A stretch of 64,000 bases of DNA. Source: a virus. The stretch's first letter is position 1; each line of letters starts with the position of its first letter. Location of the stretch: positions 62,001 to 126,000 of IMG/VR virus record IMGVR_UViG_3300042261_001309; one strand, written 5' to 3'. The position numbers and the translations under genes were made by a program. Below are positions 1 to 64,000 of this stretch, in pieces. A model generated the notes under the pieces. That model was not told where the DNA came from. It did no database searches and saw only the letters and a program-made list of their open reading frames with translations.

Positions 1-55
1 GCGGAGCAGGATTTATTTTTACTGCTCCGTCTACGCGAATAAGTTCAATTTCCAT
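1..55 (-). CDS. Possible 5' end of a gene running off the left edge
   Basis: An ATG at 55 on the minus strand opens a frame reading MEIELIRVDGAVKINPAP before the window ends. It has no stop in the window and no clear Shine-Dalgarno sequence. The frame overlaps a perfect 8-bp hairpin (2-29), so this stretch may be the terminator region of the upstream secreted-protein gene instead of coding sequence. Too little is visible to assign a function. Confidence 0.3.
   Translation of the reverse strand, partial: MEIELIRVDGAVKINPAP
2..29 (-). terminator. Hairpin, possible terminator after the 92-529 gene
   Basis: CGGAGCAG (2-9) and CTGCTCCG (22-29) form a perfect 8-bp stem with an A/T-rich loop. The loop resembles that of the hairpin at 577-608. 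Any U-tract would lie outside the window. It competes with the small open frame starting at 55. Confidence 0.35.
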
Positions 56-91
56 TTTTTAAAGTCCGGAAATTCTGCCTAGCTGGAATAG

Positions 92-529
92 CTAAAGTGC
101 GGCTTTATCTGTCTTAGTAAACATTTCCGTCCAAACAGCATCCAGCACCGCCATGTGCTTTTTACAATTTTCAATTGTTTCTTTATGCTTGGCTATTTTA
201 GCCGCTACCTCTACTAGATCTTTTTCATATAGCTTAAGCATTATATCTTTTTTAATTTTATCTAAGTCTAACGCCCTTGGTAATTTTAGTATTTCTAAGT
301 TTAATTTATTTAAATACTTTGTACGGTATTCCAACAACTTTGTTTCGGATTTAATAGTTAAGGTTGATTCGTCATATTCATATTGAATCCGTTCCTTTAC
401 TTTTAAATCATTATAGTATTTCTTAAATTCACCCTTTTTAAAATCAATCAAATTTCGTAAATCGTTTGTTTGTCCAATTACATCATTACAAAAAACTAAC
501 GCTAAAATCATAAAAAATACGTTTTTCAC
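92..529 (-). CDS. Putative secreted coiled-coil protein
   Basis: 145 residues, family not recognised. The N-terminus has Lys2 followed by a hydrophobic run (FFMILALVF), which looks like a signal peptide, possibly with the cysteine at residue 14 as a lipid-anchor site, although the lipobox is poor. The rest is lysine/glutamate-rich and probably helical or coiled coil. The frame opens with GTG at 529; an ATG at 511 is the alternative, but GTG keeps the basic residue expected of a signal peptide. The gene ends in TAG and is separated from its upstream neighbour by a hairpin (577-608), so it may be its own transcription unit. An exported periplasmic or envelope role is an inference from the N-terminus only. 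Confidence 0.55.
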   Translation of the reverse strand: MKNVFFMILALVFCNDVIGQTNDLRNLIDFKKGEFKKYYNDLKVKERIQYEYDESTLTIKSETKLLEYRTKYLNKLNLEILKLPRALDLDKIKKDIMLKLYEKDLVEVAAKIAKHKETIENCKKHMAVLDAVWTEMFTKTDKAAL

Positions 530-576
530 ACGATCTCAGTTCACGTATCCATAAAAAGTTGTACTTTAATAAGTAA

Positions 577-608
577 GCTGAGGCAGAGGTTATTTTCACT
601 GCCTCAGC
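577..608 (-). terminator. Hairpin terminator downstream of the SbcC operon
   Basis: GCTGAGGCAG (577-586) pairs with CTGCCTCAGC (599-608) in a perfect 10-bp stem. The minus-strand sequence after it is T-rich (TTACTTATT), a weak U-tract. It sits just after the stop of the 630-815 gene. Confidence 0.55.
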
Positions 609-629
609 TCTCCAATCAGGTTATTTCTA

Positions 630-815
630 TTACTTGTCTTTAGTAGATACGTCCACCACGACGGCATTGGCATAACCTCCAGATTTAGAACCCCGTGATC
701 GTGGTGTAGTTAGAGCCGTAAAAAACTCCTTGGCCTTATCCCTGAGTGACGTATCAAAAATGAGTTGAGACGTAACTCCCCCTAAACAAAATGTTAATAA
801 ATAGGCAAATGTCAT
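630..815 (-). CDS. Small membrane-anchored hypothetical protein
   Basis: 61 residues, not recognised. Residues 2-20 are hydrophobic (FAYLLTFCLGGVTSQLIF) and could form one membrane segment. The remainder is polar with a Ser/Gly/Arg-rich stretch. The ATG overlaps the TGA stop of the Rad50-like gene (ATGA at 812-815), so translation is probably coupled and the product may belong to the same unit. A hairpin terminator follows at 577-608. No function can be given. Confidence 0.5.
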   Translation of the reverse strand: MTFAYLLTFCLGGVTSQLIFDTSLRDKAKEFFTALTTPRSRGSKSGGYANAVVVDVSTKDK

Positions 816-2881
816 ACTGTTAGATTAATTACATTGTCCACACAATCTATCAAGCCTTCGTCGTGGTCGATTAAGATTACTTGGCCAATTGTTTGTTGTT
901 CTCGCAGATTTTTAATACACGAGAAATATTGTTCACGTTTTTTAACATCCAGATTAGTGGTTCCCTCGTCTATGACCAGCATTGGAAAAGCTTGAGCAAA
1001 CAAGCTATGCAACGCCAATCTAAGACACAACCCAGCAATCATCTTCTGTCCACCTGACAACGCTGGAATTACCCGTTCTTCTGGATTGAGCACGACGAAT
1101 TTAAACTCATCGTTAATGCGAATTAAGTAAGGCAAATCAAACCGCTGCAACTGCATACCTAATTCTTCTTCCAACGTACCTCTATAGGTTTGTATTAAGT
1201 TTCTAGGAAACCGAGTAATATGCAAGGTATCATAAGCCAACCGTAATTTACTGAGATACTTATCCCGTTGAGCATTCTTGGCTTTATTTTGCTGAGAAGT
1301 AGCTAACTGATTATCCAGCATAGTTAATTCAGCGTTAACCGTAGCTACGGCGTTTGATAACTCATTTACTTCTACGACACGGCGCTTATTAATATCCAGC
1401 GCTTCCTGCATAGCTCTTAACTCAGCTTCAGGTGAACCGTTACCCGCATAGCTCATTAATCCTTTTAGCTTTTCATTAGCTACGGCGATTTCACCGGTTA
1501 AACAAACTACAGTAAGATTAAGCTCATTAACCTGTTTAGTTAAATTAACCAATCTTCCAAGTTCATTATTTACTTGGCGGTCTTCAGTTTCGTCGTATTT
1601 TGACGCTTCTAATACTTGTAAGTCCTGTCGCAGTTTTTCACAGTTTTTAAAGTCCCACCGTTGCGCAAGCTTGGCGTTAAGCTTATCACTCTCCGCTCTA
1701 GCTGCTTGAATCAAGTTAGTCCTGACCGTGTTTCTTTCACTCAACGCAACTATTTCCTGCTGCACAGCATTTAGTCTTTCCTGTACATTCGCAATAGCTT
1801 GCCCACACGTAGGACAAGTAGGATTAACAGACAAAGTATGATAACCTTCAAATTCAACGGCTAATTGATCTAGGCGATTATCCGCGATTGCTTTATCACT
1901 GGTTAACGCCGCTATGGTTGTTTGCTGTTTATTGAACTCTGCGGACAGCTGGGTAAACTCTTCTTCTGATTTTACAGTTAATTTTGATTCAGCTGCCGTA
2001 ATGCGAGCGACCAATTCTGACTTTCGCTTATACCTATCCTTATCCAGCATTATTTGCTGAGCACGCAAACCCAGCTGGGTTAATTTATCCTGATCACATT
2101 CCTTGTTTATTTTTTCCAAGGTTGAGTTAGCCGCAGCCAATTTAGCCTTAAAGTCGGCCAAGCTAGCTTCAATGCGCGGTTTAAGCTGCGCGTCGGCAAT
2201 ACACCGCTTATAGTATTCTAGGCTATTTAAAATCCGCGAGATAACCCCTTCGTCTAATAATGACTCGGAAACTCGCTGTCTATGCTCAGTTAATTGGGCA
2301 AGCTTAGCTTGAGCATCGGTTACTCGGCTATTTAAAACTACTACATCTTCTTCGGGCAACGGCGGAGGCGCATTCTTAATATAGTTATCCCAAATCACAG
2401 CCCTAAGTCTTTCAGTGTTAGGAACCATGAATATTTTCTGAAATACCTTCTCCCTTACGGACGAGTCACCAGAAAATAACTCAGGTATCTGATTTTGTCG
2501 GCCGACAATTACATGCTTAAATATATGTCCGTCTATCTGCAGTAACTTGGCCCATAAGTCTTTTACCTCAGTCGCTTTATGGTAGGTTGCGCCATCATAG
2601 TTTAAATGCACTTTCGACGAATCTATATGACGTGTCAAAATGCCTTCTTTACCATTAAGTATAAACTTACCTTGCACATACGATTGCCCGTTTGTGCCGG
2701 TCAGCATTAAGTCTTTCTTGTCATCGTAACCTTCGCCAACAAACAAAAAAGTAAGCGCCTCAATTATGGAAGACTTACCAGATCCGTTTAGCCCTATGAT
2801 ACCGGTTACACCAGATTTAAATTCAAACGATGCCTCTGGGAAACATCGAAAGTTTTTTAGAGATAACTGGGTTATTTGCAT
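812..2881 (-). CDS. Rad50/SbcC-like SMC-family ATPase (T4 gp46 type)
   Basis: 689 residues. The N-terminus carries a Walker A motif (GLNGSGKSS, residues 30-38). A long heptad-rich coiled coil follows, interrupted by a zinc-hook CPTCGQ at 356-361. The C-terminus has the ABC signature LSGGQK (608-613), a Walker B (MLVIDE, 634-639) and a D-loop (TTNLD). This is the full Rad50/SbcC architecture, in a compact form like phage gp46. The family works with an Mre11/SbcD nuclease in DNA end processing and recombination-dependent replication. The matching nuclease lies upstream in the same operon (3082-4170), with only a 64-residue membrane-protein gene between them. Family assignment is secure; the exact role in this phage is inferred. 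Confidence 0.95.
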   Translation of the reverse strand: MQITQLSLKNFRCFPEASFEFKSGVTGIIGLNGSGKSSIIEALTFLFVGEGYDDKKDLMLTGTNGQSYVQGKFILNGKEGILTRHIDSSKVHLNYDGATYHKATEVKDLWAKLLQIDGHIFKHVIVGRQNQIPELFSGDSSVREKVFQKIFMVPNTERLRAVIWDNYIKNAPPPLPEEDVVVLNSRVTDAQAKLAQLTEHRQRVSESLLDEGVISRILNSLEYYKRCIADAQLKPRIEASLADFKAKLAAANSTLEKINKECDQDKLTQLGLRAQQIMLDKDRYKRKSELVARITAAESKLTVKSEEEFTQLSAEFNKQQTTIAALTSDKAIADNRLDQLAVEFEGYHTLSVNPTCPTCGQAIANVQERLNAVQQEIVALSERNTVRTNLIQAARAESDKLNAKLAQRWDFKNCEKLRQDLQVLEASKYDETEDRQVNNELGRLVNLTKQVNELNLTVVCLTGEIAVANEKLKGLMSYAGNGSPEAELRAMQEALDINKRRVVEVNELSNAVATVNAELTMLDNQLATSQQNKAKNAQRDKYLSKLRLAYDTLHITRFPRNLIQTYRGTLEEELGMQLQRFDLPYLIRINDEFKFVVLNPEERVIPALSGGQKMIAGLCLRLALHSLFAQAFPMLVIDEGTTNLDVKKREQYFSCIKNLREQQTIGQVILIDHDEGLIDCVDNVINLTV

Positions 2882-2893
2882 AACTTTTAAACC

Positions 2894-3088
2894 TTACAAC
2901 GGTGGGTTAGTTTTTCGCATCTTATACACCGTAATGCACACCAATATAAAAAAGGTGAGAATAAGAATCGATTTAAAGCACAGCCAAATGCACACCGGTA
3001 AAAATACGACCAACCAGCAACAGCCAAGCCAGTCGATTACTTTTACAACGATTAGCAATAATACAATGGCGGTTAACCACTCTAGCAT
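2894..3088 (-). CDS. Small two-helix membrane protein
   Basis: 64 residues, almost entirely hydrophobic: two predicted membrane segments (about residues 5-31 and 38-56) and a short basic tail (YKMRKTNPPL). It overlaps the end of the Mre11-like gene by 7 nt and lies 12 nt before the Rad50-like gene, so it is embedded in the recombination operon. The family is not recognised. It could tether the nuclease complex to the membrane or simply be a small cargo gene; the sequence does not decide. Confidence 0.5.
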   Translation of the reverse strand: MLEWLTAIVLLLIVVKVIDWLGCCWLVVFLPVCIWLCFKSILILTFFILVCITVYKMRKTNPPL

Positions 3089-4170
3089 AGCTGGGCCTTT
3101 ACAAATTTATCCAAAACCAACTTTGAATCCTCGGTGTTAATAAGTGAATATAGCAAATCCACGATATCGGGCTGCTCGCAACTAAGCTTCAATGCTTCGT
3201 ATACGCGATCCGTATTGTTTATTTCACTGCGAATACTGCATTCCACCTTGGCATGTTTTACATTAGCTGATACTTGAGCTAACCGCACATGGGCTACTCG
3301 ATATAGACTGGTAAGTAATTTTAGCTTATCTTGTGTACTGCGATTGTACTTAACAACCACTACTGGCATGGCGCCTTTTGCTTTTTCGTATCTTGAATAT
3401 AGATAGCCGATTTCGTGCTCTTTGAAATCAAGAGAAGTTAAATCGACTATATGATAACCTCGCTTTAACGTCAGTGGTATACGTTTTAAGGTCTTACCGT
3501 CGAAATGGATTACACTTTTAGCATCACCTATTTCACCAGAATTAATTACGCCCGGCGAACCACAATACATTACAGGTATTTCTTTAGTGCAATTTTTTAA
3601 CGTACCTTGTAAGGGTTTATGTATATCCCCTAAGATAATTCCTTTTAATTTTGGAAATACCTCAAATACAGGAAAAGTACTGAAATCGATTTTCTTCTTT
3701 TCCTCACAGAATGGGAATATACTTAAAAACTGGCCATGGAAAAACAGCCATTCAACCTTAGAAGCATAGGCACATGCTTTTAATCCATCCGGTATATAAT
3801 CTTTAACGTCGCTATAATCCAACCCAAATAAGTTAGGCGTAGCGTCTTCAGAAAAGGCTAGAAACTCAGAAGCATCCCTAAGCCAACATTTACCATTAAT
3901 TGGTTTACTGTGGTCACCTGCTAATCCAATTGGGGTAACACCGTTATTCTTAAGTAGTCTTACGCCGTCTTTTACAAAGCTTATTAATTCCGGAGTTGGT
4001 TTGTTAGTGTCGAACTCGTCGCCACAATTAATCAAATAATCTACCTTTAAGCTAATAGCTAAAGAACAGATATCCGTAAATGTGGTTTTAAGATCCTGGG
4101 CCAACTCCGGTTTATTAAACGGAGTCAGCCCAAGATGCAGGTCTGCAAAAGCTAGAAATGATTTACTCAT
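3082..4170 (-). CDS. Mre11/SbcD-like nuclease (T4 gp47 type) with altered metal ligands
   Basis: 362 residues. Calcineurin-type phosphoesterase motifs appear in order: DLH (D10, H12), GDEFD (50-54), GDHS (85-88) in place of the usual GNHD, His145 in FFHGQ, and GDIH (181-184) in place of the usual GHxH. The C-terminus (about residues 230-362) would be the Rad50-binding and capping part. The family makes a manganese-dependent nuclease with Rad50/SbcC, which is encoded just downstream. The start overlaps the previous gene as ATGA (4167-4170). Two substituted ligand positions (Asn to Asp, His to Asp) are unusual and may change activity, although Asp can still bind metal. Confidence 0.88.
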   Translation of the reverse strand: MSKSFLAFADLHLGLTPFNKPELAQDLKTTFTDICSLAISLKVDYLINCGDEFDTNKPTPELISFVKDGVRLLKNNGVTPIGLAGDHSKPINGKCWLRDASEFLAFSEDATPNLFGLDYSDVKDYIPDGLKACAYASKVEWLFFHGQFLSIFPFCEEKKKIDFSTFPVFEVFPKLKGIILGDIHKPLQGTLKNCTKEIPVMYCGSPGVINSGEIGDAKSVIHFDGKTLKRIPLTLKRGYHIVDLTSLDFKEHEIGYLYSRYEKAKGAMPVVVVKYNRSTQDKLKLLTSLYRVAHVRLAQVSANVKHAKVECSIRSEINNTDRVYEALKLSCEQPDIVDLLYSLINTEDSKLVLDKFVKAQLC

Positions 4171-4397
4171 AGGTCGGACTCGAAAATACGATGCTCTTCA
4201 GCGACCACCTTATCTCGATCTTTACCACGTGCCACTACTTGACCGTTACTTTTTCTAATCGCTACCCATTCTTGCGTAGTAGTATCCCATTCTACATCAC
4301 TTATACGAGGCTTTTCAGCCGGTCCTAATTTAAGTGCATCAATTGACTTATGATCAATAGCCGTAACTGTGCCGTCTTGAGATATTTTAATTCGCAT
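4167..4397 (-). CDS. Small conserved-type hypothetical protein
   Basis: 76 residues. The layout is a short beta-rich N-terminus (IKISQDGTVTAID), then RISDVEWDTTTQEWVA, then a charged C-terminal part ending in an E-x-x-x-F-E segment. It recalls small phage and bacterial proteins in which a 'dG.v..i' start is followed by a 'SHVEP....W' motif, but this is a pattern impression only. It lies just after the terminator at 4411-4440, so it is probably the first gene of the nuclease/ATPase operon and is translationally coupled to it through a 4-nt overlap. Confidence 0.55.
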   Translation of the reverse strand: MRIKISQDGTVTAIDHKSIDALKLGPAEKPRISDVEWDTTTQEWVAIRKSNGQVVARGKDRDKVVAEEHRIFESDL

Positions 4398-4410
4398 AAT
4401 AAAAAGAAAT

Positions 4411-4440
4411 AACCCCGCTCCATATTTCAGAAGCGGGGTT
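4411..4440 (-). terminator. Intrinsic terminator after the barrel-protein gene
   Basis: AACCCCGCT (4411-4419) pairs with AGCGGGGTT (4432-4440) in a perfect 9-bp GC-rich stem. On the minus strand it is followed by ATTTCTTTTTATT, a good U-tract. It separates the outer-membrane-like gene from the nuclease operon. Confidence 0.85.
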
Positions 4441-4468
4441 ACAACCAGATAACAACCTACAACAACAA

Positions 4469-5080
4469 CTAGAACACAAACCGCAATGACGTACCAATCA
4501 CATGTGCGTCATCCCACTTTGCACCACCATCCTTAAAAGATTCGTAAAAATAGAATACACTTCCTTTAAGGTGTTTAGTGATTTTATAATCAAAACCACC
4601 AAAAGCTCGATTTTTGTCGAAGTCCATTCCTCGATCTGCATCAAGGAACATTTCATCGGCAATGAATGGATTAATCTCCAATTTGGTCCATTTCCAAGGT
4701 GTACTGTATTTAATCTTTTCGCTTAGCTCGTAAGTATTATCCAGGTTTTCAGGCGCCAGACCTACCTCGAACTGTGAACGCAGACTGAGCTGCCCCCAGC
4801 TGCTTTCGGGTGTTTTAAACGTGATACCCGGTAGGAACTTATTCCAATTGTCAAAGCCGGTACCCTTATCTTCAAACACTAGCCGGTAGCCACCAAACAG
4901 GTCGATCCACGGCGTAAGCGAATACGCCAATTTCAGATCAGTGTGGTTATAATAAAACCCACCGTCAGTTTTTACCCGGACTTCATCTTCCACAGTAAAT
5001 GTCAGATTAGTCGGCCAGGCGTTCGCGGCGCTAACTGCGGCCAGCATTACGATTCCAATTAACAGTTTCTTCATAATCAT
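4469..5080 (-). CDS. Signal-peptide-bearing outer-membrane beta-barrel-like protein
   Basis: 203 residues. The N-terminus is a classical signal peptide (MKKLLIGIVMLAAVSAANA, cleavage after ANA). The mature part has alternating aromatic/polar beta strands (for example LKLAYSLTPWIDLFGGYRL) and ends in SLRFVF, the terminal-phenylalanine strand typical of barrels inserted by the BAM machinery. It resembles DUF2490-like small barrels in style. ATGs at 5080 and 5074 are both possible; the latter gives the more canonical MKK start. The gene stands alone between two terminators (4411-4440, 5172-5198). A phage-encoded barrel could alter the host surface, for instance for superinfection exclusion or permeability. 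That role is inferred; the export signal and strand pattern are visible. Confidence 0.75.
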   Translation of the reverse strand: MIMKKLLIGIVMLAAVSAANAWPTNLTFTVEDEVRVKTDGGFYYNHTDLKLAYSLTPWIDLFGGYRLVFEDKGTGFDNWNKFLPGITFKTPESSWGQLSLRSQFEVGLAPENLDNTYELSEKIKYSTPWKWTKLEINPFIADEMFLDADRGMDFDKNRAFGGFDYKITKHLKGSVFYFYESFKDGGAKWDDAHVIGTSLRFVF

Positions 5081-5113
5081 ATTTAGTTCTTACTTCCGAG
5101 CTTCCTAACTCAG

Positions 5114-5142
5114 ATTCTTACCTTTCAAAAACAGTTTACCAA
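5114..5142 (-). promoter_or_regulatory. Possible sigma70-type promoter for the barrel-protein gene
   Basis: On the minus strand TTGGTA (5142-5137) and TAAGAAT (5120-5114) are separated by 16 nt, upstream of the ATG at 5080/5074 and just after the terminator at 5172-5198. Matches to consensus are moderate. The isolated gene needs a promoter here, which is the main support. Confidence 0.3.
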
Positions 5143-5171
5143 CCCTATTTTCAAAAGAAAACAAAAAAGGA

Positions 5172-5198
5172 GGGTGAGAAAATAGAAAAAACTCACCC
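5172..5198 (-). terminator. Intrinsic terminator at the end of the DUF1257/DUF2997 operon
   Basis: GGGTGAG (5172-5178) pairs with CTCACCC (5192-5198). On the minus strand the stem is followed by TCCTTTTTTGTTTT. It closes the operon that ends with the 5214-5423 gene. Confidence 0.8.
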
Positions 5199-5213
5199 CC
5201 CTCGACCTAATTG

Positions 5214-5423
5214 CTACAGCGACTGATCTACCGTAACATCGTTTTCTACTTTATAGAAATTGCCCGTAGTGTGCCGCGTATTTTCGTCGGCTTTACCCAA
5301 CACCTTCTCGAGGTCGTGTGTAAGAGCCTGGCAACCCTGGCCAACCCCAGCAACATCGACAATTTGTACAGCACCGTCAGCCTTGATCAAGATTTGTAAT
5401 TGCTTACCCATATTAATAACCAT
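5214..5423 (-). CDS. DUF2997-like small protein
   Basis: 69 residues. The pattern LIKADGAVQIVDVAGVGQGCQALTHDL.. (written in part) followed by an EKVLGKAD helix matches DUF2997: a beta hairpin around 'dG.v', a GxGxxC element, then 'T..le..LG'. DUF2997 is commonly found beside DUF1257 (Ycf35), and a DUF1257-like gene lies two genes upstream, which strengthens the call. The start may be ATG 5423, overlapping the previous stop, or ATG 5411 (TAATATG). The function is unknown; the conserved GC and neighbourhood suggest a partner of the AAA+/DUF1257 cassette. It is the last gene before a terminator. Confidence 0.65.
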   Translation of the reverse strand: MVINMGKQLQILIKADGAVQIVDVAGVGQGCQALTHDLEKVLGKADENTRHTTGNFYKVENDVTVDQSL

Positions 5424-5682
5424 TTACAATAGAAACGTATTGCATATCACGCAGCCCAGTGTCAGCGTGCCATTTAAACTTAAGTTTCACTGCGTGCGAC
5501 TTATTACCGCACCAGTTTATCGTGATATAAATCAGGGCGTTGTAATACTGCGGATCTTCCTCGTCTTTACACAGACTTTGGCGCACCACTGTAACCTTTT
5601 CGGGTGGTGGCACTTCCGAAGCATACATTGCCTGAATATCAGCGACAATTTGAGCGAATTGAATATCGCTAACGCTTTTCAT
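5413..5682 (-). CDS. Hypothetical protein in the DUF1257/DUF2997 cassette
   Basis: 89 residues, not recognised. An N-terminal helix (SDIQFAQIVADIQAMYAS) is followed by a beta-rich C-terminus with alternating hydrophobics (ALIYITINWCGN, HAVKLKFKWHAD). It lies between the DUF1257-like gene (2 nt after its stop) and the DUF2997-like gene, so it is very probably co-translated with them. It could be a small structural or adaptor component of the cassette; nothing in the sequence shows an active site. Confidence 0.6.
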   Translation of the reverse strand: MKSVSDIQFAQIVADIQAMYASEVPPPEKVTVVRQSLCKDEEDPQYYNALIYITINWCGNKSHAVKLKFKWHADTGLRDMQYVSIVNGY

Positions 5683-5684
5683 TC

Positions 5685-6071
5685 TTAAAGGTTTACCGTC
5701 AGATACATGTCTTGGTTTTCGAGGATTTCCCGATTAATCACAGCACCATAGAAATGATTCTCAATTACGGCTGCTGCGAATTCCTGTTTCAATTTACCTA
5801 GGTCTTTACCCAGCGATTGTTCAATGGACCCGCCGTATAGGTCGGTGGTCAAATCAACCAGCTCGTTACCCAAGGTCATGCCGATGTCATGGATATGCAA
5901 CCCAGTAGTAGCTGGGTTAACGGCAACATACGGATACTGCTGGGTGCCGCCAGCATATGTGCGGCTGTTGGCGTTTTCTACTACCTGCCAGCCTAAACGA
6001 CTGAATGCGGTTTTCAGAGAATCAAAGTTCTCCACTTTGAATTGGGTTGCGATTTTTACTTGATGGCTCAT
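5685..6071 (-). CDS. DUF1257 / Ycf35-like protein
   Basis: 128 residues beginning MSHQVKIATQFKVENFDSLK, followed by AFSRLGWQVV. This matches the Ycf35/DUF1257 opening 'MSHfs.v.t...d...L..aL..LGy.v'. A C-terminal tail ends LTVNL. Ycf35 proteins occur in chloroplasts, cyanobacteria and many phages, and have no established biochemical role. They recur near DUF2997 and Ycf46-type AAA+ genes, and all three are present here, so the neighbourhood supports the family assignment. Four nt separate it from the upstream 117-residue gene. Confidence 0.75.
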   Translation of the reverse strand: MSHQVKIATQFKVENFDSLKTAFSRLGWQVVENANSRTYAGGTQQYPYVAVNPATTGLHIHDIGMTLGNELVDLTTDLYGGSIEQSLGKDLGKLKQEFAAAVIENHFYGAVINREILENQDMYLTVNL

Positions 6072-6075
6072 ACTA

Positions 6076-6429
6076 TTAACTTACTTCGTATTTTTTTAGG
6101 AACTCACTAACTACGGTCAAGATATTGTCTCCTTCAGGTTGAATCACAAAATCATCAACCGTACCGTAGGCTTTTATAAACTCGCTGACATTTTTAGTCA
6201 ACCATTGGTTTAAGAAAGTTCTAAACTTAGCGTGACTAAACGATACTTCTTCAAGCTCGTTGCTGTTATCCTCGGCTGGTACAGAGATTACCAATAAACC
6301 GTCCTCCAGCCTATCTTTATTTATCTTACCTTTAATAGCCAACTCACACAAGGGCATCCTAAGTACCCCTGTTGATTTGGATGTTTTTAAAAACAGGGTG
6401 TCTAACTTGAAGTCCTCGTCTTGGGTCAT
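6076..6429 (-). CDS. Hypothetical protein in the AAA+/DUF3150 cassette
   Basis: 117 residues, not recognised. Acidic N-terminal part with MPLCELAIKGKINKDRL, central acidic stretch (EDNSNELEEVSF), then a helical segment (FRTFLNQWLTKNVSEFIKAY) and a 'VQPEGDN' type turn. Its ATG overlaps the end of the DUF3150-like gene (6426-6429), so it belongs to the same operon. A role as accessory subunit of the AAA+ system is a guess from position only. Confidence 0.6.
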   Translation of the reverse strand: MTQDEDFKLDTLFLKTSKSTGVLRMPLCELAIKGKINKDRLEDGLLVISVPAEDNSNELEEVSFSHAKFRTFLNQWLTKNVSEFIKAYGTVDDFVIQPEGDNILTVVSEFLKKYEVS

Positions 6430-7406
6430 ACCTGAATACGACGAACATATTCGCCGGTAACCGTGTCAATGTCACTAACTTTTTGTGCGGCATCCAAAAC
6501 CTGGCCAACCGCAAGCTGCAACGCTTCTTTGGCCTCTGTGTCATTCTTAAAATCTCTACCGGTAACCAACAAGGCTTGCACTGCTTGCAACTGGTCAGCC
6601 ACGGCTGAGTCATTTAAGAAATTCACATCTTTAAAGGATTCCACAACGTCACTCAACGAAGCAATGTTTCTGCTGGAGATAACCTTGCCTGTGCGCAACC
6701 GTTCCGCAACATTTGAAAAGGCGGAAATAATATTACCTCTAACGTGTGTTACTGCATCAGATAAGAACGAATTGAGCGTCCTGAAGTTTTCGTGGTATAC
6801 GGCCGCCAAGTCTTCCCGTTGCCGATCCAAAAGCTCCCGCTCAGCGGTTTGCTGCGCTTGAAGAGTTTGTAACGACACCTCGTCCATTTTTGTGGGGAAC
6901 GACACGGCAAACATACTAATCCCGAACTGAAACTTGCTACGAATTTGATCCGCAGCCGGGTAGTGTTTCTCCAATTTATCTCGATAGGCTTCATTGTCGC
7001 TAAGGTAACTTTCTACGGTTGCAGCATACTCTGTCACAAAACGATCTACTTCACCAAAGAACTGATCACGATACGCGTTAAGCCTGCTCAAAACCTCAGG
7101 CACTTTGGCAGTGGGAATAAAATGCGCCGCCCCAATAGGAAATGGGATAGCCATCTGTTTCAGATTAAGCACACCTCGCGCCCGACTTTCAATGGTATTG
7201 AAAATCTTCATTCTCGCCGCCGGGATTAATTGCTTGGTACCCAAATTAGCAAACTTGGGAACCTCCTCGTCAGTTAAACCCAAGTCATGGGCAGACAAGG
7301 ACGCCACGGCTGGCCATGCTGCAATGTGTACGGCTACTAACTTACCGTCCTGAAATAACTGCTGGGTTAACTGTGCAATGCGTTGTTCTACTGTTTGATT
7401 TTCCAT
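6426..7406 (-). CDS. DUF3150-like protein, probable AAA+ partner
   Basis: 326 residues. The order of elements resembles DUF3150: VAVHIAAWPA near residue 25, a short DLGL segment, LGTKQLIPAARMKIF, a helical core with FPIGAAHFIPTAKV (about 90-104), and long helices to the C-terminus. DUF3150 proteins are found in phages and bacteria beside AAA+ ATPases, and their biochemical activity is not known. Here the gene lies between the AAA+ gene (7468-10107) and the DUF1257/DUF2997 genes, but a terminator-like hairpin (7418-7445) separates it from the AAA+ gene. That hairpin could attenuate or uncouple expression within the cassette. Confidence 0.65.
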   Translation of the reverse strand: MENQTVEQRIAQLTQQLFQDGKLVAVHIAAWPAVASLSAHDLGLTDEEVPKFANLGTKQLIPAARMKIFNTIESRARGVLNLKQMAIPFPIGAAHFIPTAKVPEVLSRLNAYRDQFFGEVDRFVTEYAATVESYLSDNEAYRDKLEKHYPAADQIRSKFQFGISMFAVSFPTKMDEVSLQTLQAQQTAERELLDRQREDLAAVYHENFRTLNSFLSDAVTHVRGNIISAFSNVAERLRTGKVISSRNIASLSDVVESFKDVNFLNDSAVADQLQAVQALLVTGRDFKNDTEAKEALQLAVGQVLDAAQKVSDIDTVTGEYVRRIQV

Positions 7407-7417
7407 AAAAATAAAAA

Positions 7418-7445
7418 GGGAGAGACACGGTTAAATGTCCCTCCC
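7418..7445 (-). terminator. Terminator between the AAA+ gene and the DUF3150-like gene
   Basis: On the minus strand GGGAGGGACA (7445-7436) pairs with TGTCTCTCCC (7427-7418), with one G-T wobble. It is followed by TTTTTATTTTT up to the ATG at 7406. It would end transcripts of the AAA+ gene, so the downstream cassette genes depend on read-through or a second promoter. Confidence 0.8.
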
Positions 7446-7465
7446 TAATTGACTGATAGATATTA

Positions 7466-7965
7466 TGTTATGTTATTTTACGCTCAGCTTCAGTAAGCAC
7501 CGAAGCCTCCCCATCGTCGTTAGCCATTAGCAACCTGCCTTGCGCCTGTGCTTTCATTTCGGCAAGCTCAGTGGCATTCGACGTCGACTGCGGAATGGTC
7601 GCTTGACACTCATCAAGCAACATGCGAGTTGTGAATTCTTTACCATTGTCGGCATATGCTTTAAACATAGTCGAAATGATAACCTGTTCAATTTCTGCGC
7701 CAGTAAATTTATCACTGGCGGCAGCGAGCTTATTTAGATCGAATTTTGCTGGATTGCGCTGCTTAAGCTTAAGCTGCACTTCCCAAATTTGCTTTCGATC
7801 TTGTTCATCCGGCAGATCAATCCACATAGCCGCATCAAAACGGCCTTTTCGTACTAGTTCCGGCGGAAGCAACGTAAAGTTGTTCGACGTACCTAGTACG
7901 AAAACTGGAGTTTTGCGATCGCTAAGCCAAGACAATAACGTGGCGAATAGCCTAGAACTTGTACC
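7466..7965 (-). CDS. Ycf46-type AAA+ ATPase, exon 2 (C-terminal part)
   Basis: The coding part ends with the stop at 7468; exon 2 encodes about 165 residues. It starts GTSSRLFATLLSWLSDRK, then FVLGTSNN (sensor 1), PPELVRKGRFD (arginine-finger region), DLPDEQDRKQIW, and the AAA+ lid with FTGAEIEQVI (sensor 2 region), ending in a polar tail. These are exactly the elements missing from exon 1 (9016-10107). Joining ...GRSDG to GTSSRLF restores the family consensus without loss or gain of residues. The frame can also be read from a GTG at 7968, but that codon lies in the intron's last bases, so an independent start is unlikely. Splicing is inferred from RNA pairing; the protein continuity is visible. 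Confidence 0.88.
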
Positions 7966-8011
7966 CACTTATCTTATGAATATACCGTTTCCGTATATTC
8001 GCTGTGTATCA

Positions 8012-8563
8012 CTACACAGATGAGGTCATATTTTTATTCTTCTTTTGAAGTGCGCGTTGTTTTTTATAGCACCGGTTGCAACGGCCAAACCCATGATGCG
8101 GAACAGTAGTCGTACCACAAGAAACACAACTAAGGTATTTTGTAGACCACGTAGCAATATGCGGATGATGAACCCTGCTATGACAAATATTACATAATGT
8201 TTGTAGATTACTTAATTCATTGTTAGGGTTAGGTTTCCCTCTGCCGTTTCCATCGATATGGTGCACAGCTAGTTTTTTAGTAGATCCACAATGGCAACAT
8301 TTATAACCGTCGCGCTCAAGAGCATTTTTCCGATTATTACCAAATTTTCGAGTATACTGCATGTATTCCTCTTTATGTGTATGGTAATGCTTATGTGACT
8401 TAGCCTTTATATACTCTCGATTTTCCATGTAATATTCTCGCTTCCTCTGTTTAATAGCCTGATCCCGCATGTAGCATGAGTTACACAGTCCCCTAGCCCG
8501 ATGCGGAAGCTCACACGTTCCACACACAACACAAGCATCGTATTTTTTGGCCCACTTTTCCAT
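8012..8563 (-). CDS. Intron-encoded HNH homing endonuclease with zinc ribbons
   Basis: 183 residues from ATG 8563. A zinc-ribbon module (KWAKKYDACVVCGT...GLCNSCY) opens the protein. A central HNH domain follows: YKCCHCGS, LAVHHIDGN, NLQTLCNICHSRVH, with paired cysteines and the His-His/Asn/His residues. A second ribbon (YLSCVSCGT...GRCNRCY) is near the C-terminus. A longer frame opens at 8650, but ATG 8563 lies one base after the stop of the preceding zinc-ribbon ORF and follows AAAGGAGG, so it is preferred. The last codons fold into the intron's 3' structure. HNH enzymes of this type mobilise group I introns by cutting intronless alleles; the target here would be the AAA+ gene junction. Confidence 0.88.
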   Translation of the reverse strand: MEKWAKKYDACVVCGTCELPHRARGLCNSCYMRDQAIKQRKREYYMENREYIKAKSHKHYHTHKEEYMQYTRKFGNNRKNALERDGYKCCHCGSTKKLAVHHIDGNGRGKPNPNNELSNLQTLCNICHSRVHHPHIATWSTKYLSCVSCGTTTVPHHGFGRCNRCYKKQRALQKKNKNMTSSV

Positions 8564-8564
8564 T

Positions 8565-8771
8565 TTAACCCTTTGCCTCCTTTTTGCGTGAATACGACGC
8601 CCATTTTTGGGCTTTAAACCGTTCCTGTTTTTTGGGGTCTGGATTGGCATGATATTGTTTTAAATAACAATATATGCATAATCCTTTTGCCATGTGCCGT
8701 TTTTTATTTGTGCCGCACATAACGCACTTATCGTGTTTAATGGACCATTTAGTCATAACGGCATTATCCAC
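8565..8771 (-). CDS. Intron-encoded zinc-ribbon ORF, possibly a detached endonuclease N-terminus
   Basis: 68 residues in another frame just before the HNH gene (stop TAA then A then ATG). It carries the same module as the HNH protein: WSIKHDKCVMCGT...KGLCIYCY, followed by a basic tail. The frame opens with GTG at 8771; ATG 8756 (MTKWSIKHD) is the alternative. Either this is a separate small protein translated by coupling, or it is the N-terminal ribbon of an ancestral three-ribbon HNH protein cut off by a frameshift. The module's repetition is visible; which explanation holds is not. Confidence 0.5.
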   Translation of the reverse strand: MDNAVMTKWSIKHDKCVMCGTNKKRHMAKGLCIYCYLKQYHANPDPKKQERFKAQKWASYSRKKEAKG

Positions 8772-9015
8772 GATTTTAGAAACTTCTCAAGAAGAATATT
8801 CGGTGTTTCGCGAACACTGTTCGCTACGAGCTTGCGCTCTGATCGTTGAACTCGCAACCTTAGTTAAAAGGCTGATCAGCTGCTGATTGACTCTTAGGTT
8901 TTTACCCACTCAGATATTTTCAAACATTCACGCTCGTCATTACTGACCACGTTGTAGTTATCCGAGCTTAAGTTATTCCAGCAATTAACCGAATTTATCG
9001 ACGGCAATACAACTC

Positions 9016-10107
9016 ACCGTCACTTCTACCGGCAGTCGCTGAAATAGAAAGTGATTTTTCTATTTCGTCTAACATGAGAATACAACTACCTACACCATCT
9101 AACGTCCGAATTACCGACCGCATATTCTGCTCACTGGCGCCTACGAGGCTGGAGAACAATCCACCAATATCCAATTGGAACAATGGCAAATTAAGTGCAT
9201 TAGATGTAGCCTTAGCCAGCAGTGTTTTTCCTACGCCAGGCGGTCCACAGACGAGTAGCCCCTTAGGATAGGGCAAACCGTATTTACGTGCTTCCGGCTC
9301 AAAAGCCTTGGTGCGTAATTGAATCCATTTTTTAACACCTTTCAATCCCCCTACTTGATCAAAGGTGACGTCAGGTTCAAGGTATTGCAACAACGCATTC
9401 TTCTTTACCTGCTGAACCTTTTCAGAGAATACCGATGCCACGAAACCATCATTAAATGCCCCGTTTTCAACCAAGGCCAATGTGAAGCTATCCTCAGCTT
9501 CAGGATAAGTTAATCCTTTAGCCGCCTCAATCGCCCGTTGACGAATTTTAGGTGCAATCGACTTATTCGGATTGTCGAAGCATCGGTATACGAAATCAAG
9601 TCGGTCACCTAACATTGCTTCGTCAGGCAACGTATAATCCAACGTTTGAACCGACTTTTCCAAGTCGATCGGAATAGTACCGACCGGTGTAACAAACATT
9701 AAACAAACGGCAGCCGCTTTGAATACAGGTACCAAGTTCCGAAAAGTTCGGAGTATTTTAGGGTTCTGGATATACGGATGGAAGTCCTTAAGAATAATAA
9801 TTACATTAGTTTCATTACTTTTCCCGTAGCCTTCCAGCCATTTCATCAATGGCCCAACCTCGGTTTTATCCGAGATTGCTGCTTTACCCAATTCCCCTGA
9901 AGGCAGCTTTGTGAACTTTGTAAGCCCACCCACTGCGTCCCATTCGTAAACAATACGGGCTGCTGCATTTCCGTTTTCACCTGCGTTAGGAGAGCCATAA
10001 AAAGCATCCCTAATGTCTCTACATACGCGGTCTTCTTCGTGCGTCACTACGAGCAGCATTGGGTATGCCGCCTTAATATAATTCCGTAACTTTTCTTGGA
10101 ACTTCAT
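9016..10107 (-). CDS. Ycf46-type AAA+ ATPase, exon 1 (N-terminal part)
   Basis: Encodes residues 1-364 of a protein of about 529 residues after splicing with exon 2 (7468-7965). The N-terminal domain starts with helices and YPMLLVVTHEEDRVCRDI, like the Ycf46 N-domain ('aryPli.v.T.Ee.Rv'). The AAA+ core has Walker A GPPGVGKT (288-295) and Walker B ILMLDEIEK (343-351), then SATAGRSDG at the exon end. Without splicing the frame adds only ELYCRR and stops at 8995, losing sensor 1, arginine finger and lid, so splicing is needed for a working ATPase. The family is related to the FtsH/Cdc48-type ATPase cores but has no protease domain. It sits 5 nt after the AT-hook gene. Confidence 0.9.
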
Positions 10108-10112
10108 GTGTG

Positions 10113-10793
10113 CTACTTACTTTCTTTAATTTCGAGCAGCTTTCCAGTCACCTCTTCCAAGAGGAACTTTATAGCCGCAGTCATGTCTGCATTTACTGAG
10201 TCTGGATAAGCATCCAAACATTCATGGGCAAAGATAAGCTGGTCTGTGTCCACATCCGCTAGAAATTTAATAAGTTGACTGTCGCGGTTGGCTCGTTTTC
10301 TGAACTCAGCCCATTCCGCTGGATACTTTTTAGGCGCACCTGCCTGAGTCATCGCATTGATGTCTTTGATTAACTCTTCATTCAATGCTTTTGGCTCGTT
10401 AGCTTTGGCTTGCATCGCTGCAGCTGTATTTGTCCAACTACCGGCTAACCCTGGCTTGGTTCCTGGCAAGCTGGTGATTTCTTTTGGCGTAACTTTCCTT
10501 ACTGGAATTTCCGCTGATATTGCGGCAGCTGGTGTTGCGGGTTGTTCCGTTTTAGGTGGCCTTCCACGCCGTTTAACCGGAGCTTCAACCCCGGCTTCTT
10601 GTTGCGTAGGTTGAACAACTGGTGCTTGCACTACAGCCGTAGCTGGTTGCGCTGTTTTAGGAGGACGACCTCTCCGTTTAATTGAAGCAACTACTCCCGT
10701 AACTAGTTGAACTACTTCAGGAGGAGGAGCTTCAACCATTGCTTGCACTTCCTCTGTTTTTGGTTTGTTTTTACTTCCCTTCGGTCTGCCCAT
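10113..10793 (-). CDS. AT-hook DNA-binding protein
   Basis: 226 residues from ATG 10793. Three AT-hook-like motifs are visible: GRPKGSK (2-8) and two copies of KRRGRPPK (39-46, 74-81), joined by Ala/Pro/Val/Gln-rich linkers. The C-terminal third is predicted helical (WAEFRKRANRDSQLIKFLAD and onward). The open frame extends to 10895, but ATG 10793 is preceded by AAAGGAAA at good spacing and puts the first hook at the N-terminus, so it is preferred. AT-hooks bind the minor groove of A/T-rich DNA. In phages such proteins may organise or regulate DNA; that role is inferred. It lies directly upstream of the AAA+ gene. Confidence 0.7.
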   Translation of the reverse strand: MGRPKGSKNKPKTEEVQAMVEAPPPEVVQLVTGVVASIKRRGRPPKTAQPATAVVQAPVVQPTQQEAGVEAPVKRRGRPPKTEQPATPAAAISAEIPVRKVTPKEITSLPGTKPGLAGSWTNTAAAMQAKANEPKALNEELIKDINAMTQAGAPKKYPAEWAEFRKRANRDSQLIKFLADVDTDQLIFAHECLDAYPDSVNADMTAAIKFLLEEVTGKLLEIKESK

Positions 10794-11097
10794 TGTTGTT
10801 TCCTTTCTTAGGTGGCTTAATGGCACCGGTTTTGGTTGATTTGGCGATTCCTGTTTGATGGACACCAACGTCGGTGTCCGCAGTAATTTCGCCATCTTTA
10901 GACTGGTATTTCTTCGTTGTCTTACCCATAATTAGCCTAACCGCATCTACTAAAGTTTTGCCGGACGTTACCGTATTGTTAATTGCTGAATGACTAAATT
11001 TAATACACTCTGCCAGAATTGTTGTTAAAACATCTGATGTGTTGTTGTTACAATGACCCAAGACATAATCCAGAAAATAGACCGCATACTTAAGCAC
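10771..11097 (-). CDS. Hypothetical protein antisense to the terminase start
   Basis: An open frame of 108 codons, not recognised. The C-terminal half is basic and polar (STKTGAIKPPKKG). It overlaps the AT-hook gene start by 23 nt, and its upstream end runs 45 nt into the terminase gene on the opposite strand. That makes the ATG at 11097 doubtful; a later start (TTG 11061 or ATG 10929) may be real. It would be the first gene of the minus-strand operon leading into the AT-hook and AAA+ genes. No clear ribosome-binding site could be chosen. Confidence 0.4.
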   Translation of the reverse strand: MLKYAVYFLDYVLGHCNNNTSDVLTTILAECIKFSHSAINNTVTSGKTLVDAVRLIMGKTTKKYQSKDGEITADTDVGVHQTGIAKSTKTGAIKPPKKGNNNGQTEGK

Positions 11098-12756
11098 CCT
11101 AAAGCTTATTCTGCTGAAACACTTCTAGCAGCAAGACAGTGGCTAATTCTCCAAACTCCACTTTCGTCGGTGGTTGAGATGTACCTGCATGACAATGAGG
11201 GGAGAATCCAAAATCTCGCTAAGTTTAAGATGATGCGGGCTATCTACGACCAACTGCCCCAACGACTTCTTTTGAAGTGTAGTCGTAAAACACTCAAATC
11301 TACCCTGTTGAGCAACATCATTGCGTTAAACATGATCAGGTACAACCACTATAAAATGTTGTACGTTGCTCCCCAAGAAATAGCTACGAAATATTTTTCT
11401 ACCAACTATCTGAATGTGCGGCTGGATTCTCCTCCATTAAAGAAAATAATTTATAAAGGATTTGAAAAATGTGATGTATTTGAAAAAATACTGGAAGATA
11501 CTCACAGCGCCATTTTACTGCGTTATGCCAAAGACGATGCCACCCGTATTCGCGGACCAGCAGTGGATTCATGCATCTATGACGAAATCCAGGACATCGA
11601 CGACGATATTCTGCCTATCATAAAAGAAACGATGACTTTGTCTCAGTATAAACGGGAAATGTTTGCTGGCACCCCGTTGACCACCGACAATACAATTAAC
11701 GTATTGTGGAAAGCCTCAACCCAATTTGAATGGGTATTTAAATGTACCGCCTGCAATCATTGGAATAGTCTCACACTTGAAAACGATCCAATGAAGATGA
11801 TTCAAAAGAATGGGTTAAGTTGTTCCAAATGCCTTGGCTTAGTTAGTAGTGCAGACGGCGAATGGGTTTCTGCCAACCCCGGAGATCGAGAATTGGCAGG
11901 TTACCATATTGCCCAGCCTATATTACCGTTCTTTAATGAAGACGCCAAAGAATGGAAAGAGATCTACAACAAAATCCACGGAGTAAGTAAATACAGCGTT
12001 GGCAAAGTACATAACGAAGTATTTGGGCTAGCTTATGACACAGGTAAAAAACCAATCACTGAAGAGAAACTAAAATCTCTCTCCATACTTGGTTCACAAG
12101 ACTCAATCTTCCAGAAAAATCGCAGCAGATATATGTCTATTACCTGTGGCGTAGATTGGGGTGTTAATTTGGAAACATCTCGAACCTCCGTCTGTATTGG
12201 TGGCTTGCGTGATGATGGTGTATATGAAGTATTCTTTTTAAAAATATTTAAAGAATACGACTATATGTGGCAAATAAGAAATATCGCCCAGCACGTCATG
12301 TTGTATGGCGCCTTCTGCGCTTGTGACTCAGGACCTGATCCTATTAGAGGTGTATTATTAGCGCAACAAACCTCATTGGATAAAACTCAGCTGGTTCGCT
12401 ATACCGCAGATAAATTTATTCAACATTACGACAAATATGCAAACGCTATCGACGTAACCCAGAACCGTTGGTGCCTGCACCGTTCTGATACGTTAACCTT
12501 CACCTATAACCTACTTAACGACAGCAAAATATTGTTTCCCAGATGGGAAGAAAGTTCCGAATGTTTGTCGGACATATTAAATGTATATATAGAATTACGG
12601 GAAGGCACCTTGCGGAGAGAAATACTATATCGCCACAGCCCAGATAAACCAGACGACTTTATGCACGCTTTAAACTTTGCTGTCGTGCAAGCTCACACTG
12701 CCTGTGGCAATCCGCTACTCTTCCGCAGCTCCAGTAGTGACCCAATGGCTGAATGA
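11053..12756 (+). CDS. terL: Terminase large subunit (GpA-like, ATPase-nuclease)
   Basis: 567 residues, plus strand. The ATPase part has an atypical Walker A (CSRKTLKST, 76-84, lacking the usual Gly before Lys) and Walker B IYDEIQD (175-181). A four-cysteine element (C231, C234, C257, C260) sits between ATPase and nuclease, followed by AGYHIAQP, as in lambda GpA-like terminases. The nuclease has GVDWG (D368), CDSGPDP and DDFMHAL near the C-terminus, giving the three acidic metal-binding positions. The enzyme packages DNA into proheads at the portal. The gene stands alone on the plus strand; its 3' end overlaps the sugar-kinase gene tail-to-tail by 42 nt. No small terminase was recognised nearby. 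Confidence 0.9.
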   Translation: MTQDIIQKIDRILKHPKAYSAETLLAARQWLILQTPLSSVVEMYLHDNEGRIQNLAKFKMMRAIYDQLPQRLLLKCSRKTLKSTLLSNIIALNMIRYNHYKMLYVAPQEIATKYFSTNYLNVRLDSPPLKKIIYKGFEKCDVFEKILEDTHSAILLRYAKDDATRIRGPAVDSCIYDEIQDIDDDILPIIKETMTLSQYKREMFAGTPLTTDNTINVLWKASTQFEWVFKCTACNHWNSLTLENDPMKMIQKNGLSCSKCLGLVSSADGEWVSANPGDRELAGYHIAQPILPFFNEDAKEWKEIYNKIHGVSKYSVGKVHNEVFGLAYDTGKKPITEEKLKSLSILGSQDSIFQKNRSRYMSITCGVDWGVNLETSRTSVCIGGLRDDGVYEVFFLKIFKEYDYMWQIRNIAQHVMLYGAFCACDSGPDPIRGVLLAQQTSLDKTQLVRYTADKFIQHYDKYANAIDVTQNRWCLHRSDTLTFTYNLLNDSKILFPRWEESSECLSDILNVYIELREGTLRREILYRHSPDKPDDFMHALNFAVVQAHTACGNPLLFRSSSSDPMAE

Positions 12757-13479
12757 GTCATACATATACGGTTCAATGGCGATTGTATCGATGCCTCGTG
12801 ATTTAAAAGTAGTTACGAAGTCATTTCGATGTTCCGTAGTTTCGAACAAATATAGCGCGTAACCACCATGACCTGAACCGCAATATTTCTTAGCACTTTC
12901 ACCGTAGCTATCCCTGAGGGGCTTCATACCTTCTTTTAACTGTAATTCGTACGCAGCCTTAACAATCTCGCAGATCGTAGGATACATCGATAACGGTGGT
13001 TGTCCTGTCGTATACGCATCGGATTGCGCTTTGGCCCTAACTAGTAGCCATGTATACGCTAGGTTGGACCGCCAAGCTAAATCCCGATAATCACGAGAAA
13101 TATTTTTTAAATCTTTAGTAACATGCGCGTTGCCTGTCCACATAAGCGCCATCTTCCCTTCCAAAAAAGCAGGATTAACCTTAAACGTTAATATAGGGAA
13201 CGGTCCACCGGACCAAACACATAAACCTGTTTCCAATATTACCGCTGGGTCTTGCCATCCTGCTGTTTTTGATTCTTCAATAAAAGGATTGTTATCTCTT
13301 AAAATTGCATTAGCAGCGCTACCTCCTAAACCACCACCAAATTGATACGGCCAGCTATCCAAACTCACTTTTGGCGTTATTGCACAATTAATGACATGCC
13401 CGACGACCTTGGTAAGCCCTGGGCAATCTAACCAACCACCTATAAAATCTACTCTTAATGGAACCTCTGTTATGGTCAT
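12715..13479 (-). CDS. GHMP-family sugar kinase (heptose/fucose-kinase-like)
   Basis: 254 residues. Three GHMP motifs are visible: RVDFIGGWLDCP (9-20), like motif 1 'RisfaGGgtDlp' of HddA-type kinases; GGGLGGSAA (48-56), the ATP-binding glycine-rich loop; and CGSGHGGYALYLF (200-212), motif 3. At 254 residues it is shorter than typical family members (about 330), with the region between motifs 1 and 2 reduced. The family phosphorylates sugars such as D-glycero-D-manno-heptose 7-phosphate, fucose or galactose; the substrate here is unknown. It is last in a four-gene operon (ATGA overlap at 13476-13479) and its end overlaps terL antisense. A role in modifying or scavenging surface sugars or sugar nucleotides is inferred. 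Confidence 0.8.
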   Translation of the reverse strand: MTITEVPLRVDFIGGWLDCPGLTKVVGHVINCAITPKVSLDSWPYQFGGGLGGSAANAILRDNNPFIEESKTAGWQDPAVILETGLCVWSGGPFPILTFKVNPAFLEGKMALMWTGNAHVTKDLKNISRDYRDLAWRSNLAYTWLLVRAKAQSDAYTTGQPPLSMYPTICEIVKAAYELQLKEGMKPLRDSYGESAKKYCGSGHGGYALYLFETTEHRNDFVTTFKSRGIDTIAIEPYMYDSFSHWVTTGAAEE

Positions 13480-13853
13480 AGTTGAAACGCTTGAGCTGTC
13501 TTATTTAGCTCTTGTTCAAACCTGGCATGGAAATCCTCCGCTAACGGCAAGCATAAATCATGCGCCCGCTGACAATACTGGAAATACGCAAAAAACTTTT
13601 GTAATTCCTGGTCATTATCAGGGAGGTCGAAGTCGAGCAACCGTTGCTGAAAAATTATCTGCAACGGCTGATTTTCCAATGCCTGAGAATATTTACTGTC
13701 AGGAATAAAAAGGCCCACTGGACATTTAGTTCCATTAGGCCCGCGATACAAACACCGATAATGATTTTCTTGTTTTACGAAAGCTGGATTATTTTTTTTA
13801 GTTATGAAGTAGTCTACAATCCTAGCGTGAATTTCTTTAAGTGTCATAGCCAA
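13476..13853 (-). CDS. Hypothetical protein in the sugar-kinase operon
   Basis: 125 residues, not recognised. N-terminal helix (LKEIHARIVDYFI), a basic middle part with NHYRCLYRGPNGTKCPVGLFI, where Cys-x9-Cys could be a metal or disulfide pair, then long helices to the end. The RCLYRGPNGTKCPVGL pattern resembles small proteins with 'CrYrg..g.rCavG.li' seen in phages and bacteria. It overlaps the previous gene by 17 nt and the kinase by 4 nt, so it is co-translated with them. Confidence 0.55.
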   Translation of the reverse strand: MAMTLKEIHARIVDYFITKKNNPAFVKQENHYRCLYRGPNGTKCPVGLFIPDSKYSQALENQPLQIIFQQRLLDFDLPDNDQELQKFFAYFQYCQRAHDLCLPLAEDFHARFEQELNKTAQAFQL

Positions 13854-14439
13854 GCTTCGCGATATAATCCTCTATCTTCTTGGTATGCGCTTGAAATAAA
13901 TCTGACAATACGCTATTTTTTTCTTCCTGAATGGCTGGATCGCCGTCCGTCGAACTAGCCGGCATAATCGCGTTGTCAAAAATATCAGGAGCTTTGCTTA
14001 GACCGTATTGCCAAAACACTTGACCAACATAAGCTCTAACATCATCATGCCAAAGCTTAAGTCGATCATCATAAGCTTTTAAAATAAGCGTAGCGTGTGC
14101 CAACGATTCTGCCACTTCTTCAGCTTCCAACGGATGATGATCTTCTGCGTCAATCAGATCATTACAGAAGATATGGCTTACAAACTCAAAGGCACGCCAA
14201 TCTTGCTCATACAAATTAGTGGTGAGCACCGTAATAGCTGCTTGAAGCTTATCCGATTGTAATTCAGACAGAGTTACCCCGAAATCCAATCTGATTTCTT
14301 CTTTAAGTATTTCAGGCTCCCATTCGAAAAATGTACCCTGGCCTGTTGTATCTTCCTTTCCGTATTTAGCCAACGCAGTTAGTAACAACGCGAAAGCAGG
14401 AGCCTTTTCATCTTTAAATACTGCAACCGGTGTCACCAT
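13837..14439 (-). CDS. Hypothetical acidic protein
   Basis: 200 residues, not recognised. Acidic and mostly helical, with an EWEPEILKEEIRLDFG segment near residues 39-54 and an aromatic-rich central helix (EQDWRAFEFVSHIFCND). No catalytic motif is visible. It overlaps the previous gene by 7 nt and the next by 17 nt, inside the operon that ends with the sugar kinase. It could be a structural or assembly protein; nothing here proves it. Confidence 0.5.
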   Translation of the reverse strand: MVTPVAVFKDEKAPAFALLLTALAKYGKEDTTGQGTFFEWEPEILKEEIRLDFGVTLSELQSDKLQAAITVLTTNLYEQDWRAFEFVSHIFCNDLIDAEDHHPLEAEEVAESLAHATLILKAYDDRLKLWHDDVRAYVGQVFWQYGLSKAPDIFDNAIMPASSTDGDPAIQEEKNSVLSDLFQAHTKKIEDYIAKLGYDT

Positions 14440-14645
14440 TCTTGCTCTCCTTGTTCTGAATCCTTCTTAGGACAGGCTACAAAGCCTTCTAATTGTAAGT
14501 AGCGTAGAACCATCTGCTGTTCACCTACTGACAGTATTTTTGTTTGATCACAACACACAAGTGCGCTGCGCCCATCTGCCATCGGTCGCCACGTCAACGG
14601 AATACCGGCGACCTGAACAATGCTTGGTCTGTTGTCTGTGGTCAT
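14433..14645 (-). CDS. Small hypothetical protein, first gene of the sugar-kinase operon
   Basis: 70 residues from ATG 14645 (MTTDNRPSIVQVAGIPLTW). The frame can be extended to a GTG at 14663, but that codon lies inside the terminator hairpin 14655-14678, so ATG 14645 is the better start. A beta-rich N-terminal part with LVCCDQTK is followed by a helix and a charged Gln/Glu tail. The family is not recognised. It overlaps the next gene by 7 nt. Confidence 0.5.
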   Translation of the reverse strand: MTTDNRPSIVQVAGIPLTWRPMADGRSALVCCDQTKILSVGEQQMVLRYLQLEGFVACPKKDSEQGEQEW

Positions 14646-14654
14646 AATAAAAAA

Positions 14655-14678
14655 GCCTCTCACATTGCTGCAAGAGGC
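14655..14678 (-). terminator. Intrinsic terminator after the 14716-15768 gene
   Basis: GCCTCT and AGAGGC (14655-14660, 14673-14678) form a 6-bp stem. On the minus strand it is followed by TTTTTTATT. It lies between two minus-strand genes and marks the start of the sugar-kinase operon. Confidence 0.7.
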
Positions 14679-14715
14679 GGAGTTGATTGTCTTAGTTATA
14701 GAACCTCTCGCTTAC

Positions 14716-15768
14716 TTATGCTGAAGGTTTAATGCCAGTTAATTCCTTAAACAACGCTACGTCAGACCTAGGCATAGTAGGTAAAACGTCTCTTAACGCT
14801 GTTTTATCTGCTGGGTCAATTTCCAAACCGAACGCCGCTTTGTACTGATCCGCAGCGACTTTCTGCAAATCAGTTATGCTGAAACGCTCACCCGCCATTT
14901 CAACGGTATCCAGCATTTCTGCAATCTTAGAAACAGGCAATGTAAACAAAGAATCAACAATGTCTGGGAGTAGACCGGCTGTTGCTTCTTTATCATACAA
15001 ACCTTCCTCTTGCTCCATCTGGTGCATCTCGGCCGCTACTTTAAGATAATCAAGTTTATCGTTAAAGGAAGGAACATCTGCAATCATGCGGTTTACACGT
15101 TCCTTGTTTTCTTCACTGCTCATCTTTTCACGACGCCGAGCCAATTCCCGGACAACCTTAGGTTGATCAGGATAAAAGATCATGGCATATTTACACAACA
15201 AATCTGGCAATTCGTTAACCCCGTAAGTTGGAGCTTTAGTCATGAAATCACAAGCAATCTTAGACCGCCAAGTGAACGGGAATTTTTTAATGGAATTAGT
15301 GAAGGCTGATGCCGCTGCTGAAAACTCTTCAGCATTTTTAACTACCCACATTTCTACAGGTAAACCGTCAGCCTCAAATGCCACAACCGGTTGGGCTTCC
15401 TGCGCTTGCTTTTCAACTCGCGAATTTAAAAATTGCTGATAGCTATCAAGGTCGGCAGTAATACCAAATAGATTGGCAGCATCACCAATATTGGTCTGCA
15501 CTTCATCTATGTAACTCTGACCAAATTTAGCTTTTAACTCTGCTTTCTTCTCAGTGAAGAACACATTGCTAACATAAGCATTAGCAGGAGAATTAATTGG
15601 ATACCACTTGTGACGAGTATCAGCAAATGCTTCAGAGGCATTTTTAACAATCTCCTCACGGTCAGGTAGTTCCGCTTCCTTTACATAATCTGGAACAGGA
15701 ACACCACGCAACAGCGTGAATACTCCAAAGTTTGAAATATCAAATGTTTGATCGACAGGTACTTTCAT
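14716..15768 (-). CDS. Hypothetical protein, possibly virion-associated
   Basis: 350 residues, mostly helical. Around residues 50-75 it has HKWYPINSPANAYVSNVFFT, a 'yPI.tp..v..s..yF' pattern that I associate with uncharacterised large-phage proteins, usually next to structural genes. The rest has no recognisable catalytic motif. It is transcribed away from the plus-strand gene at 15802, with only 33 nt between the two starts, and ends at a terminator (14655-14678), so it is a monocistronic unit. Virion association is an inference. Confidence 0.6.
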   Translation of the reverse strand: MKVPVDQTFDISNFGVFTLLRGVPVPDYVKEAELPDREEIVKNASEAFADTRHKWYPINSPANAYVSNVFFTEKKAELKAKFGQSYIDEVQTNIGDAANLFGITADLDSYQQFLNSRVEKQAQEAQPVVAFEADGLPVEMWVVKNAEEFSAAASAFTNSIKKFPFTWRSKIACDFMTKAPTYGVNELPDLLCKYAMIFYPDQPKVVRELARRREKMSSEENKERVNRMIADVPSFNDKLDYLKVAAEMHQMEQEEGLYDKEATAGLLPDIVDSLFTLPVSKIAEMLDTVEMAGERFSITDLQKVAADQYKAAFGLEIDPADKTALRDVLPTMPRSDVALFKELTGIKPSA

Positions 15769-15801
15769 AGCGATTAATATATCCTAATTATAAAGCCTTA
15801 A
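15769..15801. promoter_or_regulatory. Short divergent intergenic region
   Basis: Only 33 A/T-rich bases separate the divergent starts at 15768 (minus) and 15802 (plus). TTAATATA and TAATTATAAA elements look like back-to-back -10 type boxes. Their -35 elements would have to lie inside the opposite gene. Placement of promoters is inferred from the gene layout. Confidence 0.3.
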
Positions 15802-17082
15802 ATGAACGTTAACAACTTCAATTCTAAATTAAACTTGCCGCACTTTTTAGAGTCCATCGGCAAGACTGGTTATCAATACGTAAAATTGCCTAACTTCGGT
15901 TGGTACGCTTACAACGCTGATTTAACCGATATACGCAATTGTTTCGACAACTTGTTTGATGATATCTCAAACGAAGTCGAAGTAACAGGTTTTATTTCTG
16001 ACCTGATTAAAAATAAAAAGCAACTATTCGATTTTCACATAACTTGGTCAGAAACCATGGTGTTACGTATTTATCATCATCTGCAGTTAATTGAAAAGCT
16101 TAAACAATTTCACGTAGCCTCCAAAGCGGAGTTAATTGAAGGCCAAGCCTATTTAAATGGAAAATATATCAATCTCGGCAAGCAATTGAAAGACCGAGGC
16201 TTGGAGGCCTTTATCGATTCAGGTATAGGGTTGGTTACTGACCGAATATTATCCACGTTTTCAAGATATATAGGATTTCCAGCAGGTATTAAAAACCATC
16301 TAATCTTACCTTCTTATTGCACACCTAACCATGTAGCGTCCTATGAAATACTCGGTATCAAAGACAGCGTAAATAAACGAATGAGCTTATATACCAACGG
16401 TGAAAAAGGTTGGTATGGTAATTTCCAAAATACCTTAATTGTCAGTGACCTGCAAAAGCTAGTAACAACTCCAGGTTTAACTTGGGATTATAAATTAGAC
16501 TATTGGGCGAACCGACAATTAATCCTAGACCCGGCCTTATCCGTATCTGACTGTGTGAGCATCTGGACACAAGCCAGAAAAGCACAATTTAATACTTCGC
16601 CTTTAGATATCATTGAGCAATCAGGTGCAGTAGATACGCTCAAAAATTATCTCAAAGAATTAAATATCACCCAACTAACAGAGCTAGAACAGCGTTTCCA
16701 AATAAAGCTATTCGAGAGTTGGAAAGCGCAAAAAAGTGAAGAAGTCGATATTGGTAATCTACGGTTTATCAAGAAAGACAACCAATACTGGATACTGACT
16801 AAAAAAGGGAAATTAGACGAGTTTACAAACTTTGCAGTAGATATCACCCGCATCTTTAAACGCGAGGATAAATTCTACCGTAGCGGAACCTTATTTTTTG
16901 GTCGTCAGGAAATACCATTTGAATTACCTAACGAAACATTTATGCAGCCTAAAGTGTTTATAAGTGCCATCCACAATATCTGCTTAAATAGTGGTGTAGG
17001 CTTGCCACTGGTATTAACCAACTATGTCAGCTATCTAATGGATGTTATCAACCGCCTAAACCGCAATGCCCCTATAGGCTAA
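15802..17082 (+). CDS. Putative replication protein, primase/helicase N-terminal-like
   Basis: 426 residues, plus strand. The central part (about 170-260) with IKNHLILPSY...YEILG and the C-terminal part (about 320-420) with QYWILTKKGK...FTNFAVDI...FYRSGTLFFG..PFEL and a final long helix recall the region preceding the motor domain in phage primase-helicases (DUF927-like). No Walker A or B is present and the gene stops where a motor domain would be expected, so it may be a free-standing accessory protein or a truncated one. It begins 33 nt from a divergent gene and ends at a terminator (17069-17113). This is a weak similarity judgement, not a proven assignment. Confidence 0.4.
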   Translation: MNVNNFNSKLNLPHFLESIGKTGYQYVKLPNFGWYAYNADLTDIRNCFDNLFDDISNEVEVTGFISDLIKNKKQLFDFHITWSETMVLRIYHHLQLIEKLKQFHVASKAELIEGQAYLNGKYINLGKQLKDRGLEAFIDSGIGLVTDRILSTFSRYIGFPAGIKNHLILPSYCTPNHVASYEILGIKDSVNKRMSLYTNGEKGWYGNFQNTLIVSDLQKLVTTPGLTWDYKLDYWANRQLILDPALSVSDCVSIWTQARKAQFNTSPLDIIEQSGAVDTLKNYLKELNITQLTELEQRFQIKLFESWKAQKSEEVDIGNLRFIKKDNQYWILTKKGKLDEFTNFAVDITRIFKREDKFYRSGTLFFGRQEIPFELPNETFMQPKVFISAIHNICLNSGVGLPLVLTNYVSYLMDVINRLNRNAPIG

Positions 17083-17113
17083 AAAAAGTAAATTAATATA
17101 AGGGGTTTTTTTT
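17069..17113 (+). terminator. Intrinsic terminator after the plus-strand replication-like gene
   Basis: CCCCTATA (17069-17076) pairs with TATAAGGGG (17097-17105, one bulged A). Eight T residues follow at 17106-17113. The left arm lies inside the last codons of the gene. Confidence 0.7.
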
Positions 17114-17262
17114 GTTTTGATTTGCCTATATATGAAAGGCTTAATTGCTGCTCAATTAATTATACCATAATTTAACCGCCATATAGGCTAGGGTTAAAAA
17201 AGGCAATTTTGATCCTTGATCACTCAATTATACCGCCATTTAAGCAAATTAACCAATACCGG
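17114..17262. repeat. A/T-rich convergent gap with short imperfect repeats
   Basis: No gene is visible here. CTCAATTA..TATACC occurs at 17151-17166 and, shortened, at 17223-17234. ACCGCC followed by an A/T-rich stretch occurs at 17175-17180 and 17232-17237, and again at 17051-17056 in the gene end. ATAGGCTA occurs at 17074-17081 and 17183-17190. TGATC..TTGATCA is a near palindrome around 17210-17222. The gap lies between converging genes, so promoter function is not required. It could be a terminator region, a protein-binding site cluster or a minor origin. Confidence 0.4.
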
Positions 17263-17817
17263 TTAGGGTATAGGTAATTGCTTTGGTAGTGTCTGTTCTA
17301 CCCCACTAACCTGATAGGTCCTGGTGCGATCATGGTCTATGCTAATAAGCTGTGCTTGAACTGACTGCCCACCCATCTTCGGATTAGGAGAAGTGGTAGA
17401 TAACAATAGTTGAAAATCAGTCTGCATAACTACCAGCTGTTTTTCAGCTCTATCAACCGTACCGGCTTTTTCTTCAACTACCACATCCATATAAAATGTG
17501 CCTGGAAGCCAATTCGCATTCACCGATCGAGGAATAAGAATACTGAAAAAACCACTGTCCTTCTGCTCTTCTCGTAAACCTACATTAACAAAAGTATCAC
17601 CCTGCCACAGTACAGTATTGGCATATATCGACTTCTTAACCACAGCATAAACGTCGTATTTACTCAAAGTTACCGGTTGACCTTCTACGTTTAAATAAAA
17701 AGACAATTCAATGTCTGCACCTTGAAAGAATTTAGGAGATTCTTGTTTTGGCGAATTATACTGCGTTGTGCCGTCGAGTATCTTCTTAGTGTAATAACTG
17801 TCAGGTATTCGTTGCAT
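17263..17817 (-). CDS. Putative baseplate/fibre-associated protein, BppU-like N-terminus
   Basis: 184 residues from ATG 17817, whose A is shared with the previous stop (TAATG) and which follows AAAGGTG; the open frame to 17868 is therefore not used. The N-terminal part has FFQGADIELSFYLN, then GQPVTLSKYDVYAVVKKS, an Ig-like beta pattern like the first domain of phage upper-baseplate proteins ('f..Gd...l.f.l.dg.p.dLtg..v'). It is the last gene of the tail module. Structural role is inferred from fold pattern and position. Confidence 0.55.
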   Translation of the reverse strand: MQRIPDSYYTKKILDGTTQYNSPKQESPKFFQGADIELSFYLNVEGQPVTLSKYDVYAVVKKSIYANTVLWQGDTFVNVGLREEQKDSGFFSILIPRSVNANWLPGTFYMDVVVEEKAGTVDRAEKQLVVMQTDFQLLLSTTSPNPKMGGQSVQAQLISIDHDRTRTYQVSGVEQTLPKQLPIP

Positions 17818-18110
17818 TATTTGCACCTTTTTTCCAATTGTCCTTTGGAATTCTTTACATACCAGCAAATTTGGTCCACACCCATGGCTTGCTTTATTTG
17901 ACTGGCTGAATTCTCATCTAATCCAATTATAGCGTTTTCAAAGCTTTTACGATACTGCTGCATCAAGTTGTTTTTAGCGCAGCAGCCTGGTTTATTAAGC
18001 GCATCCAGATATGGCTTTAAATTATTGAAGAACGGAACATTCTTTAACTTCGGATTATTCTGTACCGCTTGAGCAACAGATTCCACAGAACTAAGTACAA
18101 GTGATTTCAT
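17817..18110 (-). CDS. Small helical hypothetical protein of the tail module
   Basis: 97 residues, not recognised; helical, with five cysteines (CCAKN near residue 43, then C at about 81 and 96) and a basic C-terminus ending EKRCK. It overlaps the previous gene by 4 nt (ATGA) and the next by 1 nt (TAATG), so it is embedded in the fibre/baseplate gene cluster. It may be a small assembly factor or virion component. Confidence 0.5.
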   Translation of the reverse strand: MKSLVLSSVESVAQAVQNNPKLKNVPFFNNLKPYLDALNKPGCCAKNNLMQQYRKSFENAIIGLDENSASQIKQAMGVDQICWYVKNSKGQLEKRCK

Positions 18111-19153
18111 GTTATATTTGGATTTGGTAATGCTGCCCTAGGTTTACATATATCGGCGGCTTTAAAGCTTAACCCTAAAAATATACGATTATGCTCCTTG
18201 TCTGGAAAGATTGCTACGTTGTCTCCAGCGGTTAATTTAAAATCACCAAAATTTGTAGCCGGCCGTACACCGTTAATAGACGAAATCAGTTCTGAACAAG
18301 GTGCGGTAGCAATATCTGAAAAGAATGAATCGCAAGGCAAAGGATCACCGTAATTACTGCGAGCACCTAAAAACACTGAATTATCCGCTTCGCTTACTTC
18401 TGTCTTAAATTGGTAACCATCAGTAAAATCAATATCTCCGCCTAATGGAGTACCATTAAATCCTAAACTGGTCACTCCTGCCCACTTACCATAAAAATAA
18501 TGACATACGGAATTTTCAAAAAAGATATTTTCAAAAACCAAGTTACGTTTAATCAATTTTAACGATTCACCAAAAACAAGCAAGCTGCCGTCGGCATTAC
18601 GGCAATAATATGGATAAGTAGCGCTCAAGTAAGCAGGCACGGTAAACGTCTGAATTGCTTCGTTATTATGAGCAACCGTAATTACTGCGTCGGTACCTAG
18701 TGTAATGGAATAAAGCTGAATCTCACCTGTTAGCTTAGTCAAAAATACGAGATTGGCATCCAGTATTGTGGACTGTAATGAAGCATTACTTAAATCTGTT
18801 GCGTTATCCTTATTTTCATCTACGCCAGCTAACAACCCTTGAGCTTTAATTATTCTAAACGCACGACTAGATAACGTGGATGCTGGCGCGGGATCTACCG
18901 TAAAGTGCGAACCAGCTAAATTAATCGCAGTAACAGTATACTGCGTAGCGCTATCTAGAAACTGAACAACATCACCTACAGCTATAAGTTCTCGAAAATT
19001 ATTAAACTTAGCAAAACCTGTAGTTTGAATATTTAACCCATTATCGTCGGTTGATGACGGAATCATACTTACGGCGTTATCCACTGTTTGTTTTAATGGA
19101 TACCAACGCAGGCTATTTTCATCCAGCCAATCAAGAACCTGTAAATTAAGCAT
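18107..19153 (-). CDS. Tail-module paralogue 5 (N-x-x-R-x-YPxK family)
   Basis: 348 residues. The N-terminus has DENSLRWYPLK (residues 11-21), the motif shared with four neighbouring genes. Beta-rich middle domain. Near the C-terminus SSINGVRPATNFGDFKL replaces the 'IN.V.PDANG.I.I' motif of fibre-type proteins, followed by NVAIFPDKEHNRIFLGLSF. The tandem array of related N-termini suggests a shared docking element with different distal domains. Tail-surface or host-recognition function is inferred from position between baseplate genes and a fibre-like gene. Confidence 0.6.
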   Translation of the reverse strand: MLNLQVLDWLDENSLRWYPLKQTVDNAVSMIPSSTDDNGLNIQTTGFAKFNNFRELIAVGDVVQFLDSATQYTVTAINLAGSHFTVDPAPASTLSSRAFRIIKAQGLLAGVDENKDNATDLSNASLQSTILDANLVFLTKLTGEIQLYSITLGTDAVITVAHNNEAIQTFTVPAYLSATYPYYCRNADGSLLVFGESLKLIKRNLVFENIFFENSVCHYFYGKWAGVTSLGFNGTPLGGDIDFTDGYQFKTEVSEADNSVFLGARSNYGDPLPCDSFFSDIATAPCSELISSINGVRPATNFGDFKLTAGDNVAIFPDKEHNRIFLGLSFKAADICKPRAALPNPNIT

Positions 19154-19853
19154 AATCGGTTGTTGGTAAAATCTTCACGTTGGCTAACGAAGTCGCTAAT
19201 TTAACCGATAGCCCACCACCATCTGGTATGAACCGTAATACTGGGTTATCCTTTATCTGTATGTTATTCTCAATCGGCGCCTTATGATTTAAGGTCTTTA
19301 ACGCAGTTCCTGCTTCCAGCGGAGGTACTGTGACGGCGTTCCATTCTACCTGCTGATCAGTAATATGATGAAAAATATGCTTAACCCCATTGTCAGCCGT
19401 ATTAAAATTTACTGCACCATAAACACCAGCTATAGAATAAACACCAGCAGAGCCAGATAAATAATTTACGCAAATAGGTAAAAACGGAATATTGATTGTA
19501 TGCACGGTATTAACAAAACGGTCAAACAATTGATATAAGCCCACACCAAAGGATAACGAGCCTAAATAATTATCTGTATTGTCATAAATCTTTACTGAAG
19601 TTAGTGACGCATAGGTGTCCGTGCTAGGTTTGGTTAACGTAATAGCGTAATCCACAGCCGCTATAGTTAACGTTAACGTAGCTACAGTATAAGTAACGGC
19701 TAATGACTTAAATACAGGTAGGCTTCCTTCAAATTGAACAAAGTTTGCGTCTACCAATAAATCGGCAATAAACAACGGTGAGGATAACGGATACGCATTA
19801 TTACTGTGTTCGTTACGCCATTCTAATACCCCGTATAAATTTTCCATGCTCAT
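19146..19853 (-). CDS. Tail-module paralogue 4 (N-x-x-x-x-YPL variant)
   Basis: 235 residues. The N-terminus reads EWRNEHSNNAYPLSSP, a weaker version of the N-x-x-R-x-YPxK motif (Arg replaced by Asn, Lys replaced by Ser), then FIADLLVDANF, which matches the 'pddfl.d..l' segment following the motif in its neighbours. Beta-rich throughout. Starts by a 4-nt ATGA overlap with the previous gene and overlaps the next by 8 nt. It is the most diverged member of the array. Confidence 0.55.
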   Translation of the reverse strand: MSMENLYGVLEWRNEHSNNAYPLSSPLFIADLLVDANFVQFEGSLPVFKSLAVTYTVATLTLTIAAVDYAITLTKPSTDTYASLTSVKIYDNTDNYLGSLSFGVGLYQLFDRFVNTVHTINIPFLPICVNYLSGSAGVYSIAGVYGAVNFNTADNGVKHIFHHITDQQVEWNAVTVPPLEAGTALKTLNHKAPIENNIQIKDNPVLRFIPDGGGLSVKLATSLANVKILPTTDYA

Positions 19854-20758
19854 GGATTGCTAAACCTGCTAGACCATTGTGGCCAACTCTTCCATTCCTC
19901 TACAGCCAAGGCTAAGTTAGCCATTTCCAAATTCAAGTAATAAATGTTAGTGATGTTCTTAGGTGGAACGTTTTTGTAATTCTCACTACACAGATCTTCA
20001 AATTTAATATCTGCTACTTCAACTTTAATGCCACTCGCCGCATCATTGGCAATTGAAAGAACCGAGACTACTACTGGTTTAATACCGAAGATATCAATAT
20101 TGCCGTTTGCGTCTGGTGGCACATCGTTAATACTACCAATAACCGGTGTAGTACAATTACCAAAAGAAAAACTTTTATCACCTCTAGAATACAACGAAGG
20201 CTTATTAATTACGTTAAGTAAAATTTCACCAATAACAGTCGTGTCTAAATTTTTAATATTATCCAGCACTAATGAAATATTTCCGGTGACTGTATTTCCT
20301 CTACAACTAATAGACGTAACCACTGGGGTAGGCACTACCGTAATTAATGACTCCTCTATTTGCGTAGTGGCTGTATCGTAAGTGTCGGCCGTAAAATCAA
20401 AGTTCCCTTGTAAGGGTTCCAGTACCGCCAGTTCACCAAATACAATTTGCCCTGATACGCCATAACCAATACCAGTTAAATTAACTAACTGATAATCATC
20501 CGTAAGCGCGGTATTAAATACACCCAAACTTAACGTAGCCTCAGAAATTAATTTACAAGATACTGTTACACTTATAGCTGTACCTTCAACGACTACTCGC
20601 TCTACAAATATACGTCGATACAAATAAGGTACCGACATCTTTAAGCTGGCTATTAAATTATCCGGTAAACTCTGCCCGGCTACACCGATACACGTGACCC
20701 CTTGTTTAAACGGGTATTTACGTAATAGATTCTTATTTAAAAATGGAACACGCAGCAT
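19850..20758 (-). CDS. Tail-module paralogue 3 (N-x-x-R-x-YPxK family)
   Basis: 302 residues. NLLRKYPFK (residues 10-18) is the family motif, followed by SLPDNLIASLKMSVP and a strand-rich segment (YRRIFVERVVVEG). A fibre-type element SINDVPPDANGNIDI lies near residue 215. The C-terminal end is a helix followed by WKSWPQWSSRF. The order motif, beta domain, 'PDANG' element, helix is shared with the 22629-23525 protein. Probable virion component of tail tip or fibres. Confidence 0.6.
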   Translation of the reverse strand: MLRVPFLNKNLLRKYPFKQGVTCIGVAGQSLPDNLIASLKMSVPYLYRRIFVERVVVEGTAISVTVSCKLISEATLSLGVFNTALTDDYQLVNLTGIGYGVSGQIVFGELAVLEPLQGNFDFTADTYDTATTQIEESLITVVPTPVVTSISCRGNTVTGNISLVLDNIKNLDTTVIGEILLNVINKPSLYSRGDKSFSFGNCTTPVIGSINDVPPDANGNIDIFGIKPVVVSVLSIANDAASGIKVEVADIKFEDLCSENYKNVPPKNITNIYYLNLEMANLALAVEEWKSWPQWSSRFSNP

Positions 20759-20759
20759 A

Positions 20760-22628
20760 TTAATCTACGGTAAAAGTAAGCCTAGTTGCACCGGTAGGCC
20801 CTGGATAATAATATGTGGTGCCTCCATTTGTTAAAGCCATATTAGCTGTAATAGCCAACGATACATCTGCAGTTAAACCTGTTTCTGACTTGGCTTCAAA
20901 TTGAATTACTTGCCGATCTGGAAAGGTAAGTTGTGCTGCATTTAATACCAACCGAGCGGGATTAATGCCTGACTTCATCGACGGAATTAATGCCGTAGAT
21001 ACTCCGTTGGATATACGATAAGCTGTGCCAGCAATAAAATTAAATGGAAGCGCCAAATCAACAACCAATGACGTGGGCTTATTTTCCAAAATAGGATTCG
21101 CTAAGGTAGTCAAACAAGTGAACAATTCAAAAGTCACCTGATACCGAAAATAAGGGGCCTCAGCTTCCTCGTCATATATCCGCCGGCTTTTAACATTGAA
21201 ATATATGTCATTCGGTAAGATTACACAGCGCTTATAAGCTGTGCTAGGCATTGTCGAACCTTCTTGCCTTAATCTCCACTCTATAGATGATGCAGTATTA
21301 TTTGTAGTAGGTAATGTAAATCCAGAAGACAGAGTTACCACGTCTCGGCAATCAATAGACCGATTAGTAAAATATTGTACACCACTCGCTACGGTAGGAT
21401 CAGTAACTAATGAAGGTGACAGGCTATAATCCGCCATCTTCTCTTTTACTGTAGTTTTACCGTATAACTGCGTCCAACCGGTCCAACTCGATGGATTAAT
21501 ATCGGGATATAAAGATTTGTCTACTTGCTGTATGCGAGCGCCAACGATTGGTGAACCGCTAGTATTGGTAGCTGTAGGTAAAGCAGTTAAAGTAAGATTT
21601 AACTTAGACCGATTAGGATCGTAAATACCTACCACAAACGACAAAGTGCTCTTACCTGCGCTCGTATAAGCCGCGTAATCTGCTTCGATATACGGAGCGT
21701 GCATAGCCGCCTTGGCTTCCTGTGCGGCCTTATACGCATTAAACTGCGTAGTAAAATCAGCCACCACAGCTTTAATGTACGTATTTAAATCCTGCATACC
21801 GTGACGTAAGCGATTAATGTAATACGCGAGATTTTGTACTTCCTGGGCATCACAAATAATATCCCGACACGGGAAATCGACGAATATCTTATGATCGGTT
21901 ACGCGATTGGTTATGTAATGACAACTATCTGCTGAAAGCAGTAAATTGCCTAGGCTGTCAGCTGTTGAATCATTAATCCGAAGAATTTCGCCATCGTAAG
22001 CTGCACAAGCGTTATATAAACCCGAACCGCTGTCTTTTAATACATCCAGATAAAACGAACTGTCATTTATCTGCGTGCCAGTAATGTTAGCCTGTGCTTT
22101 TAAATTAACAATATCCGCTATACCAAACGAGTAAATTTCAGCACCATCGTAATTCTTAAAAGTAGTAGAAATTACCTGGGCGACCGGATTAATAATTGTA
22201 GATGAACAAAACTCAGCCGTACAAACTGAGTCGAAATCAGAAGGCAAGGCATAAGCCGTACCATGTAACATAGCCGGTATGCTGTCACCTGTGATAAATC
22301 TAAAAAAGGCACCATCGCTGGTTACGGTACTTACTTGTTGGGCTGCTGTAGGAAACGGTACAACGAAACTAAAAGTATGCCTAGAACCATCGGCGTACAA
22401 ACCGACAATGTCCAGCATTATTACTGGGTCAACCTCAGATCTAAAAGCAATTAACTTCTTTAATACCGCCCTATTGATTGGCTGATCGTAAGCGACCAAT
22501 TGAAAATCTAAAAACGCGTCAATCGGCAAAGGCGCACGAGTGCTAATTACTTGAGCCAAAGTACAGCTATCTTTAAACGGATAATTGACCCGGCTATTCG
22601 TAGTTAAATATTCAAGTATATCTGACAT
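20760..22628 (-). CDS. Tail-module paralogue 2, longest member of the family
   Basis: 622 residues. NSRVNYPFKD (residues 11-20) is the family motif, followed by PIDAFLDFQLV. A cysteine-flanked segment (CHYITNRVTDHKIFVDFPC) precedes a helical region (EVQNLAYYINRLRHGMQDL, about 265-283) comparable to the C-terminal helix in the other members. A long additional beta-rich half (about 320-622) follows that is absent from the others and ends YYYPGPTGATRLTFTVD. The extra half may be a distal receptor-binding or decoration part; this is inferred. Confidence 0.6.
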   Translation of the reverse strand: MSDILEYLTTNSRVNYPFKDSCTLAQVISTRAPLPIDAFLDFQLVAYDQPINRAVLKKLIAFRSEVDPVIMLDIVGLYADGSRHTFSFVVPFPTAAQQVSTVTSDGAFFRFITGDSIPAMLHGTAYALPSDFDSVCTAEFCSSTIINPVAQVISTTFKNYDGAEIYSFGIADIVNLKAQANITGTQINDSSFYLDVLKDSGSGLYNACAAYDGEILRINDSTADSLGNLLLSADSCHYITNRVTDHKIFVDFPCRDIICDAQEVQNLAYYINRLRHGMQDLNTYIKAVVADFTTQFNAYKAAQEAKAAMHAPYIEADYAAYTSAGKSTLSFVVGIYDPNRSKLNLTLTALPTATNTSGSPIVGARIQQVDKSLYPDINPSSWTGWTQLYGKTTVKEKMADYSLSPSLVTDPTVASGVQYFTNRSIDCRDVVTLSSGFTLPTTNNTASSIEWRLRQEGSTMPSTAYKRCVILPNDIYFNVKSRRIYDEEAEAPYFRYQVTFELFTCLTTLANPILENKPTSLVVDLALPFNFIAGTAYRISNGVSTALIPSMKSGINPARLVLNAAQLTFPDRQVIQFEAKSETGLTADVSLAITANMALTNGGTTYYYPGPTGATRLTFTVD

Positions 22629-23525
22629 TTAGGAGCAGGTGCATTGCACGCCAACCAATGTTCCAAACTGCGTTACTAGATTAGTCATTTGCATATAATG
22701 CTCACGCAGCTTTAGCATATCGGTCTCAATCGTCATTGCGCGTTCAGTGAGATCGTTAATTTCTTCACAACCCAAACACGGCTTACAACAAGTATTGGTA
22801 ATATTTAGCGTATTACTGGCGGCTCCAGTTATCTGAATACAGCCATCGTTAGACAAGATACTGATTTTACCGTTAGCGTCAGGCCCAACGTTATTAATAA
22901 ACCGAATCGGCGGCGCGACCGTAGTACAAGGTGCGTTTAAGCCTAGTCCGTCGCCTGCGTCAATATTTACAACGTTACCGTCAGATAGCCTAAACTTAAC
23001 ATTTGCCCTAGCTACAAAAGTTACATTACCAGTTAATGAAAAGTTTGTTCCATCTGCATTAATAAAATGGAATCTGGAAATGCTGCCTTGGTACGGCACG
23101 ATAGTACGCATTTCTACTTCTGTTGAAGTAATAGCAAATGTAAACGTGCCGGTTAACGTACTTTGAAGCCCCGTCAGGGTACCTACGGTTAATTTACCGG
23201 TAGCGCCAACATAACCCGCTGATGGGATAAGGTAATAATCCTTATATAATGTGTGTGCGCTTACTGGAATAACAAATGAACCTAACGCTACACTGGAATC
23301 ATCCATAAGCGTAAGCGTTACTTGATCCGTATGGTTTATCAATTCGCTAATGTAAAACCGCTTTGTTGGATCTGCACTAGCAGCCAATGATAAATCAACT
23401 AGGAAGTCATTTGGAATTACAAACGCCACCCCACTGGTGGTACTTGTTCTATCCACCCCTTCCTTTAACGGAAAATTCCGCAACGTGTTAAGGTTGAGGA
23501 AATCCAGATTTTCAACGTAAGGCAT
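22629..23525 (-). CDS. Tail-module paralogue 1 (N-x-x-R-x-[YF]PxK family)
   Basis: 298 residues. NTLRNFPLKEG (residues 13-23) is the family motif, then VIPNDFLVDLSLAASAD and a strand pair around YISELINHTDQVTLTLMDD. FINNVGPDANGKISI lies at about residues 211-225, the fibre-type element. The C-terminus is CCKPCLGCEEI then a helix and a final CTCS. The cysteine clusters could bind metal or form disulfides. It starts one base after the fibre-like 23530-25842 gene and ends one base before the 20760-22628 gene. Confidence 0.6.
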   Translation of the reverse strand: MPYVENLDFLNLNTLRNFPLKEGVDRTSTTSGVAFVIPNDFLVDLSLAASADPTKRFYISELINHTDQVTLTLMDDSSVALGSFVIPVSAHTLYKDYYLIPSAGYVGATGKLTVGTLTGLQSTLTGTFTFAITSTEVEMRTIVPYQGSISRFHFINADGTNFSLTGNVTFVARANVKFRLSDGNVVNIDAGDGLGLNAPCTTVAPPIRFINNVGPDANGKISILSNDGCIQITGAASNTLNITNTCCKPCLGCEEINDLTERAMTIETDMLKLREHYMQMTNLVTQFGTLVGVQCTCS

Positions 23526-23529
23526 AATC

Positions 23530-25842
23530 TTAGCTGATTGTCCAATAGGTGCCTAATACACAGAAAGGACCAGTGAAACCGGTTTTTAGCCGATGAATTC
23601 TGAAATTAACAAAGGCATGTCCGGCTAATTCAGAAACAGGAATTTTAAACTCGGGCACAGAAATCAAATAAAACGCATCTTTAGCTTTACCGGTAAGCGA
23701 ATAAGTAATAGGCGATACCGACGTTATACCGCTTTGAATAAGCGCGGTTGACTTCGTTATGGCATAGTCAAATTTAAAGCTCAAAGCCGAAGAAGGAGCG
23801 GTCTTAAAAAAGCCATAAAGCTGCAGCCTTAAAAATGCATCCGATCCTACAGATGGCAATACTTCAGGTAATAAGAACTTACCCACATAACCACAGGGCG
23901 CCATATTGTAATCCAATGTGAGGTATGAATGTAAACCAGTGTATTCCAACCGCGACCCTTCCGGCTCCACAGATAGAACTAAGTTTGAAAAAGCAGAATC
24001 AAAGCTAATCGCACATTCGCCAGTAATATCATTAGTTAATGCCTGAATACCTCCATAGCCGATAATACGCGTAACCGCTGGACCAACCTCAACATCCATT
24101 TTGGCTGTAGTATTATTCCAAGCCAATTTTTTAACCGCTTGAGCGGTATATGGAACTAATGCAGAATAACCCGTTGGAACTGTAACCGCTGTATCTGCAA
24201 CCTGTAACTCAGTATTGAACGGTAGGTCGAATTGTACCGTTAAATCGCCGTGAGTTGCTTCAGTTGCTGTAGTGGTATCTAAGAAGGTTAACACTCCGGT
24301 AGCTTTTTTAACCGCACCATCTTCTGGTTGTAAAGACGTAACTACAATATCCTTTAAATCTGGTGCAGCCTTAGTAAACTGCAGTACCATAGTTGGCCGG
24401 CTTTCCTTCCAACCTCTGGCGCTTATGTTTATGGAATTATCAGCCCAGCTCTTAGGCGTATGCTGCAAATAAATCGTACCTGTCCCAGCAGATGTAAAAT
24501 CAACCGCATGTTCATCTTCAGTTTTTAAAGTAATCAACGCTCCATTAACTGTGCGAACATAATAAGTAGTGTACTCCGTCAAGGATCCATTAACGCTGTT
24601 AATAGTAACATTCGGCATCGTTGTATCACTGGCGCCATCGTCAAGCGCAGCTAAACCTTTAATAAATCTCACAGGATCATCCGCAGCTAAACCATGCGCA
24701 GTATAACTGCCACCACCTTTTTTATACGTAAGCGTAATCTCGTCACTAGTTGTATTTACCGTAGCAACAATTGTACGATTAAGGTTGCTATCCCAAGGCT
24801 GAGTTCCGTCGCTGGCTAATCCACTTGCATCCCCATACCACCAAATACCGGCGTTGTTTAAACACCATTGTCCACCATCTGTAGCTGACCGACGATATGG
24901 GAGCGCAACACCGTTAACAAACAGCGAAGCATGGATACCCGGCATGAACGGCCCTAAAGCCCTATTTGCTACTTTGGCTTCTGCTTTTTCTAATGCCGTA
25001 AGCCCTGCATCGGCATCGATTGTAGAATCTGAAGTTGGTAACCAATAATAAAATAATGCTGTACCTATACCTGCACTAGGCGCAAGTGATTGGATAGCTG
25101 AGGGTAGTTGATCACACGGAATCCAACCAACACGTTTTTGAATATCGACTGCAGAATCGGTAACTCCAGTATCTCGCGCCCAAACACCAGCCGTTAATTT
25201 AGGTGTAAACGCGGGACGATCTAATAACGTAAAGCGGTAATTATAATATAGCGTGTTTAAACCATCCGGGCTGGGATTCAAAAAGATATTGTGCAGGTCT
25301 AACGCAAATCCGGCATAAACCATTAATCCTGCAGGAGAAAACGTTAATTTACCGGCTTCGAAATTAGACAAAAACAACGGACCAGAATTTTTAACGGGTA
25401 CGCCGGACGTAAAATTATCGCTATCCAATACGGCCGATAAAATATACTTTTCAGAAATTAAGCCAAACGTATATACGTCTTTTTCGGTAGCACTATCCGG
25501 CTCGATGGCGGTAATGCCCAACATATAGGCGCTGTCGCCAGGCCGGATGTTCTGCTGAGAATTATCGAGTGTAGCCGTAATAAAGGCTGGTTTAAGCCCA
25601 TCATCAGTCGGATCATAATATACTGCCATGTTAGAAACTACGCCGGCACCAGCTACTACCGGCTGAGAATATAGCCTCAATAATGACTTACTGGAAACAC
25701 CAGCAAACTGCTCGTACAAAAATTGCGTGCGATCAGCTAAAGCATCAATGATAGGATTCATTGTGCTAGCGCTAACCGGGCTACCATCAACAGTGGCAGT
25801 TTGATCTACGATTCTATCAATATTCGAAACCCAGGTGCTCAT
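23530..25842 (-). CDS. Large tail-fibre/baseplate-periphery-like protein
   Basis: 770 residues. The N-terminus has MNPIIDALADRTQFLYEQF, a helical segment typical of the attachment part of fibre-like proteins. The middle contains an inserted beta module (about residues 360-460: AHGLAADDPVRFIKGL ... TYYVRTVNGALITLK ... SAGTGTIYL) that also occurs in the sheath, the wedge-like protein and the 59481-60806 protein. The C-terminal part is beta-rich (PVSELAGHAFVNFRIHRL). It lies between the baseplate genes and the paralogue array. Structural role is likely; exact position in the virion is not shown. Confidence 0.65.
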   Translation of the reverse strand: MSTWVSNIDRIVDQTATVDGSPVSASTMNPIIDALADRTQFLYEQFAGVSSKSLLRLYSQPVVAGAGVVSNMAVYYDPTDDGLKPAFITATLDNSQQNIRPGDSAYMLGITAIEPDSATEKDVYTFGLISEKYILSAVLDSDNFTSGVPVKNSGPLFLSNFEAGKLTFSPAGLMVYAGFALDLHNIFLNPSPDGLNTLYYNYRFTLLDRPAFTPKLTAGVWARDTGVTDSAVDIQKRVGWIPCDQLPSAIQSLAPSAGIGTALFYYWLPTSDSTIDADAGLTALEKAEAKVANRALGPFMPGIHASLFVNGVALPYRRSATDGGQWCLNNAGIWWYGDASGLASDGTQPWDSNLNRTIVATVNTTSDEITLTYKKGGGSYTAHGLAADDPVRFIKGLAALDDGASDTTMPNVTINSVNGSLTEYTTYYVRTVNGALITLKTEDEHAVDFTSAGTGTIYLQHTPKSWADNSINISARGWKESRPTMVLQFTKAAPDLKDIVVTSLQPEDGAVKKATGVLTFLDTTTATEATHGDLTVQFDLPFNTELQVADTAVTVPTGYSALVPYTAQAVKKLAWNNTTAKMDVEVGPAVTRIIGYGGIQALTNDITGECAISFDSAFSNLVLSVEPEGSRLEYTGLHSYLTLDYNMAPCGYVGKFLLPEVLPSVGSDAFLRLQLYGFFKTAPSSALSFKFDYAITKSTALIQSGITSVSPITYSLTGKAKDAFYLISVPEFKIPVSELAGHAFVNFRIHRLKTGFTGPFCVLGTYWTIS

Positions 25843-25855
25843 GATTTTATATTAT

Positions 25856-26434
25856 TTAGGACGTAATTTTAACACCCCAGCTAACCGCCAAATTATCGGC
25901 TGACGTATAAGTGAAAGCATCAAAGACTAATTTAGAAAACAATTGGTCTGAGGGATGATTTAATATGTTCTCAGTTGCGTTTCCGCAAGCAGCCAAACCT
26001 GCGCCATAAAATTGACTCTCTCCACTTGATAATGCTGCATAAGCAGGGCACCGATAGGCCTCTGCGTTATTTAATACAATTGAAAATACTACAATGTTAT
26101 TTGCGTATGTAGCCCCTGAGGCTGTGTAGCTGGCCGGTAACGTTAGAGGTACGCGTAAATAATTATGCTCTGCGCCGGTTGTAAATGTAGTATCCGCCTT
26201 AGCAGGACTAGTTACCACGGCGCTGTTATTCCTGAAAGCCAAGTACAAATGTGAAATTTTAGAATTAGCCGCGCCAGCCAAACAACGAGCCAATACATCT
26301 GCGCCACGGTATAACACCATATTGCGCTTATCAACCACCAATTGACGGTTACCTTTATCGTCAATTTTCCAAATCTTTACAAAACCAGCAATACCGTCAG
26401 GTAGGACAATATTTTCAAAATTTAAATCAGCCAT
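25856..26434 (-). CDS. Baseplate/fibre-associated structural protein
   Basis: 192 residues, beta-rich. IAGFVKIWKIDDKGN, then NMVLYRGADVLARCLAG and KISHLYLAFRNNS. This order ('v....N.vly.Ga..lA..LaG....i..my..F.N') is one I associate with phage baseplate-peripheral or fibre-connecting proteins. It lies 17 nt after the wedge-like gene and 13 nt before the large fibre-like gene. No enzymatic motif. Assignment rests on pattern and position. Confidence 0.6.
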   Translation of the reverse strand: MADLNFENIVLPDGIAGFVKIWKIDDKGNRQLVVDKRNMVLYRGADVLARCLAGAANSKISHLYLAFRNNSAVVTSPAKADTTFTTGAEHNYLRVPLTLPASYTASGATYANNIVVFSIVLNNAEAYRCPAYAALSSGESQFYGAGLAACGNATENILNHPSDQLFSKLVFDAFTYTSADNLAVSWGVKITS

Positions 26435-26451
26435 ATGTCAATTCTAACGAG

Positions 26452-28683
26452 TTAAACTGTATAATCGAAGAACAAAATCCTAGAACAATGCTTACCAAAA
26501 TGTAACGTAGCTGTAGACGGACCAGCGGATACCTGTGAGGTTGTACCTGAGTCTTCATTACACTGCACCCAATCACGAGTATTATCGTTAATAACCATTG
26601 TAGTAATACCTGGAGATGGTACTACAAATTTATTATCGCTGTCCACTGTCGTTAAATCTAAACCTTTACCAATTGTAAGTAACCGTAAAGGATAACCACG
26701 CATAGCATGGGAAGTATCCAAATCGCTTGGCCAATTACCTGTAGCGGTAGAGCCATCTGGATTATTTAGTAGCACGTTACCTGCACCATAATTAGTTACT
26801 TTAACAATAAACGAAGAAGCAGAGTCAATTGATGCGGCATAGCCTGTGGTAGATAAATTAACTTCCAGCTGGCTCTCACGATGCCTTAACTTAAACGAAT
26901 TAGCGTTAACGTAAGACACTTCGTAAACGCGATTAGCTAAAATACCTTTTGGCAAATCGTTACCTACTAAAACCACAGTATCACCATCTACAAAACCATG
27001 ATCCGTAATATTAAACGTATTGGTGCTTAGGACTACACTGTCGGTTTCATAAGCTACCCAAGACTCAGTATAAGCCCAAACTTCAGTTTGCCCATCTAGG
27101 TTATCTACTGTTTCATTTGGCAACGCAAAATCCGCATAAAACATGAAATATACATAGCTTGGTAAAACCTCTCTAAGCAATGAAAATAAGCCAAGACCCG
27201 CAGATGCCTCAGCTTGTGACTTAAAATTCAACTTAACCAACGCTGAGTTTGATTTAAAAAAGTTATCAAAAACAAAATCCAACGGATAAATACCTACCGC
27301 TTTATTTGTATAATCCCCGGCATCGTTATACATGCCTAAGGCTTGCGCAACTTGTTCTTGTCGAGTAACGCCTTCCAAGTTCTTTCCAGCCTCAGATACG
27401 TCATTTATATAATCATGAAAAATCTGCACATCGGCAACTGAACCATAAACTGGGAAATTAATAGTATAATCGGTACCATTCCAAGTTTTAGTGGCCAACT
27501 CAAAATCATTCTTAAAAGTTAAGCCATATTGATAGTTGCCTAAGAATAGATATGGTGGCAGTGTAATTTCAAAATTATCTGCATAGCCGTCCACTAGGTT
27601 TCCAAGCGAATCATAAGCCAGCCTTGGAAATAACTGATAAGTCCACCAACGTTTGGACCGTACATAATCAAAGTACTGCACAGCATCAACCAATACATCT
27701 CCAGCATAAACTTTAGTTCCTATTACTACCGATGGCAATACATTGTAGTACGCATCGTACTTATATACGTTAACATCAGTAATTACCACAGTGGAATTAT
27801 CTGTTAATCTAAAAATATCCTGAACCTGCTCTTCTCGGCTTTTTACGGCCGGAACACCTAATAGTGCGGCAGCTAAAACCTGAACAGCCTGAATGGTTGG
27901 ACCGTTGGAATAAAACTTAACCAACGCGTTTAACAGATCCTTAAACAATTGGGTGCTATCAGCTTTAACATCAAACAAATAACCAAAGTTCTGCCATAAC
28001 AATTGCTGGTCTATATCCGCCTGATAAGCCCAAAGAATAATTTCCTGTTCGACCTGCTTTACACCTGATTCATCAGTATAATAAACCCAATCACCGGCGG
28101 CTGCATCAAATACGTCGTATTTAATATTCTCGTCATCTGAAAATAAATCGGCGCCAAATATCAAACGAGTATCCCGTATTTGTACGTCTGCACCAGTATT
28201 ATAAATACGCGTAGGTGCAATTATCTTATTGGTTAACAACCGAAAATTCTTTAAATCCCGTAGCTCGCTTTCTTTGGCTACCGCATATTTAGACGAGCTT
28301 GGATCTCTTGAACTGCCAAATGCATATACAACACCCGCGTAAGCTGTCGTGTATTTCTGTTCACCAAAAGTTAAAACAGTATCCAATGTTTCGGATTCAA
28401 AATATATCTTTTCATGTTTGAATTTAGATTTTCTTATACGTACTGGAAACCATTTCTCACGATGAAAAACTGGAATATCTTCAGACGAGTAAGAATTAAT
28501 CAATTCAACTAAATTTAAATAATGCTGAACCAGTTCCTCCGATTGCCCGATAGAATAACCTCTAATTGTTCCGCGCTCAGCAAAAAACGAAGTCCAAAAA
28601 GTACCCAACGTGGCATAAAGTACGTCTGGATTGGCAAACGTAGATGTACCGGAATAATTTAAAATTGGGTAATTTTCAAACAT
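26452..28683 (-). CDS. Large baseplate wedge protein (gp7-like by position)
   Basis: 743 residues from ATG 28683, one base after the baseplate-J stop (TAGTATG); an open frame to 28725 overlaps that gene by 40 nt and is not preferred. The middle (about 265-350) has LLGVPAVKSREEQVQDIF, then VVITDVNVYKY and IGTKVYAGDVLVDAVQYFDYV, a pattern seen in large phage wedge proteins. Near residues 545-615 the dispersed beta module appears (NITDHGFVDGDTVVLVGNDL ... VYEVSYVNANSFKLR). Its place directly downstream of gp25-like and J-like genes matches a gp7-like wedge subunit. Homology to gp7 itself is not shown. Confidence 0.65.
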   Translation of the reverse strand: MFENYPILNYSGTSTFANPDVLYATLGTFWTSFFAERGTIRGYSIGQSEELVQHYLNLVELINSYSSEDIPVFHREKWFPVRIRKSKFKHEKIYFESETLDTVLTFGEQKYTTAYAGVVYAFGSSRDPSSSKYAVAKESELRDLKNFRLLTNKIIAPTRIYNTGADVQIRDTRLIFGADLFSDDENIKYDVFDAAAGDWVYYTDESGVKQVEQEIILWAYQADIDQQLLWQNFGYLFDVKADSTQLFKDLLNALVKFYSNGPTIQAVQVLAAALLGVPAVKSREEQVQDIFRLTDNSTVVITDVNVYKYDAYYNVLPSVVIGTKVYAGDVLVDAVQYFDYVRSKRWWTYQLFPRLAYDSLGNLVDGYADNFEITLPPYLFLGNYQYGLTFKNDFELATKTWNGTDYTINFPVYGSVADVQIFHDYINDVSEAGKNLEGVTRQEQVAQALGMYNDAGDYTNKAVGIYPLDFVFDNFFKSNSALVKLNFKSQAEASAGLGLFSLLREVLPSYVYFMFYADFALPNETVDNLDGQTEVWAYTESWVAYETDSVVLSTNTFNITDHGFVDGDTVVLVGNDLPKGILANRVYEVSYVNANSFKLRHRESQLEVNLSTTGYAASIDSASSFIVKVTNYGAGNVLLNNPDGSTATGNWPSDLDTSHAMRGYPLRLLTIGKGLDLTTVDSDNKFVVPSPGITTMVINDNTRDWVQCNEDSGTTSQVSAGPSTATLHFGKHCSRILFFDYTV

Positions 28684-28684
28684 A

Positions 28685-30391
28685 CTAATAAGTGATGTTA
28701 ATTGCGTCGGTTGAAGAATCAACACTACTTGAACCTACATTGGTAAAAAACATTGCAGTCTTTTTAGATACTCCTGCAATTTTACTAACCGTGGTATCAG
28801 GAATAGCTAAAATATCAGTTCCATAAATAGACCGCACGTCGGTGGCTGTTAACGAGCGGCTGGCTACTGGTAAAATAATGTCACCTTTAAGCCTAACCGG
28901 CAATACCACCTTTTTAACTTGGTTATAATTGTGACAGATATCTACAATGCGTGAGGCAACCAAGTCTTCGCCAAATGGTATGGAATTAATGTAGTTAAAT
29001 ATATCTAACTTTATATTTTGCGCAATCTCAGCTGTAATTGGATTAGCCAAGCTGCCGGTTAACGTTAAACTTACTGTAACCAAACACGGTACTACAGCCT
29101 TAACTAAGAAATCAGCGCAGATATTACGATTAGCGTCATCCAGTACGTAATCTTGAATGGTAGGAATAGTTGGAGCGTAATTAAATAAAATACTCACCAA
29201 GCGATCTGCCTTTGCGCCATTCATATTCGCAAGGCTAAACCGAATAGCCGCTACTTGATATTTTGAAAACCTCGCTTGAGTGGCAGAATATACTGCACAG
29301 CTATTTGGCGCCACATCGTCATAACTAAAGGTAATACTCATTGTAGATAACCCAATGTTCTCTCCACTTGAAGTATCTGTAATACGGCTAATAGAATAAA
29401 ATGGCACGACCTCCAATATACTGGCAATTTCAGTAGCCGTATAACCCAATGTGCCTAACGCAGTTGCATCTTGATGCAGCACTACTTCATAATATACATT
29501 GGTAGTATTTAAAACGGCTCTACAAACTACTTCTTTACTAGCCACCGATACACTCGGCCGAACATAAATGTCCGCAGTACCTAACGTGGAAATACCGAAG
29601 ATATTCTCCTTGGCTCGTTGCATTTCGTAATCGTTTGCTCCCACTACTGAAACAGCCTTAATATCTGGAAACTGTTCGATTAACTTACCTTTAATGGCTA
29701 CCGGGCTAACCAAGCTCTTAATTGATAATCCTTCCTTAAACCGATGGATTAACTCTTGGTCTGACTCTACGTTTACACCTTTGGAAAAGTTACCATAAGC
29801 GTGGGCTTCAATAAATTCAGGAAAATTGTAATTAATGTCTAATGTAAAAGCAGTATTATTCTGTACGGCCCTTATCTCATTGCCGTTTTCTTCGCCAACT
29901 GCTTCCGCTTCTACCGGTACGATAAAATAATATGAAGTGGTGTTTGTAGCGCTAACAGGGAAAAGCTGAGCTTGATTACTCTCAGTAGGTGTTGTTAGAA
30001 CTACATCCCAAGACTGTGTTGTAAGATATACAAATTTCAACGAAGGTTGAATGAGCTTAAATCCAGTAGGTATGTAATACCGCTGATTTTTAGTAACGAA
30101 AATTTTAACAAAACCGGTGGCATTTGCACCAGTATTTCTGGCCACGTTATAATTAGAAGCGATTTTATCGATTACTGGGCTATACGTATTAACGGTTGAA
30201 TCAAAAACCTGTGAAACTGCGCTAGCTTGAGAAATACTGTATAAATCGTTGGAAATTAATTCAGTATGTACTTCTGCGCATACTTTAAGCAACAGCTCAT
30301 TCAATACGGAACCTGGTGATACATCAGCCGCAGGATTAACTCCTTGAATAAAGGACTGCAATCTTTGAAGGGTTATTTCTAAAGGAGTCAT
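28685..30391 (-). CDS. Baseplate J-like wedge protein (gp6/gpJ superfamily)
   Basis: 568 residues. The N-terminus has DVSPGSVLNELLLKVCAEV and NVARNTGANATGFVKIFV followed by YYIPTGFKL. These match the baseplate-J pattern ('pGs....l......', 'R..ga.AtG.v.f......ip.Gt.f'). FKEGLSIKSLVSP then GKLIEQFPDIKAVSVVGAND is the conserved mid-protein region; a strand-rich C-terminus follows. The protein forms the iris-like dimers of the baseplate wedge in contractile systems. Overlaps the gp25-like gene by 4 nt. Confidence 0.85.
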   Translation of the reverse strand: MTPLEITLQRLQSFIQGVNPAADVSPGSVLNELLLKVCAEVHTELISNDLYSISQASAVSQVFDSTVNTYSPVIDKIASNYNVARNTGANATGFVKIFVTKNQRYYIPTGFKLIQPSLKFVYLTTQSWDVVLTTPTESNQAQLFPVSATNTTSYYFIVPVEAEAVGEENGNEIRAVQNNTAFTLDINYNFPEFIEAHAYGNFSKGVNVESDQELIHRFKEGLSIKSLVSPVAIKGKLIEQFPDIKAVSVVGANDYEMQRAKENIFGISTLGTADIYVRPSVSVASKEVVCRAVLNTTNVYYEVVLHQDATALGTLGYTATEIASILEVVPFYSISRITDTSSGENIGLSTMSITFSYDDVAPNSCAVYSATQARFSKYQVAAIRFSLANMNGAKADRLVSILFNYAPTIPTIQDYVLDDANRNICADFLVKAVVPCLVTVSLTLTGSLANPITAEIAQNIKLDIFNYINSIPFGEDLVASRIVDICHNYNQVKKVVLPVRLKGDIILPVASRSLTATDVRSIYGTDILAIPDTTVSKIAGVSKKTAMFFTNVGSSSVDSSTDAINITY

Positions 30392-30903
30392 ATGGTTTTC
30401 TGAATTGGAATCGGTAATATGTAATCTACGTTTTCACCTGTGTTGGAATATATACGTACATTAAAAACTGCTGAGTTTGAGGCGCTGTCGTAAGCCAACG
30501 AATTTAACACCGCCGTATTTAACTGTTCATCATCTGGAATATTTGGCGTATTGGCCTGATATTCACGAAAAGTCTCAATAACCTGCATATTGGCAAAGTT
30601 AAACTCATGGATTGCGTCTTCATATGTAACCATGTTCTTGCTTTTAATCGCTGCCATGAAGTCCGTACCAAACGATGGAAAAATAGGCTGACTGCCTTTT
30701 TGTGTAAGCAATAAAATAATATACCGCTGCACCAGCTTTTGGATACCTGCGATATATGAAGAAATACGGCCAAAAGCAAAAGTAACCGGTTGCTTCTCAG
30801 GTGAAGTTACATTTAAACCTCCACCAGCACCAGCTCCTTGGCAAATGTTTACATCCTTTAATGGATGCTCACTGTAATCGTATATGGTACTTTTAACCGC
30901 CAT
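30388..30903 (-). CDS. gp25-like baseplate wedge protein
   Basis: 171 residues. The core matches gp25/lysozyme-like wedge proteins: IAGIQKLVQRYIILLLTQKG then PIFPSFGTDFM, i.e. 'i.q.i..iL.T..GsR...P.fG'. A helix and an 'NVRIYSNTGENVDYILPI' strand pair at the C-terminus complete the usual fold. The N-terminus has a Gly/Ala-rich stretch (GAGAGGG). In contractile injection systems this subunit anchors the wedge to the hub and nucleates the sheath. It lies directly before baseplate J, as in many myoviruses. The name lysozyme is historical; no catalytic residues are apparent. Confidence 0.85.
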   Translation of the reverse strand: MAVKSTIYDYSEHPLKDVNICQGAGAGGGLNVTSPEKQPVTFAFGRISSYIAGIQKLVQRYIILLLTQKGSQPIFPSFGTDFMAAIKSKNMVTYEDAIHEFNFANMQVIETFREYQANTPNIPDDEQLNTAVLNSLAYDSASNSAVFNVRIYSNTGENVDYILPIPIQKTI

Positions 30904-30958
30904 TAAATCATCTTACCAAACGGTTGTTTAAAACTCGAGATTTGAATTCCAATTTATG

Positions 30959-31432
30959 TTAAGCACGTTCAACGTCGGGTAATCCGTCAAATGACGTTGA
31001 AGTGTTTTCATTGGAACTCGTAGGCGTAGCAGCTTGAACAGCCGCAGGTGGATTATCCAAAACAGATGTCTCCATAACATAATGGTTATACGCTTGATCG
31101 AGTGCCCTACGAATATGATAGCGCTTTTGAGCAAAGTCATCTCGATACACCTGCAGCCTTGTTTTATGCCTAGCTACCATGGACTTATGAAAGCCATGTA
31201 TTAATTGAATCTCGGCCTGAATAAATGTATGCGGAACCTTAGCTTGCTGTGACTCCGCATTAAATGCCGACTTATACTGATCGTTTAATTCTTCACGATC
31301 AAAATAAGCCTTAAACTCCTTCTCAGATATCCGCGCATTAAACCCAAGCAAGCACCATGGCCGGTTGTTAAAATTATCACAAGCCTCAACCAGCCAATCC
31401 TGGTAACGAATAAATAACTCGTTAAATGTCAC
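30959..31432 (-). CDS. Hypothetical protein of the baseplate operon
   Basis: 157 residues from GTG 31432, which overlaps the sigma-like gene's TGA (GTGA) and follows AAAGGTGGG at suitable spacing; an ATG at 31450 would overlap more and has no good Shine-Dalgarno. Mostly helical and charged, with aromatic clusters (NELFIRYQDWLVEAC, YHIRRALDQAYNHYVM) and a disordered Ser/Thr/Asn-rich tail. The family is not recognised. Position between sigma factor and gp25-like gene suggests a structural or regulatory accessory. Confidence 0.55.
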   Translation of the reverse strand: MTFNELFIRYQDWLVEACDNFNNRPWCLLGFNARISEKEFKAYFDREELNDQYKSAFNAESQQAKVPHTFIQAEIQLIHGFHKSMVARHKTRLQVYRDDFAQKRYHIRRALDQAYNHYVMETSVLDNPPAAVQAATPTSSNENTSTSFDGLPDVERA

Positions 31433-32073
31433 AGATGCCCACCTTTCCATCCCTCAGCTAGCTTAGCCGTAATCATGTTCAATCGGTTAATCACCGTGGA
31501 AGGGGACATTTTTAACTGCTTGGCTAATTCATCTGTTGATAGGATTTTCTTACCACCAAACCCAGTTTTTCGCTCCATTATGATCTTATCTATGTTACTT
31601 AAGTCATGATATACATAATGAATCCAATCGTCATTCTGATCGGTAACAAAAGTCGGTGTCTGCGCTGCGTTAGCAAATGTAACTTCTTTTTTACGGGTAG
31701 AATAAAGATTGGTTACTTCTTTTAATCCTGTTTTGGTCCTGTTGGCGATTTCGGCCAACGAAGGTTCTCGCCCCAGCTCGCCTCTTAATTCCTCCTCGGC
31801 TACATTCATCTTCTGAATCTTAAATTGCTTATTTTCAGGAATACGTACAATACCGCCATACTGGGTGGATAACCGGCTTAACTTCTTAAGCGAATTGACT
31901 AGAAAAGTGGAAAATTTAATACCGCTACGCTCATCGTAATTATCTATTGCTTTATCTGCCAGCTTATATGCTTCTGCCATCACAATAGCCAATGGTACGT
32001 AACCGGCATATTTGGCTGCTTCAAACTCAACTAACTTCCGATGGTCATCTAATAACTTTTTACGGTCCTTCAT
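31429..32073 (-). CDS. Sigma-70-family factor embedded in the tail operon
   Basis: 214 residues. Region 2-like part at about 40-80: AIDNYDERSGIKFSTFLVNS, then LKKLSRL and VRIPENKQ, i.e. the 'A..rfD...g.kFsTya...i...i...' core followed by the 'iRiP.h' turn. Region 3-like part at about 95-120: LRGELGREPSLAEIANRT. C-terminal helix-turn-helix at about 177-203: LSTDELAKQLKMSPSTVINRL, region 4-like. Such factors direct RNA polymerase to late phage promoters in several large phages. It lies 2 nt after the hub-like gene and overlaps the next by 4 nt, so it is made with tail proteins. Target promoters were not identified. Confidence 0.8.
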   Translation of the reverse strand: MKDRKKLLDDHRKLVEFEAAKYAGYVPLAIVMAEAYKLADKAIDNYDERSGIKFSTFLVNSLKKLSRLSTQYGGIVRIPENKQFKIQKMNVAEEELRGELGREPSLAEIANRTKTGLKEVTNLYSTRKKEVTFANAAQTPTFVTDQNDDWIHYVYHDLSNIDKIIMERKTGFGGKKILSTDELAKQLKMSPSTVINRLNMITAKLAEGWKGGHL

Positions 32074-32075
32074 AG

Positions 32076-33674
32076 TTAAATACTTGAAACATCATTTACG
32101 AACCTTCGGGCGTAATCCAAAGAGGTTGCAGCCGAGTAATTAAAATAAGATATGGTATTAACCCCAGTAGCTAACGCGTTTGCGCCTATTCTTCCAGAAT
32201 TAAAAGATACCGTGGTTATTGCTTCACCTTGGGCCTCTGGTGCCAACCGCAAAGAATGCGTAACACCGGTAACAAAGAAATCGATATAAGTGCCGGGATG
32301 CCGTGTATATAACTGGCCTACAGCGCCAGGTGCGAAATTAGGATTAAACAATGTCGTAAAATTACCTACCCGATCAGAATACTTGGCTTGATAATACTTT
32401 ATCTGCGCCCACTCATTGCAGTACTTCAACAAGCTATCTCTTACCAGCTTATCCTGATTAATCTTTAACTTCTCCTGAGCGTTACGTTTGGCCTCACGTT
32501 CTGTCGCCGATTCTTCCTTACTAGGCGCCGCTGCTGTTCCGGCTCCTGTATTCGTTGCCGCAGCCGAAACACTGCGTTTAACCTGTGATTGAAAAGAAGA
32601 ATGCAATACTGAGCCACCAATAGCTACAAACTCAGGGACGTCTTGCACTAACATGCCACCGTAAGCGTAGGGATCGATATAATACCCTATCTCAGCATTA
32701 CTGAAGGTGTTAACAATTGGCAATGTTTGTGGTGAGCGCAAAACCATTGCACGAATATCCATATACCCGCTGTCATTAAATGAAAAAGAATTATATTGGG
32801 CAGGGTAAACGACATTCGGCGTAGAAGATAGCTGACGCAAACCTACATTAGCGTGGGTCATTCTTAAAAAGCCAATCTTAGGAACGATATAGGCGTATTC
32901 ATTTCCGATTACCAGTGTACACTCAAACAAGTCTAACAACTTAAGCAACAAGTCAAACATACTCCCACGTGACTGTGCAATTGTTGCAAGTAAACCGCTT
33001 AAAGGAAGGTAATGCCCCAAAGTTACACGTGTATTTTCAGCAAATACCGTAACGATTTTGTTCATCTTTTCCAATGCCAAGTTAATATGCGTTACTTTTA
33101 GTGCTTCGGCTACGCGCACCAAGGCATACTTAAAGTTTGGCTCAGAAACTAATGTTTTAACATCTTGGTAAGCGTATAAAAATACTTTAACCAATTCCAC
33201 CATGCCTTTAATAACCGGTATATCAAAACCGACTTCTTTTAACTTAGAAAAACGGAAAGTACCATTAACAATCTCAGCCCCAGATTGACTATTTAAATTA
33301 ATTAATGAAGTCTGTTTAAATATATCGTCTGAATTTGAGCTATAACCTGGTATGCGGGAATCGATTTCTTTTAATACCTGCCAAGTGCTTTTAATCACCA
33401 GCTGAATACTCATTCCGCCCACACTTTGCGACATCGATAGGCCGTCGATTAAACCATCAAAATGTATGCAGCCATTGATAGTTCTAACCAATAGCGATAC
33501 TCTAGTCCGACGATACTTTTCAAAATCACAAAATAAATCCAACGACGAAGGAGCTAATTCAAGTACAGCTGTAGGGATATCCCCGATAGGATAAGTAATC
33601 TGTACACCAGTTGGGGAAATGGTTGGAAATGCCCCAGTAGCTGAAGTTAAAAGTATTTCTACGGCTTTGTTCAT
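32076..33674 (-). CDS. Putative baseplate hub protein
   Basis: 532 residues. The N-terminal third is beta-rich (PTAVLELAPSSLDLF, RTRVSLLVRTINGCIHFDGLIDGL), consistent with the Tail-assembly hub fold of gp27/gpD-like proteins, where a ring domain begins 'a.l.l......f..~~~v.i...~~~.~~F.G.i'. An Ala/Thr-rich linker with a charged helix (about 370-410) follows, then a C-terminal beta part (FFVTGVTHSLRLAP, GEAITTVSFNSGR). The latter is typical of hub C-termini ('y.v..v.H.......~.T.l...R'). Overlaps the next gene by 4 nt. Hub assignment is by pattern and position. Confidence 0.55.
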   Translation of the reverse strand: MNKAVEILLTSATGAFPTISPTGVQITYPIGDIPTAVLELAPSSLDLFCDFEKYRRTRVSLLVRTINGCIHFDGLIDGLSMSQSVGGMSIQLVIKSTWQVLKEIDSRIPGYSSNSDDIFKQTSLINLNSQSGAEIVNGTFRFSKLKEVGFDIPVIKGMVELVKVFLYAYQDVKTLVSEPNFKYALVRVAEALKVTHINLALEKMNKIVTVFAENTRVTLGHYLPLSGLLATIAQSRGSMFDLLLKLLDLFECTLVIGNEYAYIVPKIGFLRMTHANVGLRQLSSTPNVVYPAQYNSFSFNDSGYMDIRAMVLRSPQTLPIVNTFSNAEIGYYIDPYAYGGMLVQDVPEFVAIGGSVLHSSFQSQVKRSVSAAATNTGAGTAAAPSKEESATEREAKRNAQEKLKINQDKLVRDSLLKYCNEWAQIKYYQAKYSDRVGNFTTLFNPNFAPGAVGQLYTRHPGTYIDFFVTGVTHSLRLAPEAQGEAITTVSFNSGRIGANALATGVNTISYFNYSAATSLDYARRFVNDVSSI

Positions 33675-34486
33675 GATTCTAGATACGACTGCACACGATA
33701 GAAATACCCAAGCAATAAACCAGCAAACTGATATACCTTGTTATGATGCTGCACCCACATGGTATCGAACGTGAACGGAGAATACTTACTTTTATACCCC
33801 AGCATAGCTGATACTTGCGGCACATACTTTGTTTTTAGCATATCCGCCAAGGTAAGCATATTAAAGTCTGACTTCGCATTAACGGTTATTTTCCATGACT
33901 TATTGGAAGTCGTAGTAAAGTCGACAGCAGAAGAAAAAACCAAAGTCAGATTATAAAAAGGAATATATAGAATTTGGCTAACGCCGGCATTAGTTCCCGC
34001 ATTAGTCCATACCAACGTAACAGCCGACAATAACTGTTCAGTGACCACGCCCACTGAATTTACGCGGTATACAGATACCACATTTGAATTATCTATCTGA
34101 GTAATTTTTAAAATTAATTCATTCGTTGGTAACGGCGCTTGAAGTTGCGCGGTAATACTTATTTGCAGATCTGTACTTTCGCCGTCTTCCAATATTGACT
34201 TGGATATTTGGTTATAACTGAAATAAGTCTGAATCTCGTCCAGGTTATAAGTTACCCGCGAATCAAAGCTACGAGTAAATTCTTCCATGCCTGCGGCTTG
34301 AACTGCCCGCTCATAACTATACATGCGATATAGTTTTTGAAAGTCTGCCTCGGCAGGTGGCACAATTAGCGCGTGAAACTTAGCCAACGGCTTAGGTAAC
34401 ACTAATGGCGCAAAATCTTTTGCAACGTGTTCATCTACGTTTGAAGCCGCCTTATTAAGAATGAGTGTTCTAAAATGATTAATCAT
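33671..34486 (-). CDS. Hypothetical baseplate/tail protein
   Basis: 271 residues, not recognised. An N-terminal helical region (about 1-95) is followed by a strand-rich domain (LQISITAQLQAPLP ... LILKITQIDNSNVVSVYRVN), then C-terminal YKSKYSPFTFDTMWVQHHNKVYQFAGLLLGY. Lies between the hub-like gene and the 34551-35177 gene in the baseplate block. Probably a virion component. Confidence 0.5.
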   Translation of the reverse strand: MINHFRTLILNKAASNVDEHVAKDFAPLVLPKPLAKFHALIVPPAEADFQKLYRMYSYERAVQAAGMEEFTRSFDSRVTYNLDEIQTYFSYNQISKSILEDGESTDLQISITAQLQAPLPTNELILKITQIDNSNVVSVYRVNSVGVVTEQLLSAVTLVWTNAGTNAGVSQILYIPFYNLTLVFSSAVDFTTTSNKSWKITVNAKSDFNMLTLADMLKTKYVPQVSAMLGYKSKYSPFTFDTMWVQHHNKVYQFAGLLLGYFYRVQSYLES

Positions 34487-34550
34487 GTTGTTATTGTTAA
34501 CTTAATACCAAGCGTAACGCTAGTATAAAAACTAAAAAGCCAGCTCGATA

Positions 34551-35177
34551 TTACGGGTTATTAGCGGACAACGCGTTTAGCCATGGATTAACCATAGAAT
34601 ATTGGTAATCGCTAAGCCCACCCGTACTGGACGTTTTGGTGTTGTTACTGCCTGTTGCATTCGTAGTAACATTACTCACTGGTTGACGTAATCGAGTTGA
34701 ACATTGGCCGGCAGCATTAACATAAACAGGTATATTGTGAGACAGTACCTGAATAGTTACCGTAAATTCTGTCATGTAATTTGGATCTGCCACAGTGTTT
34801 GTCGTAAAGTTAGATACTACACCACGAAAAACAGTGCGACCAATTGAAACATTTACAGGTCTTCCTCTCGCACCCCCAATACCACCAACATAAAAATCAT
34901 TAAGACCGTTCATCTGTCCGCGACAGTCCGCAAATATAATTCCAGATACAGTAATCGTACCTATACCTCGACCAAAATAAAAATAGCTAATAACGTCATC
35001 AAAGGTTATGAAGTACTGAAAAATATCGCCGTTCTGAGCACCAACACTGGTGATAATGGCCATAGATGCCGGGCCGACAAAATTCTTAAGAAAATCTATC
35101 TGCACCGCATTAACTACCGCAATGTCGCCTTTAAACAACGACTCATTCTGTGAACTATTATAAAATACAGCCGCCAT
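34551..35177 (-). CDS. Putative tail-tube initiator or baseplate hub-cap protein
   Basis: 208 residues from ATG 35177, which follows the tape-measure stop (TAATATTATG); the frame to 35219 overlaps that gene and is rejected. Beta-rich with IGTITVSGIIFADCRGQ, VNVSIGRTVFRGVVSNF and EFTVTIQVLSHNIP, resembling tube-like baseplate proteins that seed the tail tube. The C-terminal tail is Asn/Thr/Ser-rich. Position immediately after the tape measure agrees with a distal-tube or hub role, but this remains inferred. Confidence 0.5.
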   Translation of the reverse strand: MAAVFYNSSQNESLFKGDIAVVNAVQIDFLKNFVGPASMAIITSVGAQNGDIFQYFITFDDVISYFYFGRGIGTITVSGIIFADCRGQMNGLNDFYVGGIGGARGRPVNVSIGRTVFRGVVSNFTTNTVADPNYMTEFTVTIQVLSHNIPVYVNAAGQCSTRLRQPVSNVTTNATGSNNTKTSSTGGLSDYQYSMVNPWLNALSANNP

Positions 35178-35181
35178 AATA

Positions 35182-37731
35182 TTAGTTAGATTTACCGTCC
35201 AGCCTCCCCAATACATCAACTAGCTTGTTTAAGCCCTTTACAATGTCTCTTATTGATTGTCGATAGTCCTCTTCTGCTATCTTTGATTCTGCTAGATCAA
35301 CTTCTGCTTTACCTAAATTTTTATGCGACGTCTGAAAATCATCCGACAGCTTCAGCGCTGCTTCTATTCCTCCTTTTTCTGTCGCTGTCGCTCTTTTTTC
35401 TAACGCCCGATATTTTTTAACGATCTCTGAATTTTCACCGTCTTTACCAAGCGCCAGCTGCTCATTTAGTTTAGCCAGACTCTCTATATCTGTTTTATAC
35501 GTCGCATTAAATTTTGCAGTGTCTTCTTTATCCCGCAAATCTAATTCAGGCTTTAGCCGAGCATCCCTAAAATCGTTAAAATATTTTCTAACTGTTGCAT
35601 TTCGTATATTTTCAAACGATAAACTTTTTAACTTATTGCTGGGGTCTAATAACTTTAACTTTTTTCGCTCTTCTGATGTTAAATCTTTGATCTCTTTACC
35701 GACCAACCCGCCAAATTCGTTTTTAGCAATAAAATCTTTTTCTGACATACCGCGGACATCCATTGCTGCTGTCAAAGTCTCGCGCATCGTCTGACGTAAC
35801 TTTGCGTCATCTGGTAGTTCCATGTCTCTAAAGAACCGTTCGATGCCTTTAGGAGTTAACTCACCTGTAAACAAATTATTAGCAATCTGCGTCAAAAGAG
35901 GCGCATTGAACTTTGCTAACCTAGCAGACGTTGCAGCATCGACTACTTTATAATATGAAACTTGTACGTCCAACGCTGCCTGCTTATCTCGATAGGATGA
36001 GTTATACCGGCTTTTCATGGCGTGTTCTGCCGCACCATAAAACTCTGGGTTTTTGGCTATTACCGAATCCGAGGCAGCAAAGCCAGCGGCCAATTTACCT
36101 AAATTAAAATCGCCCTTAGCTCTAGCCGCAGAAACACGCTGTAGTGTATCTAAGCTACGTTTGTCTGATCCTAAGTTATAACGCTTTGCGGCTTGCTCGA
36201 CTGTTAAATCAGGATCAGCTGTCATCGCAAGCATGGCTGACGAAAGTGCGGCATTACCTCCATTCGAGGAGGTTAAGTCCATTTTAAATTTATCTAGTAC
36301 GTCCGTACCGAGAGCAGTCACTATGGCAGAAGGCGCAGATTGCCTAAGCGCGTCTAACCCGAACTTGGTGGCCATGGCGTTATTCTGGGCAAAATTCTGC
36401 AATTCCGCAGTATTCATACCCAATCCCTTCGCTGCGGCATTTAATAACTTTGTATAGCCGGCCGGGCTGGTATCTCTTAACGGATCATTTAAAAAATCAG
36501 TTATGCTCTTTTGAACACCGATATTTCCTTCAACCCCAGCTTTATGATAAATGGCGCCAAGCCATTTAGTTAATGGCTGGTCGTTGGCTTTACTATCAAT
36601 AGCCGCTAAGTCTGTAGCATATTTAACTTCACCACCAACTAAGCGAATACTTGAAGCACCGCCTGTGCTCTTCGCTAGCGTCGTCAGATTCATGGCGTTT
36701 ATAGATGCTTCCATTGCCCCCATACCGCCAGCGCCAAAAGGTACGTTACTCTGCCTAGCAAAATCTTTAAAGGTATCTACCATGGAAGTCATTACCCCTA
36801 TGTTAACACCAAGCACACGCGCAGTGGCCTTAATACGCCTGAGAGAATCTTCTAATTTAGCGGAATCTTGATCGCCTGTTAATGAATCTGTTCCTAGCAG
36901 CGAACTTGTAGCTTCCCATAACTCAGAACCTGACTTATCATTTCCAAATACCCCCCGCATAGCGTCCATCAGCTTCATAGAAGCTGAAGCCTCTTTAATA
37001 CTTACGCCATCTTTACCAAGGCCGATGAACTTATTAAAACCTTCCACTGGCCCTCCAGAAGAAGTAAATAAACCGGTACGAACAGCTGTAGTATAACCAC
37101 CCATTATATCCTCTAGCTTAAATCCCCTGCTCGCTTCCCAATTTTGACCTGTCGCTCTTTTAGCTGCGCTCTTCAATAAACTATCTATACGATCATTCAA
37201 CGCTTCGCCAGTTAACCGAGAAGTCTCTGCATCCTCTTCAGGTGTTATGCCTCGATTATAAAACTTATAACTTAACGACCGCATCATTTGGCCGGTTTCC
37301 ATCGGCGTAATCTCTCCGGTGGTACGGCCTAAATAAGCTAATGATTGCGTAGTTAAATTACCGTAAGCACTCATTGCTGCAGCTACGGGATTACCACCAG
37401 CAAACGGGGCGAGTGTTCGAGATGCAAGCCCATTAGGATCAGATAACAAAGATGTCATGAAGCCTGTAGGATTTAACCCACCTATCCGCTCGAATAACAT
37501 CTGATTCGCAAACTGTTGATTGCGAATGGCAAAGAAGTCTAAATTACGCCGCTGCCAATTAATGGCATCGTACGGACTTTGATTTGTGCCAGGGACAGGC
37601 CGGGGAAACATCCGGCCCTGCATCAGCGTGGAAGCAAGAAGGTTTAATAACGGATTACCAAAATCCATTCCTGGAATTTGGCTATAGTTATAAGAAGTAG
37701 CCGAATTGTCGCCTGTGAAAAGATCTGACAT
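35182..37731 (-). CDS. Putative tape-measure protein
   Basis: 849 residues, mostly helical, Ala/Gly/Lys-rich. It starts with a Pro/Asn/Gln-rich part (about 1-100), then long helical repeats with GGPVEGFNKFIGLGKDG and a highly charged C-terminal third (KPELDLRDKEDTAKFNATYK and onwards). Two overlapping chaperone-like frames lie directly upstream (TAATG junction at 37731-37733), the classical arrangement for a tape measure. Tube length would scale with this protein; 849 residues suggests a tail of somewhat over 100 nm if all of it were stretched helix. No lysozyme or peptidase motif was recognised. It could alternatively be another long internal tail protein. Confidence 0.65.
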   Translation of the reverse strand: MSDLFTGDNSATSYNYSQIPGMDFGNPLLNLLASTLMQGRMFPRPVPGTNQSPYDAINWQRRNLDFFAIRNQQFANQMLFERIGGLNPTGFMTSLLSDPNGLASRTLAPFAGGNPVAAAMSAYGNLTTQSLAYLGRTTGEITPMETGQMMRSLSYKFYNRGITPEEDAETSRLTGEALNDRIDSLLKSAAKRATGQNWEASRGFKLEDIMGGYTTAVRTGLFTSSGGPVEGFNKFIGLGKDGVSIKEASASMKLMDAMRGVFGNDKSGSELWEATSSLLGTDSLTGDQDSAKLEDSLRRIKATARVLGVNIGVMTSMVDTFKDFARQSNVPFGAGGMGAMEASINAMNLTTLAKSTGGASSIRLVGGEVKYATDLAAIDSKANDQPLTKWLGAIYHKAGVEGNIGVQKSITDFLNDPLRDTSPAGYTKLLNAAAKGLGMNTAELQNFAQNNAMATKFGLDALRQSAPSAIVTALGTDVLDKFKMDLTSSNGGNAALSSAMLAMTADPDLTVEQAAKRYNLGSDKRSLDTLQRVSAARAKGDFNLGKLAAGFAASDSVIAKNPEFYGAAEHAMKSRYNSSYRDKQAALDVQVSYYKVVDAATSARLAKFNAPLLTQIANNLFTGELTPKGIERFFRDMELPDDAKLRQTMRETLTAAMDVRGMSEKDFIAKNEFGGLVGKEIKDLTSEERKKLKLLDPSNKLKSLSFENIRNATVRKYFNDFRDARLKPELDLRDKEDTAKFNATYKTDIESLAKLNEQLALGKDGENSEIVKKYRALEKRATATEKGGIEAALKLSDDFQTSHKNLGKAEVDLAESKIAEEDYRQSIRDIVKGLNKLVDVLGRLDGKSN

Positions 37732-38072
37732 TACTTAGTATTACTTTCTTTTGACTGCAAAAAGTTACGCCAGAATTGCGTTTCCTCGACGGTAACTTCT
37801 GTTTTCTCTTTTATTTTAGCATATGGAAAGACTAAATTAAAATACTTATGTCGCTTTTCCTGCGCTTGTTGAAACGAGTCATTAGAAGGAGCGCCACTAG
37901 CCAGCGAACTGGACATGACAGAATCAAGGAAAAGCACATTTTCAAGTTTATGCTTTTCCAGATAATTAAGGATGAAGTTTTCTCTTACCTTGGAACCGAC
38001 GTGTTTATACTCGAAATTAAGCCAACCACGTAAATAACACTCAGTCAATAAAACTACGCGTTGGCTTTCCAA
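37731..38072 (-). CDS. Tail assembly chaperone, downstream frame (frameshift product)
   Basis: 113 codons in the -1 frame relative to the 38054-38578 gene. The first in-frame start-like codon is TTG 38072, with no ribosome-binding site and lying inside the upstream gene, so it is probably read by a -1 frameshift at TTTTT (38075-38071), giving a fused protein of about 282 residues. The frame opens only about five codons before the overlap. Contains WLNFEYKHVGSKVRENFILN. This is the G/GT arrangement of tail chaperones upstream of a tape measure. The gene's stop overlaps the tape-measure ATG (TAATG). Confidence 0.65.
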   Translation of the reverse strand: MESQRVVLLTECYLRGWLNFEYKHVGSKVRENFILNYLEKHKLENVLFLDSVMSSSLASGAPSNDSFQQAQEKRHKYFNLVFPYAKIKEKTEVTVEETQFWRNFLQSKESNTK

Positions 38073-38578
38073 AAATCTGGTTCTTCAAGACAATTAGTTA
38101 GCTTCAATACTTTATTCTCGAAAGTACGGAAAACCGTCTGCAAACCAACCAATTTATAGATAGGCCAATTGGAAAATTCACGAGCACGAACGGCTACATA
38201 GTTTTCTTCTTTGCAACTGTCTTTAGTAATAGTCGGCAAAAATGGTAGGTTATTTATTTCCACTACTGATACACCTAGGCGATAAAGCATAATCTGAATA
38301 AAATAGCCGTCATTGTTTTTGGCTATTCCGTCATCCTGATCTTTGACCACTTGTTTAAGTACATCTGCATTTTCAGTTACAGTCAGTGTTTTGAACTTAA
38401 CCGTAAACGCACCATTCATCAAGCTGTACGCATCAGTAAACGGTTTATCCGCTAGGAAGGATTTAAAGAAATTTTCCTTATCTTCCTTGGTGGTTGTGAT
38501 TCCACTCAAATCAAGCGACGACTTGGGCGCCAACTCTGGGTTAACTAACTCCGGTTTAAATACTTCTTTATTTTCCAT
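38054..38578 (-). CDS. Tail assembly chaperone, upstream frame
   Basis: 174 residues, acidic N-terminus (VNPELAPKSSLDLSG) and a helical/strand body with GAFTVKFKTLTVTENADVLK and FNWPIYKLVGLQTVFRTFEN-type segments (written from visible parts). Ends ..EEPDFWKANA at TAG 38054. It lies between spike gene and tape measure; in contractile and long flexible tails this slot holds chaperones that coat the tape measure. Product alone would be the short form; a minority would shift into the 37731-38072 frame at F169. Confidence 0.65.
   Translation of the reverse strand: MENKEVFKPELVNPELAPKSSLDLSGITTTKEDKENFFKSFLADKPFTDAYSLMNGAFTVKFKTLTVTENADVLKQVVKDQDDGIAKNNDGYFIQIMLYRLGVSVVEINNLPFLPTITKDSCKEENYVAVRAREFSNWPIYKLVGLQTVFRTFENKVLKLTNCLEEPDFWKANA
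38069..38077 (-). promoter_or_regulatory. Probable -1 ribosomal frameshift site
   Basis: Minus strand GATTTTTGG. The zero frame reads GAT-TTT-TGG. Slipping the phenylalanine tRNA back one base keeps TTT pairing, and the next codon becomes TTG, entering the 37731-38072 frame. A full X-XXY-YYZ heptamer is not present because TGG cannot re-pair as TTG, so single-tRNA P-site slippage is the plausible mechanism. Confidence 0.5.
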
Positions 38579-40961
38579 AACTTGTATAATCTACGAATAC
38601 GTTGCTGTTTAAACTTAATTTACCTTCCGATGCCTTAGCTACCACTGAGCTATAAAGCTCACCGTCAGTTTCATTAAATTCCTGATTGTTAAGAATAGCT
38701 GTTGCATACTTTTCAGCCATTAGCAGACCAGGGTAAGGATAAGTATCGTTTACGGCCTTTTCCTGCCATTTGCCAAAATGAAACGTATCAAAAGCCTCAT
38801 CTTCTTGTTGCGCGATAGTTTGCGGGAAAACTTCGCCATCTGCAAACTTATAATTAATCGAATCAGGAAATCTAAACAATAATTTATCGAAAGCTGACGC
38901 AGCACTATAAATTGGCAAGTCTTCCGTAAAGTCTAAATTAATAAGGGAGGCAATTGAATCTCTAAAGGTTTGAAACTGGCTATCTGTAGCATCAATAGCT
39001 CCCTGAACTGGTCCAAATAAACTTACAGCATGAACTTGGTTTTTAATACCTATAATAGTACTCTGCATACCTGTAAACAATGCCGAGCCTTCACTAAAGC
39101 AAACCAAGCTGCCGTTGCTGGCCAATAGAATATTGTTCTTTGAGAAAATATCCATGCCGCCATTACAGCTGATAATGTACTGTTTATTAACCTCGTGGAA
39201 TTCCATTTCCGTCCGTAGGTCATAAACCATATTTACATCTTCAACTCGATATTGGCTGGATGACGCAATGGTGCTATCCTTGGCTAATAATATAATCCCA
39301 TGCGCCTCCGTAATTGGCTTATCATCTTCCTGTGGGCCATATTCGCCAATAGTCTGAGAATCCGATTGTAAAATAATGCCTGAATTAGCACTGTAAAAAT
39401 GCTGCACCTTATCTGTCTTAATTCGCAGATTGCCGTCAGTCGACGATAACTCAATATCGTTCTTAACCGCCATGGCTAGACAATTGCCAACCTTGCCAGC
39501 TAAATTACGCATTGGCTGCATTACTACGTCTTTAGCGGACTGCAAATAAATGTTCCCGCCTTCCATTACAATTGCAGAACCCCACGCGTCCATAAGAGTA
39601 ATACCCCCGTTAGGCATTACATATACTCCAGCTTTACGATTTAAATAAGTAGCGGGAACAGCGGGATGGACTTCCGTAATCTGATCCAGCGGCTGTTCCG
39701 TGGTTAAAGAAGCAGGTACATTAAAATCATTATTTTTTTCAAAATTACCATAGCCTACTGATTCCTGCGTATAAGCTAGATAGTCCTTCAACTGTAAGAA
39801 ATATAAGTACGGCTGACCGAGTGATCTGGCTGTATCGTCAAATACGTAAGGTGCAGTTTGAGCAATTGCTTCTACTGTCTGAGCGGTAGCCCTGGCATTA
39901 AAATCTGCGGTGTTTAAAGTTTCACCGGTAGAACCTTCGTTAATTGCAGGCTGAGCTGGTGAATTTATTCTAGTTGGTACTCTAATCCAATTACTTTTCT
40001 CGATAGCCACTCCCTTTAAACTGCGAGCATAAATACCACCATCCAACGACATTTTTACTTCTGCCAACCCTTTATCGTATTCTTCGATTGCTTGCCCGTC
40101 TAATGCCCGTAATTGCCCATCTGCGGGCTTGGTAATCATCAGCCGTACAAAATCACCTAAAGCGCCTACAAACAATTTTAAACGAGAAATACCAATCTGG
40201 TTTTCTTTTTTTAGCTTATAGAAATGGTCCGCATCGTCATTTGTTATACGGCCAGTATGTTCTATAGGCGAATTATCACCATTATTACCACTATTGGTGG
40301 TATTAGGCGTACCTTGCGCTTCAATTGGATCGTGAGTTAAATATACTTCAGTATTCAGATGCGATCCGTCGTGGATCACCTGAGTCTCTCCCATACAGGT
40401 AAAATGCTGATAATTGTGACTTACTATTCTAACCAGATCGTCGAATACGAAAGCCTGTACTTGCGCTAACTCAGAAGCTTTGAGCGATGCAAAATTCTGA
40501 AACAACCCGAGCAATATTCCAAAGTCATTGACAATTACATGTTCGCCTGGAAGCACATCCGTAGGCCGACGATTATTAACTGTAACTATCTTGGATACCC
40601 TTTCACCAGTAAGCCCTTGAATATTGCATGAATCAGCATTACCGTCTCCAGCTCCAATCACTGTGCGAAGCGGAAATTCAGAACCGTCAGGTGAAAAGTC
40701 AGCTTTTGTTAATACCCCTAAAATAAGGCAGGTCATTACATCGTCATGTTGAAAACATAAAACATCTGAACCTGCTTGCGGCAATGCACAATCTTTAAAG
40801 CCAAATAAATTCGCCAAGCACGAAGAAATAGGTATGCCTTGAATTAACCCGGGCAACCCAACTGCACGCGGGAATATCTGCACGCTGTAAGTCCCTGGAT
40901 CTACAGACATTACCGTGCCAATAAAAAACCGCTTTTCCTTTAAAAGTGTGACGATATCCAT
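38568..40961 (-). CDS. Central spike / hub protein with OB fold and beta-helix (gp5/gpV-like)
   Basis: 797 residues. The N-terminus is an OB-fold: FFIGTVMSVDPGTYSVQIFP, then GIPIS and ALPQAGSDVLCFQHDD, ending MTCLILGVL, as in gp5, gpV and VgrG proteins ('G.V........v.V......g....p~~~~~~~~~G~~~~P~~G~~V~v'). A long middle part follows. About residues 440-640 show beta-helix-like periodicity (AGVYVMPNGGITLMDAWGS, EGGNIYLQSAKDVVMQP, AVKNDIELSSTDGNLRIKT), the needle-forming part. The C-terminus is less regular. It would puncture the cell envelope on contraction. Lies 12 nt after a terminator hairpin and overlaps the chaperone gene by 11 nt. Confidence 0.75.
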   Translation of the reverse strand: MDIVTLLKEKRFFIGTVMSVDPGTYSVQIFPRAVGLPGLIQGIPISSCLANLFGFKDCALPQAGSDVLCFQHDDVMTCLILGVLTKADFSPDGSEFPLRTVIGAGDGNADSCNIQGLTGERVSKIVTVNNRRPTDVLPGEHVIVNDFGILLGLFQNFASLKASELAQVQAFVFDDLVRIVSHNYQHFTCMGETQVIHDGSHLNTEVYLTHDPIEAQGTPNTTNSGNNGDNSPIEHTGRITNDDADHFYKLKKENQIGISRLKLFVGALGDFVRLMITKPADGQLRALDGQAIEEYDKGLAEVKMSLDGGIYARSLKGVAIEKSNWIRVPTRINSPAQPAINEGSTGETLNTADFNARATAQTVEAIAQTAPYVFDDTARSLGQPYLYFLQLKDYLAYTQESVGYGNFEKNNDFNVPASLTTEQPLDQITEVHPAVPATYLNRKAGVYVMPNGGITLMDAWGSAIVMEGGNIYLQSAKDVVMQPMRNLAGKVGNCLAMAVKNDIELSSTDGNLRIKTDKVQHFYSANSGIILQSDSQTIGEYGPQEDDKPITEAHGIILLAKDSTIASSSQYRVEDVNMVYDLRTEMEFHEVNKQYIISCNGGMDIFSKNNILLASNGSLVCFSEGSALFTGMQSTIIGIKNQVHAVSLFGPVQGAIDATDSQFQTFRDSIASLINLDFTEDLPIYSAASAFDKLLFRFPDSINYKFADGEVFPQTIAQQEDEAFDTFHFGKWQEKAVNDTYPYPGLLMAEKYATAILNNQEFNETDGELYSSVVAKASEGKLSLNSNVFVDYTSYGK

Positions 40962-40973
40962 AGCAATAAAAAA

Positions 40974-41004
40974 GCCTGCTTACCAATTAAACTAGCAAGC
41001 AGGC
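40974..41004 (-). terminator. Terminator between tail tube and spike genes
   Basis: GCCTGCTT (40974-40981) pairs with AAGCAGGC (40997-41004), a perfect 8-bp stem. The minus strand then reads TTTTTT. It would reduce transcription from the highly expressed tube gene into the baseplate genes. Confidence 0.85.
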
Positions 41005-41027
41005 AAAAAGATGTAAACCAAAATAGC

Positions 41028-41567
41028 TTATGACGGAGCTACAATCATCTGCAAGAACTCGATTGTGACGTTATCCAGTACTGTAAGCCCTTCAGCTTCA
41101 GCTGAAATGTTATAACCGGTTACAGTGCCGCCACGCATACGAAAACCACCGTATGATTCAGAACAATTAGTAAATGCAGATGCACCGTTAAAGGTTACTT
41201 TAATGGTGGCTGTACCTTTACAGATATCCCAACCTGGGAATGAAAACAAATTGGCAACACCAGGTAGCTTTGAACCAGCGACTGATTCATACTTGGCGAA
41301 TAGTCGAGAAATCTGAATCGTGCCAATTGGTTGAGTAGGATAAATAACAGCCAAAGGAGAACCACCGCTAGTACCTAATGTACGCCGACGGACTACTTGC
41401 TGTTGATACGAAATATTAATATTTGTGGCGCCTGCAACAACTTGGTCACCTTGCCCCCATTTTGGATCGTCAGAAGTAAACACAATGGTACACATGTCAG
41501 CCGTAATCGGCTTGACCGGTGTAATTAACCTACGACCATATAAATCTGAATTTGGTTCTGCTGCCAT
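41028..41567 (-). CDS. Tail tube protein
   Basis: 179 residues, beta-rich: TNINISYQQQVVRRRTLGTS, IGTIQISRLFAKY, GTATIKVTFNGASAF, GTVTGYNISAEAEGLTVLDN and VTIEFLQMIV. The succession of antiparallel strands and size match myovirus tube proteins (gp19-like). It lies directly after the sheath gene and a 66-residue gene, and before a strong terminator, as expected of a highly expressed tube subunit. Two to three cysteines are present (C26, C115-region, C135). Confidence 0.8.
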   Translation of the reverse strand: MAAEPNSDLYGRRLITPVKPITADMCTIVFTSDDPKWGQGDQVVAGATNINISYQQQVVRRRTLGTSGGSPLAVIYPTQPIGTIQISRLFAKYESVAGSKLPGVANLFSFPGWDICKGTATIKVTFNGASAFTNCSESYGGFRMRGGTVTGYNISAEAEGLTVLDNVTIEFLQMIVAPS

Positions 41568-41586
41568 AATCTTTTATTTGTTTGTT

Positions 41587-41787
41587 TTAAATTAAACCGA
41601 GTGCTTTTGCTACCTCATCAAAGTTTTTATCTTCGCCTTTTGTATATCTCAACCAACCTTTACCATCCGATAACAGCTTGAAAATTACCGTAGGCAATCC
41701 ATCGTTTGTTTCAATCAGTATTGCTGTAGCCTTGTCGGTTGACAGCAATACTGGCTGACTGATATCTCCGGCAACAACAACCTTCAT
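41587..41787 (-). CDS. Small beta-type hypothetical protein between sheath and tube
   Basis: 66 residues: VVVAGDISQPVLLSTDKATAI, then ILIETNDGLPTVIFKLLSDG and a short helix (NFDEVAKALGLI). The start overlaps the end of the sheath gene by one base (TAATG). The family is not recognised. Its position suggests a minor structural or assembly role. Confidence 0.55.
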   Translation of the reverse strand: MKVVVAGDISQPVLLSTDKATAILIETNDGLPTVIFKLLSDGKGWLRYTKGEDKNFDEVAKALGLI

Positions 41788-44700
41788 TAGATGAGCAAGG
41801 TTACATTCACGTTATTGAGCGGAGTTGGAACTTCCAACTGAATTTCCGCATCAATACGATCTTTGAATGTTGCATGTTGTCCAATGGAGTTGATCTTATA
41901 AGAAATCAACTGATGGCCGGCTGACTGTGTAAATGTATTCGTAGCCCTAAACGTTAGCTCTGATTCAATTACAGCGGTAATCAGTGCTATGTTTGCGGGA
42001 TTAATATTATATTTACCAATATACGGCTCTAGCTTACGTTGTAATCCGTAAGAAATGCTATCCACGTTAGTGGTGATTGAATCTTCCCGATGATATACGC
42101 CGCCAGCATAATTTGAAGTAAGCTGATGCCGAACATAAGGCGTTTGGTTCATGAAGTCCTGGGCAATAATCCAGCAACCTGTTTCAGCGATAGCGTCAAG
42201 CTGCGCAGTAGAGAATACCTCGTAAGTATCGCTTACGCCGCCAGCCGCATCAATACCAGCAATGCTGTAGTTTGTAAGAGGCTGATGTGGTACTACGCTA
42301 GAACGTAACCCTGCGCAAGCTGCTGCAAGATAATAGCTGGGCAATGTGTCACCTAGATACTTAAACGTATTAGGGAACACGAAGCGCACTCGCCGATCGT
42401 CATAAGCTTGAACCAACGAAACAAACGCATCGGTTTTTTCATCGGCCGTCATCGTGCGAATAATCTTAATCTTAGTCGCCGTAGAAACTGCAGCGTCTAA
42501 TGGAGTAACCAAGCAGGTGGTATTTGTCAGTGTACTAGTAACTGCTACTTCCTGCCAAACCAACGTGCCCTGTACATTATAACTGAAGTCGTATTGTACA
42601 ATATCACCTTCACGCAAACCGACCAAAGGCTTCTGATTAGAACCAGCTGAAATAGTGAGCAATTCAACAAAGCCAGTAGATGGATTTGCAGTGATGGTGG
42701 CAGTATAATCTACTACGGCGCCATTAGAAGTATAAGTATCCAAGAACGTAGAAGTAGTCTGCAAAGTAGGGGCTAGCCAAGCTACGCGCCAACGAGCCTT
42801 TGATTTTTGGCTAAGATCGTCTACATGATTAGCAATCAACTCTCCAATTGTCATATCACCACTAAGCGGAACAATACCATAAACCTTATTGGACTTAGTA
42901 GCGAACGAGAGAGCCAGATTATAACCAGCTACGTCATCGGAAGCCAAACCAACATAATACACCGGTACTGATTCACCAGCGTTTAGTTTAGCATGATATA
43001 CACCTTGAGCTAACGGATTATCAGGTACGATAGGACCAAGGTCGGCTTCAATTGTAGTGATGTCTGTAATACTGCCAATTTCCGCCGTATGATCCTTAAT
43101 TAAGGCACGATATTGAACATATACGTTAGCAGCAGGTGTAAACGTACCATTCAAATCCCCATTTGCTGCCGCAGCGTAATTCTTGTTAACTGGCAACTTG
43201 GCAAGCTCAGTTGAATTCTTTTCAAGCAGCGGATCTGTTACGTAAATAGGTGAATCAATATAGCTACTGTTAATCTCGATTCCAGAGCCATCAGCCGCTT
43301 GTGTCCAATTTGGAATTGTATTAGCAAAATCCTGGAACTGCGGAATTTCAACAGAATCTTTGGTTAAATACATTGCGACCGTAACCGGTTGAGCCGGATT
43401 AAATACAGTGTCAACTGTACCCCACAAATTAGTGTCTACCTCTACAATATTGTATTCGCTGATTCCGCCTGCAACTAATGAAATAGACCAGCTATCGCCC
43501 AATGCTAAGCCAGTGCTTCCAGCAGTGGTAGCAAATTTAGCGGTTAATCCTTTAGTTCCTACCGCAAAAGACGTGTTATATGGTACCAAAACTTGAGTAG
43601 CGTTACCGTCTCCTTTATTCGATGAAATGCGAACACGTGCGCAAGTTGTTTCGTCACCAGAACCAGTATAAAACAAGCCGCCGCGAGTCACTGTGATAGT
43701 ATATACGATGTCGATATCGCACGTAACATCTGCCAATGCCGATACAAGCGTAGGCCAGTTTGTAAAATACGCAAAAGACGGTAAAGAAGTAACCGCAGAA
43801 AAACAACGGAAGTTCGTAAGTAACGCACCCGAAGTTGCAGCGCTTGCGGAGGCGGAAAAGTATGGTGCGCTTTGCGTGCTGGCGGGTACATTAAAAGAAG
43901 TCGTATAAGCTGGATCAAAAACAATATTTGTAACAACGTTGCCAGCTAACGTAACCGAGCCTTGTGCCCTAACAAGTCCTTTATATAGCCGGATATCACC
44001 TGAACCTGCACTATTGATTGTCACGGCTAGCGCGTCTGCGGTAGGACTGTTTTTTAATTTTACTGTCGTAGCAGTTGGAACAGAGTGTACCCAATACGCA
44101 CACCAAGATGCCAACGTAGTGCCAACATTGGTTATTGAATCCGAATTTGGCATTGTTCCACCGTTTACATCAAAATAAACGAGATCATCTACTTCGAGCG
44201 AATGCGCCGTATTAAATACCAATGTTTCACTATCTGAATCAAAAGTAAAACCGGCTCCAACAGCACCACGAGTACTGTATACCCCGTTATTAGAAGCTAA
44301 AACAAGCGTATAGGCTTCATCCGTGGCTACGGTTAAAGCTGAGCCAATACCTGTAACCCTTACACCGGTTTGCCAAGTAGATGTGCCAATACTGAATGTG
44401 GTATTTGCCTTACTATAAAAGTCAGTAAATAATGTATTGGTATCGTGATTAACTCCGTACGTTGGGGCGGCATAAGACGGCAATAAATTCGTAATCGTAG
44501 TCTGCAAAGTGCCAAGTCCGCCGCTACCACCACGAGTACCGGTAATCTCAACAATATCCCCTACTTTAACTCCGCGATCACCTAAGAACGAAGAGCAGCT
44601 GGTAGAACCGAAAGTTTTTAAATTAATTGTGTTAGCTGAAACTGCCTTAATCCGGTTTGGATAATGCACTGAGCCGCCAGCAACAGTGTGGACAGCTTCA

Positions 44701-45062
44701 AAGTCATTGTAGTTTCCTGGAGTACCGCTACCTAAGTCATCGTTAGGAAAATACCGAGCTTTGGCGTTGGCAAAGAATACCTTAGTATAGCTTTGGTCAA
44801 CTACACTGTCAGCAGGCTGATTTGGCCAAGCGTAGGTAACAGCCGCAGATGGAACATACTGATTACCTAAGGTGCTTGTATCTGGAATAACCGGGTCATT
44901 AGGATTGACCACAGAGGTGTAAGCTTTTTCATCCGCTGTGCCGTAACGAAACAACTTATACTGTGGCCCAATCACCAACGCTGCCAGCGGGTTATCCGCG
45001 AAAGTTGGAATGGATTGAAACTGCTGGTCAATCTCGACCCGAGGAATTGTGTAAGTGGACAT
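41787..45062 (-). CDS. Tail sheath protein with large inserted domains
   Basis: 1091 residues. The N-terminus (TIPRVEIDQQFQSIPTFADN) and C-terminus (about 880-1091: AYDDRRVRFVFPN, YYLAAACAGLRSSVVPHQPLTNY, LDAIAETGCWIIAQD, FRATNTFTQSAGHQLISYKI) match contractile sheath proteins, with the conserved core at the C-terminal end. About 600 residues between hold extra domains. One is the dispersed beta module (LVFNTAHSLEVDDLVYFDVNG ... CAYWVHSV...TVKLKN). Another, YTITVTRGGLFYTGSGDETT to GTKGLTAKFATT, is shared with the 59481-60806 protein. Typical sheaths are about 400-700 residues, so this one is unusually long, probably with surface decorations. Confidence 0.85.
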   Translation of the reverse strand: MSTYTIPRVEIDQQFQSIPTFADNPLAALVIGPQYKLFRYGTADEKAYTSVVNPNDPVIPDTSTLGNQYVPSAAVTYAWPNQPADSVVDQSYTKVFFANAKARYFPNDDLGSGTPGNYNDFEAVHTVAGGSVHYPNRIKAVSANTINLKTFGSTSCSSFLGDRGVKVGDIVEITGTRGGSGGLGTLQTTITNLLPSYAAPTYGVNHDTNTLFTDFYSKANTTFSIGTSTWQTGVRVTGIGSALTVATDEAYTLVLASNNGVYSTRGAVGAGFTFDSDSETLVFNTAHSLEVDDLVYFDVNGGTMPNSDSITNVGTTLASWCAYWVHSVPTATTVKLKNSPTADALAVTINSAGSGDIRLYKGLVRAQGSVTLAGNVVTNIVFDPAYTTSFNVPASTQSAPYFSASASAATSGALLTNFRCFSAVTSLPSFAYFTNWPTLVSALADVTCDIDIVYTITVTRGGLFYTGSGDETTCARVRISSNKGDGNATQVLVPYNTSFAVGTKGLTAKFATTAGSTGLALGDSWSISLVAGGISEYNIVEVDTNLWGTVDTVFNPAQPVTVAMYLTKDSVEIPQFQDFANTIPNWTQAADGSGIEINSSYIDSPIYVTDPLLEKNSTELAKLPVNKNYAAAANGDLNGTFTPAANVYVQYRALIKDHTAEIGSITDITTIEADLGPIVPDNPLAQGVYHAKLNAGESVPVYYVGLASDDVAGYNLALSFATKSNKVYGIVPLSGDMTIGELIANHVDDLSQKSKARWRVAWLAPTLQTTSTFLDTYTSNGAVVDYTATITANPSTGFVELLTISAGSNQKPLVGLREGDIVQYDFSYNVQGTLVWQEVAVTSTLTNTTCLVTPLDAAVSTATKIKIIRTMTADEKTDAFVSLVQAYDDRRVRFVFPNTFKYLGDTLPSYYLAAACAGLRSSVVPHQPLTNYSIAGIDAAGGVSDTYEVFSTAQLDAIAETGCWIIAQDFMNQTPYVRHQLTSNYAGGVYHREDSITTNVDSISYGLQRKLEPYIGKYNINPANIALITAVIESELTFRATNTFTQSAGHQLISYKINSIGQHATFKDRIDAEIQLEVPTPLNNVNVTLLI

Positions 45063-45133
45063 AGTCGTTTAAAATTCTTTTCCTATCGATTATTCTTAAT
45101 TCAGTTTAACTTTTTTTTAAATCGCACACAAGT

Positions 45134-45814
45134 CTATTGCGCGGTAAATTGCAATCCGGTTAATTTATCAAAAATATCCCGACTGACTGTTTTTAGTTTT
45201 AAGTCATCCCGTTTGATAATCCAGCCTTCATCGAAAGCTATTTCAACAACCAGAGTAATCTTAAAATTATCTTTTTGCTCCGTCATTACTTCAGGCTTGG
45301 ACACGGTAACTAATCTGAATCTACGTAGCCCAAAGTCATTTAATATTTCCTGCTGAAAATACAGCAACGGCTGTTTAACATATTCAGCCAACAACTCAGT
45401 AAGCATTACCGGATGGCCTACTACGGTTATTTTAACAGGAACAACGTTAATAGTAATGCGCGATGACTCAGAATCAATATAATTACCGGGGCCTAAGCGT
45501 TGGCCAAAAGTAGGATGGGCAATTCTTAAATCGTCACGACCAATAAATATAGCTGGCCTTTTGGAGGCTGTAACAGCGGAGTAATTATACGAAATCTCCA
45601 AAAATATCTCAGACTTCAAAGGGTCCAAATCAAATTTATGCTGAATTGGAAAGCCAAGTGAAGCCGGTGTGTTAGCCAAGAAATAATTTCTAATAAGCTC
45701 AAATACAATATTCTGCGCTGTCCAAGCATTAAACGATATCTTAGGAATTTGAGTATCGTTAATCTCAGTTTCTATCTGCTGGGCAGTTTTATTATATACT
45801 AGAAAATCAGACAT
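45134..45814 (-). CDS. Putative tail terminator / neck protein
   Basis: 226 residues. A helical N-terminus (QNIVFELIRNYFLA) is followed by alternating strands: EIFLEISYNYS, RPAIFIGRDDLRI, RITINVVPVKITVVG, then a helix (LTELLAEYVKQPLLYFQQ) and FKITLVVEIAFDEGW. This strand-helix plan, and its place directly upstream of the sheath gene, resembles tail-completion or neck subunits. It overlaps the previous gene by 8 nt. Precise role is inferred. Confidence 0.55.
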   Translation of the reverse strand: MSDFLVYNKTAQQIETEINDTQIPKISFNAWTAQNIVFELIRNYFLANTPASLGFPIQHKFDLDPLKSEIFLEISYNYSAVTASKRPAIFIGRDDLRIAHPTFGQRLGPGNYIDSESSRITINVVPVKITVVGHPVMLTELLAEYVKQPLLYFQQEILNDFGLRRFRLVTVSKPEVMTEQKDNFKITLVVEIAFDEGWIIKRDDLKLKTVSRDIFDKLTGLQFTAQ

Positions 45815-46598
45815 CTGTTATCTTTATTTTATGGATTGGGTCAGAAGGTTGCAACAACGCAGCATTAAATTGCTGCACAATAATAATGTTGGAACCTAAA
45901 TACTGTACGTATTCAACGTTACCGTTCACTAAATAGCGATGGCCAAAGTGGGTAGCGATCACATCTTTAGCGGAAACAATTGGAAAACCCACCATACGCA
46001 TACTGACCTGCTCAATATCCGTAACACCTAAACCTTCAGGATTTAAATTAGTCTGACTTTGATTACCTTCCAGTGAATAAGTGATTTTAAGAGGACTATG
46101 GTAACCTCCAGCTATTTGATTGGCATAATTGGATTTATTATCTGTGAGTGGCATACCTGACACTGGATCCAAGTCATCCAAAGCCAGTTCACCATAATTC
46201 TTACGTTTTAACAACCAGCCGTAATTACCCGTATATTTCATACGTAGCAATTCCTTGCGGGTAATCTCAGCAGCAATTAAATATTGATGCCACCACTCAG
46301 CCTGAGCAAAATAATTAAGAGTTTCAGAATAATAAGTTTTACCATCACCGGTAACCAATTTAATTCGATATACGGTGGATACTACGTGGCTCTGCCGTTT
46401 CTTGGAATCGTCAATTACGTAGAAACTGTTACCTACTGACTTGGAGATAACCAGCTGAGAAAAGTCAGGAGTTTCAGATAACTCCATGGTGAAATTCAAC
46501 GGAGATATACCTCTAAACGTAGGGTCGAGCTGCCACTGTAAAACTATGGCAGTTTTGTTTACCGCATTAATATAAAAAGTTTGAAATGGATAAGCCAT
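45807..46598 (-). CDS. Putative neck/head-tail connecting protein
   Basis: 263 residues. An N-terminal fibronectin-III-like stretch (KTAIVLQWQLDPTFRGISPLNF, ELSETPDFSQLV, VSTVYRIKLVTGDGKTYYS) is followed by a region with ITRKELLRMKYTGNYGWLLKRKNYG and a C-terminal beta part. The layout 'R.e...l.~~y~G~~~~ylk~~~~G..C' is common in connector-associated proteins of large phages. Two nt from the 80-residue gene and 8 nt overlap with the tail-terminator-like gene. Confidence 0.55.
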   Translation of the reverse strand: MAYPFQTFYINAVNKTAIVLQWQLDPTFRGISPLNFTMELSETPDFSQLVISKSVGNSFYVIDDSKKRQSHVVSTVYRIKLVTGDGKTYYSETLNYFAQAEWWHQYLIAAEITRKELLRMKYTGNYGWLLKRKNYGELALDDLDPVSGMPLTDNKSNYANQIAGGYHSPLKITYSLEGNQSQTNLNPEGLGVTDIEQVSMRMVGFPIVSAKDVIATHFGHRYLVNGNVEYVQYLGSNIIIVQQFNAALLQPSDPIHKIKITDV

Positions 46599-46600
46599 GG

Positions 46601-46843
46601 TTATACCCGGTAAATAACATCGTCGTAAGTTAAACCTGCTGCTTTAAGATAATTGCGAATAACCGCACCAGCAGGTGAAGCATCCATCTTTTCGATTACA
46701 ACCCGCTTTACAGCATATCGATCTAGAGCATTGTATTTCTGGCCAGTATATACTTTACTGATCTCATTACGAAGCATAGGTAAGATAAATAGCCTAACCA
46801 TCACCTTAGCTACTCCAGTAGTAGTTATGCTTTCACCAGCCAT
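46601..46843 (-). CDS. Small helical neck-region protein
   Basis: 80 residues, largely helical and basic (KVMVRLFILPMLRNEISKVY, YAVKRVVIEKMDAS), with GLTYDDVIYRV at the end. Its ATG shares its A with the stop of the previous gene (TAATG). The family is not recognised. Neck or portal-adjacent assembly role inferred from location. Confidence 0.5.
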   Translation of the reverse strand: MAGESITTTGVAKVMVRLFILPMLRNEISKVYTGQKYNALDRYAVKRVVIEKMDASPAGAVIRNYLKAAGLTYDDVIYRV

Positions 46844-47286
46844 TAATATCCTGCCCTAAAGAAATATTCACTATGGTTATGTCCAAAGGCGCCATTAATA
46901 TTCTGCATAATTTTCAGCGTCTTAGCCAGTTCCTTAAACTCTTCCCAAAATCGATTACCTATTTCCATAAAGGCCTGCATTTGAGTGCTGCGATCATTTA
47001 CAGAAACGTTTGCTGCCGAATATGCTAGGCTGTTGCTTGCTTCACCTACGGCATGACCACGTAATAAATTGCCAGCGGTACCTAAAATACCTAAAGCTCG
47101 ATAAGGCCAGGTTTCAACGGTATATTGCGTTACCGGCGGCGGCAATAGATTAAAAAAATCGATAGTAAAAATAAAAGCGTTCTCAATATCCTTGTCACTC
47201 CACCTAACCCCACTAATCAAGGTGTTTGTGTCGGTGCGATCATTGATGAAATCTCTTACGTCTTGAACGGTAAAACAACTATTCAT
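46843..47286 (-). CDS. Putative head-tail connector protein
   Basis: 147 residues. The N-terminus VQDVRDFINDRTDTNTLI, then SDKDIENAFIFTIDFFN, recalls small connector proteins that begin with a short 'vr.~l~D~~~~n' helix and 'd.~i~~Al~~a~~~~N'. Middle: AGNLLRGHAVGEASNSLAYSAANVSVNDRST, then a helical end. Located next to the ligase on one side and the neck genes on the other. Connector function is inferred. Confidence 0.55.
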   Translation of the reverse strand: MNSCFTVQDVRDFINDRTDTNTLISGVRWSDKDIENAFIFTIDFFNLLPPPVTQYTVETWPYRALGILGTAGNLLRGHAVGEASNSLAYSAANVSVNDRSTQMQAFMEIGNRFWEEFKELAKTLKIMQNINGAFGHNHSEYFFRAGY

Positions 47287-47289
47287 TTT

Positions 47290-48687
47290 TTAATAATCCT
47301 GATGTAAACCTAACAACGTAGGTGCCCTAAATGCCTTCGTCTTATCAAATTGTCCTTGGGCTCTAATTCTAGCAATACGGCCTAAATAAGATTCAGGGTC
47401 TGAAAACATATCCTGCCTAAGCTGATCCGATAAACCTGAGCCAACTCTTCCTACTTCTGCACCGTTAGGCTCAAGTGAGTAAGTAAAACCTCCTACACCG
47501 CGCCGATGATACTTTGAATCTTTAGCAGCTGGGAAAATATCTTTTACGTAAACGTCATGCTCATCGGTGAGCTTTAACTTGGTGGGCTTTTTATCTTCGT
47601 GGTGAATTACAACGCCTTCAGTGGTTAGTGGATGACGCCCACTCTGTATTCGCCGCAGCAGTTGTCGTGCATCCTCTTTTTTAGCTTCTTCTGGCAATTG
47701 GAACTTATCCTTTGGCAATAGGCTAAAAATAGTTTCAAGTACCTTTTTACGTTCTGCATAGGGCTGATCTTGCGTTTTACCTTTGTGCTTGGCGATGTCG
47801 AAAAGCATCGTCTTCAATTCTACGTTTTGCTTCTTCTGCCTATCTAAACTGTTAGCAATGGTTGAATTTAATATACCTCCAAGCTCTTGCACTGGAATAG
47901 CTTTACCATTTCTCGTTCCAAATAGCTCACCTAGCAATACTGAGTCTTTATGCTCATTTAATTCGGGCATTTCCGGCCGACCTCCAAAAAATCTTTCCGT
48001 ATGTACAATAGGATTACCTGTTTCCTTTGACGTGCGGTGACTGAGTATTTCTGGCTTCTTGTTAGCTCTAAGCAATAGCTGAACTAGAGCACCATCCAGC
48101 TTAGGCTGTACTACGTCAGTGTCCTTTAAATTCTTAATCGCTGCGTCGATCTTTTCCGGTGGAATAGACGTGTAATGCTCCTTCTTAACTCCCGTAGCTG
48201 AAATACTATGTGGCCTTATTAGCATCCACCGATCGTTGTTCTTGATTAGCGCATAACGATTCTCAGGTTTATTATCGGCCGTAGTAAAATGAATTGCGTC
48301 AGGAGTTACTTTGGTTAATAACAGCTTACCTTTAGAATGCGTCTTAACTGTGCCTGCGCCATATACTCCTGGCGGCCCTATTTCACCTTCGAAATCCTTA
48401 TACTTGTAACTGTGTGTGCTCTGGGGTGCTAATTCTGCTATACCGCCAGGCTCCAAGTTCTCCAACACATCTCTACGAGTTGCAAACGAATGTAGGCCTA
48501 AACCTTTTTTGCCCGCCCTTAAATCGAAATGCTTACCAGCTCTATGCGCATCGTGCTGCTGAATAACGTAATCAATTAATTCACCCGCCGATAATCCTTT
48601 ATTCGGTGGATGCATTATTTTGCGGCTAGGAATACCTTTAGCCTCTTCCTTGGCAGACTTCAAAAGTTGTTCAAACAGCGTGGTCAC
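47290..48687 (-). CDS. LigD-type phosphoesterase fused to ATP-dependent DNA ligase
   Basis: 465 residues. Residues about 38-158 match the LigD 3'-phosphoesterase domain: QQHDAHRAGKHFDLR (H45, H53, D55, R57), HSYKYKDFEG (H92, Y96), IGPPGVYGAGTV, and WMLIRP at its end. Residues 190 onward are an ATP-dependent ligase: motif I QPKLDG (K196 the adenylated lysine), LLGELFG (motif III), TEGVVIH (motif IV), TKLKL (motif V), then an OB-type end (GRVGSGLSDQLRQDMF). Order PE-ligase without a polymerase domain resembles bacterial LigD truncated at its C-terminus. It would heal 3' ends and seal breaks. Sits between terminator 48733-48770 and neck genes, an odd place for a repair gene. Confidence 0.88.
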   Translation of the reverse strand: MTTLFEQLLKSAKEEAKGIPSRKIMHPPNKGLSAGELIDYVIQQHDAHRAGKHFDLRAGKKGLGLHSFATRRDVLENLEPGGIAELAPQSTHSYKYKDFEGEIGPPGVYGAGTVKTHSKGKLLLTKVTPDAIHFTTADNKPENRYALIKNNDRWMLIRPHSISATGVKKEHYTSIPPEKIDAAIKNLKDTDVVQPKLDGALVQLLLRANKKPEILSHRTSKETGNPIVHTERFFGGRPEMPELNEHKDSVLLGELFGTRNGKAIPVQELGGILNSTIANSLDRQKKQNVELKTMLFDIAKHKGKTQDQPYAERKKVLETIFSLLPKDKFQLPEEAKKEDARQLLRRIQSGRHPLTTEGVVIHHEDKKPTKLKLTDEHDVYVKDIFPAAKDSKYHRRGVGGFTYSLEPNGAEVGRVGSGLSDQLRQDMFSDPESYLGRIARIRAQGQFDKTKAFRAPTLLGLHQDY

Positions 48688-48732
48688 TTATTAATTAGTT
48701 TAGCCTAAATTGGTGTTGAAGTGAAATAAAAA

Positions 48733-48770
48733 GGGAGCCAGAAGAACAACAACCAAAACTTCTGGCTCCC
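48733..48770 (-). terminator. Strong terminator between methyltransferase and ligase genes
   Basis: GGGAGCCAGAAG (48733-48744) pairs perfectly with CTTCTGGCTCCC (48759-48770), a 12-bp stem. On the minus strand it is followed by TTTTTATTT. It closes the methyltransferase operon. Confidence 0.9.
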
Positions 48771-48797
48771 CGGGACCCACCAACCAAACCTACTCCG

Positions 48798-49934
48798 CTA
48801 CTGCGATGAAAAAACCGTAATCCGATCGTTGAACTTTACGTTCTCTCCGCTTTGCTTTTTGGACGACAAGTGTGACTTGCTGGTCTTGGTAAAATATTCT
48901 TTTTCAATGCGCAATCCGCTGTCCAAGCAGATCTGTGTCATGTCAGCTAACAAATTATATTTCTTGTAGCTGTCATTCATCACTAATATAAATCTACCGC
49001 CTGGAATCAATTTAGTCAAACAGTTCGCAACAGTTGGGCGCCAATATTTTTCCAACCAAGTAGAATACTCAGGAAATTGTGCGTAACATTGACCTGCGTC
49101 GTCGGCGTAGCATTCCAGATTAAAATAAGGTGGGCTGGACATCCACACGTCCACCTGTGGAATGCGTTCGTATGATTTTACATCTTCGCTACCGCCTTTG
49201 ATGGTTAATCCTTCAGCTTCGTATAGGTTTAACATGTCCTGGCATTCAGGGGCAGTTAGAGGATCGATGCCGTAGTATTGAAAACCTAGTGAAGCAGCGC
49301 CTAACAAGCGAGCACCCCAGCCGGCAGAGAAATCACCAACTGTGCCACCTTTGGGACAATAGGTGGAGTATAAAAATTGAGCTAGGGGTATTTTAAATTG
49401 GCTGATGGATTTACTTAGACCAGAGCTACGGATACCTTGAATTAGCATATCGTTGGTCAGGCCAAACGCATACGGCCGTTCAGCTCCATCCTCGGACGAA
49501 GTGCACCAACCTAATCTATTCTTCAACACTTTACGCAACAATTCGTCGTTGTTGAACACTTCCAGCACTGACCTACCGTTCTCAGTTTTACTTCCGTAGA
49601 ATTTAGCACCGTGAAAGTGCTTAACTATGTCCAAACCAATTGAACCTGAATTTTGCAATACGTTGTCATCACCTACTGTGCATGGAATATATTCTTTAAG
49701 TTTAGAATACGACTGCTGCAATTTAGTATCGCTAATCTTAGGATATGGAAAGCCGGCCAATCGAAAGTGGTCGAATAAATAGTCTACCAGCTTTTCACGC
49801 TCAGCTTCATTTAGGCTCCAGATATACTCGGCACTCAACTTGTTGCCTTTATAAACCAGCAGCTCCTTAGGTTTAACATTTATCAACCAAGGTGTAGCCG
49901 TAGTATTCTCCGCAGTGTAAGGTTTATTGTGCAT
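48798..49934 (-). CDS. DNA methyltransferase (SPPY amino-methyltransferase) with extended N-terminus
   Basis: 378 residues. The SAM-binding motif GDFSAGWGARLLG (200-212) is followed by GFQYYGIDP and the catalytic SSPPYFNLECY (266-276), the (S/D/N)PPY signature of N6-adenine/N4-cytosine amino-methyltransferases. A GGRFILVMND strand lies near residue 310. About 190 residues precede the SAM domain, including SIGLDIVKHFHGA and LTNDMLIQGIRSSGLS; these could be a target-recognition or partner-binding part. The start overlaps the GNAT-like gene by 11 nt, so the two proteins are coupled. Role in DNA modification against host restriction is inferred; target sequence unknown. Confidence 0.85.
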   Translation of the reverse strand: MHNKPYTAENTTATPWLINVKPKELLVYKGNKLSAEYIWSLNEAEREKLVDYLFDHFRLAGFPYPKISDTKLQQSYSKLKEYIPCTVGDDNVLQNSGSIGLDIVKHFHGAKFYGSKTENGRSVLEVFNNDELLRKVLKNRLGWCTSSEDGAERPYAFGLTNDMLIQGIRSSGLSKSISQFKIPLAQFLYSTYCPKGGTVGDFSAGWGARLLGAASLGFQYYGIDPLTAPECQDMLNLYEAEGLTIKGGSEDVKSYERIPQVDVWMSSPPYFNLECYADDAGQCYAQFPEYSTWLEKYWRPTVANCLTKLIPGGRFILVMNDSYKKYNLLADMTQICLDSGLRIEKEYFTKTSKSHLSSKKQSGENVKFNDRITVFSSQ

Positions 49935-50691
49935 CGGTGCCGTTCTTTATAAATTTGCAAAAGTATGTGTCTGCCATCGCGCCCACCGGAAATTTCTGCT
50001 TATAGGCGAGTAAGGAGCCTTTGCTGCTTCCCCAGTTGATGTTGAAGGCAGTTTTAAGTTCTCGGTTGATAAGCTCAAACATCTTAAAATCACAGTATAG
50101 ATTAAGGTTGCGCATATCTGTGCGTGCCTTGCGGATGATATAATTATACTCTCCATTTACGTTCTCCTTGGACACAACAGCGTATCCGATTAATTGTTCA
50201 CCTTGCCAATAGAACTGCGTCCACAGCTTATCCTGCTCACCTGCAAAGAACTGCTCGAAGAAGTTCATATCGTAACCTGAATGCAGTTGCCAACCGTATC
50301 TTTCCTTGCCTCTCAAGGTGTTCCACTCTTTGATAAACGCCAATATCTTAGGCAACTCAGCCGTATTAGTAATCGTCACCGATTTGTCGTAATGATTGCG
50401 CGTTTCACGTATTTCACGCCAGGCCTTACCAGGCAGCTTAAACCAATCCGGTGTAAATACACTCGTTATGTTCGTCGACTTATAAGCACCATGTAAGCTA
50501 TAACCGTCGATCTCAATATCTTTACTAGGCGCGTAGTTTAAATTAACCTTCTCAAATAAATTATAAATCTCGTTGTCCACTGGCTGAAAAAACACAGCCT
50601 CCTTACTGTTCTTAATGTAGCCCACCCAAGGCATAACCTTGTAGCGCTTGCTAACCATCCCCATAATCGCATGCTTCGTATTGTAACTCAT
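49924..50691 (-). CDS. GNAT-like acyltransferase partner of the methyltransferase
   Basis: 255 residues. The C-terminal two-thirds has a GNAT-type layout: a helical region (LPKILAFIKEWNTLRG), then strands TQFYWQGEQLIGYAVVSKEN and YNYIIRKARTD, then a helix ending NINWGSSKGSLLAYKQKF. The expected acyl-CoA loop (Q/RxxGxG/A) is not obvious, so activity is uncertain. Overlaps the methyltransferase start by 11 nt. In phage Mu, a GNAT-fold enzyme (Mom) modifies DNA bases, so a joint DNA hypermodification pair is possible; this is an analogy only. Confidence 0.5.
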   Translation of the reverse strand: MSYNTKHAIMGMVSKRYKVMPWVGYIKNSKEAVFFQPVDNEIYNLFEKVNLNYAPSKDIEIDGYSLHGAYKSTNITSVFTPDWFKLPGKAWREIRETRNHYDKSVTITNTAELPKILAFIKEWNTLRGKERYGWQLHSGYDMNFFEQFFAGEQDKLWTQFYWQGEQLIGYAVVSKENVNGEYNYIIRKARTDMRNLNLYCDFKMFELINRELKTAFNINWGSSKGSLLAYKQKFPVGAMADTYFCKFIKNGTDAQ

Positions 50692-50697
50692 GATTAT

Positions 50698-50847
50698 TTA
50701 TTGTTGAGCTGCTTGCTTCTCGATCTGCGCCTTCAACTTCAAAAGCGCCTTGCTCTCTTTACCGCTGGGCATTCCCTTGGCAAAATCAAATTCCAACTGC
50801 TCCGCCTCATGGCGTTTCGTCTTTTTCATGTTCTTATTATTTTTCAT
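50698..50847 (-). CDS. Small basic hypothetical protein
   Basis: 49 residues from ATG 50847 (a further ATG at 50829 gives 43; the open frame itself begins with TTG 50886, inside a promoter-like sequence, and is not a likely start). Very basic N-terminus (KNNKNMKKTKRHEAEQLEFDF), then a helical Lys/Gln-rich end. No fold is recognised. First gene of the GNAT/methyltransferase unit. Confidence 0.4.
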   Translation of the reverse strand: MKNNKNMKKTKRHEAEQLEFDFAKGMPSGKESKALLKLKAQIEKQAAQQ

Positions 50848-50857
50848 ACCGACATTG

Positions 50858-50886
50858 CAATATCGCACATAACTAAGGTTTGTCAA
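50858..50886 (-). promoter_or_regulatory. Sigma70-like promoter for the GNAT/methyltransferase unit
   Basis: A consensus -35 TTGACA (50886-50881, minus strand) is followed 16 nt later by GATATT (50864-50859), a 4/6 match to the -10 box. It overlaps the stop of the LAGLIDADG gene. Expected transcription start is close to the ATG at 50847. Confidence 0.5.
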
Positions 50887-52253
50887 ATTTCATAATCGTC
50901 TGAGGTTTTAAAGCGCTTGCGCTCGTGTACCTCTGCCCTCTTAGCGTCCCTATACATTTTCCGTACTTCCGCCTCTGCTACGATTTTAGCAAACTTCTGA
51001 TACTTACGATCAAACCAATAATCTGTTTTTCCATAGAGCCAGTAAAAGAGCTTAATCATGTCTTCTTGTCTATGTAGCGAGATATAATAATTATTCTTTT
51101 TTGTCTCGTGGCAATAACGCAAAGGATAAGGGGCAATTCCTAAAAATTGATTAAACTTATTCTGGAGCGTCGTTAAAAACTCGCGAGTTGATATAAATTT
51201 CACGCGCCGGTTTTTACTGGTTAATGAAAAATAAACACAGCCATCACCATCCATGTTGCCTAGAATAAAACTAGAGACATACTCGTCAGGCACCGGAGGA
51301 AAAGTTATAATTAACGATTTTCTGGCAGGCATACCGTAATCTGCCAATATCTTACACATATGCCGGCTATGTAATGCTATACCTGTTTGATCTTGCTTGG
51401 GACCGTCTTTAAAATGCGTAGTACGTATTGGACATGTTGTTTTAAGCTCTTTTGCGAAAAATTCAATAGCTGAACGATCCCCTGACTGCAAAGAGATAGA
51501 TACTCTATCTATATCTTGGTGATTGCAACCATCCGCTGAAAATAAACCTAAAAGATACGCTTTATTATGCGAGTCAATTACGTCAAAGTAGTGTTCATCT
51601 GTTTTATACTTTAAGCCTGCCTCATGGCAAGATCGTCTTACGCAACCTTCTTTAATAAGTATGTTACGAATTACATGCTCCATTGTGTTACACTTGGTTG
51701 CTATCAGTCCAATATGCAACCGATCCTCGGTATACATCTTTACTATCTCTTCGTTGGTATACGGCAAATTACGCTCTTTAGGTTTACAGTAACAAATCAG
51801 GTTAGTAGGGCGTTTAGGAAAACCTAATCTTTTAGCAGTTGATCGTAGGCCACACCAAGTACGCGTAGGCCATTTCTTTAGTATGTCTTCAGTAGTAAGA
51901 GTGACATAGTCAATAGCTAGCTGCTTTAATTCTGCAGCTGAATAACAGTCTGTTCGATCTATCCACACCACATTATGTTTTTTTAATATGCGCTTCAATC
52001 GATTTAAACCTAGCGCATACTTATTTAAAATGTCAACAAGCTGTAACGTTTGGTTATTATAATCAGCAATTATAGCCTGCTCGTCTATAACTTTAATCGG
52101 CTTCTTGCGCGAGCAACCCAATTTTAAAGCTCTTAATTTTATAGATACCCAAGTTCGCTTATATTTATCACAAAAAAATTTACGAGTTAATGTATAGTCA
52201 GGATAGTCCAACTTTAAACTTTCGTCTTCTTCTACAGTCCAAATTCTTTTCAT
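50883..52253 (-). CDS. LAGLIDADG homing endonuclease (free-standing)
   Basis: 456 residues from ATG 52253; the frame extends to a TTG at 52262. Two LAGLIDADG-type motifs are visible: AYLLGLFSADGCN (about 233-246) and SSFILGNMDGDGCVYF (about 328-343), so it is a single-chain two-motif enzyme. The N-terminal 200 residues hold repeated helix-turn-helix-like segments, e.g. WTVEEDESLKLDYPDYT at the start and a Lys/Arg-rich RKKP segment, probably DNA-binding. It is not inside a gene, so it behaves as a free-standing homing gene placed between capsid and neck genes. Own promoter-like sequence at 52261-52289 and an upstream terminator. Confidence 0.85.
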   Translation of the reverse strand: MKRIWTVEEDESLKLDYPDYTLTRKFFCDKYKRTWVSIKLRALKLGCSRKKPIKVIDEQAIIADYNNQTLQLVDILNKYALGLNRLKRILKKHNVVWIDRTDCYSAAELKQLAIDYVTLTTEDILKKWPTRTWCGLRSTAKRLGFPKRPTNLICYCKPKERNLPYTNEEIVKMYTEDRLHIGLIATKCNTMEHVIRNILIKEGCVRRSCHEAGLKYKTDEHYFDVIDSHNKAYLLGLFSADGCNHQDIDRVSISLQSGDRSAIEFFAKELKTTCPIRTTHFKDGPKQDQTGIALHSRHMCKILADYGMPARKSLIITFPPVPDEYVSSFILGNMDGDGCVYFSLTSKNRRVKFISTREFLTTLQNKFNQFLGIAPYPLRYCHETKKNNYYISLHRQEDMIKLFYWLYGKTDYWFDRKYQKFAKIVAEAEVRKMYRDAKRAEVHERKRFKTSDDYEI

Positions 52254-52260
52254 TAATACC

Positions 52261-52289
52261 AACGTACAGCATAGTCATAACGTTGTCAA
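52261..52289 (-). promoter_or_regulatory. Promoter-like sequence upstream of the LAGLIDADG gene
   Basis: Minus strand ATTTGACA has the consensus -35 TTGACA (52289-52284). Seventeen nt later TACGTT (52266-52261) is a poor -10 box (3/6). The ATG is at 52253, so a transcript would be almost leaderless. It follows the capsid terminator, where a new promoter is needed. Confidence 0.4.
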
Positions 52290-52313
52290 ATGTCTTTCGC
52301 ATAAAAACAAAAA

Positions 52314-52337
52314 ACCCACAGAGTAATATCTGTGGGT
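52314..52337 (-). terminator. Terminator after the major capsid gene
   Basis: ACCCACAGA (52314-52322) pairs with TCTGTGGGT (52329-52337), a perfect 9-bp stem. On the minus strand it is followed by TTTTTTGTTTTT. Confidence 0.9.
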
Positions 52338-52364
52338 CGTGTTAGAAATATTTAAATTAGTTGA

Positions 52365-53327
52365 TTAAATAAAGTCCACACGAGCGCAGCCGCGCACGTT
52401 GCCTAAACTCATACCAATGTTTAAATAAATAAACCACTGCAGGAAATATGCCTCACTTTTAAGAAAAGTAGTCATATTTTGGAGGCGTAAATACTTACCA
52501 AAGAATTCCTCTGAGGAGAACAGATAAATAGTACCGTCTGGTACCAAATCCCGTTTGATGGTGAAGACTGACTTTACCCCGAAAATAGTCTGTGCAGGCT
52601 TACCTTCGAGATACATACGCTCTGAAAGATCGCCACCAGCTTCACTTCGTTCCAATTTAAGGAAGTCCATTGCGGTAACGTTATTCATTAGCATGCAGCC
52701 CTGTGACCCATCAGTATTACCTTGCATCGGCCCAAAAGGCACCCGCATCTTCAGCATCACCTTAAAGGCATCTGCTACGTTCTGCCGGGTAATCCCACCA
52801 GGAATCTCAACCCACTGAGGAACCTGCAGAGAACCGCTAACCCAAGGATTAGCTGTATTCTTGGCACCAACAGCTTCATTTACCTTATTGATAAACTTAG
52901 TGTCGATTTCAGTTGCGATATCCTTGACCGCGTTTTCCATCATAATACCTCGGATATCGTAATCATACCCGCGCAGTCTGTCGATATCTTGGCTAAACTT
53001 AGGAGACATAATACGATTAAAATATACCGGATAACGAGTACCCTTATATAGATAGCCGTCTGGAGCCATACCCAATGGAACAGTGACGGCGGGAGCTTGA
53101 TCTGGCTCGCGATCGCACCATTTCACTAGCAGTTCAGGATCTTCAGCTTTATTCAGCTCGTCATTGGCAATGTCAATGGGAGTCAGAATTTTCTCAGCAA
53201 AGCTTTCTTCACGAAGCTTATTGCGAGTAAACTGAGTAGCGGAAACAGCCGCTTCTTTGGTTTCGCCGGCTTTCACCATCTCGATGAAAGTGTCATTCAT
53301 TGTGCGGATTTCAGAAATTTTATCCAT
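52365..53327 (-). CDS. Major capsid protein (HK97-like)
   Basis: 320 residues. A helical N-terminus (SEIRTMNDTFIEMVKAGETK) is followed by a P-rich beta segment (APAVTVPLGM), RYPVYFNRIMSPKFSQDI, a spine-like helical region (GIMMENAVKDIATEIDTKFI), then QCMLMNNVTAMDFLKL-type and QTIFGVKSVFTIKRDLVPDG (parts as visible) and a final FIYLNIGMSLGNVRG. These fit the HK97 fold: N-arm, E-loop, P-domain, A-domain with a conserved C-terminal beta strand. It lies in the head block next to decoration and scaffold-like genes, with its own strong terminator, as expected for the most abundant virion protein. Confidence 0.8.
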   Translation of the reverse strand: MDKISEIRTMNDTFIEMVKAGETKEAAVSATQFTRNKLREESFAEKILTPIDIANDELNKAEDPELLVKWCDREPDQAPAVTVPLGMAPDGYLYKGTRYPVYFNRIMSPKFSQDIDRLRGYDYDIRGIMMENAVKDIATEIDTKFINKVNEAVGAKNTANPWVSGSLQVPQWVEIPGGITRQNVADAFKVMLKMRVPFGPMQGNTDGSQGCMLMNNVTAMDFLKLERSEAGGDLSERMYLEGKPAQTIFGVKSVFTIKRDLVPDGTIYLFSSEEFFGKYLRLQNMTTFLKSEAYFLQWFIYLNIGMSLGNVRGCARVDFI

Positions 53328-53350
53328 ATTGTGATTTTCCTTTCAGTCGA

Positions 53351-53926
53351 TTAGGCGCCTACTGCAACTGCACCAGTAGAAATCAATTTGATTTCAGCAA
53401 AAGTTGCGGTTTGGAATCCAGGTTTCACACTAGTCGTGGTGACAGATGTACCGGCGACGTTAGTCCAAGTCTGGGAAACTTCAGAGTCAGAAGAGCGAGC
53501 AATAGGCAATGTGCGAGTACCCATCAAATAACCCACTAGTGAATTATTCGAGCTATCGGTAGTAAACTTACCTAAACTACCAGCGGTAGTGCCAGCGGAA
53601 TAAGCATATACTGGCATACCAACACTAGCCCAACCAGCAGAAGCAGCTGTAAGAATTTGATCCGTTTCAATTACACCGCCATCTAGGAGCAGCACAGGTA
53701 ATTTGCCGGATTCTTTTACGTCTCCTGAGGTAGAATCGCTTAACGCAACTCCGACTACATAGGTATACGTACTGCCATAAGCGGCTGAACCACTAGGTCC
53801 AACCAAACCACCAGCTGTGGATGCCACAGCCATACCGGCCTTCACATCTGCCAGAGAGGACTGAAGCGCAAACGCTTTGTCCACCTGTTGCAAGGTAAGG
53901 CCATTTCCTTTTTTGATATTGATCAT
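53351..53926 (-). CDS. Putative capsid decoration/head protein
   Basis: 191 residues, Gly/Ala/Ser/Thr-rich and beta-rich: KAGMAVASTAGGLVGPSGSA, YTYVVGVALSDSTSGDVKES, LPVLLLDGGVIETDQ. The segment 'v..g..v......g........t...vGva..d' is typical of small head decoration proteins that start with 'l..Gm.v' and track with the capsid gene. Lies 23 nt from the capsid gene. A role as decoration protein or head fibre is inferred. Confidence 0.6.
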   Translation of the reverse strand: MINIKKGNGLTLQQVDKAFALQSSLADVKAGMAVASTAGGLVGPSGSAAYGSTYTYVVGVALSDSTSGDVKESGKLPVLLLDGGVIETDQILTAASAGWASVGMPVYAYSAGTTAGSLGKFTTDSSNNSLVGYLMGTRTLPIARSSDSEVSQTWTNVAGTSVTTTSVKPGFQTATFAEIKLISTGAVAVGA

Positions 53927-53949
53927 ATCTATTAACCTTTATTTAATTG

Positions 53950-54384
53950 TTATTCATCGAAAATTACACTCGAACTAGTCGATAGTCCAAATGCACGTGC
54001 TCGAACAGGGTCTATTTCATCCTCCGCTCGTTTTACAGCTACGCGTGCCGGTGAGCCGATCAGGGCCACGTCAGCCGCCTTGCAAAGTTTTTCAACCACT
54101 GATGCGAGATAGCTAGGATTTTGTTGCGCACGCTTAACAAACTCCCGGCGCTCGAACTCATCGGTGATAAAGTCGGTTTTATAAAGAGCATCCGCTGCTT
54201 TGTCCAAACTGCGAGAATATTGCTTCAAACTTTCGTCCTTCGCTTTTTCCTCCTCAGTTTGCTTTTGTTTTAAAGCTGCTTCCTTCTTCTGAAACTGAAA
54301 CAACGCAAGTCGTTGCCCCTCAGTCTCATCTATAGCCACTTTAACAAAACTAGCAACTTTCTGCAATAATAAATCTACGTCCAC
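53950..54384 (-). CDS. Hypothetical helical protein of the head module
   Basis: 144 residues from GTG 54384, supported by AAGGAAG at good spacing. Highly charged helical body (EGQRLALFQFQKKEAALKQK, EEEKAKDESLKQYSRSL), then a region with DEFERREFVKRAQQN and a C-terminal PARVAVKRAEDEID. The family is not recognised. Overlaps the upstream 52-residue gene by 35 nt. Head assembly or internal virion role inferred from position. Confidence 0.5.
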   Translation of the reverse strand: MDVDLLLQKVASFVKVAIDETEGQRLALFQFQKKEAALKQKQTEEEKAKDESLKQYSRSLDKAADALYKTDFITDEFERREFVKRAQQNPSYLASVVEKLCKAADVALIGSPARVAVKRAEDEIDPVRARAFGLSTSSSVIFDE

Positions 54385-54508
54385 AGTCTTCCTTCCATTC
54401 AGCTAGCTTGGTTAAATACTGCAACACGTCTTGTTGCTCTTCAAAATTCAAAAGAGACAAGGCATCTGCTGCTTGCTTCTGCAGTAAATTTTCAGATGCC
54501 TTGTCCAT
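54350..54508 (-). CDS. Very small head-module protein
   Basis: 52 residues (ATG 54508, TAG 54350), found by reading the frame between two longer genes. Begins MDKASENLLQKQAADALSLL and contains FEEQQDVLQYLTKLAEW; helical, acidic then basic. It starts 7 nt after the scaffold-like gene's stop and overlaps the next gene by 35 nt, so it fills the gap in the operon. No family known. Confidence 0.5.
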   Translation of the reverse strand: MDKASENLLQKQAADALSLLNFEEQQDVLQYLTKLAEWKEDCGRRFIIAESC

Positions 54509-54515
54509 GAAGGGT

Positions 54516-55628
54516 TTAACCTTTTTGATTCAGAATCTCGTTCTTCATCGTGTCCACAACCATACGGGCGGTGGCTTGAGACCAGGCAGCATATTTAGCT
54601 TGTTCCTGCTCTTCAAACAAACGAGCGTTCAGTTGGGCTTCTTTTTCAGCTAGCTGCTGCTTCAGCGCTTCCACTTCAGGATTAACAGAAGCGGTCTTGG
54701 TCGACTGGACTTCAGAGAGCTTTTTAATCTGCTCTGCTTGCTCTGCGAACTTTTGTTCAAGTTTGGCTTGATTTAGCAGCGTGGTAAAAGCCATCTTACC
54801 GTTCATCTCAGCCTGCTTGACAATCTGCCGATTCTCACTGGCCTGCTTCTGCTGCTGAGCCTTAGTAGCCTGAAGCTGCTCAGAAGCTTGAGCGATCATC
54901 TGCTCAAAGTCCTGTTTACCGGCTTCTTTAGCCATCTGTAGATCTTGCGCTTGAGACTGCTTGAAAATAGTCTCAGCCCACAGTTTGCCTAGTTCATAGG
55001 AAGCGATCCGATCGGTTTCCTCTGCGGACTTGCCAGGAATACAAGGAGCGGTTTCGCAAGTAGGCTGCTGCACACCAGTAGTCTGGGGCTTAACCTTATC
55101 AGCACCAACAGCGTTCTTATCCGAGGTATCATGCTTGGCACTTACCTGAACAGGATGCGTGTCTTTGCCAGGAGCGCCAACAACTTCAGGTTTAGCGGCT
55201 TCCTTGTAATTGGAAATCATGTCGATTAGCTCTTTGCCCAGCTTCTCAACTGAAGGATGCACTTCAGCCGTCTTGGTTTCGGCAGCCATCTTAGCCTTTA
55301 GCTCGTCTAGCTCTTTAAGAGCGGCGGCTAGCTTGGCTTGAGTATCGTCCTGTACGTTGGCGGTAACTTCGACTTCAGCTTCATCAGCTTTCTTACCTGG
55401 AACAGTAGGAGCGGTTTCGCTGGTGGGCTGCTGTACACCGGTAGTCTGAGGTTTAACCTTATCGGCACCAACAGCGTTCTGATCTACAGTTTCATGCTTA
55501 GGACTCACTTGTACTGGATGGGTATCTTTGCCAGGGGCGCCAGAAGCGACTGGTTTGGCTGCGGCTTCTTTTTCTACCATAGCTTTGATATTCTCTAAAA
55601 TTTTATTTGATTCGTTCAACTTAGCCAT
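54516..55628 (-). CDS. Scaffold-like head protein with internal duplication
   Basis: 370 residues, strongly charged and Ala/Gln/Glu-rich. A 50-residue unit beginning GAPGKDTHPVQVS occurs twice (residues 30-79 and 151-200), separated by a coiled coil (about 90-120). The C-terminal half is an extended coiled coil (EQMIAQASEQLQATKAQQQK, LAEKEAQLNARLFEEQEQ) ending near NEILNQKG. Coiled-coil character, position between protease and capsid genes, and low complexity fit a scaffolding protein. It could also be an internal head protein. No enzymatic motif. Confidence 0.55.
   Translation of the reverse strand: MAKLNESNKILENIKAMVEKEAAAKPVASGAPGKDTHPVQVSPKHETVDQNAVGADKVKPQTTGVQQPTSETAPTVPGKKADEAEVEVTANVQDDTQAKLAAALKELDELKAKMAAETKTAEVHPSVEKLGKELIDMISNYKEAAKPEVVGAPGKDTHPVQVSAKHDTSDKNAVGADKVKPQTTGVQQPTCETAPCIPGKSAEETDRIASYELGKLWAETIFKQSQAQDLQMAKEAGKQDFEQMIAQASEQLQATKAQQQKQASENRQIVKQAEMNGKMAFTTLLNQAKLEQKFAEQAEQIKKLSEVQSTKTASVNPEVEALKQQLAEKEAQLNARLFEEQEQAKYAAWSQATARMVVDTMKNEILNQKG
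55029..55178 (-). repeat. Second copy of the 50-residue coding repeat
   Basis: Encodes residues 151-200 of the scaffold-like protein, GAPGKDTHPVQVSAKHD and onward to CIPGK. It differs from the first copy at several positions (for example PTCETAPCIPGK versus PTSETAPTVPGK). Confidence 0.75.
55392..55541 (-). repeat. First copy of the 50-residue coding repeat
   Basis: Encodes residues 30-79 of the scaffold-like protein, GAPGKDTHPVQVSPKHE and onward to TVPGK. Centre-to-centre distance from the second copy is 363 nt. Confidence 0.75.
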
Positions 55629-55657
55629 ATTAAAAGAGTTTAAGGGTTAATGTATTA

Positions 55658-55912
55658 TTAGGCCTGCTCAGAAAGAAATTCCGCATACTTAACAGTTAGT
55701 TCGTTTGCGGTTTTCTCGTCTACACCGGCTTGTTTAGCTGCTTCGTAGAAACCTTCCAACCGAGCCATGGCAATAGGTTGAACTTGTTCCTGTTCGTTAG
55801 CCTGCTTTACTTGCTCACCAAAAGTCTCAGACATGTAATTGATAATGCTTTCCTCGGATAAGCCAGCAGTCTTTACGCGGTTGTAAAATTCTTTCAAGAA
55901 TTCGTTGTTCAT
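55658..55912 (-). CDS. Small protein with two 'AG-[LV]-S/D-E' helical repeats
   Basis: 84 residues. Two similar helical units are visible: FLKEFYNRVKTAGLSEESII (residues 5-24) and LEGFYEAAKQAGVDEKTANE (about 52-71), each followed by an acidic helix. The same type of unit (FFNGFCKEAKNAGLSQKEAG) occurs in the 63348-64000 protein. The family is not named. Its abundance in head modules of large phages, as an impression, suggests a virion-associated or assembly role. Confidence 0.55.
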   Translation of the reverse strand: MNNEFLKEFYNRVKTAGLSEESIINYMSETFGEQVKQANEQEQVQPIAMARLEGFYEAAKQAGVDEKTANELTVKYAEFLSEQA

Positions 55913-55961
55913 TTGATTTCTTTCTTATTAGTCTCTTTAGTTAATTTAAGGGTTTTTAAGT

Positions 55962-56333
55962 TTATTTACAAGCCGATATTTCCATGATGGCATCCCCAAC
56001 ACCAGCATAAAATGCTTTTTTATTTAAGCAGGCTTCAATTTTAGAATAATATTTTGGTTCATCCTTTAAATGATCCTTGGTCAGCTTCCTGCGCATCTTA
56101 AGGCTTTTGAAATGTTCGCGTTCTTCTTCAATACCTTTTTCCAGTTCAGAAGCAATAAACGCAACCTTCTCAGGTAAGTCTTTATCAATCGGCCCGCTAT
56201 AATGGGACAACTGTTTTTCTGACATTTCCTCAGCTACCTCTTTTACCTTCTCGGGAGCTTTAGCCTTAGGATGATGTTTTAAATGTTTAGCCCAGTTCAT
56301 CAGTCGGGCTTGGCTTTTACTTTGTGCTGGCAT
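55962..56333 (-). CDS. DUF3008/DUF5661-like fused small protein
   Basis: 123 residues. The N-terminus MPAQSKSQARLMNWAKHLKH resembles DUF3008-like starts ('mpa.SkaQqrlm'), with KVKEVAEEMSEKQLSHY following. The C-terminal part ELEKGIEEEREHFKSL, then LTKDHLKDEPKYYSKIEACL, resembles DUF5661 ('eL..G...E.eHt....A..Ia..HL.E.P.YY..L'). Both families are small phage/bacterial proteins of unknown role, here joined. Lies 13 nt downstream of the metalloprotease-motif gene. Family names are recalled from patterns. Confidence 0.6.
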   Translation of the reverse strand: MPAQSKSQARLMNWAKHLKHHPKAKAPEKVKEVAEEMSEKQLSHYSGPIDKDLPEKVAFIASELEKGIEEEREHFKSLKMRRKLTKDHLKDEPKYYSKIEACLNKKAFYAGVGDAIMEISACK

Positions 56334-56346
56334 AACTTATAACTGT

Positions 56347-57120
56347 TTAAATAATCTTACTTGAGGCCGCTGCTCCAGCTCCTAATCCTGCCGTGGCAGT
56401 TAAATAGGTTAAAAATGCCGCGAGCAATCCAGCTTTGTTTTTAAATTTTAAACTCTTAGAAAGATTGGACACCGGCGAATTAATAAACCTATTAGCTAAT
56501 TGCGAAGCTCTAAGTTCATTAAGCAATGTAGGTGCACCTATAGCCGCCCCAATACCTGCGCCAGTTAATGCTGCAGATTCAGGCGAATCAGTTTTCTTAC
56601 CGACTATATAACTGATGAACGGATTCGCAAACATCAAACCTCGATTAACTTTGCCTAAGTTAAATCGCTGCAATTTATTAAAGAAACCTGGAGTCGCCTC
56701 TTGCGCAGCATGCCCAAATTCATGAGCAGTAAACGATGTCGCAGGTAATTCGTTATTGTAATAAATCACCCCTCGCTTCATCTTTTCTATATCATTCTTA
56801 CTATATAGTATCTTACCATACAGATCAGGTAATTTAGTTTTAGGCGGTGCGTACCTCTCAGTTACGTTTTCAAAAGAATCTGTAGCCGTCACTGGATTAA
56901 CATTAAAAAACTTCTTTAAGCGATTTAAGTAATCTTCAGAGCCTGAATTTAAGCCATGCGCACGTTCAGCAGCACTTATATCTGTCTTGAACTTTTTCGT
57001 TAACTACACAGCAACAGGATTAGCTGCGAGGCCTAACGCAGTATAACCTAACGCCGGTGCGCTAAATTGGGTTGTATCTTCGGCTACTTTGAATAGTGCA
57101 TTTTTTAAATTCACGTTCAT
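56347..57120 (-). pseudogene. HEFGH metalloprotease-motif gene interrupted by an in-frame amber codon
   Basis: Continuous reading frame of 257 codons from ATG 57120 (overlapping the TGA of the protease gene as ATGA) to 56347, broken only by TAG at codon 39 (57006-57004). Upstream part MNVNLKNALFKVAEDTTQFS ... LAANPVAV; downstream part begins LTKKFKTDISAAERAHG. The zinc-peptidase motif AHEFGHAAQE lies after a GVIYYNNELPATSF segment; the C-terminal half has Gly/Ala-rich hydrophobic segments (ALTGAGIGAAIGAP, LTATAGLGAGAAAS). A GTG at 56892 could start the distal part but lacks a ribosome-binding site. Could be a nonsense mutation, amber read-through, or a sequencing error. Confidence 0.6.
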
Positions 57121-58511
57121 CGATTCTGAATTAACGCGTTGTATAACAAAATATCGTCAGCGCTACCGTTGGAGTCTAAATATTCCAATTGAGCCAATTT
57201 ATAACTAGTGTATGCCTCTGCCAGTTTTTCAAAATTATATTCAGCTGACTTTTTCTCGTTGGTCTCTTCCTTTTTAACTTCAGGCTTACCAAATGAAGAA
57301 ATAGTGATACTGATAACTCTACGAGTAGAAGGCTCGCCAAATAATGAATTACTTTCAGTTAATCTGGATACCAATGATTTAAGTTCCTTAGGCAAAAAGT
57401 CCAAAGCAGCAGGCGTATACTTCTCGTCGTGTAATACCTCTTCGTTGCCTTTTTCTTCAGCCTTCGAAAACGTACCCGATAAATGCTTCTTCATTCCTTT
57501 GGCCATCTGAGGATCTGCCTTGTCTCCAAAAGCATAACGAATAAATTCCTCAGGGCTAAAAATAATACCTTTATCTGCCGTAGCCTTAAATACCTTGGCT
57601 GGCTCATGCTTCCTAAGTTCATCCATATCCGTAGTGGTGATCTTAGGTGACTTATTTAAATGCTCAGCCTGACGCTTAATAAAATCAGTCTTCTTGGATT
57701 TACCAATACCGTCCAGATGCTTTTCCATTTCAGAAAGCTTTTTCAGTAGCCTGCGCTTGTCTGCGGCTTTCTTGGATAAAGTTAAAGTGTCATTTTCTTC
57801 ACTGTAAAACCCTGGATACATTTCCAGATAATCCTGAGTGGTGCGATATTTATGCGAAGCTTCTTTAACCGTAGAAGAATTTAACGAATGCCCAATTCTA
57901 TCTGCCGGTCTACCTACCACCGAAATTTCAAACCAAGTAGGATCTACATTTTGCATCGCACACATTTCACCTTGCTTGTTCAATTCACCTAGCTTGGAAG
58001 GTATGTGCTCGCATCTACTACGATCGTCTTTCGCTAGGTGATGACAAAAAGTACACTTGTCGTGTGGAACCCGACATGCCATGCTTACCTGTATCTGCTT
58101 TCCACTTGCCAGCTTCTCAAGAGCTTCTTTATTTCTAGGATTATCGTTATCCAAGCCCATGATCAACTCAATCCGCTTCATCGCTTCGTTGTAAGCTGAA
58201 GCTTTGATATTGCCAAACTTAGGATCAGTAGGTTTATTCTTGTGATTATAATGAACAGCTCTATTTGCCTGCTTAAATGTTTGATGCCTTTCGCGACAAT
58301 CCTTTTCCATAAACGAATCGCCGTTACGATTTGCCCCATAACCTTCCTGTGCCCCTAACGCAATGACATGCACATCTGTTTGATGCGCTGTTTTCTCATA
58401 CTGCAGCTGCGCTTTTACTGAACCTCGTTTAGTTAATTGCTTATCGTCAGTAACAATAGTCACTGGCTCTACGTCACAATTAAAATCGTCGGTAGATGAA
58501 AACTTAATCAT
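57117..58511 (-). CDS. Prohead protease
   Basis: 464 residues. The N-terminal domain has GYGANRNGDSFMEKDCRERH, VHYNHKNKPTDPKFGNIKAS, and GKQIQVSMACRVPHDKCTFC, then NVDPTWFEISVVGRPADRIG. This is the typical order of phage capsid maturation proteases: 'N.nGd.f.', a catalytic His in 'H.n....p.G.i', and a catalytic Ser in the 'vSmg' strand, then 'FfEiSvV..PAd..A'. A Cys-rich insertion (CTFCHH, CEHI, CAMQ) between them may bind zinc. The C-terminal 200 residues are charged and helical, and may act as a scaffold-like or self-removed region. Overlaps the next gene by 4 nt (ATGA). Confidence 0.8.
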   Translation of the reverse strand: MIKFSSTDDFNCDVEPVTIVTDDKQLTKRGSVKAQLQYEKTAHQTDVHVIALGAQEGYGANRNGDSFMEKDCRERHQTFKQANRAVHYNHKNKPTDPKFGNIKASAYNEAMKRIELIMGLDNDNPRNKEALEKLASGKQIQVSMACRVPHDKCTFCHHLAKDDRSRCEHIPSKLGELNKQGEMCAMQNVDPTWFEISVVGRPADRIGHSLNSSTVKEASHKYRTTQDYLEMYPGFYSEENDTLTLSKKAADKRRLLKKLSEMEKHLDGIGKSKKTDFIKRQAEHLNKSPKITTTDMDELRKHEPAKVFKATADKGIIFSPEEFIRYAFGDKADPQMAKGMKKHLSGTFSKAEEKGNEEVLHDEKYTPAALDFLPKELKSLVSRLTESNSLFGEPSTRRVISITISSFGKPEVKKEETNEKKSAEYNFEKLAEAYTSYKLAQLEYLDSNGSADDILLYNALIQNR

Positions 58512-59476
58512 TTTTTTGGATAAACTTGATTTAACGTATCGTACAATACTTCATCCGCACTGCGGCTGTTGGTTGAAAATAACCGATTGCGTAATAACCA
58601 ATCAGCTAAATACGCGGCGGCGCCAACTTTACCACCACGAGCTACCCTATTTTTTAAAACTTTACCCATTGTTGGAGCTTTGACCGCTTTTTCTGCGTGC
58701 TCAAAAAATCGCGTAGCTATTGGGTCTTTCACGTTATCTTTTAACTTAGCTAATATATCCAACCTATCGGCCGGATTCATACGATTTAAAAACGCTTTAA
58801 CCGCTTGAGACGTATTCGCATCGTATAACCCTTGAGTACCAGCCATAGCTTGCAGCTTATTAAGATTCTTCAATTCAGCTAAACCAGCATGACGGCCATA
58901 CTGCTTCTGAAGCTTCGCTAAATCAGCAAAACCAACTTGTTTGCCAAGCAATTGCTGAAGATCGTTCAGATTGCCTATGCCTACTTGAGTAGCTGTGCCT
59001 AGCCCGCCTTTAGGTGCATTAACTGCTGCTTCAAACGCAGCTAAAGCCTTACGATTAGCCGGCATCCAATTGGTCAACCATTTAAGTGGTCCTGTACCAA
59101 CTGCAGCCGCAGTGCCTAGAGCTAGCGGATAGCTAGCCGCACCACGCACAGTATTTACTGCTTTTGCTGCCGGAACTACCACGCCAGACATGAGCTTGGC
59201 GCCAACACCAGGGGCTGGTGCGGCAACACCAAAAATGCCTAATTCTTTTACTTTATTTACTAGGTCCGAAACTACACCTTTTTGCGCATAGTTACTTCCC
59301 AATGCGCCGCCAGCTAGTCCTCCAAGTAAACTGCCTTGAGCTAGCTGACTTAAAAACCTTCGTCGACGATCACCGGCCGATTCATTTGGCTGCCGACCCG
59401 ATCCGGCTAAACTTAAACCTAACCCACCAATACCGGCGCCGGTTAATGCACCAATTAATTCTGGAGATAATGGCAT
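58508..59476 (-). CDS. Gly/Ala-rich hydrophobic protein of the head module
   Basis: 322 residues. Hydrophobic Gly/Ala-rich segments at the N-terminus (LIGALTGAGIGGLGLSLAGS, GSLLGGLAGGALGSNY) and near residues 95-125 (VVVPAAKAVNTV...YPLALGTAAAVG) suggest membrane-active or packing helices. The rest is helical (DLQQLLGKQVGFADLAKLQK, VKAFLNRMNPADRLDILAKL). Such 'glycine-zipper' proteins in head blocks may be ejected internal proteins that help DNA cross the membrane; this is inferred. The gene overlaps the protease start by 4 nt. Confidence 0.5.
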   Translation of the reverse strand: MPLSPELIGALTGAGIGGLGLSLAGSGRQPNESAGDRRRRFLSQLAQGSLLGGLAGGALGSNYAQKGVVSDLVNKVKELGIFGVAAPAPGVGAKLMSGVVVPAAKAVNTVRGAASYPLALGTAAAVGTGPLKWLTNWMPANRKALAAFEAAVNAPKGGLGTATQVGIGNLNDLQQLLGKQVGFADLAKLQKQYGRHAGLAELKNLNKLQAMAGTQGLYDANTSQAVKAFLNRMNPADRLDILAKLKDNVKDPIATRFFEHAEKAVKAPTMGKVLKNRVARGGKVGAAAYLADWLLRNRLFSTNSRSADEVLYDTLNQVYPKK

Positions 59477-59480
59477 ATGC

Positions 59481-60806
59481 TTAAACTGTATAATTTACGT
59501 TATGACTGAAATTACCTGTAACATCTTTAGCTGCCTCGGTGCGCAACAATTTCAATGCTGCATCTACCCGAGCGAAAATACCGTCACGAAAATACTGAAT
59601 CTTAATTCGGCCGTTAGAACCTGGCTGTACCGGTACGTACCAAGTATCACCAGCGAATAAGCCCGTTGGGAAAGTTAAATTAGCGCCATTATCAACTGCA
59701 GCCATTTTAGCCGTAAGCCCAAGCGTACCAATATTATAATAAACGTTAGCTGAGGAAGTCTTAGGTAATACGTCAATGTAATTACCATCGATGCTTTCAA
59801 CTGTGCTTATCCGTAACTTGCCACAAGTGGCAGCATTATTACCGGTATACCAAGGACCAGCCCGAACAACTGATAAGATATATGTGGCATCACTTGCGCC
59901 GGCATATGCCTCAATGTCCGCGATAGCTGGAATGCACGTATTATATACAAACGTTGCTTGGGTACCGAGAGCTTCGCCACAATCTAAAGCGTCAACCATA
60001 ACCAGTAATTCGTCAGCTGTGGTTAATTGATCTGTAGTGTTGGTGTAGCCAGAATCAAAGACTACGCTTACTACGTCGCCTGCGCTTAAATTAGCTGTCC
60101 CAAATCCAAACAACTTACCGCCATGCATCGTCCAAGTAGGTGTACCGGAAGAACTAATAACTACTGTATCTGTACCTGTGCCTGAACCGATTGTGGCTTT
60201 TAATGTAATATCGTTACCGGACACTGTCTTAACAAAATAAGCTTTATTCTCCTGTAAACCAGTAGGAAGTTCAGCATCTGCACCAGCAGTAAAATAAACC
60301 GGAGAATCTACAGCCAATGTATTATCTGGAACGGTAATAGTATAATTACTAGTATTGATTCCTAGATTTGATTCAGAAAACAACGACTGCAAGATAACTA
60401 CATTAGGCGCCGTTACGTAGCTACTTGTACCTGGACTGGTAATTGTTACCGGCCCGCTATAATCTGTTGAACCGGTATTGGCCCTAGCATTTACTTTAAA
60501 ATACGGGCCAGTATAACCGTCAGCCCAAGCAGAACCAGTAGCGGCAAACATTGGGTCTTCTACACTAAACGTCTTCACATACGGAAAACCAGCCTTGAGC
60601 CGAATATACTCGTCAGCCAATGTAAAAGCGTTAAGATCTCCTTCAGGCCCAAAAGATCCGCCAATGTTAATAAGCGGATCGCCAAACTTACCGATTAATT
60701 CAAGATCGGACTTATTCCAAGTATCCCACAAAAACCTAAAAATATAGGTATCGTCGACGACTTGCTGCTCAACCTTTAAAATGTCGTTAGTATAAATAGT
60801 AGCCAT
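59481..60806 (-). CDS. Structural protein sharing two domains with the tail sheath
   Basis: 441 residues. The N-terminus (DTYIFRFLWDTWNKSDLELIG, about 18-38) is unlike a sheath. The middle and end share two modules with the sheath: the dispersed beta module (NYTITVPDNTLAVDSPVYF ... KAYFVKTVSGNDITLKA), and SVVRAGPWYTGNNAATC ... GTLGLTAKMAAVDNG, matching YTITVTRGGLFYTGSGDETT ... GTKGLTAKFATT of the sheath. The C-terminus has IKIQYFRDGIFARVDAALKL. It lies in the head block, so it may be a head-surface or neck protein carrying the same decoration as the sheath. Confidence 0.6.
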   Translation of the reverse strand: MATIYTNDILKVEQQVVDDTYIFRFLWDTWNKSDLELIGKFGDPLINIGGSFGPEGDLNAFTLADEYIRLKAGFPYVKTFSVEDPMFAATGSAWADGYTGPYFKVNARANTGSTDYSGPVTITSPGTSSYVTAPNVVILQSLFSESNLGINTSNYTITVPDNTLAVDSPVYFTAGADAELPTGLQENKAYFVKTVSGNDITLKATIGSGTGTDTVVISSSGTPTWTMHGGKLFGFGTANLSAGDVVSVVFDSGYTNTTDQLTTADELLVMVDALDCGEALGTQATFVYNTCIPAIADIEAYAGASDATYILSVVRAGPWYTGNNAATCGKLRISTVESIDGNYIDVLPKTSSANVYYNIGTLGLTAKMAAVDNGANLTFPTGLFAGDTWYVPVQPGSNGRIKIQYFRDGIFARVDAALKLLRTEAAKDVTGNFSHNVNYTV

Positions 60807-60819
60807 ATTAACTCGTTAT

Positions 60820-62178
60820 TTACTTAATTGGATTGGCAGGTGACCCAATGCCTTCGCGCAGCAGCTTTTGTTTTGAAAAGTCAGTGTCAGTATCAATTAA
60901 CTGTTTAGCATCAAAGGGTGACAATGCTTGACCAGCTGTCCTAGCTCGCAACTCGCTGCGCACTACTTCTTTTTCTTTGGACAACTCAGGAGCGACACGC
61001 AAAAACTGCTGATAAGCATCAACAATCTGTTTGGGATCCAAGCCAGATAAAACAGGGTCAGTTACAATCAGTTCCTGCAACATAAGCTTACGCTCAAGAT
61101 TGTCAGAAGGTGAAGCAGAAGGAAGCATACTCTTTGGTGCGCCTTCAGCCGTAACAGTATTTTGTACTGTGCTAACAAGGCCATCAAGAATACCAGCACT
61201 CTTTTCCCACGCTGCTTCAAAGCCAATCTTCAATTTAGCTCGTTCCCATACCGGATCTACAAACTTAGGTTCTGCCACAACCTTTTCTTCCGCTTGCTTT
61301 TCGGCTGGCGCAGGTTCAACTTGATCTAAACTCTCACCAATCGTCTTGCGCAAATCAGTTACACCAGTCAGGTATTCCTCCATCTTGGCTTTCTTTTCAA
61401 GAACCACGGCGTTGGTTTTATTCCATTCGCTGGCATGCTTTAGAAACTTATTAAAAGTAAGCACTTCCTGGCACTCGTCAAAAAAGCGATATTTGTCGTC
61501 ATGTACACCGCGCTTTTCTTTCAACCCGGCAGTCTTATGAATAAAGTCCAAATAAGGCAAAGCCCGATCTTTGTGTAAAGCGTAAGCTTGGGATTCAAAC
61601 TCTTCGAAAGGCGTACGATAGGCGGCTTCTTTCTTAAAATGCCCAACCAAGGACATCAAAGAATTGTACATCTTATCCTGTGCGTCATGCTGGGCTACTT
61701 TGGCGTTTAGCAATTCCTGTTCAAAGTCAATTCGGCTATTTTCGAAGTCGTCCCACCGGCTTTGCAATGAACGCGTATTTTCCAGATTATACTGCGCTTC
61801 TTTTTTTAGCTGCACATAGGCTGCCTTAATGTTGGTGCGAGTAGAAAATTTATTAAAGTCAGGGATATCTTCATACATATCCACACTGACATGCTGGCTG
61901 GCCTTCTTGGTTGAGGTATCTTCCAAAAATAAGTCAGACGCAACTTTAGCCGCGTCAACAATTGGAAAATCAGCATCTTTGGCATCTGGATTATTTTTGA
62001 AGTGATTGTATGTGAGGGCTACGTTTATCACTTCCGAGGCACGTTTAATAAGATGCGTATTTAAATTCATCTCTTCGGCAATCTTGGTCACCGCTTCCTG
62101 CGGGGCTAGTTTTTCCTTATTGATGACAGAAGTAATACGCTCAACTGCCTGTTTCAGAATTTTTTCGGGAGCTTTCAT
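60820..62178 (-). CDS. Hypothetical charged helical protein, probably virion-associated
   Basis: 452 residues, rich in Lys/Glu/Ala, almost wholly helical (APEKILKQAVERITSVINKE, DDFENSRIDFEQELLNAKVA). A middle acidic linker (EPAPAEKQAEEKVVAEPKF) and a C-terminal part with LVSTVQNTVTAEGAPKSMLP and 'DPKQIVDAYQQFLRVAPEL' follow. No enzymatic motif. Next to head genes in the same orientation (13 nt spacing). Candidate internal head or scaffold-associated protein. Confidence 0.5.
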   Translation of the reverse strand: MKAPEKILKQAVERITSVINKEKLAPQEAVTKIAEEMNLNTHLIKRASEVINVALTYNHFKNNPDAKDADFPIVDAAKVASDLFLEDTSTKKASQHVSVDMYEDIPDFNKFSTRTNIKAAYVQLKKEAQYNLENTRSLQSRWDDFENSRIDFEQELLNAKVAQHDAQDKMYNSLMSLVGHFKKEAAYRTPFEEFESQAYALHKDRALPYLDFIHKTAGLKEKRGVHDDKYRFFDECQEVLTFNKFLKHASEWNKTNAVVLEKKAKMEEYLTGVTDLRKTIGESLDQVEPAPAEKQAEEKVVAEPKFVDPVWERAKLKIGFEAAWEKSAGILDGLVSTVQNTVTAEGAPKSMLPSASPSDNLERKLMLQELIVTDPVLSGLDPKQIVDAYQQFLRVAPELSKEKEVVRSELRARTAGQALSPFDAKQLIDTDTDFSKQKLLREGIGSPANPIK

Positions 62179-62227
62179 GTGTTGATATTCTTAAACTATT
62201 TTAGCGAGTTAACACAATCGAATCAAA

Positions 62228-63289
62228 CTATTGTTGCGCTTCTGTATTTAACTCGTAAAACGGTTTAAAAGTGGGATTGGCATCTTTATGGCTTAATTCA
62301 TTAACGGTGGCCTTGAGTAGCTTTAAATCTTCGTCCAATGGATCGTTCACGTTGCCTACGTTGATTTCCCGCTTAAGCTTCTCAACGTGCAATTCCATTA
62401 ATTTCTGTTCCTGCTGCTTTACCTTAAGCTCTTCCCTTTGTACATTTAAACGAGCCAGATCACTAATAATGCGATTATACACAATAGCATCTTTATGCGA
62501 CCTGGTAGAAAATTGAATATTGAAAGTATTAACTAAAGCCGACTTGGCTAGGAAATCTGTTACTTGTGTGCGCTCGTCATCGTCTAAATCGAATCCACAT
62601 ACCTGGGCCTTAAGACCTAAGGCACCTAAATCAAAAACTCGTTTATACAGCGAAAATTCATCCTGCTTAATATCTCCATTATTTGTCAGCTGTACCAGTA
62701 AAGCCCAACGAGCGACTTTATCTTTGGGGAAATAATCAAAGTCGAAAAATATATAGTGTAAGGCCTGAATGGTTTTTATGGGCAACTTCCACTTAACCGC
62801 AATCTTACTATCCGGTTCTCCCGCAAATATCTGATAACCAATAAACCGCTTTATCTGCCCGTAGCTTTCATTTATATGCAATTGAATGGCGGCCGCGATA
62901 TACGGGTTAGGCTCAATATTGAACACATGCTTAATTAATCGCTTAAGCCACTTGTCGTTCAGGCCTTTCAGCTTTTTAACATTCCAGTTAACGAAATTAG
63001 TATACTCGGAAATATTCTCTACCCTTACCCGATTGCCTATACGTGACTTCCAAATCTTATTGGCTATTACAGCTAAATTATCCGGTAGTGTATTAAACAC
63101 CTTCGGATACTTAATTACCGTATAATCCAATCCTTTGGAAATTACCCTGGTCAGGTTATTTGCGTTATCCTCTTTTCGACTTCGATAATCCTTAAAATTA
63201 AACTTTTCAGGATTTTTAATCGCCTCGTATCGCCAAGCCGGATTTTGAAATGGCGTGCCTATTTTTTGATTTGGAACTTGAGCTGTCAC
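62228..63289 (-). CDS. Hypothetical protein of the head module
   Basis: 353 residues. Mostly helical and basic. N-terminal region Pro/Asn-rich with FQNPAWRYEAIKNPEKFNFK, middle part with PNPYIAAAIQLHINESYG and KWKLPIKTIQALHYIFFDFDYFP, then a long charged coiled-coil at the C-terminus (RLNVQREELKVKQQEQKLM, ELHVEKLKREINVGN). IQALHYIFFDFDYFP recalls a 'i..lh..fFdf..~p....~~~.L' pattern seen in small phage 'maturation' proteins, a weak link. Preceded by a hairpin (63298-63323). Confidence 0.5.
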   Translation of the reverse strand: MTAQVPNQKIGTPFQNPAWRYEAIKNPEKFNFKDYRSRKEDNANNLTRVISKGLDYTVIKYPKVFNTLPDNLAVIANKIWKSRIGNRVRVENISEYTNFVNWNVKKLKGLNDKWLKRLIKHVFNIEPNPYIAAAIQLHINESYGQIKRFIGYQIFAGEPDSKIAVKWKLPIKTIQALHYIFFDFDYFPKDKVARWALLVQLTNNGDIKQDEFSLYKRVFDLGALGLKAQVCGFDLDDDERTQVTDFLAKSALVNTFNIQFSTRSHKDAIVYNRIISDLARLNVQREELKVKQQEQKLMELHVEKLKREINVGNVNDPLDEDLKLLKATVNELSHKDANPTFKPFYELNTEAQQ

Positions 63290-63297
63290 AACTAGAA

Positions 63298-63323
63298 AGG
63301 CCTAAGAAAGATATCTTAGGCCT
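63298..63323 (-). terminator. Hairpin between two head-module genes
   Basis: AGGCCTAAGA (63298-63307) pairs with TCTTAGGCCT (63314-63323), a perfect 10-bp stem with a 6-nt loop. The minus-strand sequence after it (TTCTAG) lacks a strong U-tract, so it may act as a processing site or weak terminator. Confidence 0.55.
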
Positions 63324-63347
63324 GCAAAAACTTACATGTATTTATTC

Positions 63348-64000
63348 TTAGGCCATGCCTTGAGGCATTGGCGGGGCACCTGAAGCTTCTCCAGCCTCTT
63401 CACCGTGGTCAGCTTGAAACGCCTGAATCAATGCCGCTAGCTCTTGGGGATCAATTTGCTGATCTGCGCCTTGAGATGGCGCCTGTACACCTTGAGGAAG
63501 CCCACCACCTTTTTGAATTTCAGCTAGGAGCAGTTCAATAAGCCGGGCTTCGTCTTCTTCAGACATCTGCTCGTTTTGACCTTCTGCTGATTCTTCAGGC
63601 ATTCCTGGAGGAGTACCTTGAGGGCCAGGACCACCTTGAGCTAGTGCATCCATAGGGCCGGCAGCTTTAAACAATTCGCCAGCTTCTTTTTGAGATAGCC
63701 CAGCATTTTTGGCCTCTTTGCAAAAACCGTTGAAAAAAGCCAACTTATAAATAGATTCTTGATTTAACATATTTTCTGAACTTTGTTTCTCTTTTTTATC
63801 TTCTTGTTTTTTAGGTCCGTCAATTAAACGTTTCGCACCACGATATCCACCGTAAGCAGCAGCAGTCGCAGCTGCAACGTTTAGCGGATTTACATGATGA
63901 TCCCGTGAGCCGGGATTTAGCATATTTTCTTTAAGCTTTTTAGCTAGCTCTGGCAACGTATCTGCGCTTGCACTTTGTTTAAAAAGGTTTGGAGTAGTCA
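63348..64000 (-). CDS. Virion-type protein with 'AGLSxxEA' unit, 5' end outside window
   Basis: The frame is open to the right edge of the window; at least 217 residues are visible and the true start is outside. Visible: TPNLFKQSASADTLPEL, a Gly/Ala stretch (AAATAAAYGGYRGAK), KLAFFNGFCKEAKNAGLSQK, then a Pro/Gly/Gln-rich C-terminus (GPGPQGTPPGMPEESAEGQN) with EEDEARLIELLLAEI. The TTG at 63956 is only an internal codon. Low-complexity tail and unit shared with the 55658-55912 protein suggest a flexible virion or assembly protein. Confidence 0.6.
   Translation of the reverse strand, partial: TTPNLFKQSASADTLPELAKKLKENMLNPGSRDHHVNPLNVAAATAAAYGGYRGAKRLIDGPKKQEDKKEKQSSENMLNQESIYKLAFFNGFCKEAKNAGLSQKEAGELFKAAGPMDALAQGGPGPQGTPPGMPEESAEGQNEQMSEEDEARLIELLLAEIQKGGGLPQGVQAPSQGADQQIDPQELAALIQAFQADHGEEAGEASGAPPMPQGMA

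Follow-up and report, generated by a model that had tools for sequence, protein, structure and literature searches.

An AAA+ ATPase gene of an uncultivated bacterial virus is interrupted by what is very probably (we put it at about 0.92) a mobile, self-splicing group IA2-type intron with an HNH frame. The window, that is, the whole 64,000-nucleotide stretch analysed, corresponds to bases 62001-126000 of a 127,116-base IMG/VR virus record, and the gene runs on its minus strand from 10107 to 7468. The intron reading is based on the core anatomy, the splice-site pairing, the seamless join of the protein, intronless alleles and a group of sibling introns; catalysis, endonuclease activity and homing, i.e. 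a two-step transesterification with guanosine and an HNH-driven spread, we infer from established group I chemistry and homing biology. An earlier note had proposed a group I intron in this gene at 7966-9015, and this is supported by core covariation, models built from relatives, the siblings and the intronless alleles. The gene is divided as follows:

9016-10107, minus strand: exon 1 of the AAA+ ATPase gene, 364 codons with Walker A and Walker B (Pfam AAA, 60.5 bits; PHROG 8638, 216 bits, at profile positions 21-385)
7966-9015, minus strand: putative group I intron, 1,050 nt (P1/P10 pairing, weak Rfam match, covariance models from relatives)
7468-7965, minus strand: exon 2 of the AAA+ ATPase gene (PHROG 8638 profile positions 388-546; ungapped join in the alignment)

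Regarding the host gene, labelled Ycf46-type in the earlier note, the profile matches establish Pfam AAA (PF00004) and, as the nearest family, PHROG 8638, which is listed as function unknown. The insertion point lies between codons 364 and 365 (G364/G365), flanked by the invariant residues D363 and G365, and in the protein alignment it is 16 codons downstream of the Walker B glutamate E348, which agrees with the position just after Walker B given in the earlier note. Splicing at 9016/7965 would join ..GRSDG to GTSSRLF, the junction read previously, and produce a protein of 529 aa; this joined protein aligned with four homologues without gaps across the junction, both exons matching PHROG 8638. 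The comparison with intronless homologues that had been suggested as a check did yield uninterrupted alleles, e.g. L139, which reads GACGGT/GGG at the insertion site. A DUF3150 gene (7406-6426) comes after the ATPase gene, and the terminase large subunit gene is on the opposite strand. The ATPase-DUF3150 order of this region (6426-10107) was also seen by eye in another homologous locus, L176. Models of the anti-phage ATPase IetA/IteA match the domain as well, but the match is confined to the ATPase part and falls far short of the NCBIfam cut-off.

Both splice sites can be read from the pairing of one guide sequence. P1 has six pairs with a U.G at the splice site (U9016.G9005), and P10 has seven pairs between UUGUAUU (9012-9006) and GGUACAA of exon 2 (7965-7959), exactly as the earlier note had them. 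The intron tail is AUAAGAUAAGUG, and its last base is a G (G7966). Around the 3' site the only in-phase join preceded by a G is 7966/7965, as read from the sequence, and the intron ends are fixed because the reading frame constrains the join. The helices of the ribozyme would be these:

9000-9021, minus strand: P1, exon GACGGU (9021-9016) with guide GCCGUC (9005-9000)
8798-8994, minus strand: P3, 8994-8988 with 8804-8798, 7 bp; of other sequence in L074 and L126, still paired
8880-8984, minus strand: P4, 8984-8979 with 8885-8880
8908-8967, minus strand: P5a, 8967-8959 with 8916-8908
8851-8879, minus strand: P6 (8879-8878 with 8852-8851) and P6a (8874-8868 with 8861-8855)
8024-8844, minus strand: P7, GAUCA (8844-8840) with UGACC (8028-8024); same R and S in L080
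8810-8839, minus strand: P7.1 (8839-8836 with 8831-8828), linker GUA (8827-8825) and P7.2 (8824-8819 with 8815-8810)
8036-8797, minus strand: P8, 8797-8789 with 8044-8036, 9 bp; loop with both ORFs, at the same place in L074, L126 and L111
7978-8019, minus strand: P9 (8019-8013 with 8008-8002) and P9.1 (8000-7993 with 7985-7978)

The P element AAUUGCUGGAA and the Q element AAUCAGCAGCU, both already noticed, are present and form P4. Together with P1, P3, P4 and P10, the helices from P6 to P9.1 can all be formed, and in the siblings the pairing is preserved despite sequence changes. For P8 we used nine pairs, since a count of ten includes a pair that shares base 8798 with P3. The subgroup is IA2 by the P7.1 and P7.2 joined by GUA at 8839-8810, a criterion taken from the assignment of the Pf-WMP3 intron (PMC3428280). 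The R/S pair, the 3' domain and the endonuclease frames in P8 go beyond the earlier account. R reads GTTCAACGATCA (8851-8840). S, at about 8034-8023, is located beyond the reading frame, in a stretch with the sequence AAGAAGAAUA-AAAAUA-UGACCU that ends at 8023. P7 has one mismatch, A8843.C8025, beside the guanosine site, which was otherwise found in one other intron (L080); the guanosine-binding pair G8844-C8024 is retained, and R and S pair despite the neighbouring A.C. J8/7 is AAAAUA (8034-8029), ending in AAUA instead of the usual GAUA, with L078 as the lone precedent.

The P8 loop, of roughly 740 nt, contains two open reading frames:

8565-8756, minus strand: ORF1, a zinc-finger stub of 63 aa that by tblastn matches the N-terminal end of the ORF in the L074 intron (59 aa, 56% identity)
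8012-8563, minus strand: ORF2, an apparently complete 183-aa putative zinc finger-HNH-zinc finger endonuclease (PHROG HNH families to 8.7e-12)

ORF2 scored 20.1 bits against Pfam HNH, slightly under the cut-off of 21.4, and is 35-37% identical to the ORFs of the L074 type; the HNH motif and the zinc ligands are present, the motif columns being invariant in the alignment. No relatives were found with the endonuclease as a single-sequence query, and an alignment query gave remote HNH matches only. The last codons of ORF2 (AAG AAG AAT AAA AAT ATG ACC TCA TCT GTG TAG) double as the 3' strand of P8, J8/7, the 3' strand of P7 and part of P9. Aligned with the N-terminus of the siblings' protein ORF1 is 46-52% identical, and with ORF2 40%; at the DNA level it shares with L111 a 47-nt stretch that is 85% identical. 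This fits ORF1 being a remnant of the original frame and ORF2 a second, diverged one. A hairpin predicted at 8785-8729 on the minus strand (-13.7 kcal/mol) holds the start codon of ORF1 in its apical loop and might restrict how much of the intron frame is translated.

The covariance search proposed in the earlier note had a mixed outcome. The Rfam model RF00028 gave 23 bits on the intron and did not reach its gathering score of 50, a threshold that is not a biological criterion, most likely because P8 carries the long loop with the endonuclease frames, and we judge that the Rfam alignment puts the core's 3' half in the wrong place. Models built from relatives, the window sequence being left out of both, did recognise the intron. 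That of the 5' domain (seven relatives) matched 8998-8799 with 115.4 bits and that of the 3' domain (three siblings) matched 8044-7966 with 63.5 bits; the E-values in 64 kb, 6.2e-26 and 4.6e-16 respectively, are rough owing to a short calibration, and the matches are nevertheless far beyond chance. The second match stops exactly on the predicted final intron base, 7966.

The closest relatives of the intron are four IMG/VR introns, L074, L126, L106 and L111, on the same contigs as the ATPase loci L186, L183, L182 and L185. Like the window intron, they are in the same ATPase gene, have an IA2-type core with a zinc finger-HNH-zinc finger family ORF in P8, and share a near-identical P9.1 and 3' end. 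They differ from it in their site, which lies 51 nt upstream and separates D347 from E348 in Walker B, in having a single intact ORF instead of a stub plus an ORF, and in a regular P7 and another guide sequence. No Rfam group I match was reported for them. S lies beyond the frame in L074, L126 and L111, and locus L106 ends before that point; because the siblings carry S in this position, we placed S distally in the window and gave P8 the same architecture. An alternative P7 with AUCGU near 8783 was dropped for this reason. The phage contig of one sibling, L074, also has a tmRNA gene at 3729-4138 (Rfam, 149.8 bits).

A search with the conserved P5 motif (ACTACAACG..GTGAATG) turned up further introns of this type, both in the phages vB_AbaM_ME3, phiR1-37 and LPJP1 and on IMG/VR contigs. 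The three phage introns have 78-79% identity to the window over about 75-100 nt of P3-P5 and the same P5 subdomain, but they are in other host genes, have other or no ORFs, and carry the canonical S AAGATATAGTCT. A Q-R pattern search gave about 110 further places, nearly all of them intron-like. In almost all relatives J8/7 ends in GAUA and S pairs with R, in the variants GAUCA+UGAUC, GACUA+UAGUC, GACCA+UGGUC and GAACA+UGUUC. R and S thus covary across about 150 introns, and this covariation is the informative part of the survey, as the GAUA/S pattern was itself searched for and the counts are biased towards it. In a tree of core sequences the window intron was not firmly placed, its nearest neighbours by path being L106 and L074.

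The mismatch in P7, the altered J8/7 and the splitting of the endonuclease region into two frames could also mean that the intron is decaying and splices poorly or not at all, leaving the ATPase gene broken or made as two fragments. We consider this unlikely, since the R and S are shared by L080 and the change in J8/7 by L078; furthermore, both exons are open and aligned with their homologues, the other helices are all intact and ORF2 retains its HNH and zinc ligands. Far less probable is that no intron exists and that an endonuclease gene was inserted into the ATPase gene, or that the assembly is wrong. The genes of ORF1 and ORF2 do break the ATPase frame; however, they are enclosed by a complete ribozyme core that ends exactly at codon boundaries, and the siblings lie in homologous genes on independent contigs.

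There is also the question of where S lies. Rfam puts it at about 8756-8742, where UGGUC could pair with GAUCA of R, and the ORFs would then be downstream of the core, in P9. Nevertheless, this candidate is without the J8/7 GAUA seen in nearly all relatives, the siblings have S beyond their ORF, P8 suits an S at the distal position, and 8044-7966 is where the 3'-domain model places P8, S and P9. We therefore dropped the Rfam placement as highly improbable.

Under the reading as a group I intron with S beyond the frame, the guide (9012-9000) would bind both splice sites in the precursor RNA through P1 and P10. A guanosine bound in P7 would attack after U9016, and the freed end of exon 1 would then attack after G7966, joining the exons in frame and restoring codons 364 and 365 of the ATPase. 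The HNH protein made from the P8 loop would spread the intron, presumably by nicking or cutting ATPase alleles that lack it.

Conserved phage genes are well known to carry group I introns with endonucleases (PMC3984707, PMC3428280, PMC11878797), and the intron itself is an ordinary kind of element; it is the host gene that is unusual. In a limited literature search, which is not proof of absence, we found no earlier report of a group I intron in the PHROG 8638 ATPase family. The IA2 intron of cyanophage Pf-WMP3 with I-PfoP3I (PMC3428280) resembles ours in P7.1-GUA-P7.2, the HNH endonuclease, an ORF that contributes to core helices and the insertion in a conserved functional region. However, it is in a DNA polymerase gene, its ORF begins in P6a and spans P7 instead of filling P8, and its splicing and endonuclease activity were shown experimentally. 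The Bastillevirinae introns (PMC11878797) likewise match Rfam in part, have their core divided by a long loop with an endonuclease and, in some cases, contain endonuclease genes fragmented inside the intron, but they are in other host genes and their self-splicing was tested in vitro. Our case extends the set of genes that host phage group I introns. It also illustrates a practical trap for annotation: an endonuclease frame in P8 leaves the Rfam score sub-threshold, and the core's 3' half is placed incorrectly.

Seven of the 79 homologous ATPase loci are interrupted and 72 have no interruption in the ATPase core (Vibrio phage ATPase matches, which end near residue 410, were left out of the counts). 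Actually 74 loci are continuous over residues 330-390, but these include L194 and L195, whose insert is at 293/294, hence the 72. The siblings account for L182, L183, L185 and L186. In L194 and L195 the insert is in Walker A (PGTG/KS), and these two may be one lineage, as the compared stretches look identical. In L176 it separates G from V, a single codon further downstream than the window's site. At about 1.09 kb each, the inserts in L176 (3144-4231) and L194 (2907-4000) have LAGLIDADG-like frames; Rfam gave no group I match on them, and the P/Q/R/S-like elements were seen by eye only, which leaves the class of these inserts unproved.

It is possible, although we hold it tentatively, that the PHROG 8638 ATPase core is a repeatedly invaded landing site, with HNH introns in two positions separated by 51 nt and LAGLIDADG-like inserts in two others, and that the window intron carries a chimeric endonuclease region, an old stub and a new ORF, which switched its target within the gene. 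With its several insertion sites and two endonuclease families, this one gene offers a natural series that suits tests of how mobile introns choose and change their targets.

Elsewhere in the window, at 50883-52262 on the minus strand, a LAGLIDADG-like endonuclease gene of 459 aa (PHROG 4645) directly follows a major head protein gene and looks free-standing. We rejected it as a second intron, as Rfam found nothing there and the flanking genes look complete. Its protein shows a remote similarity of 26-29% with the ORFs in the ATPase-gene inserts of L176 and L194.
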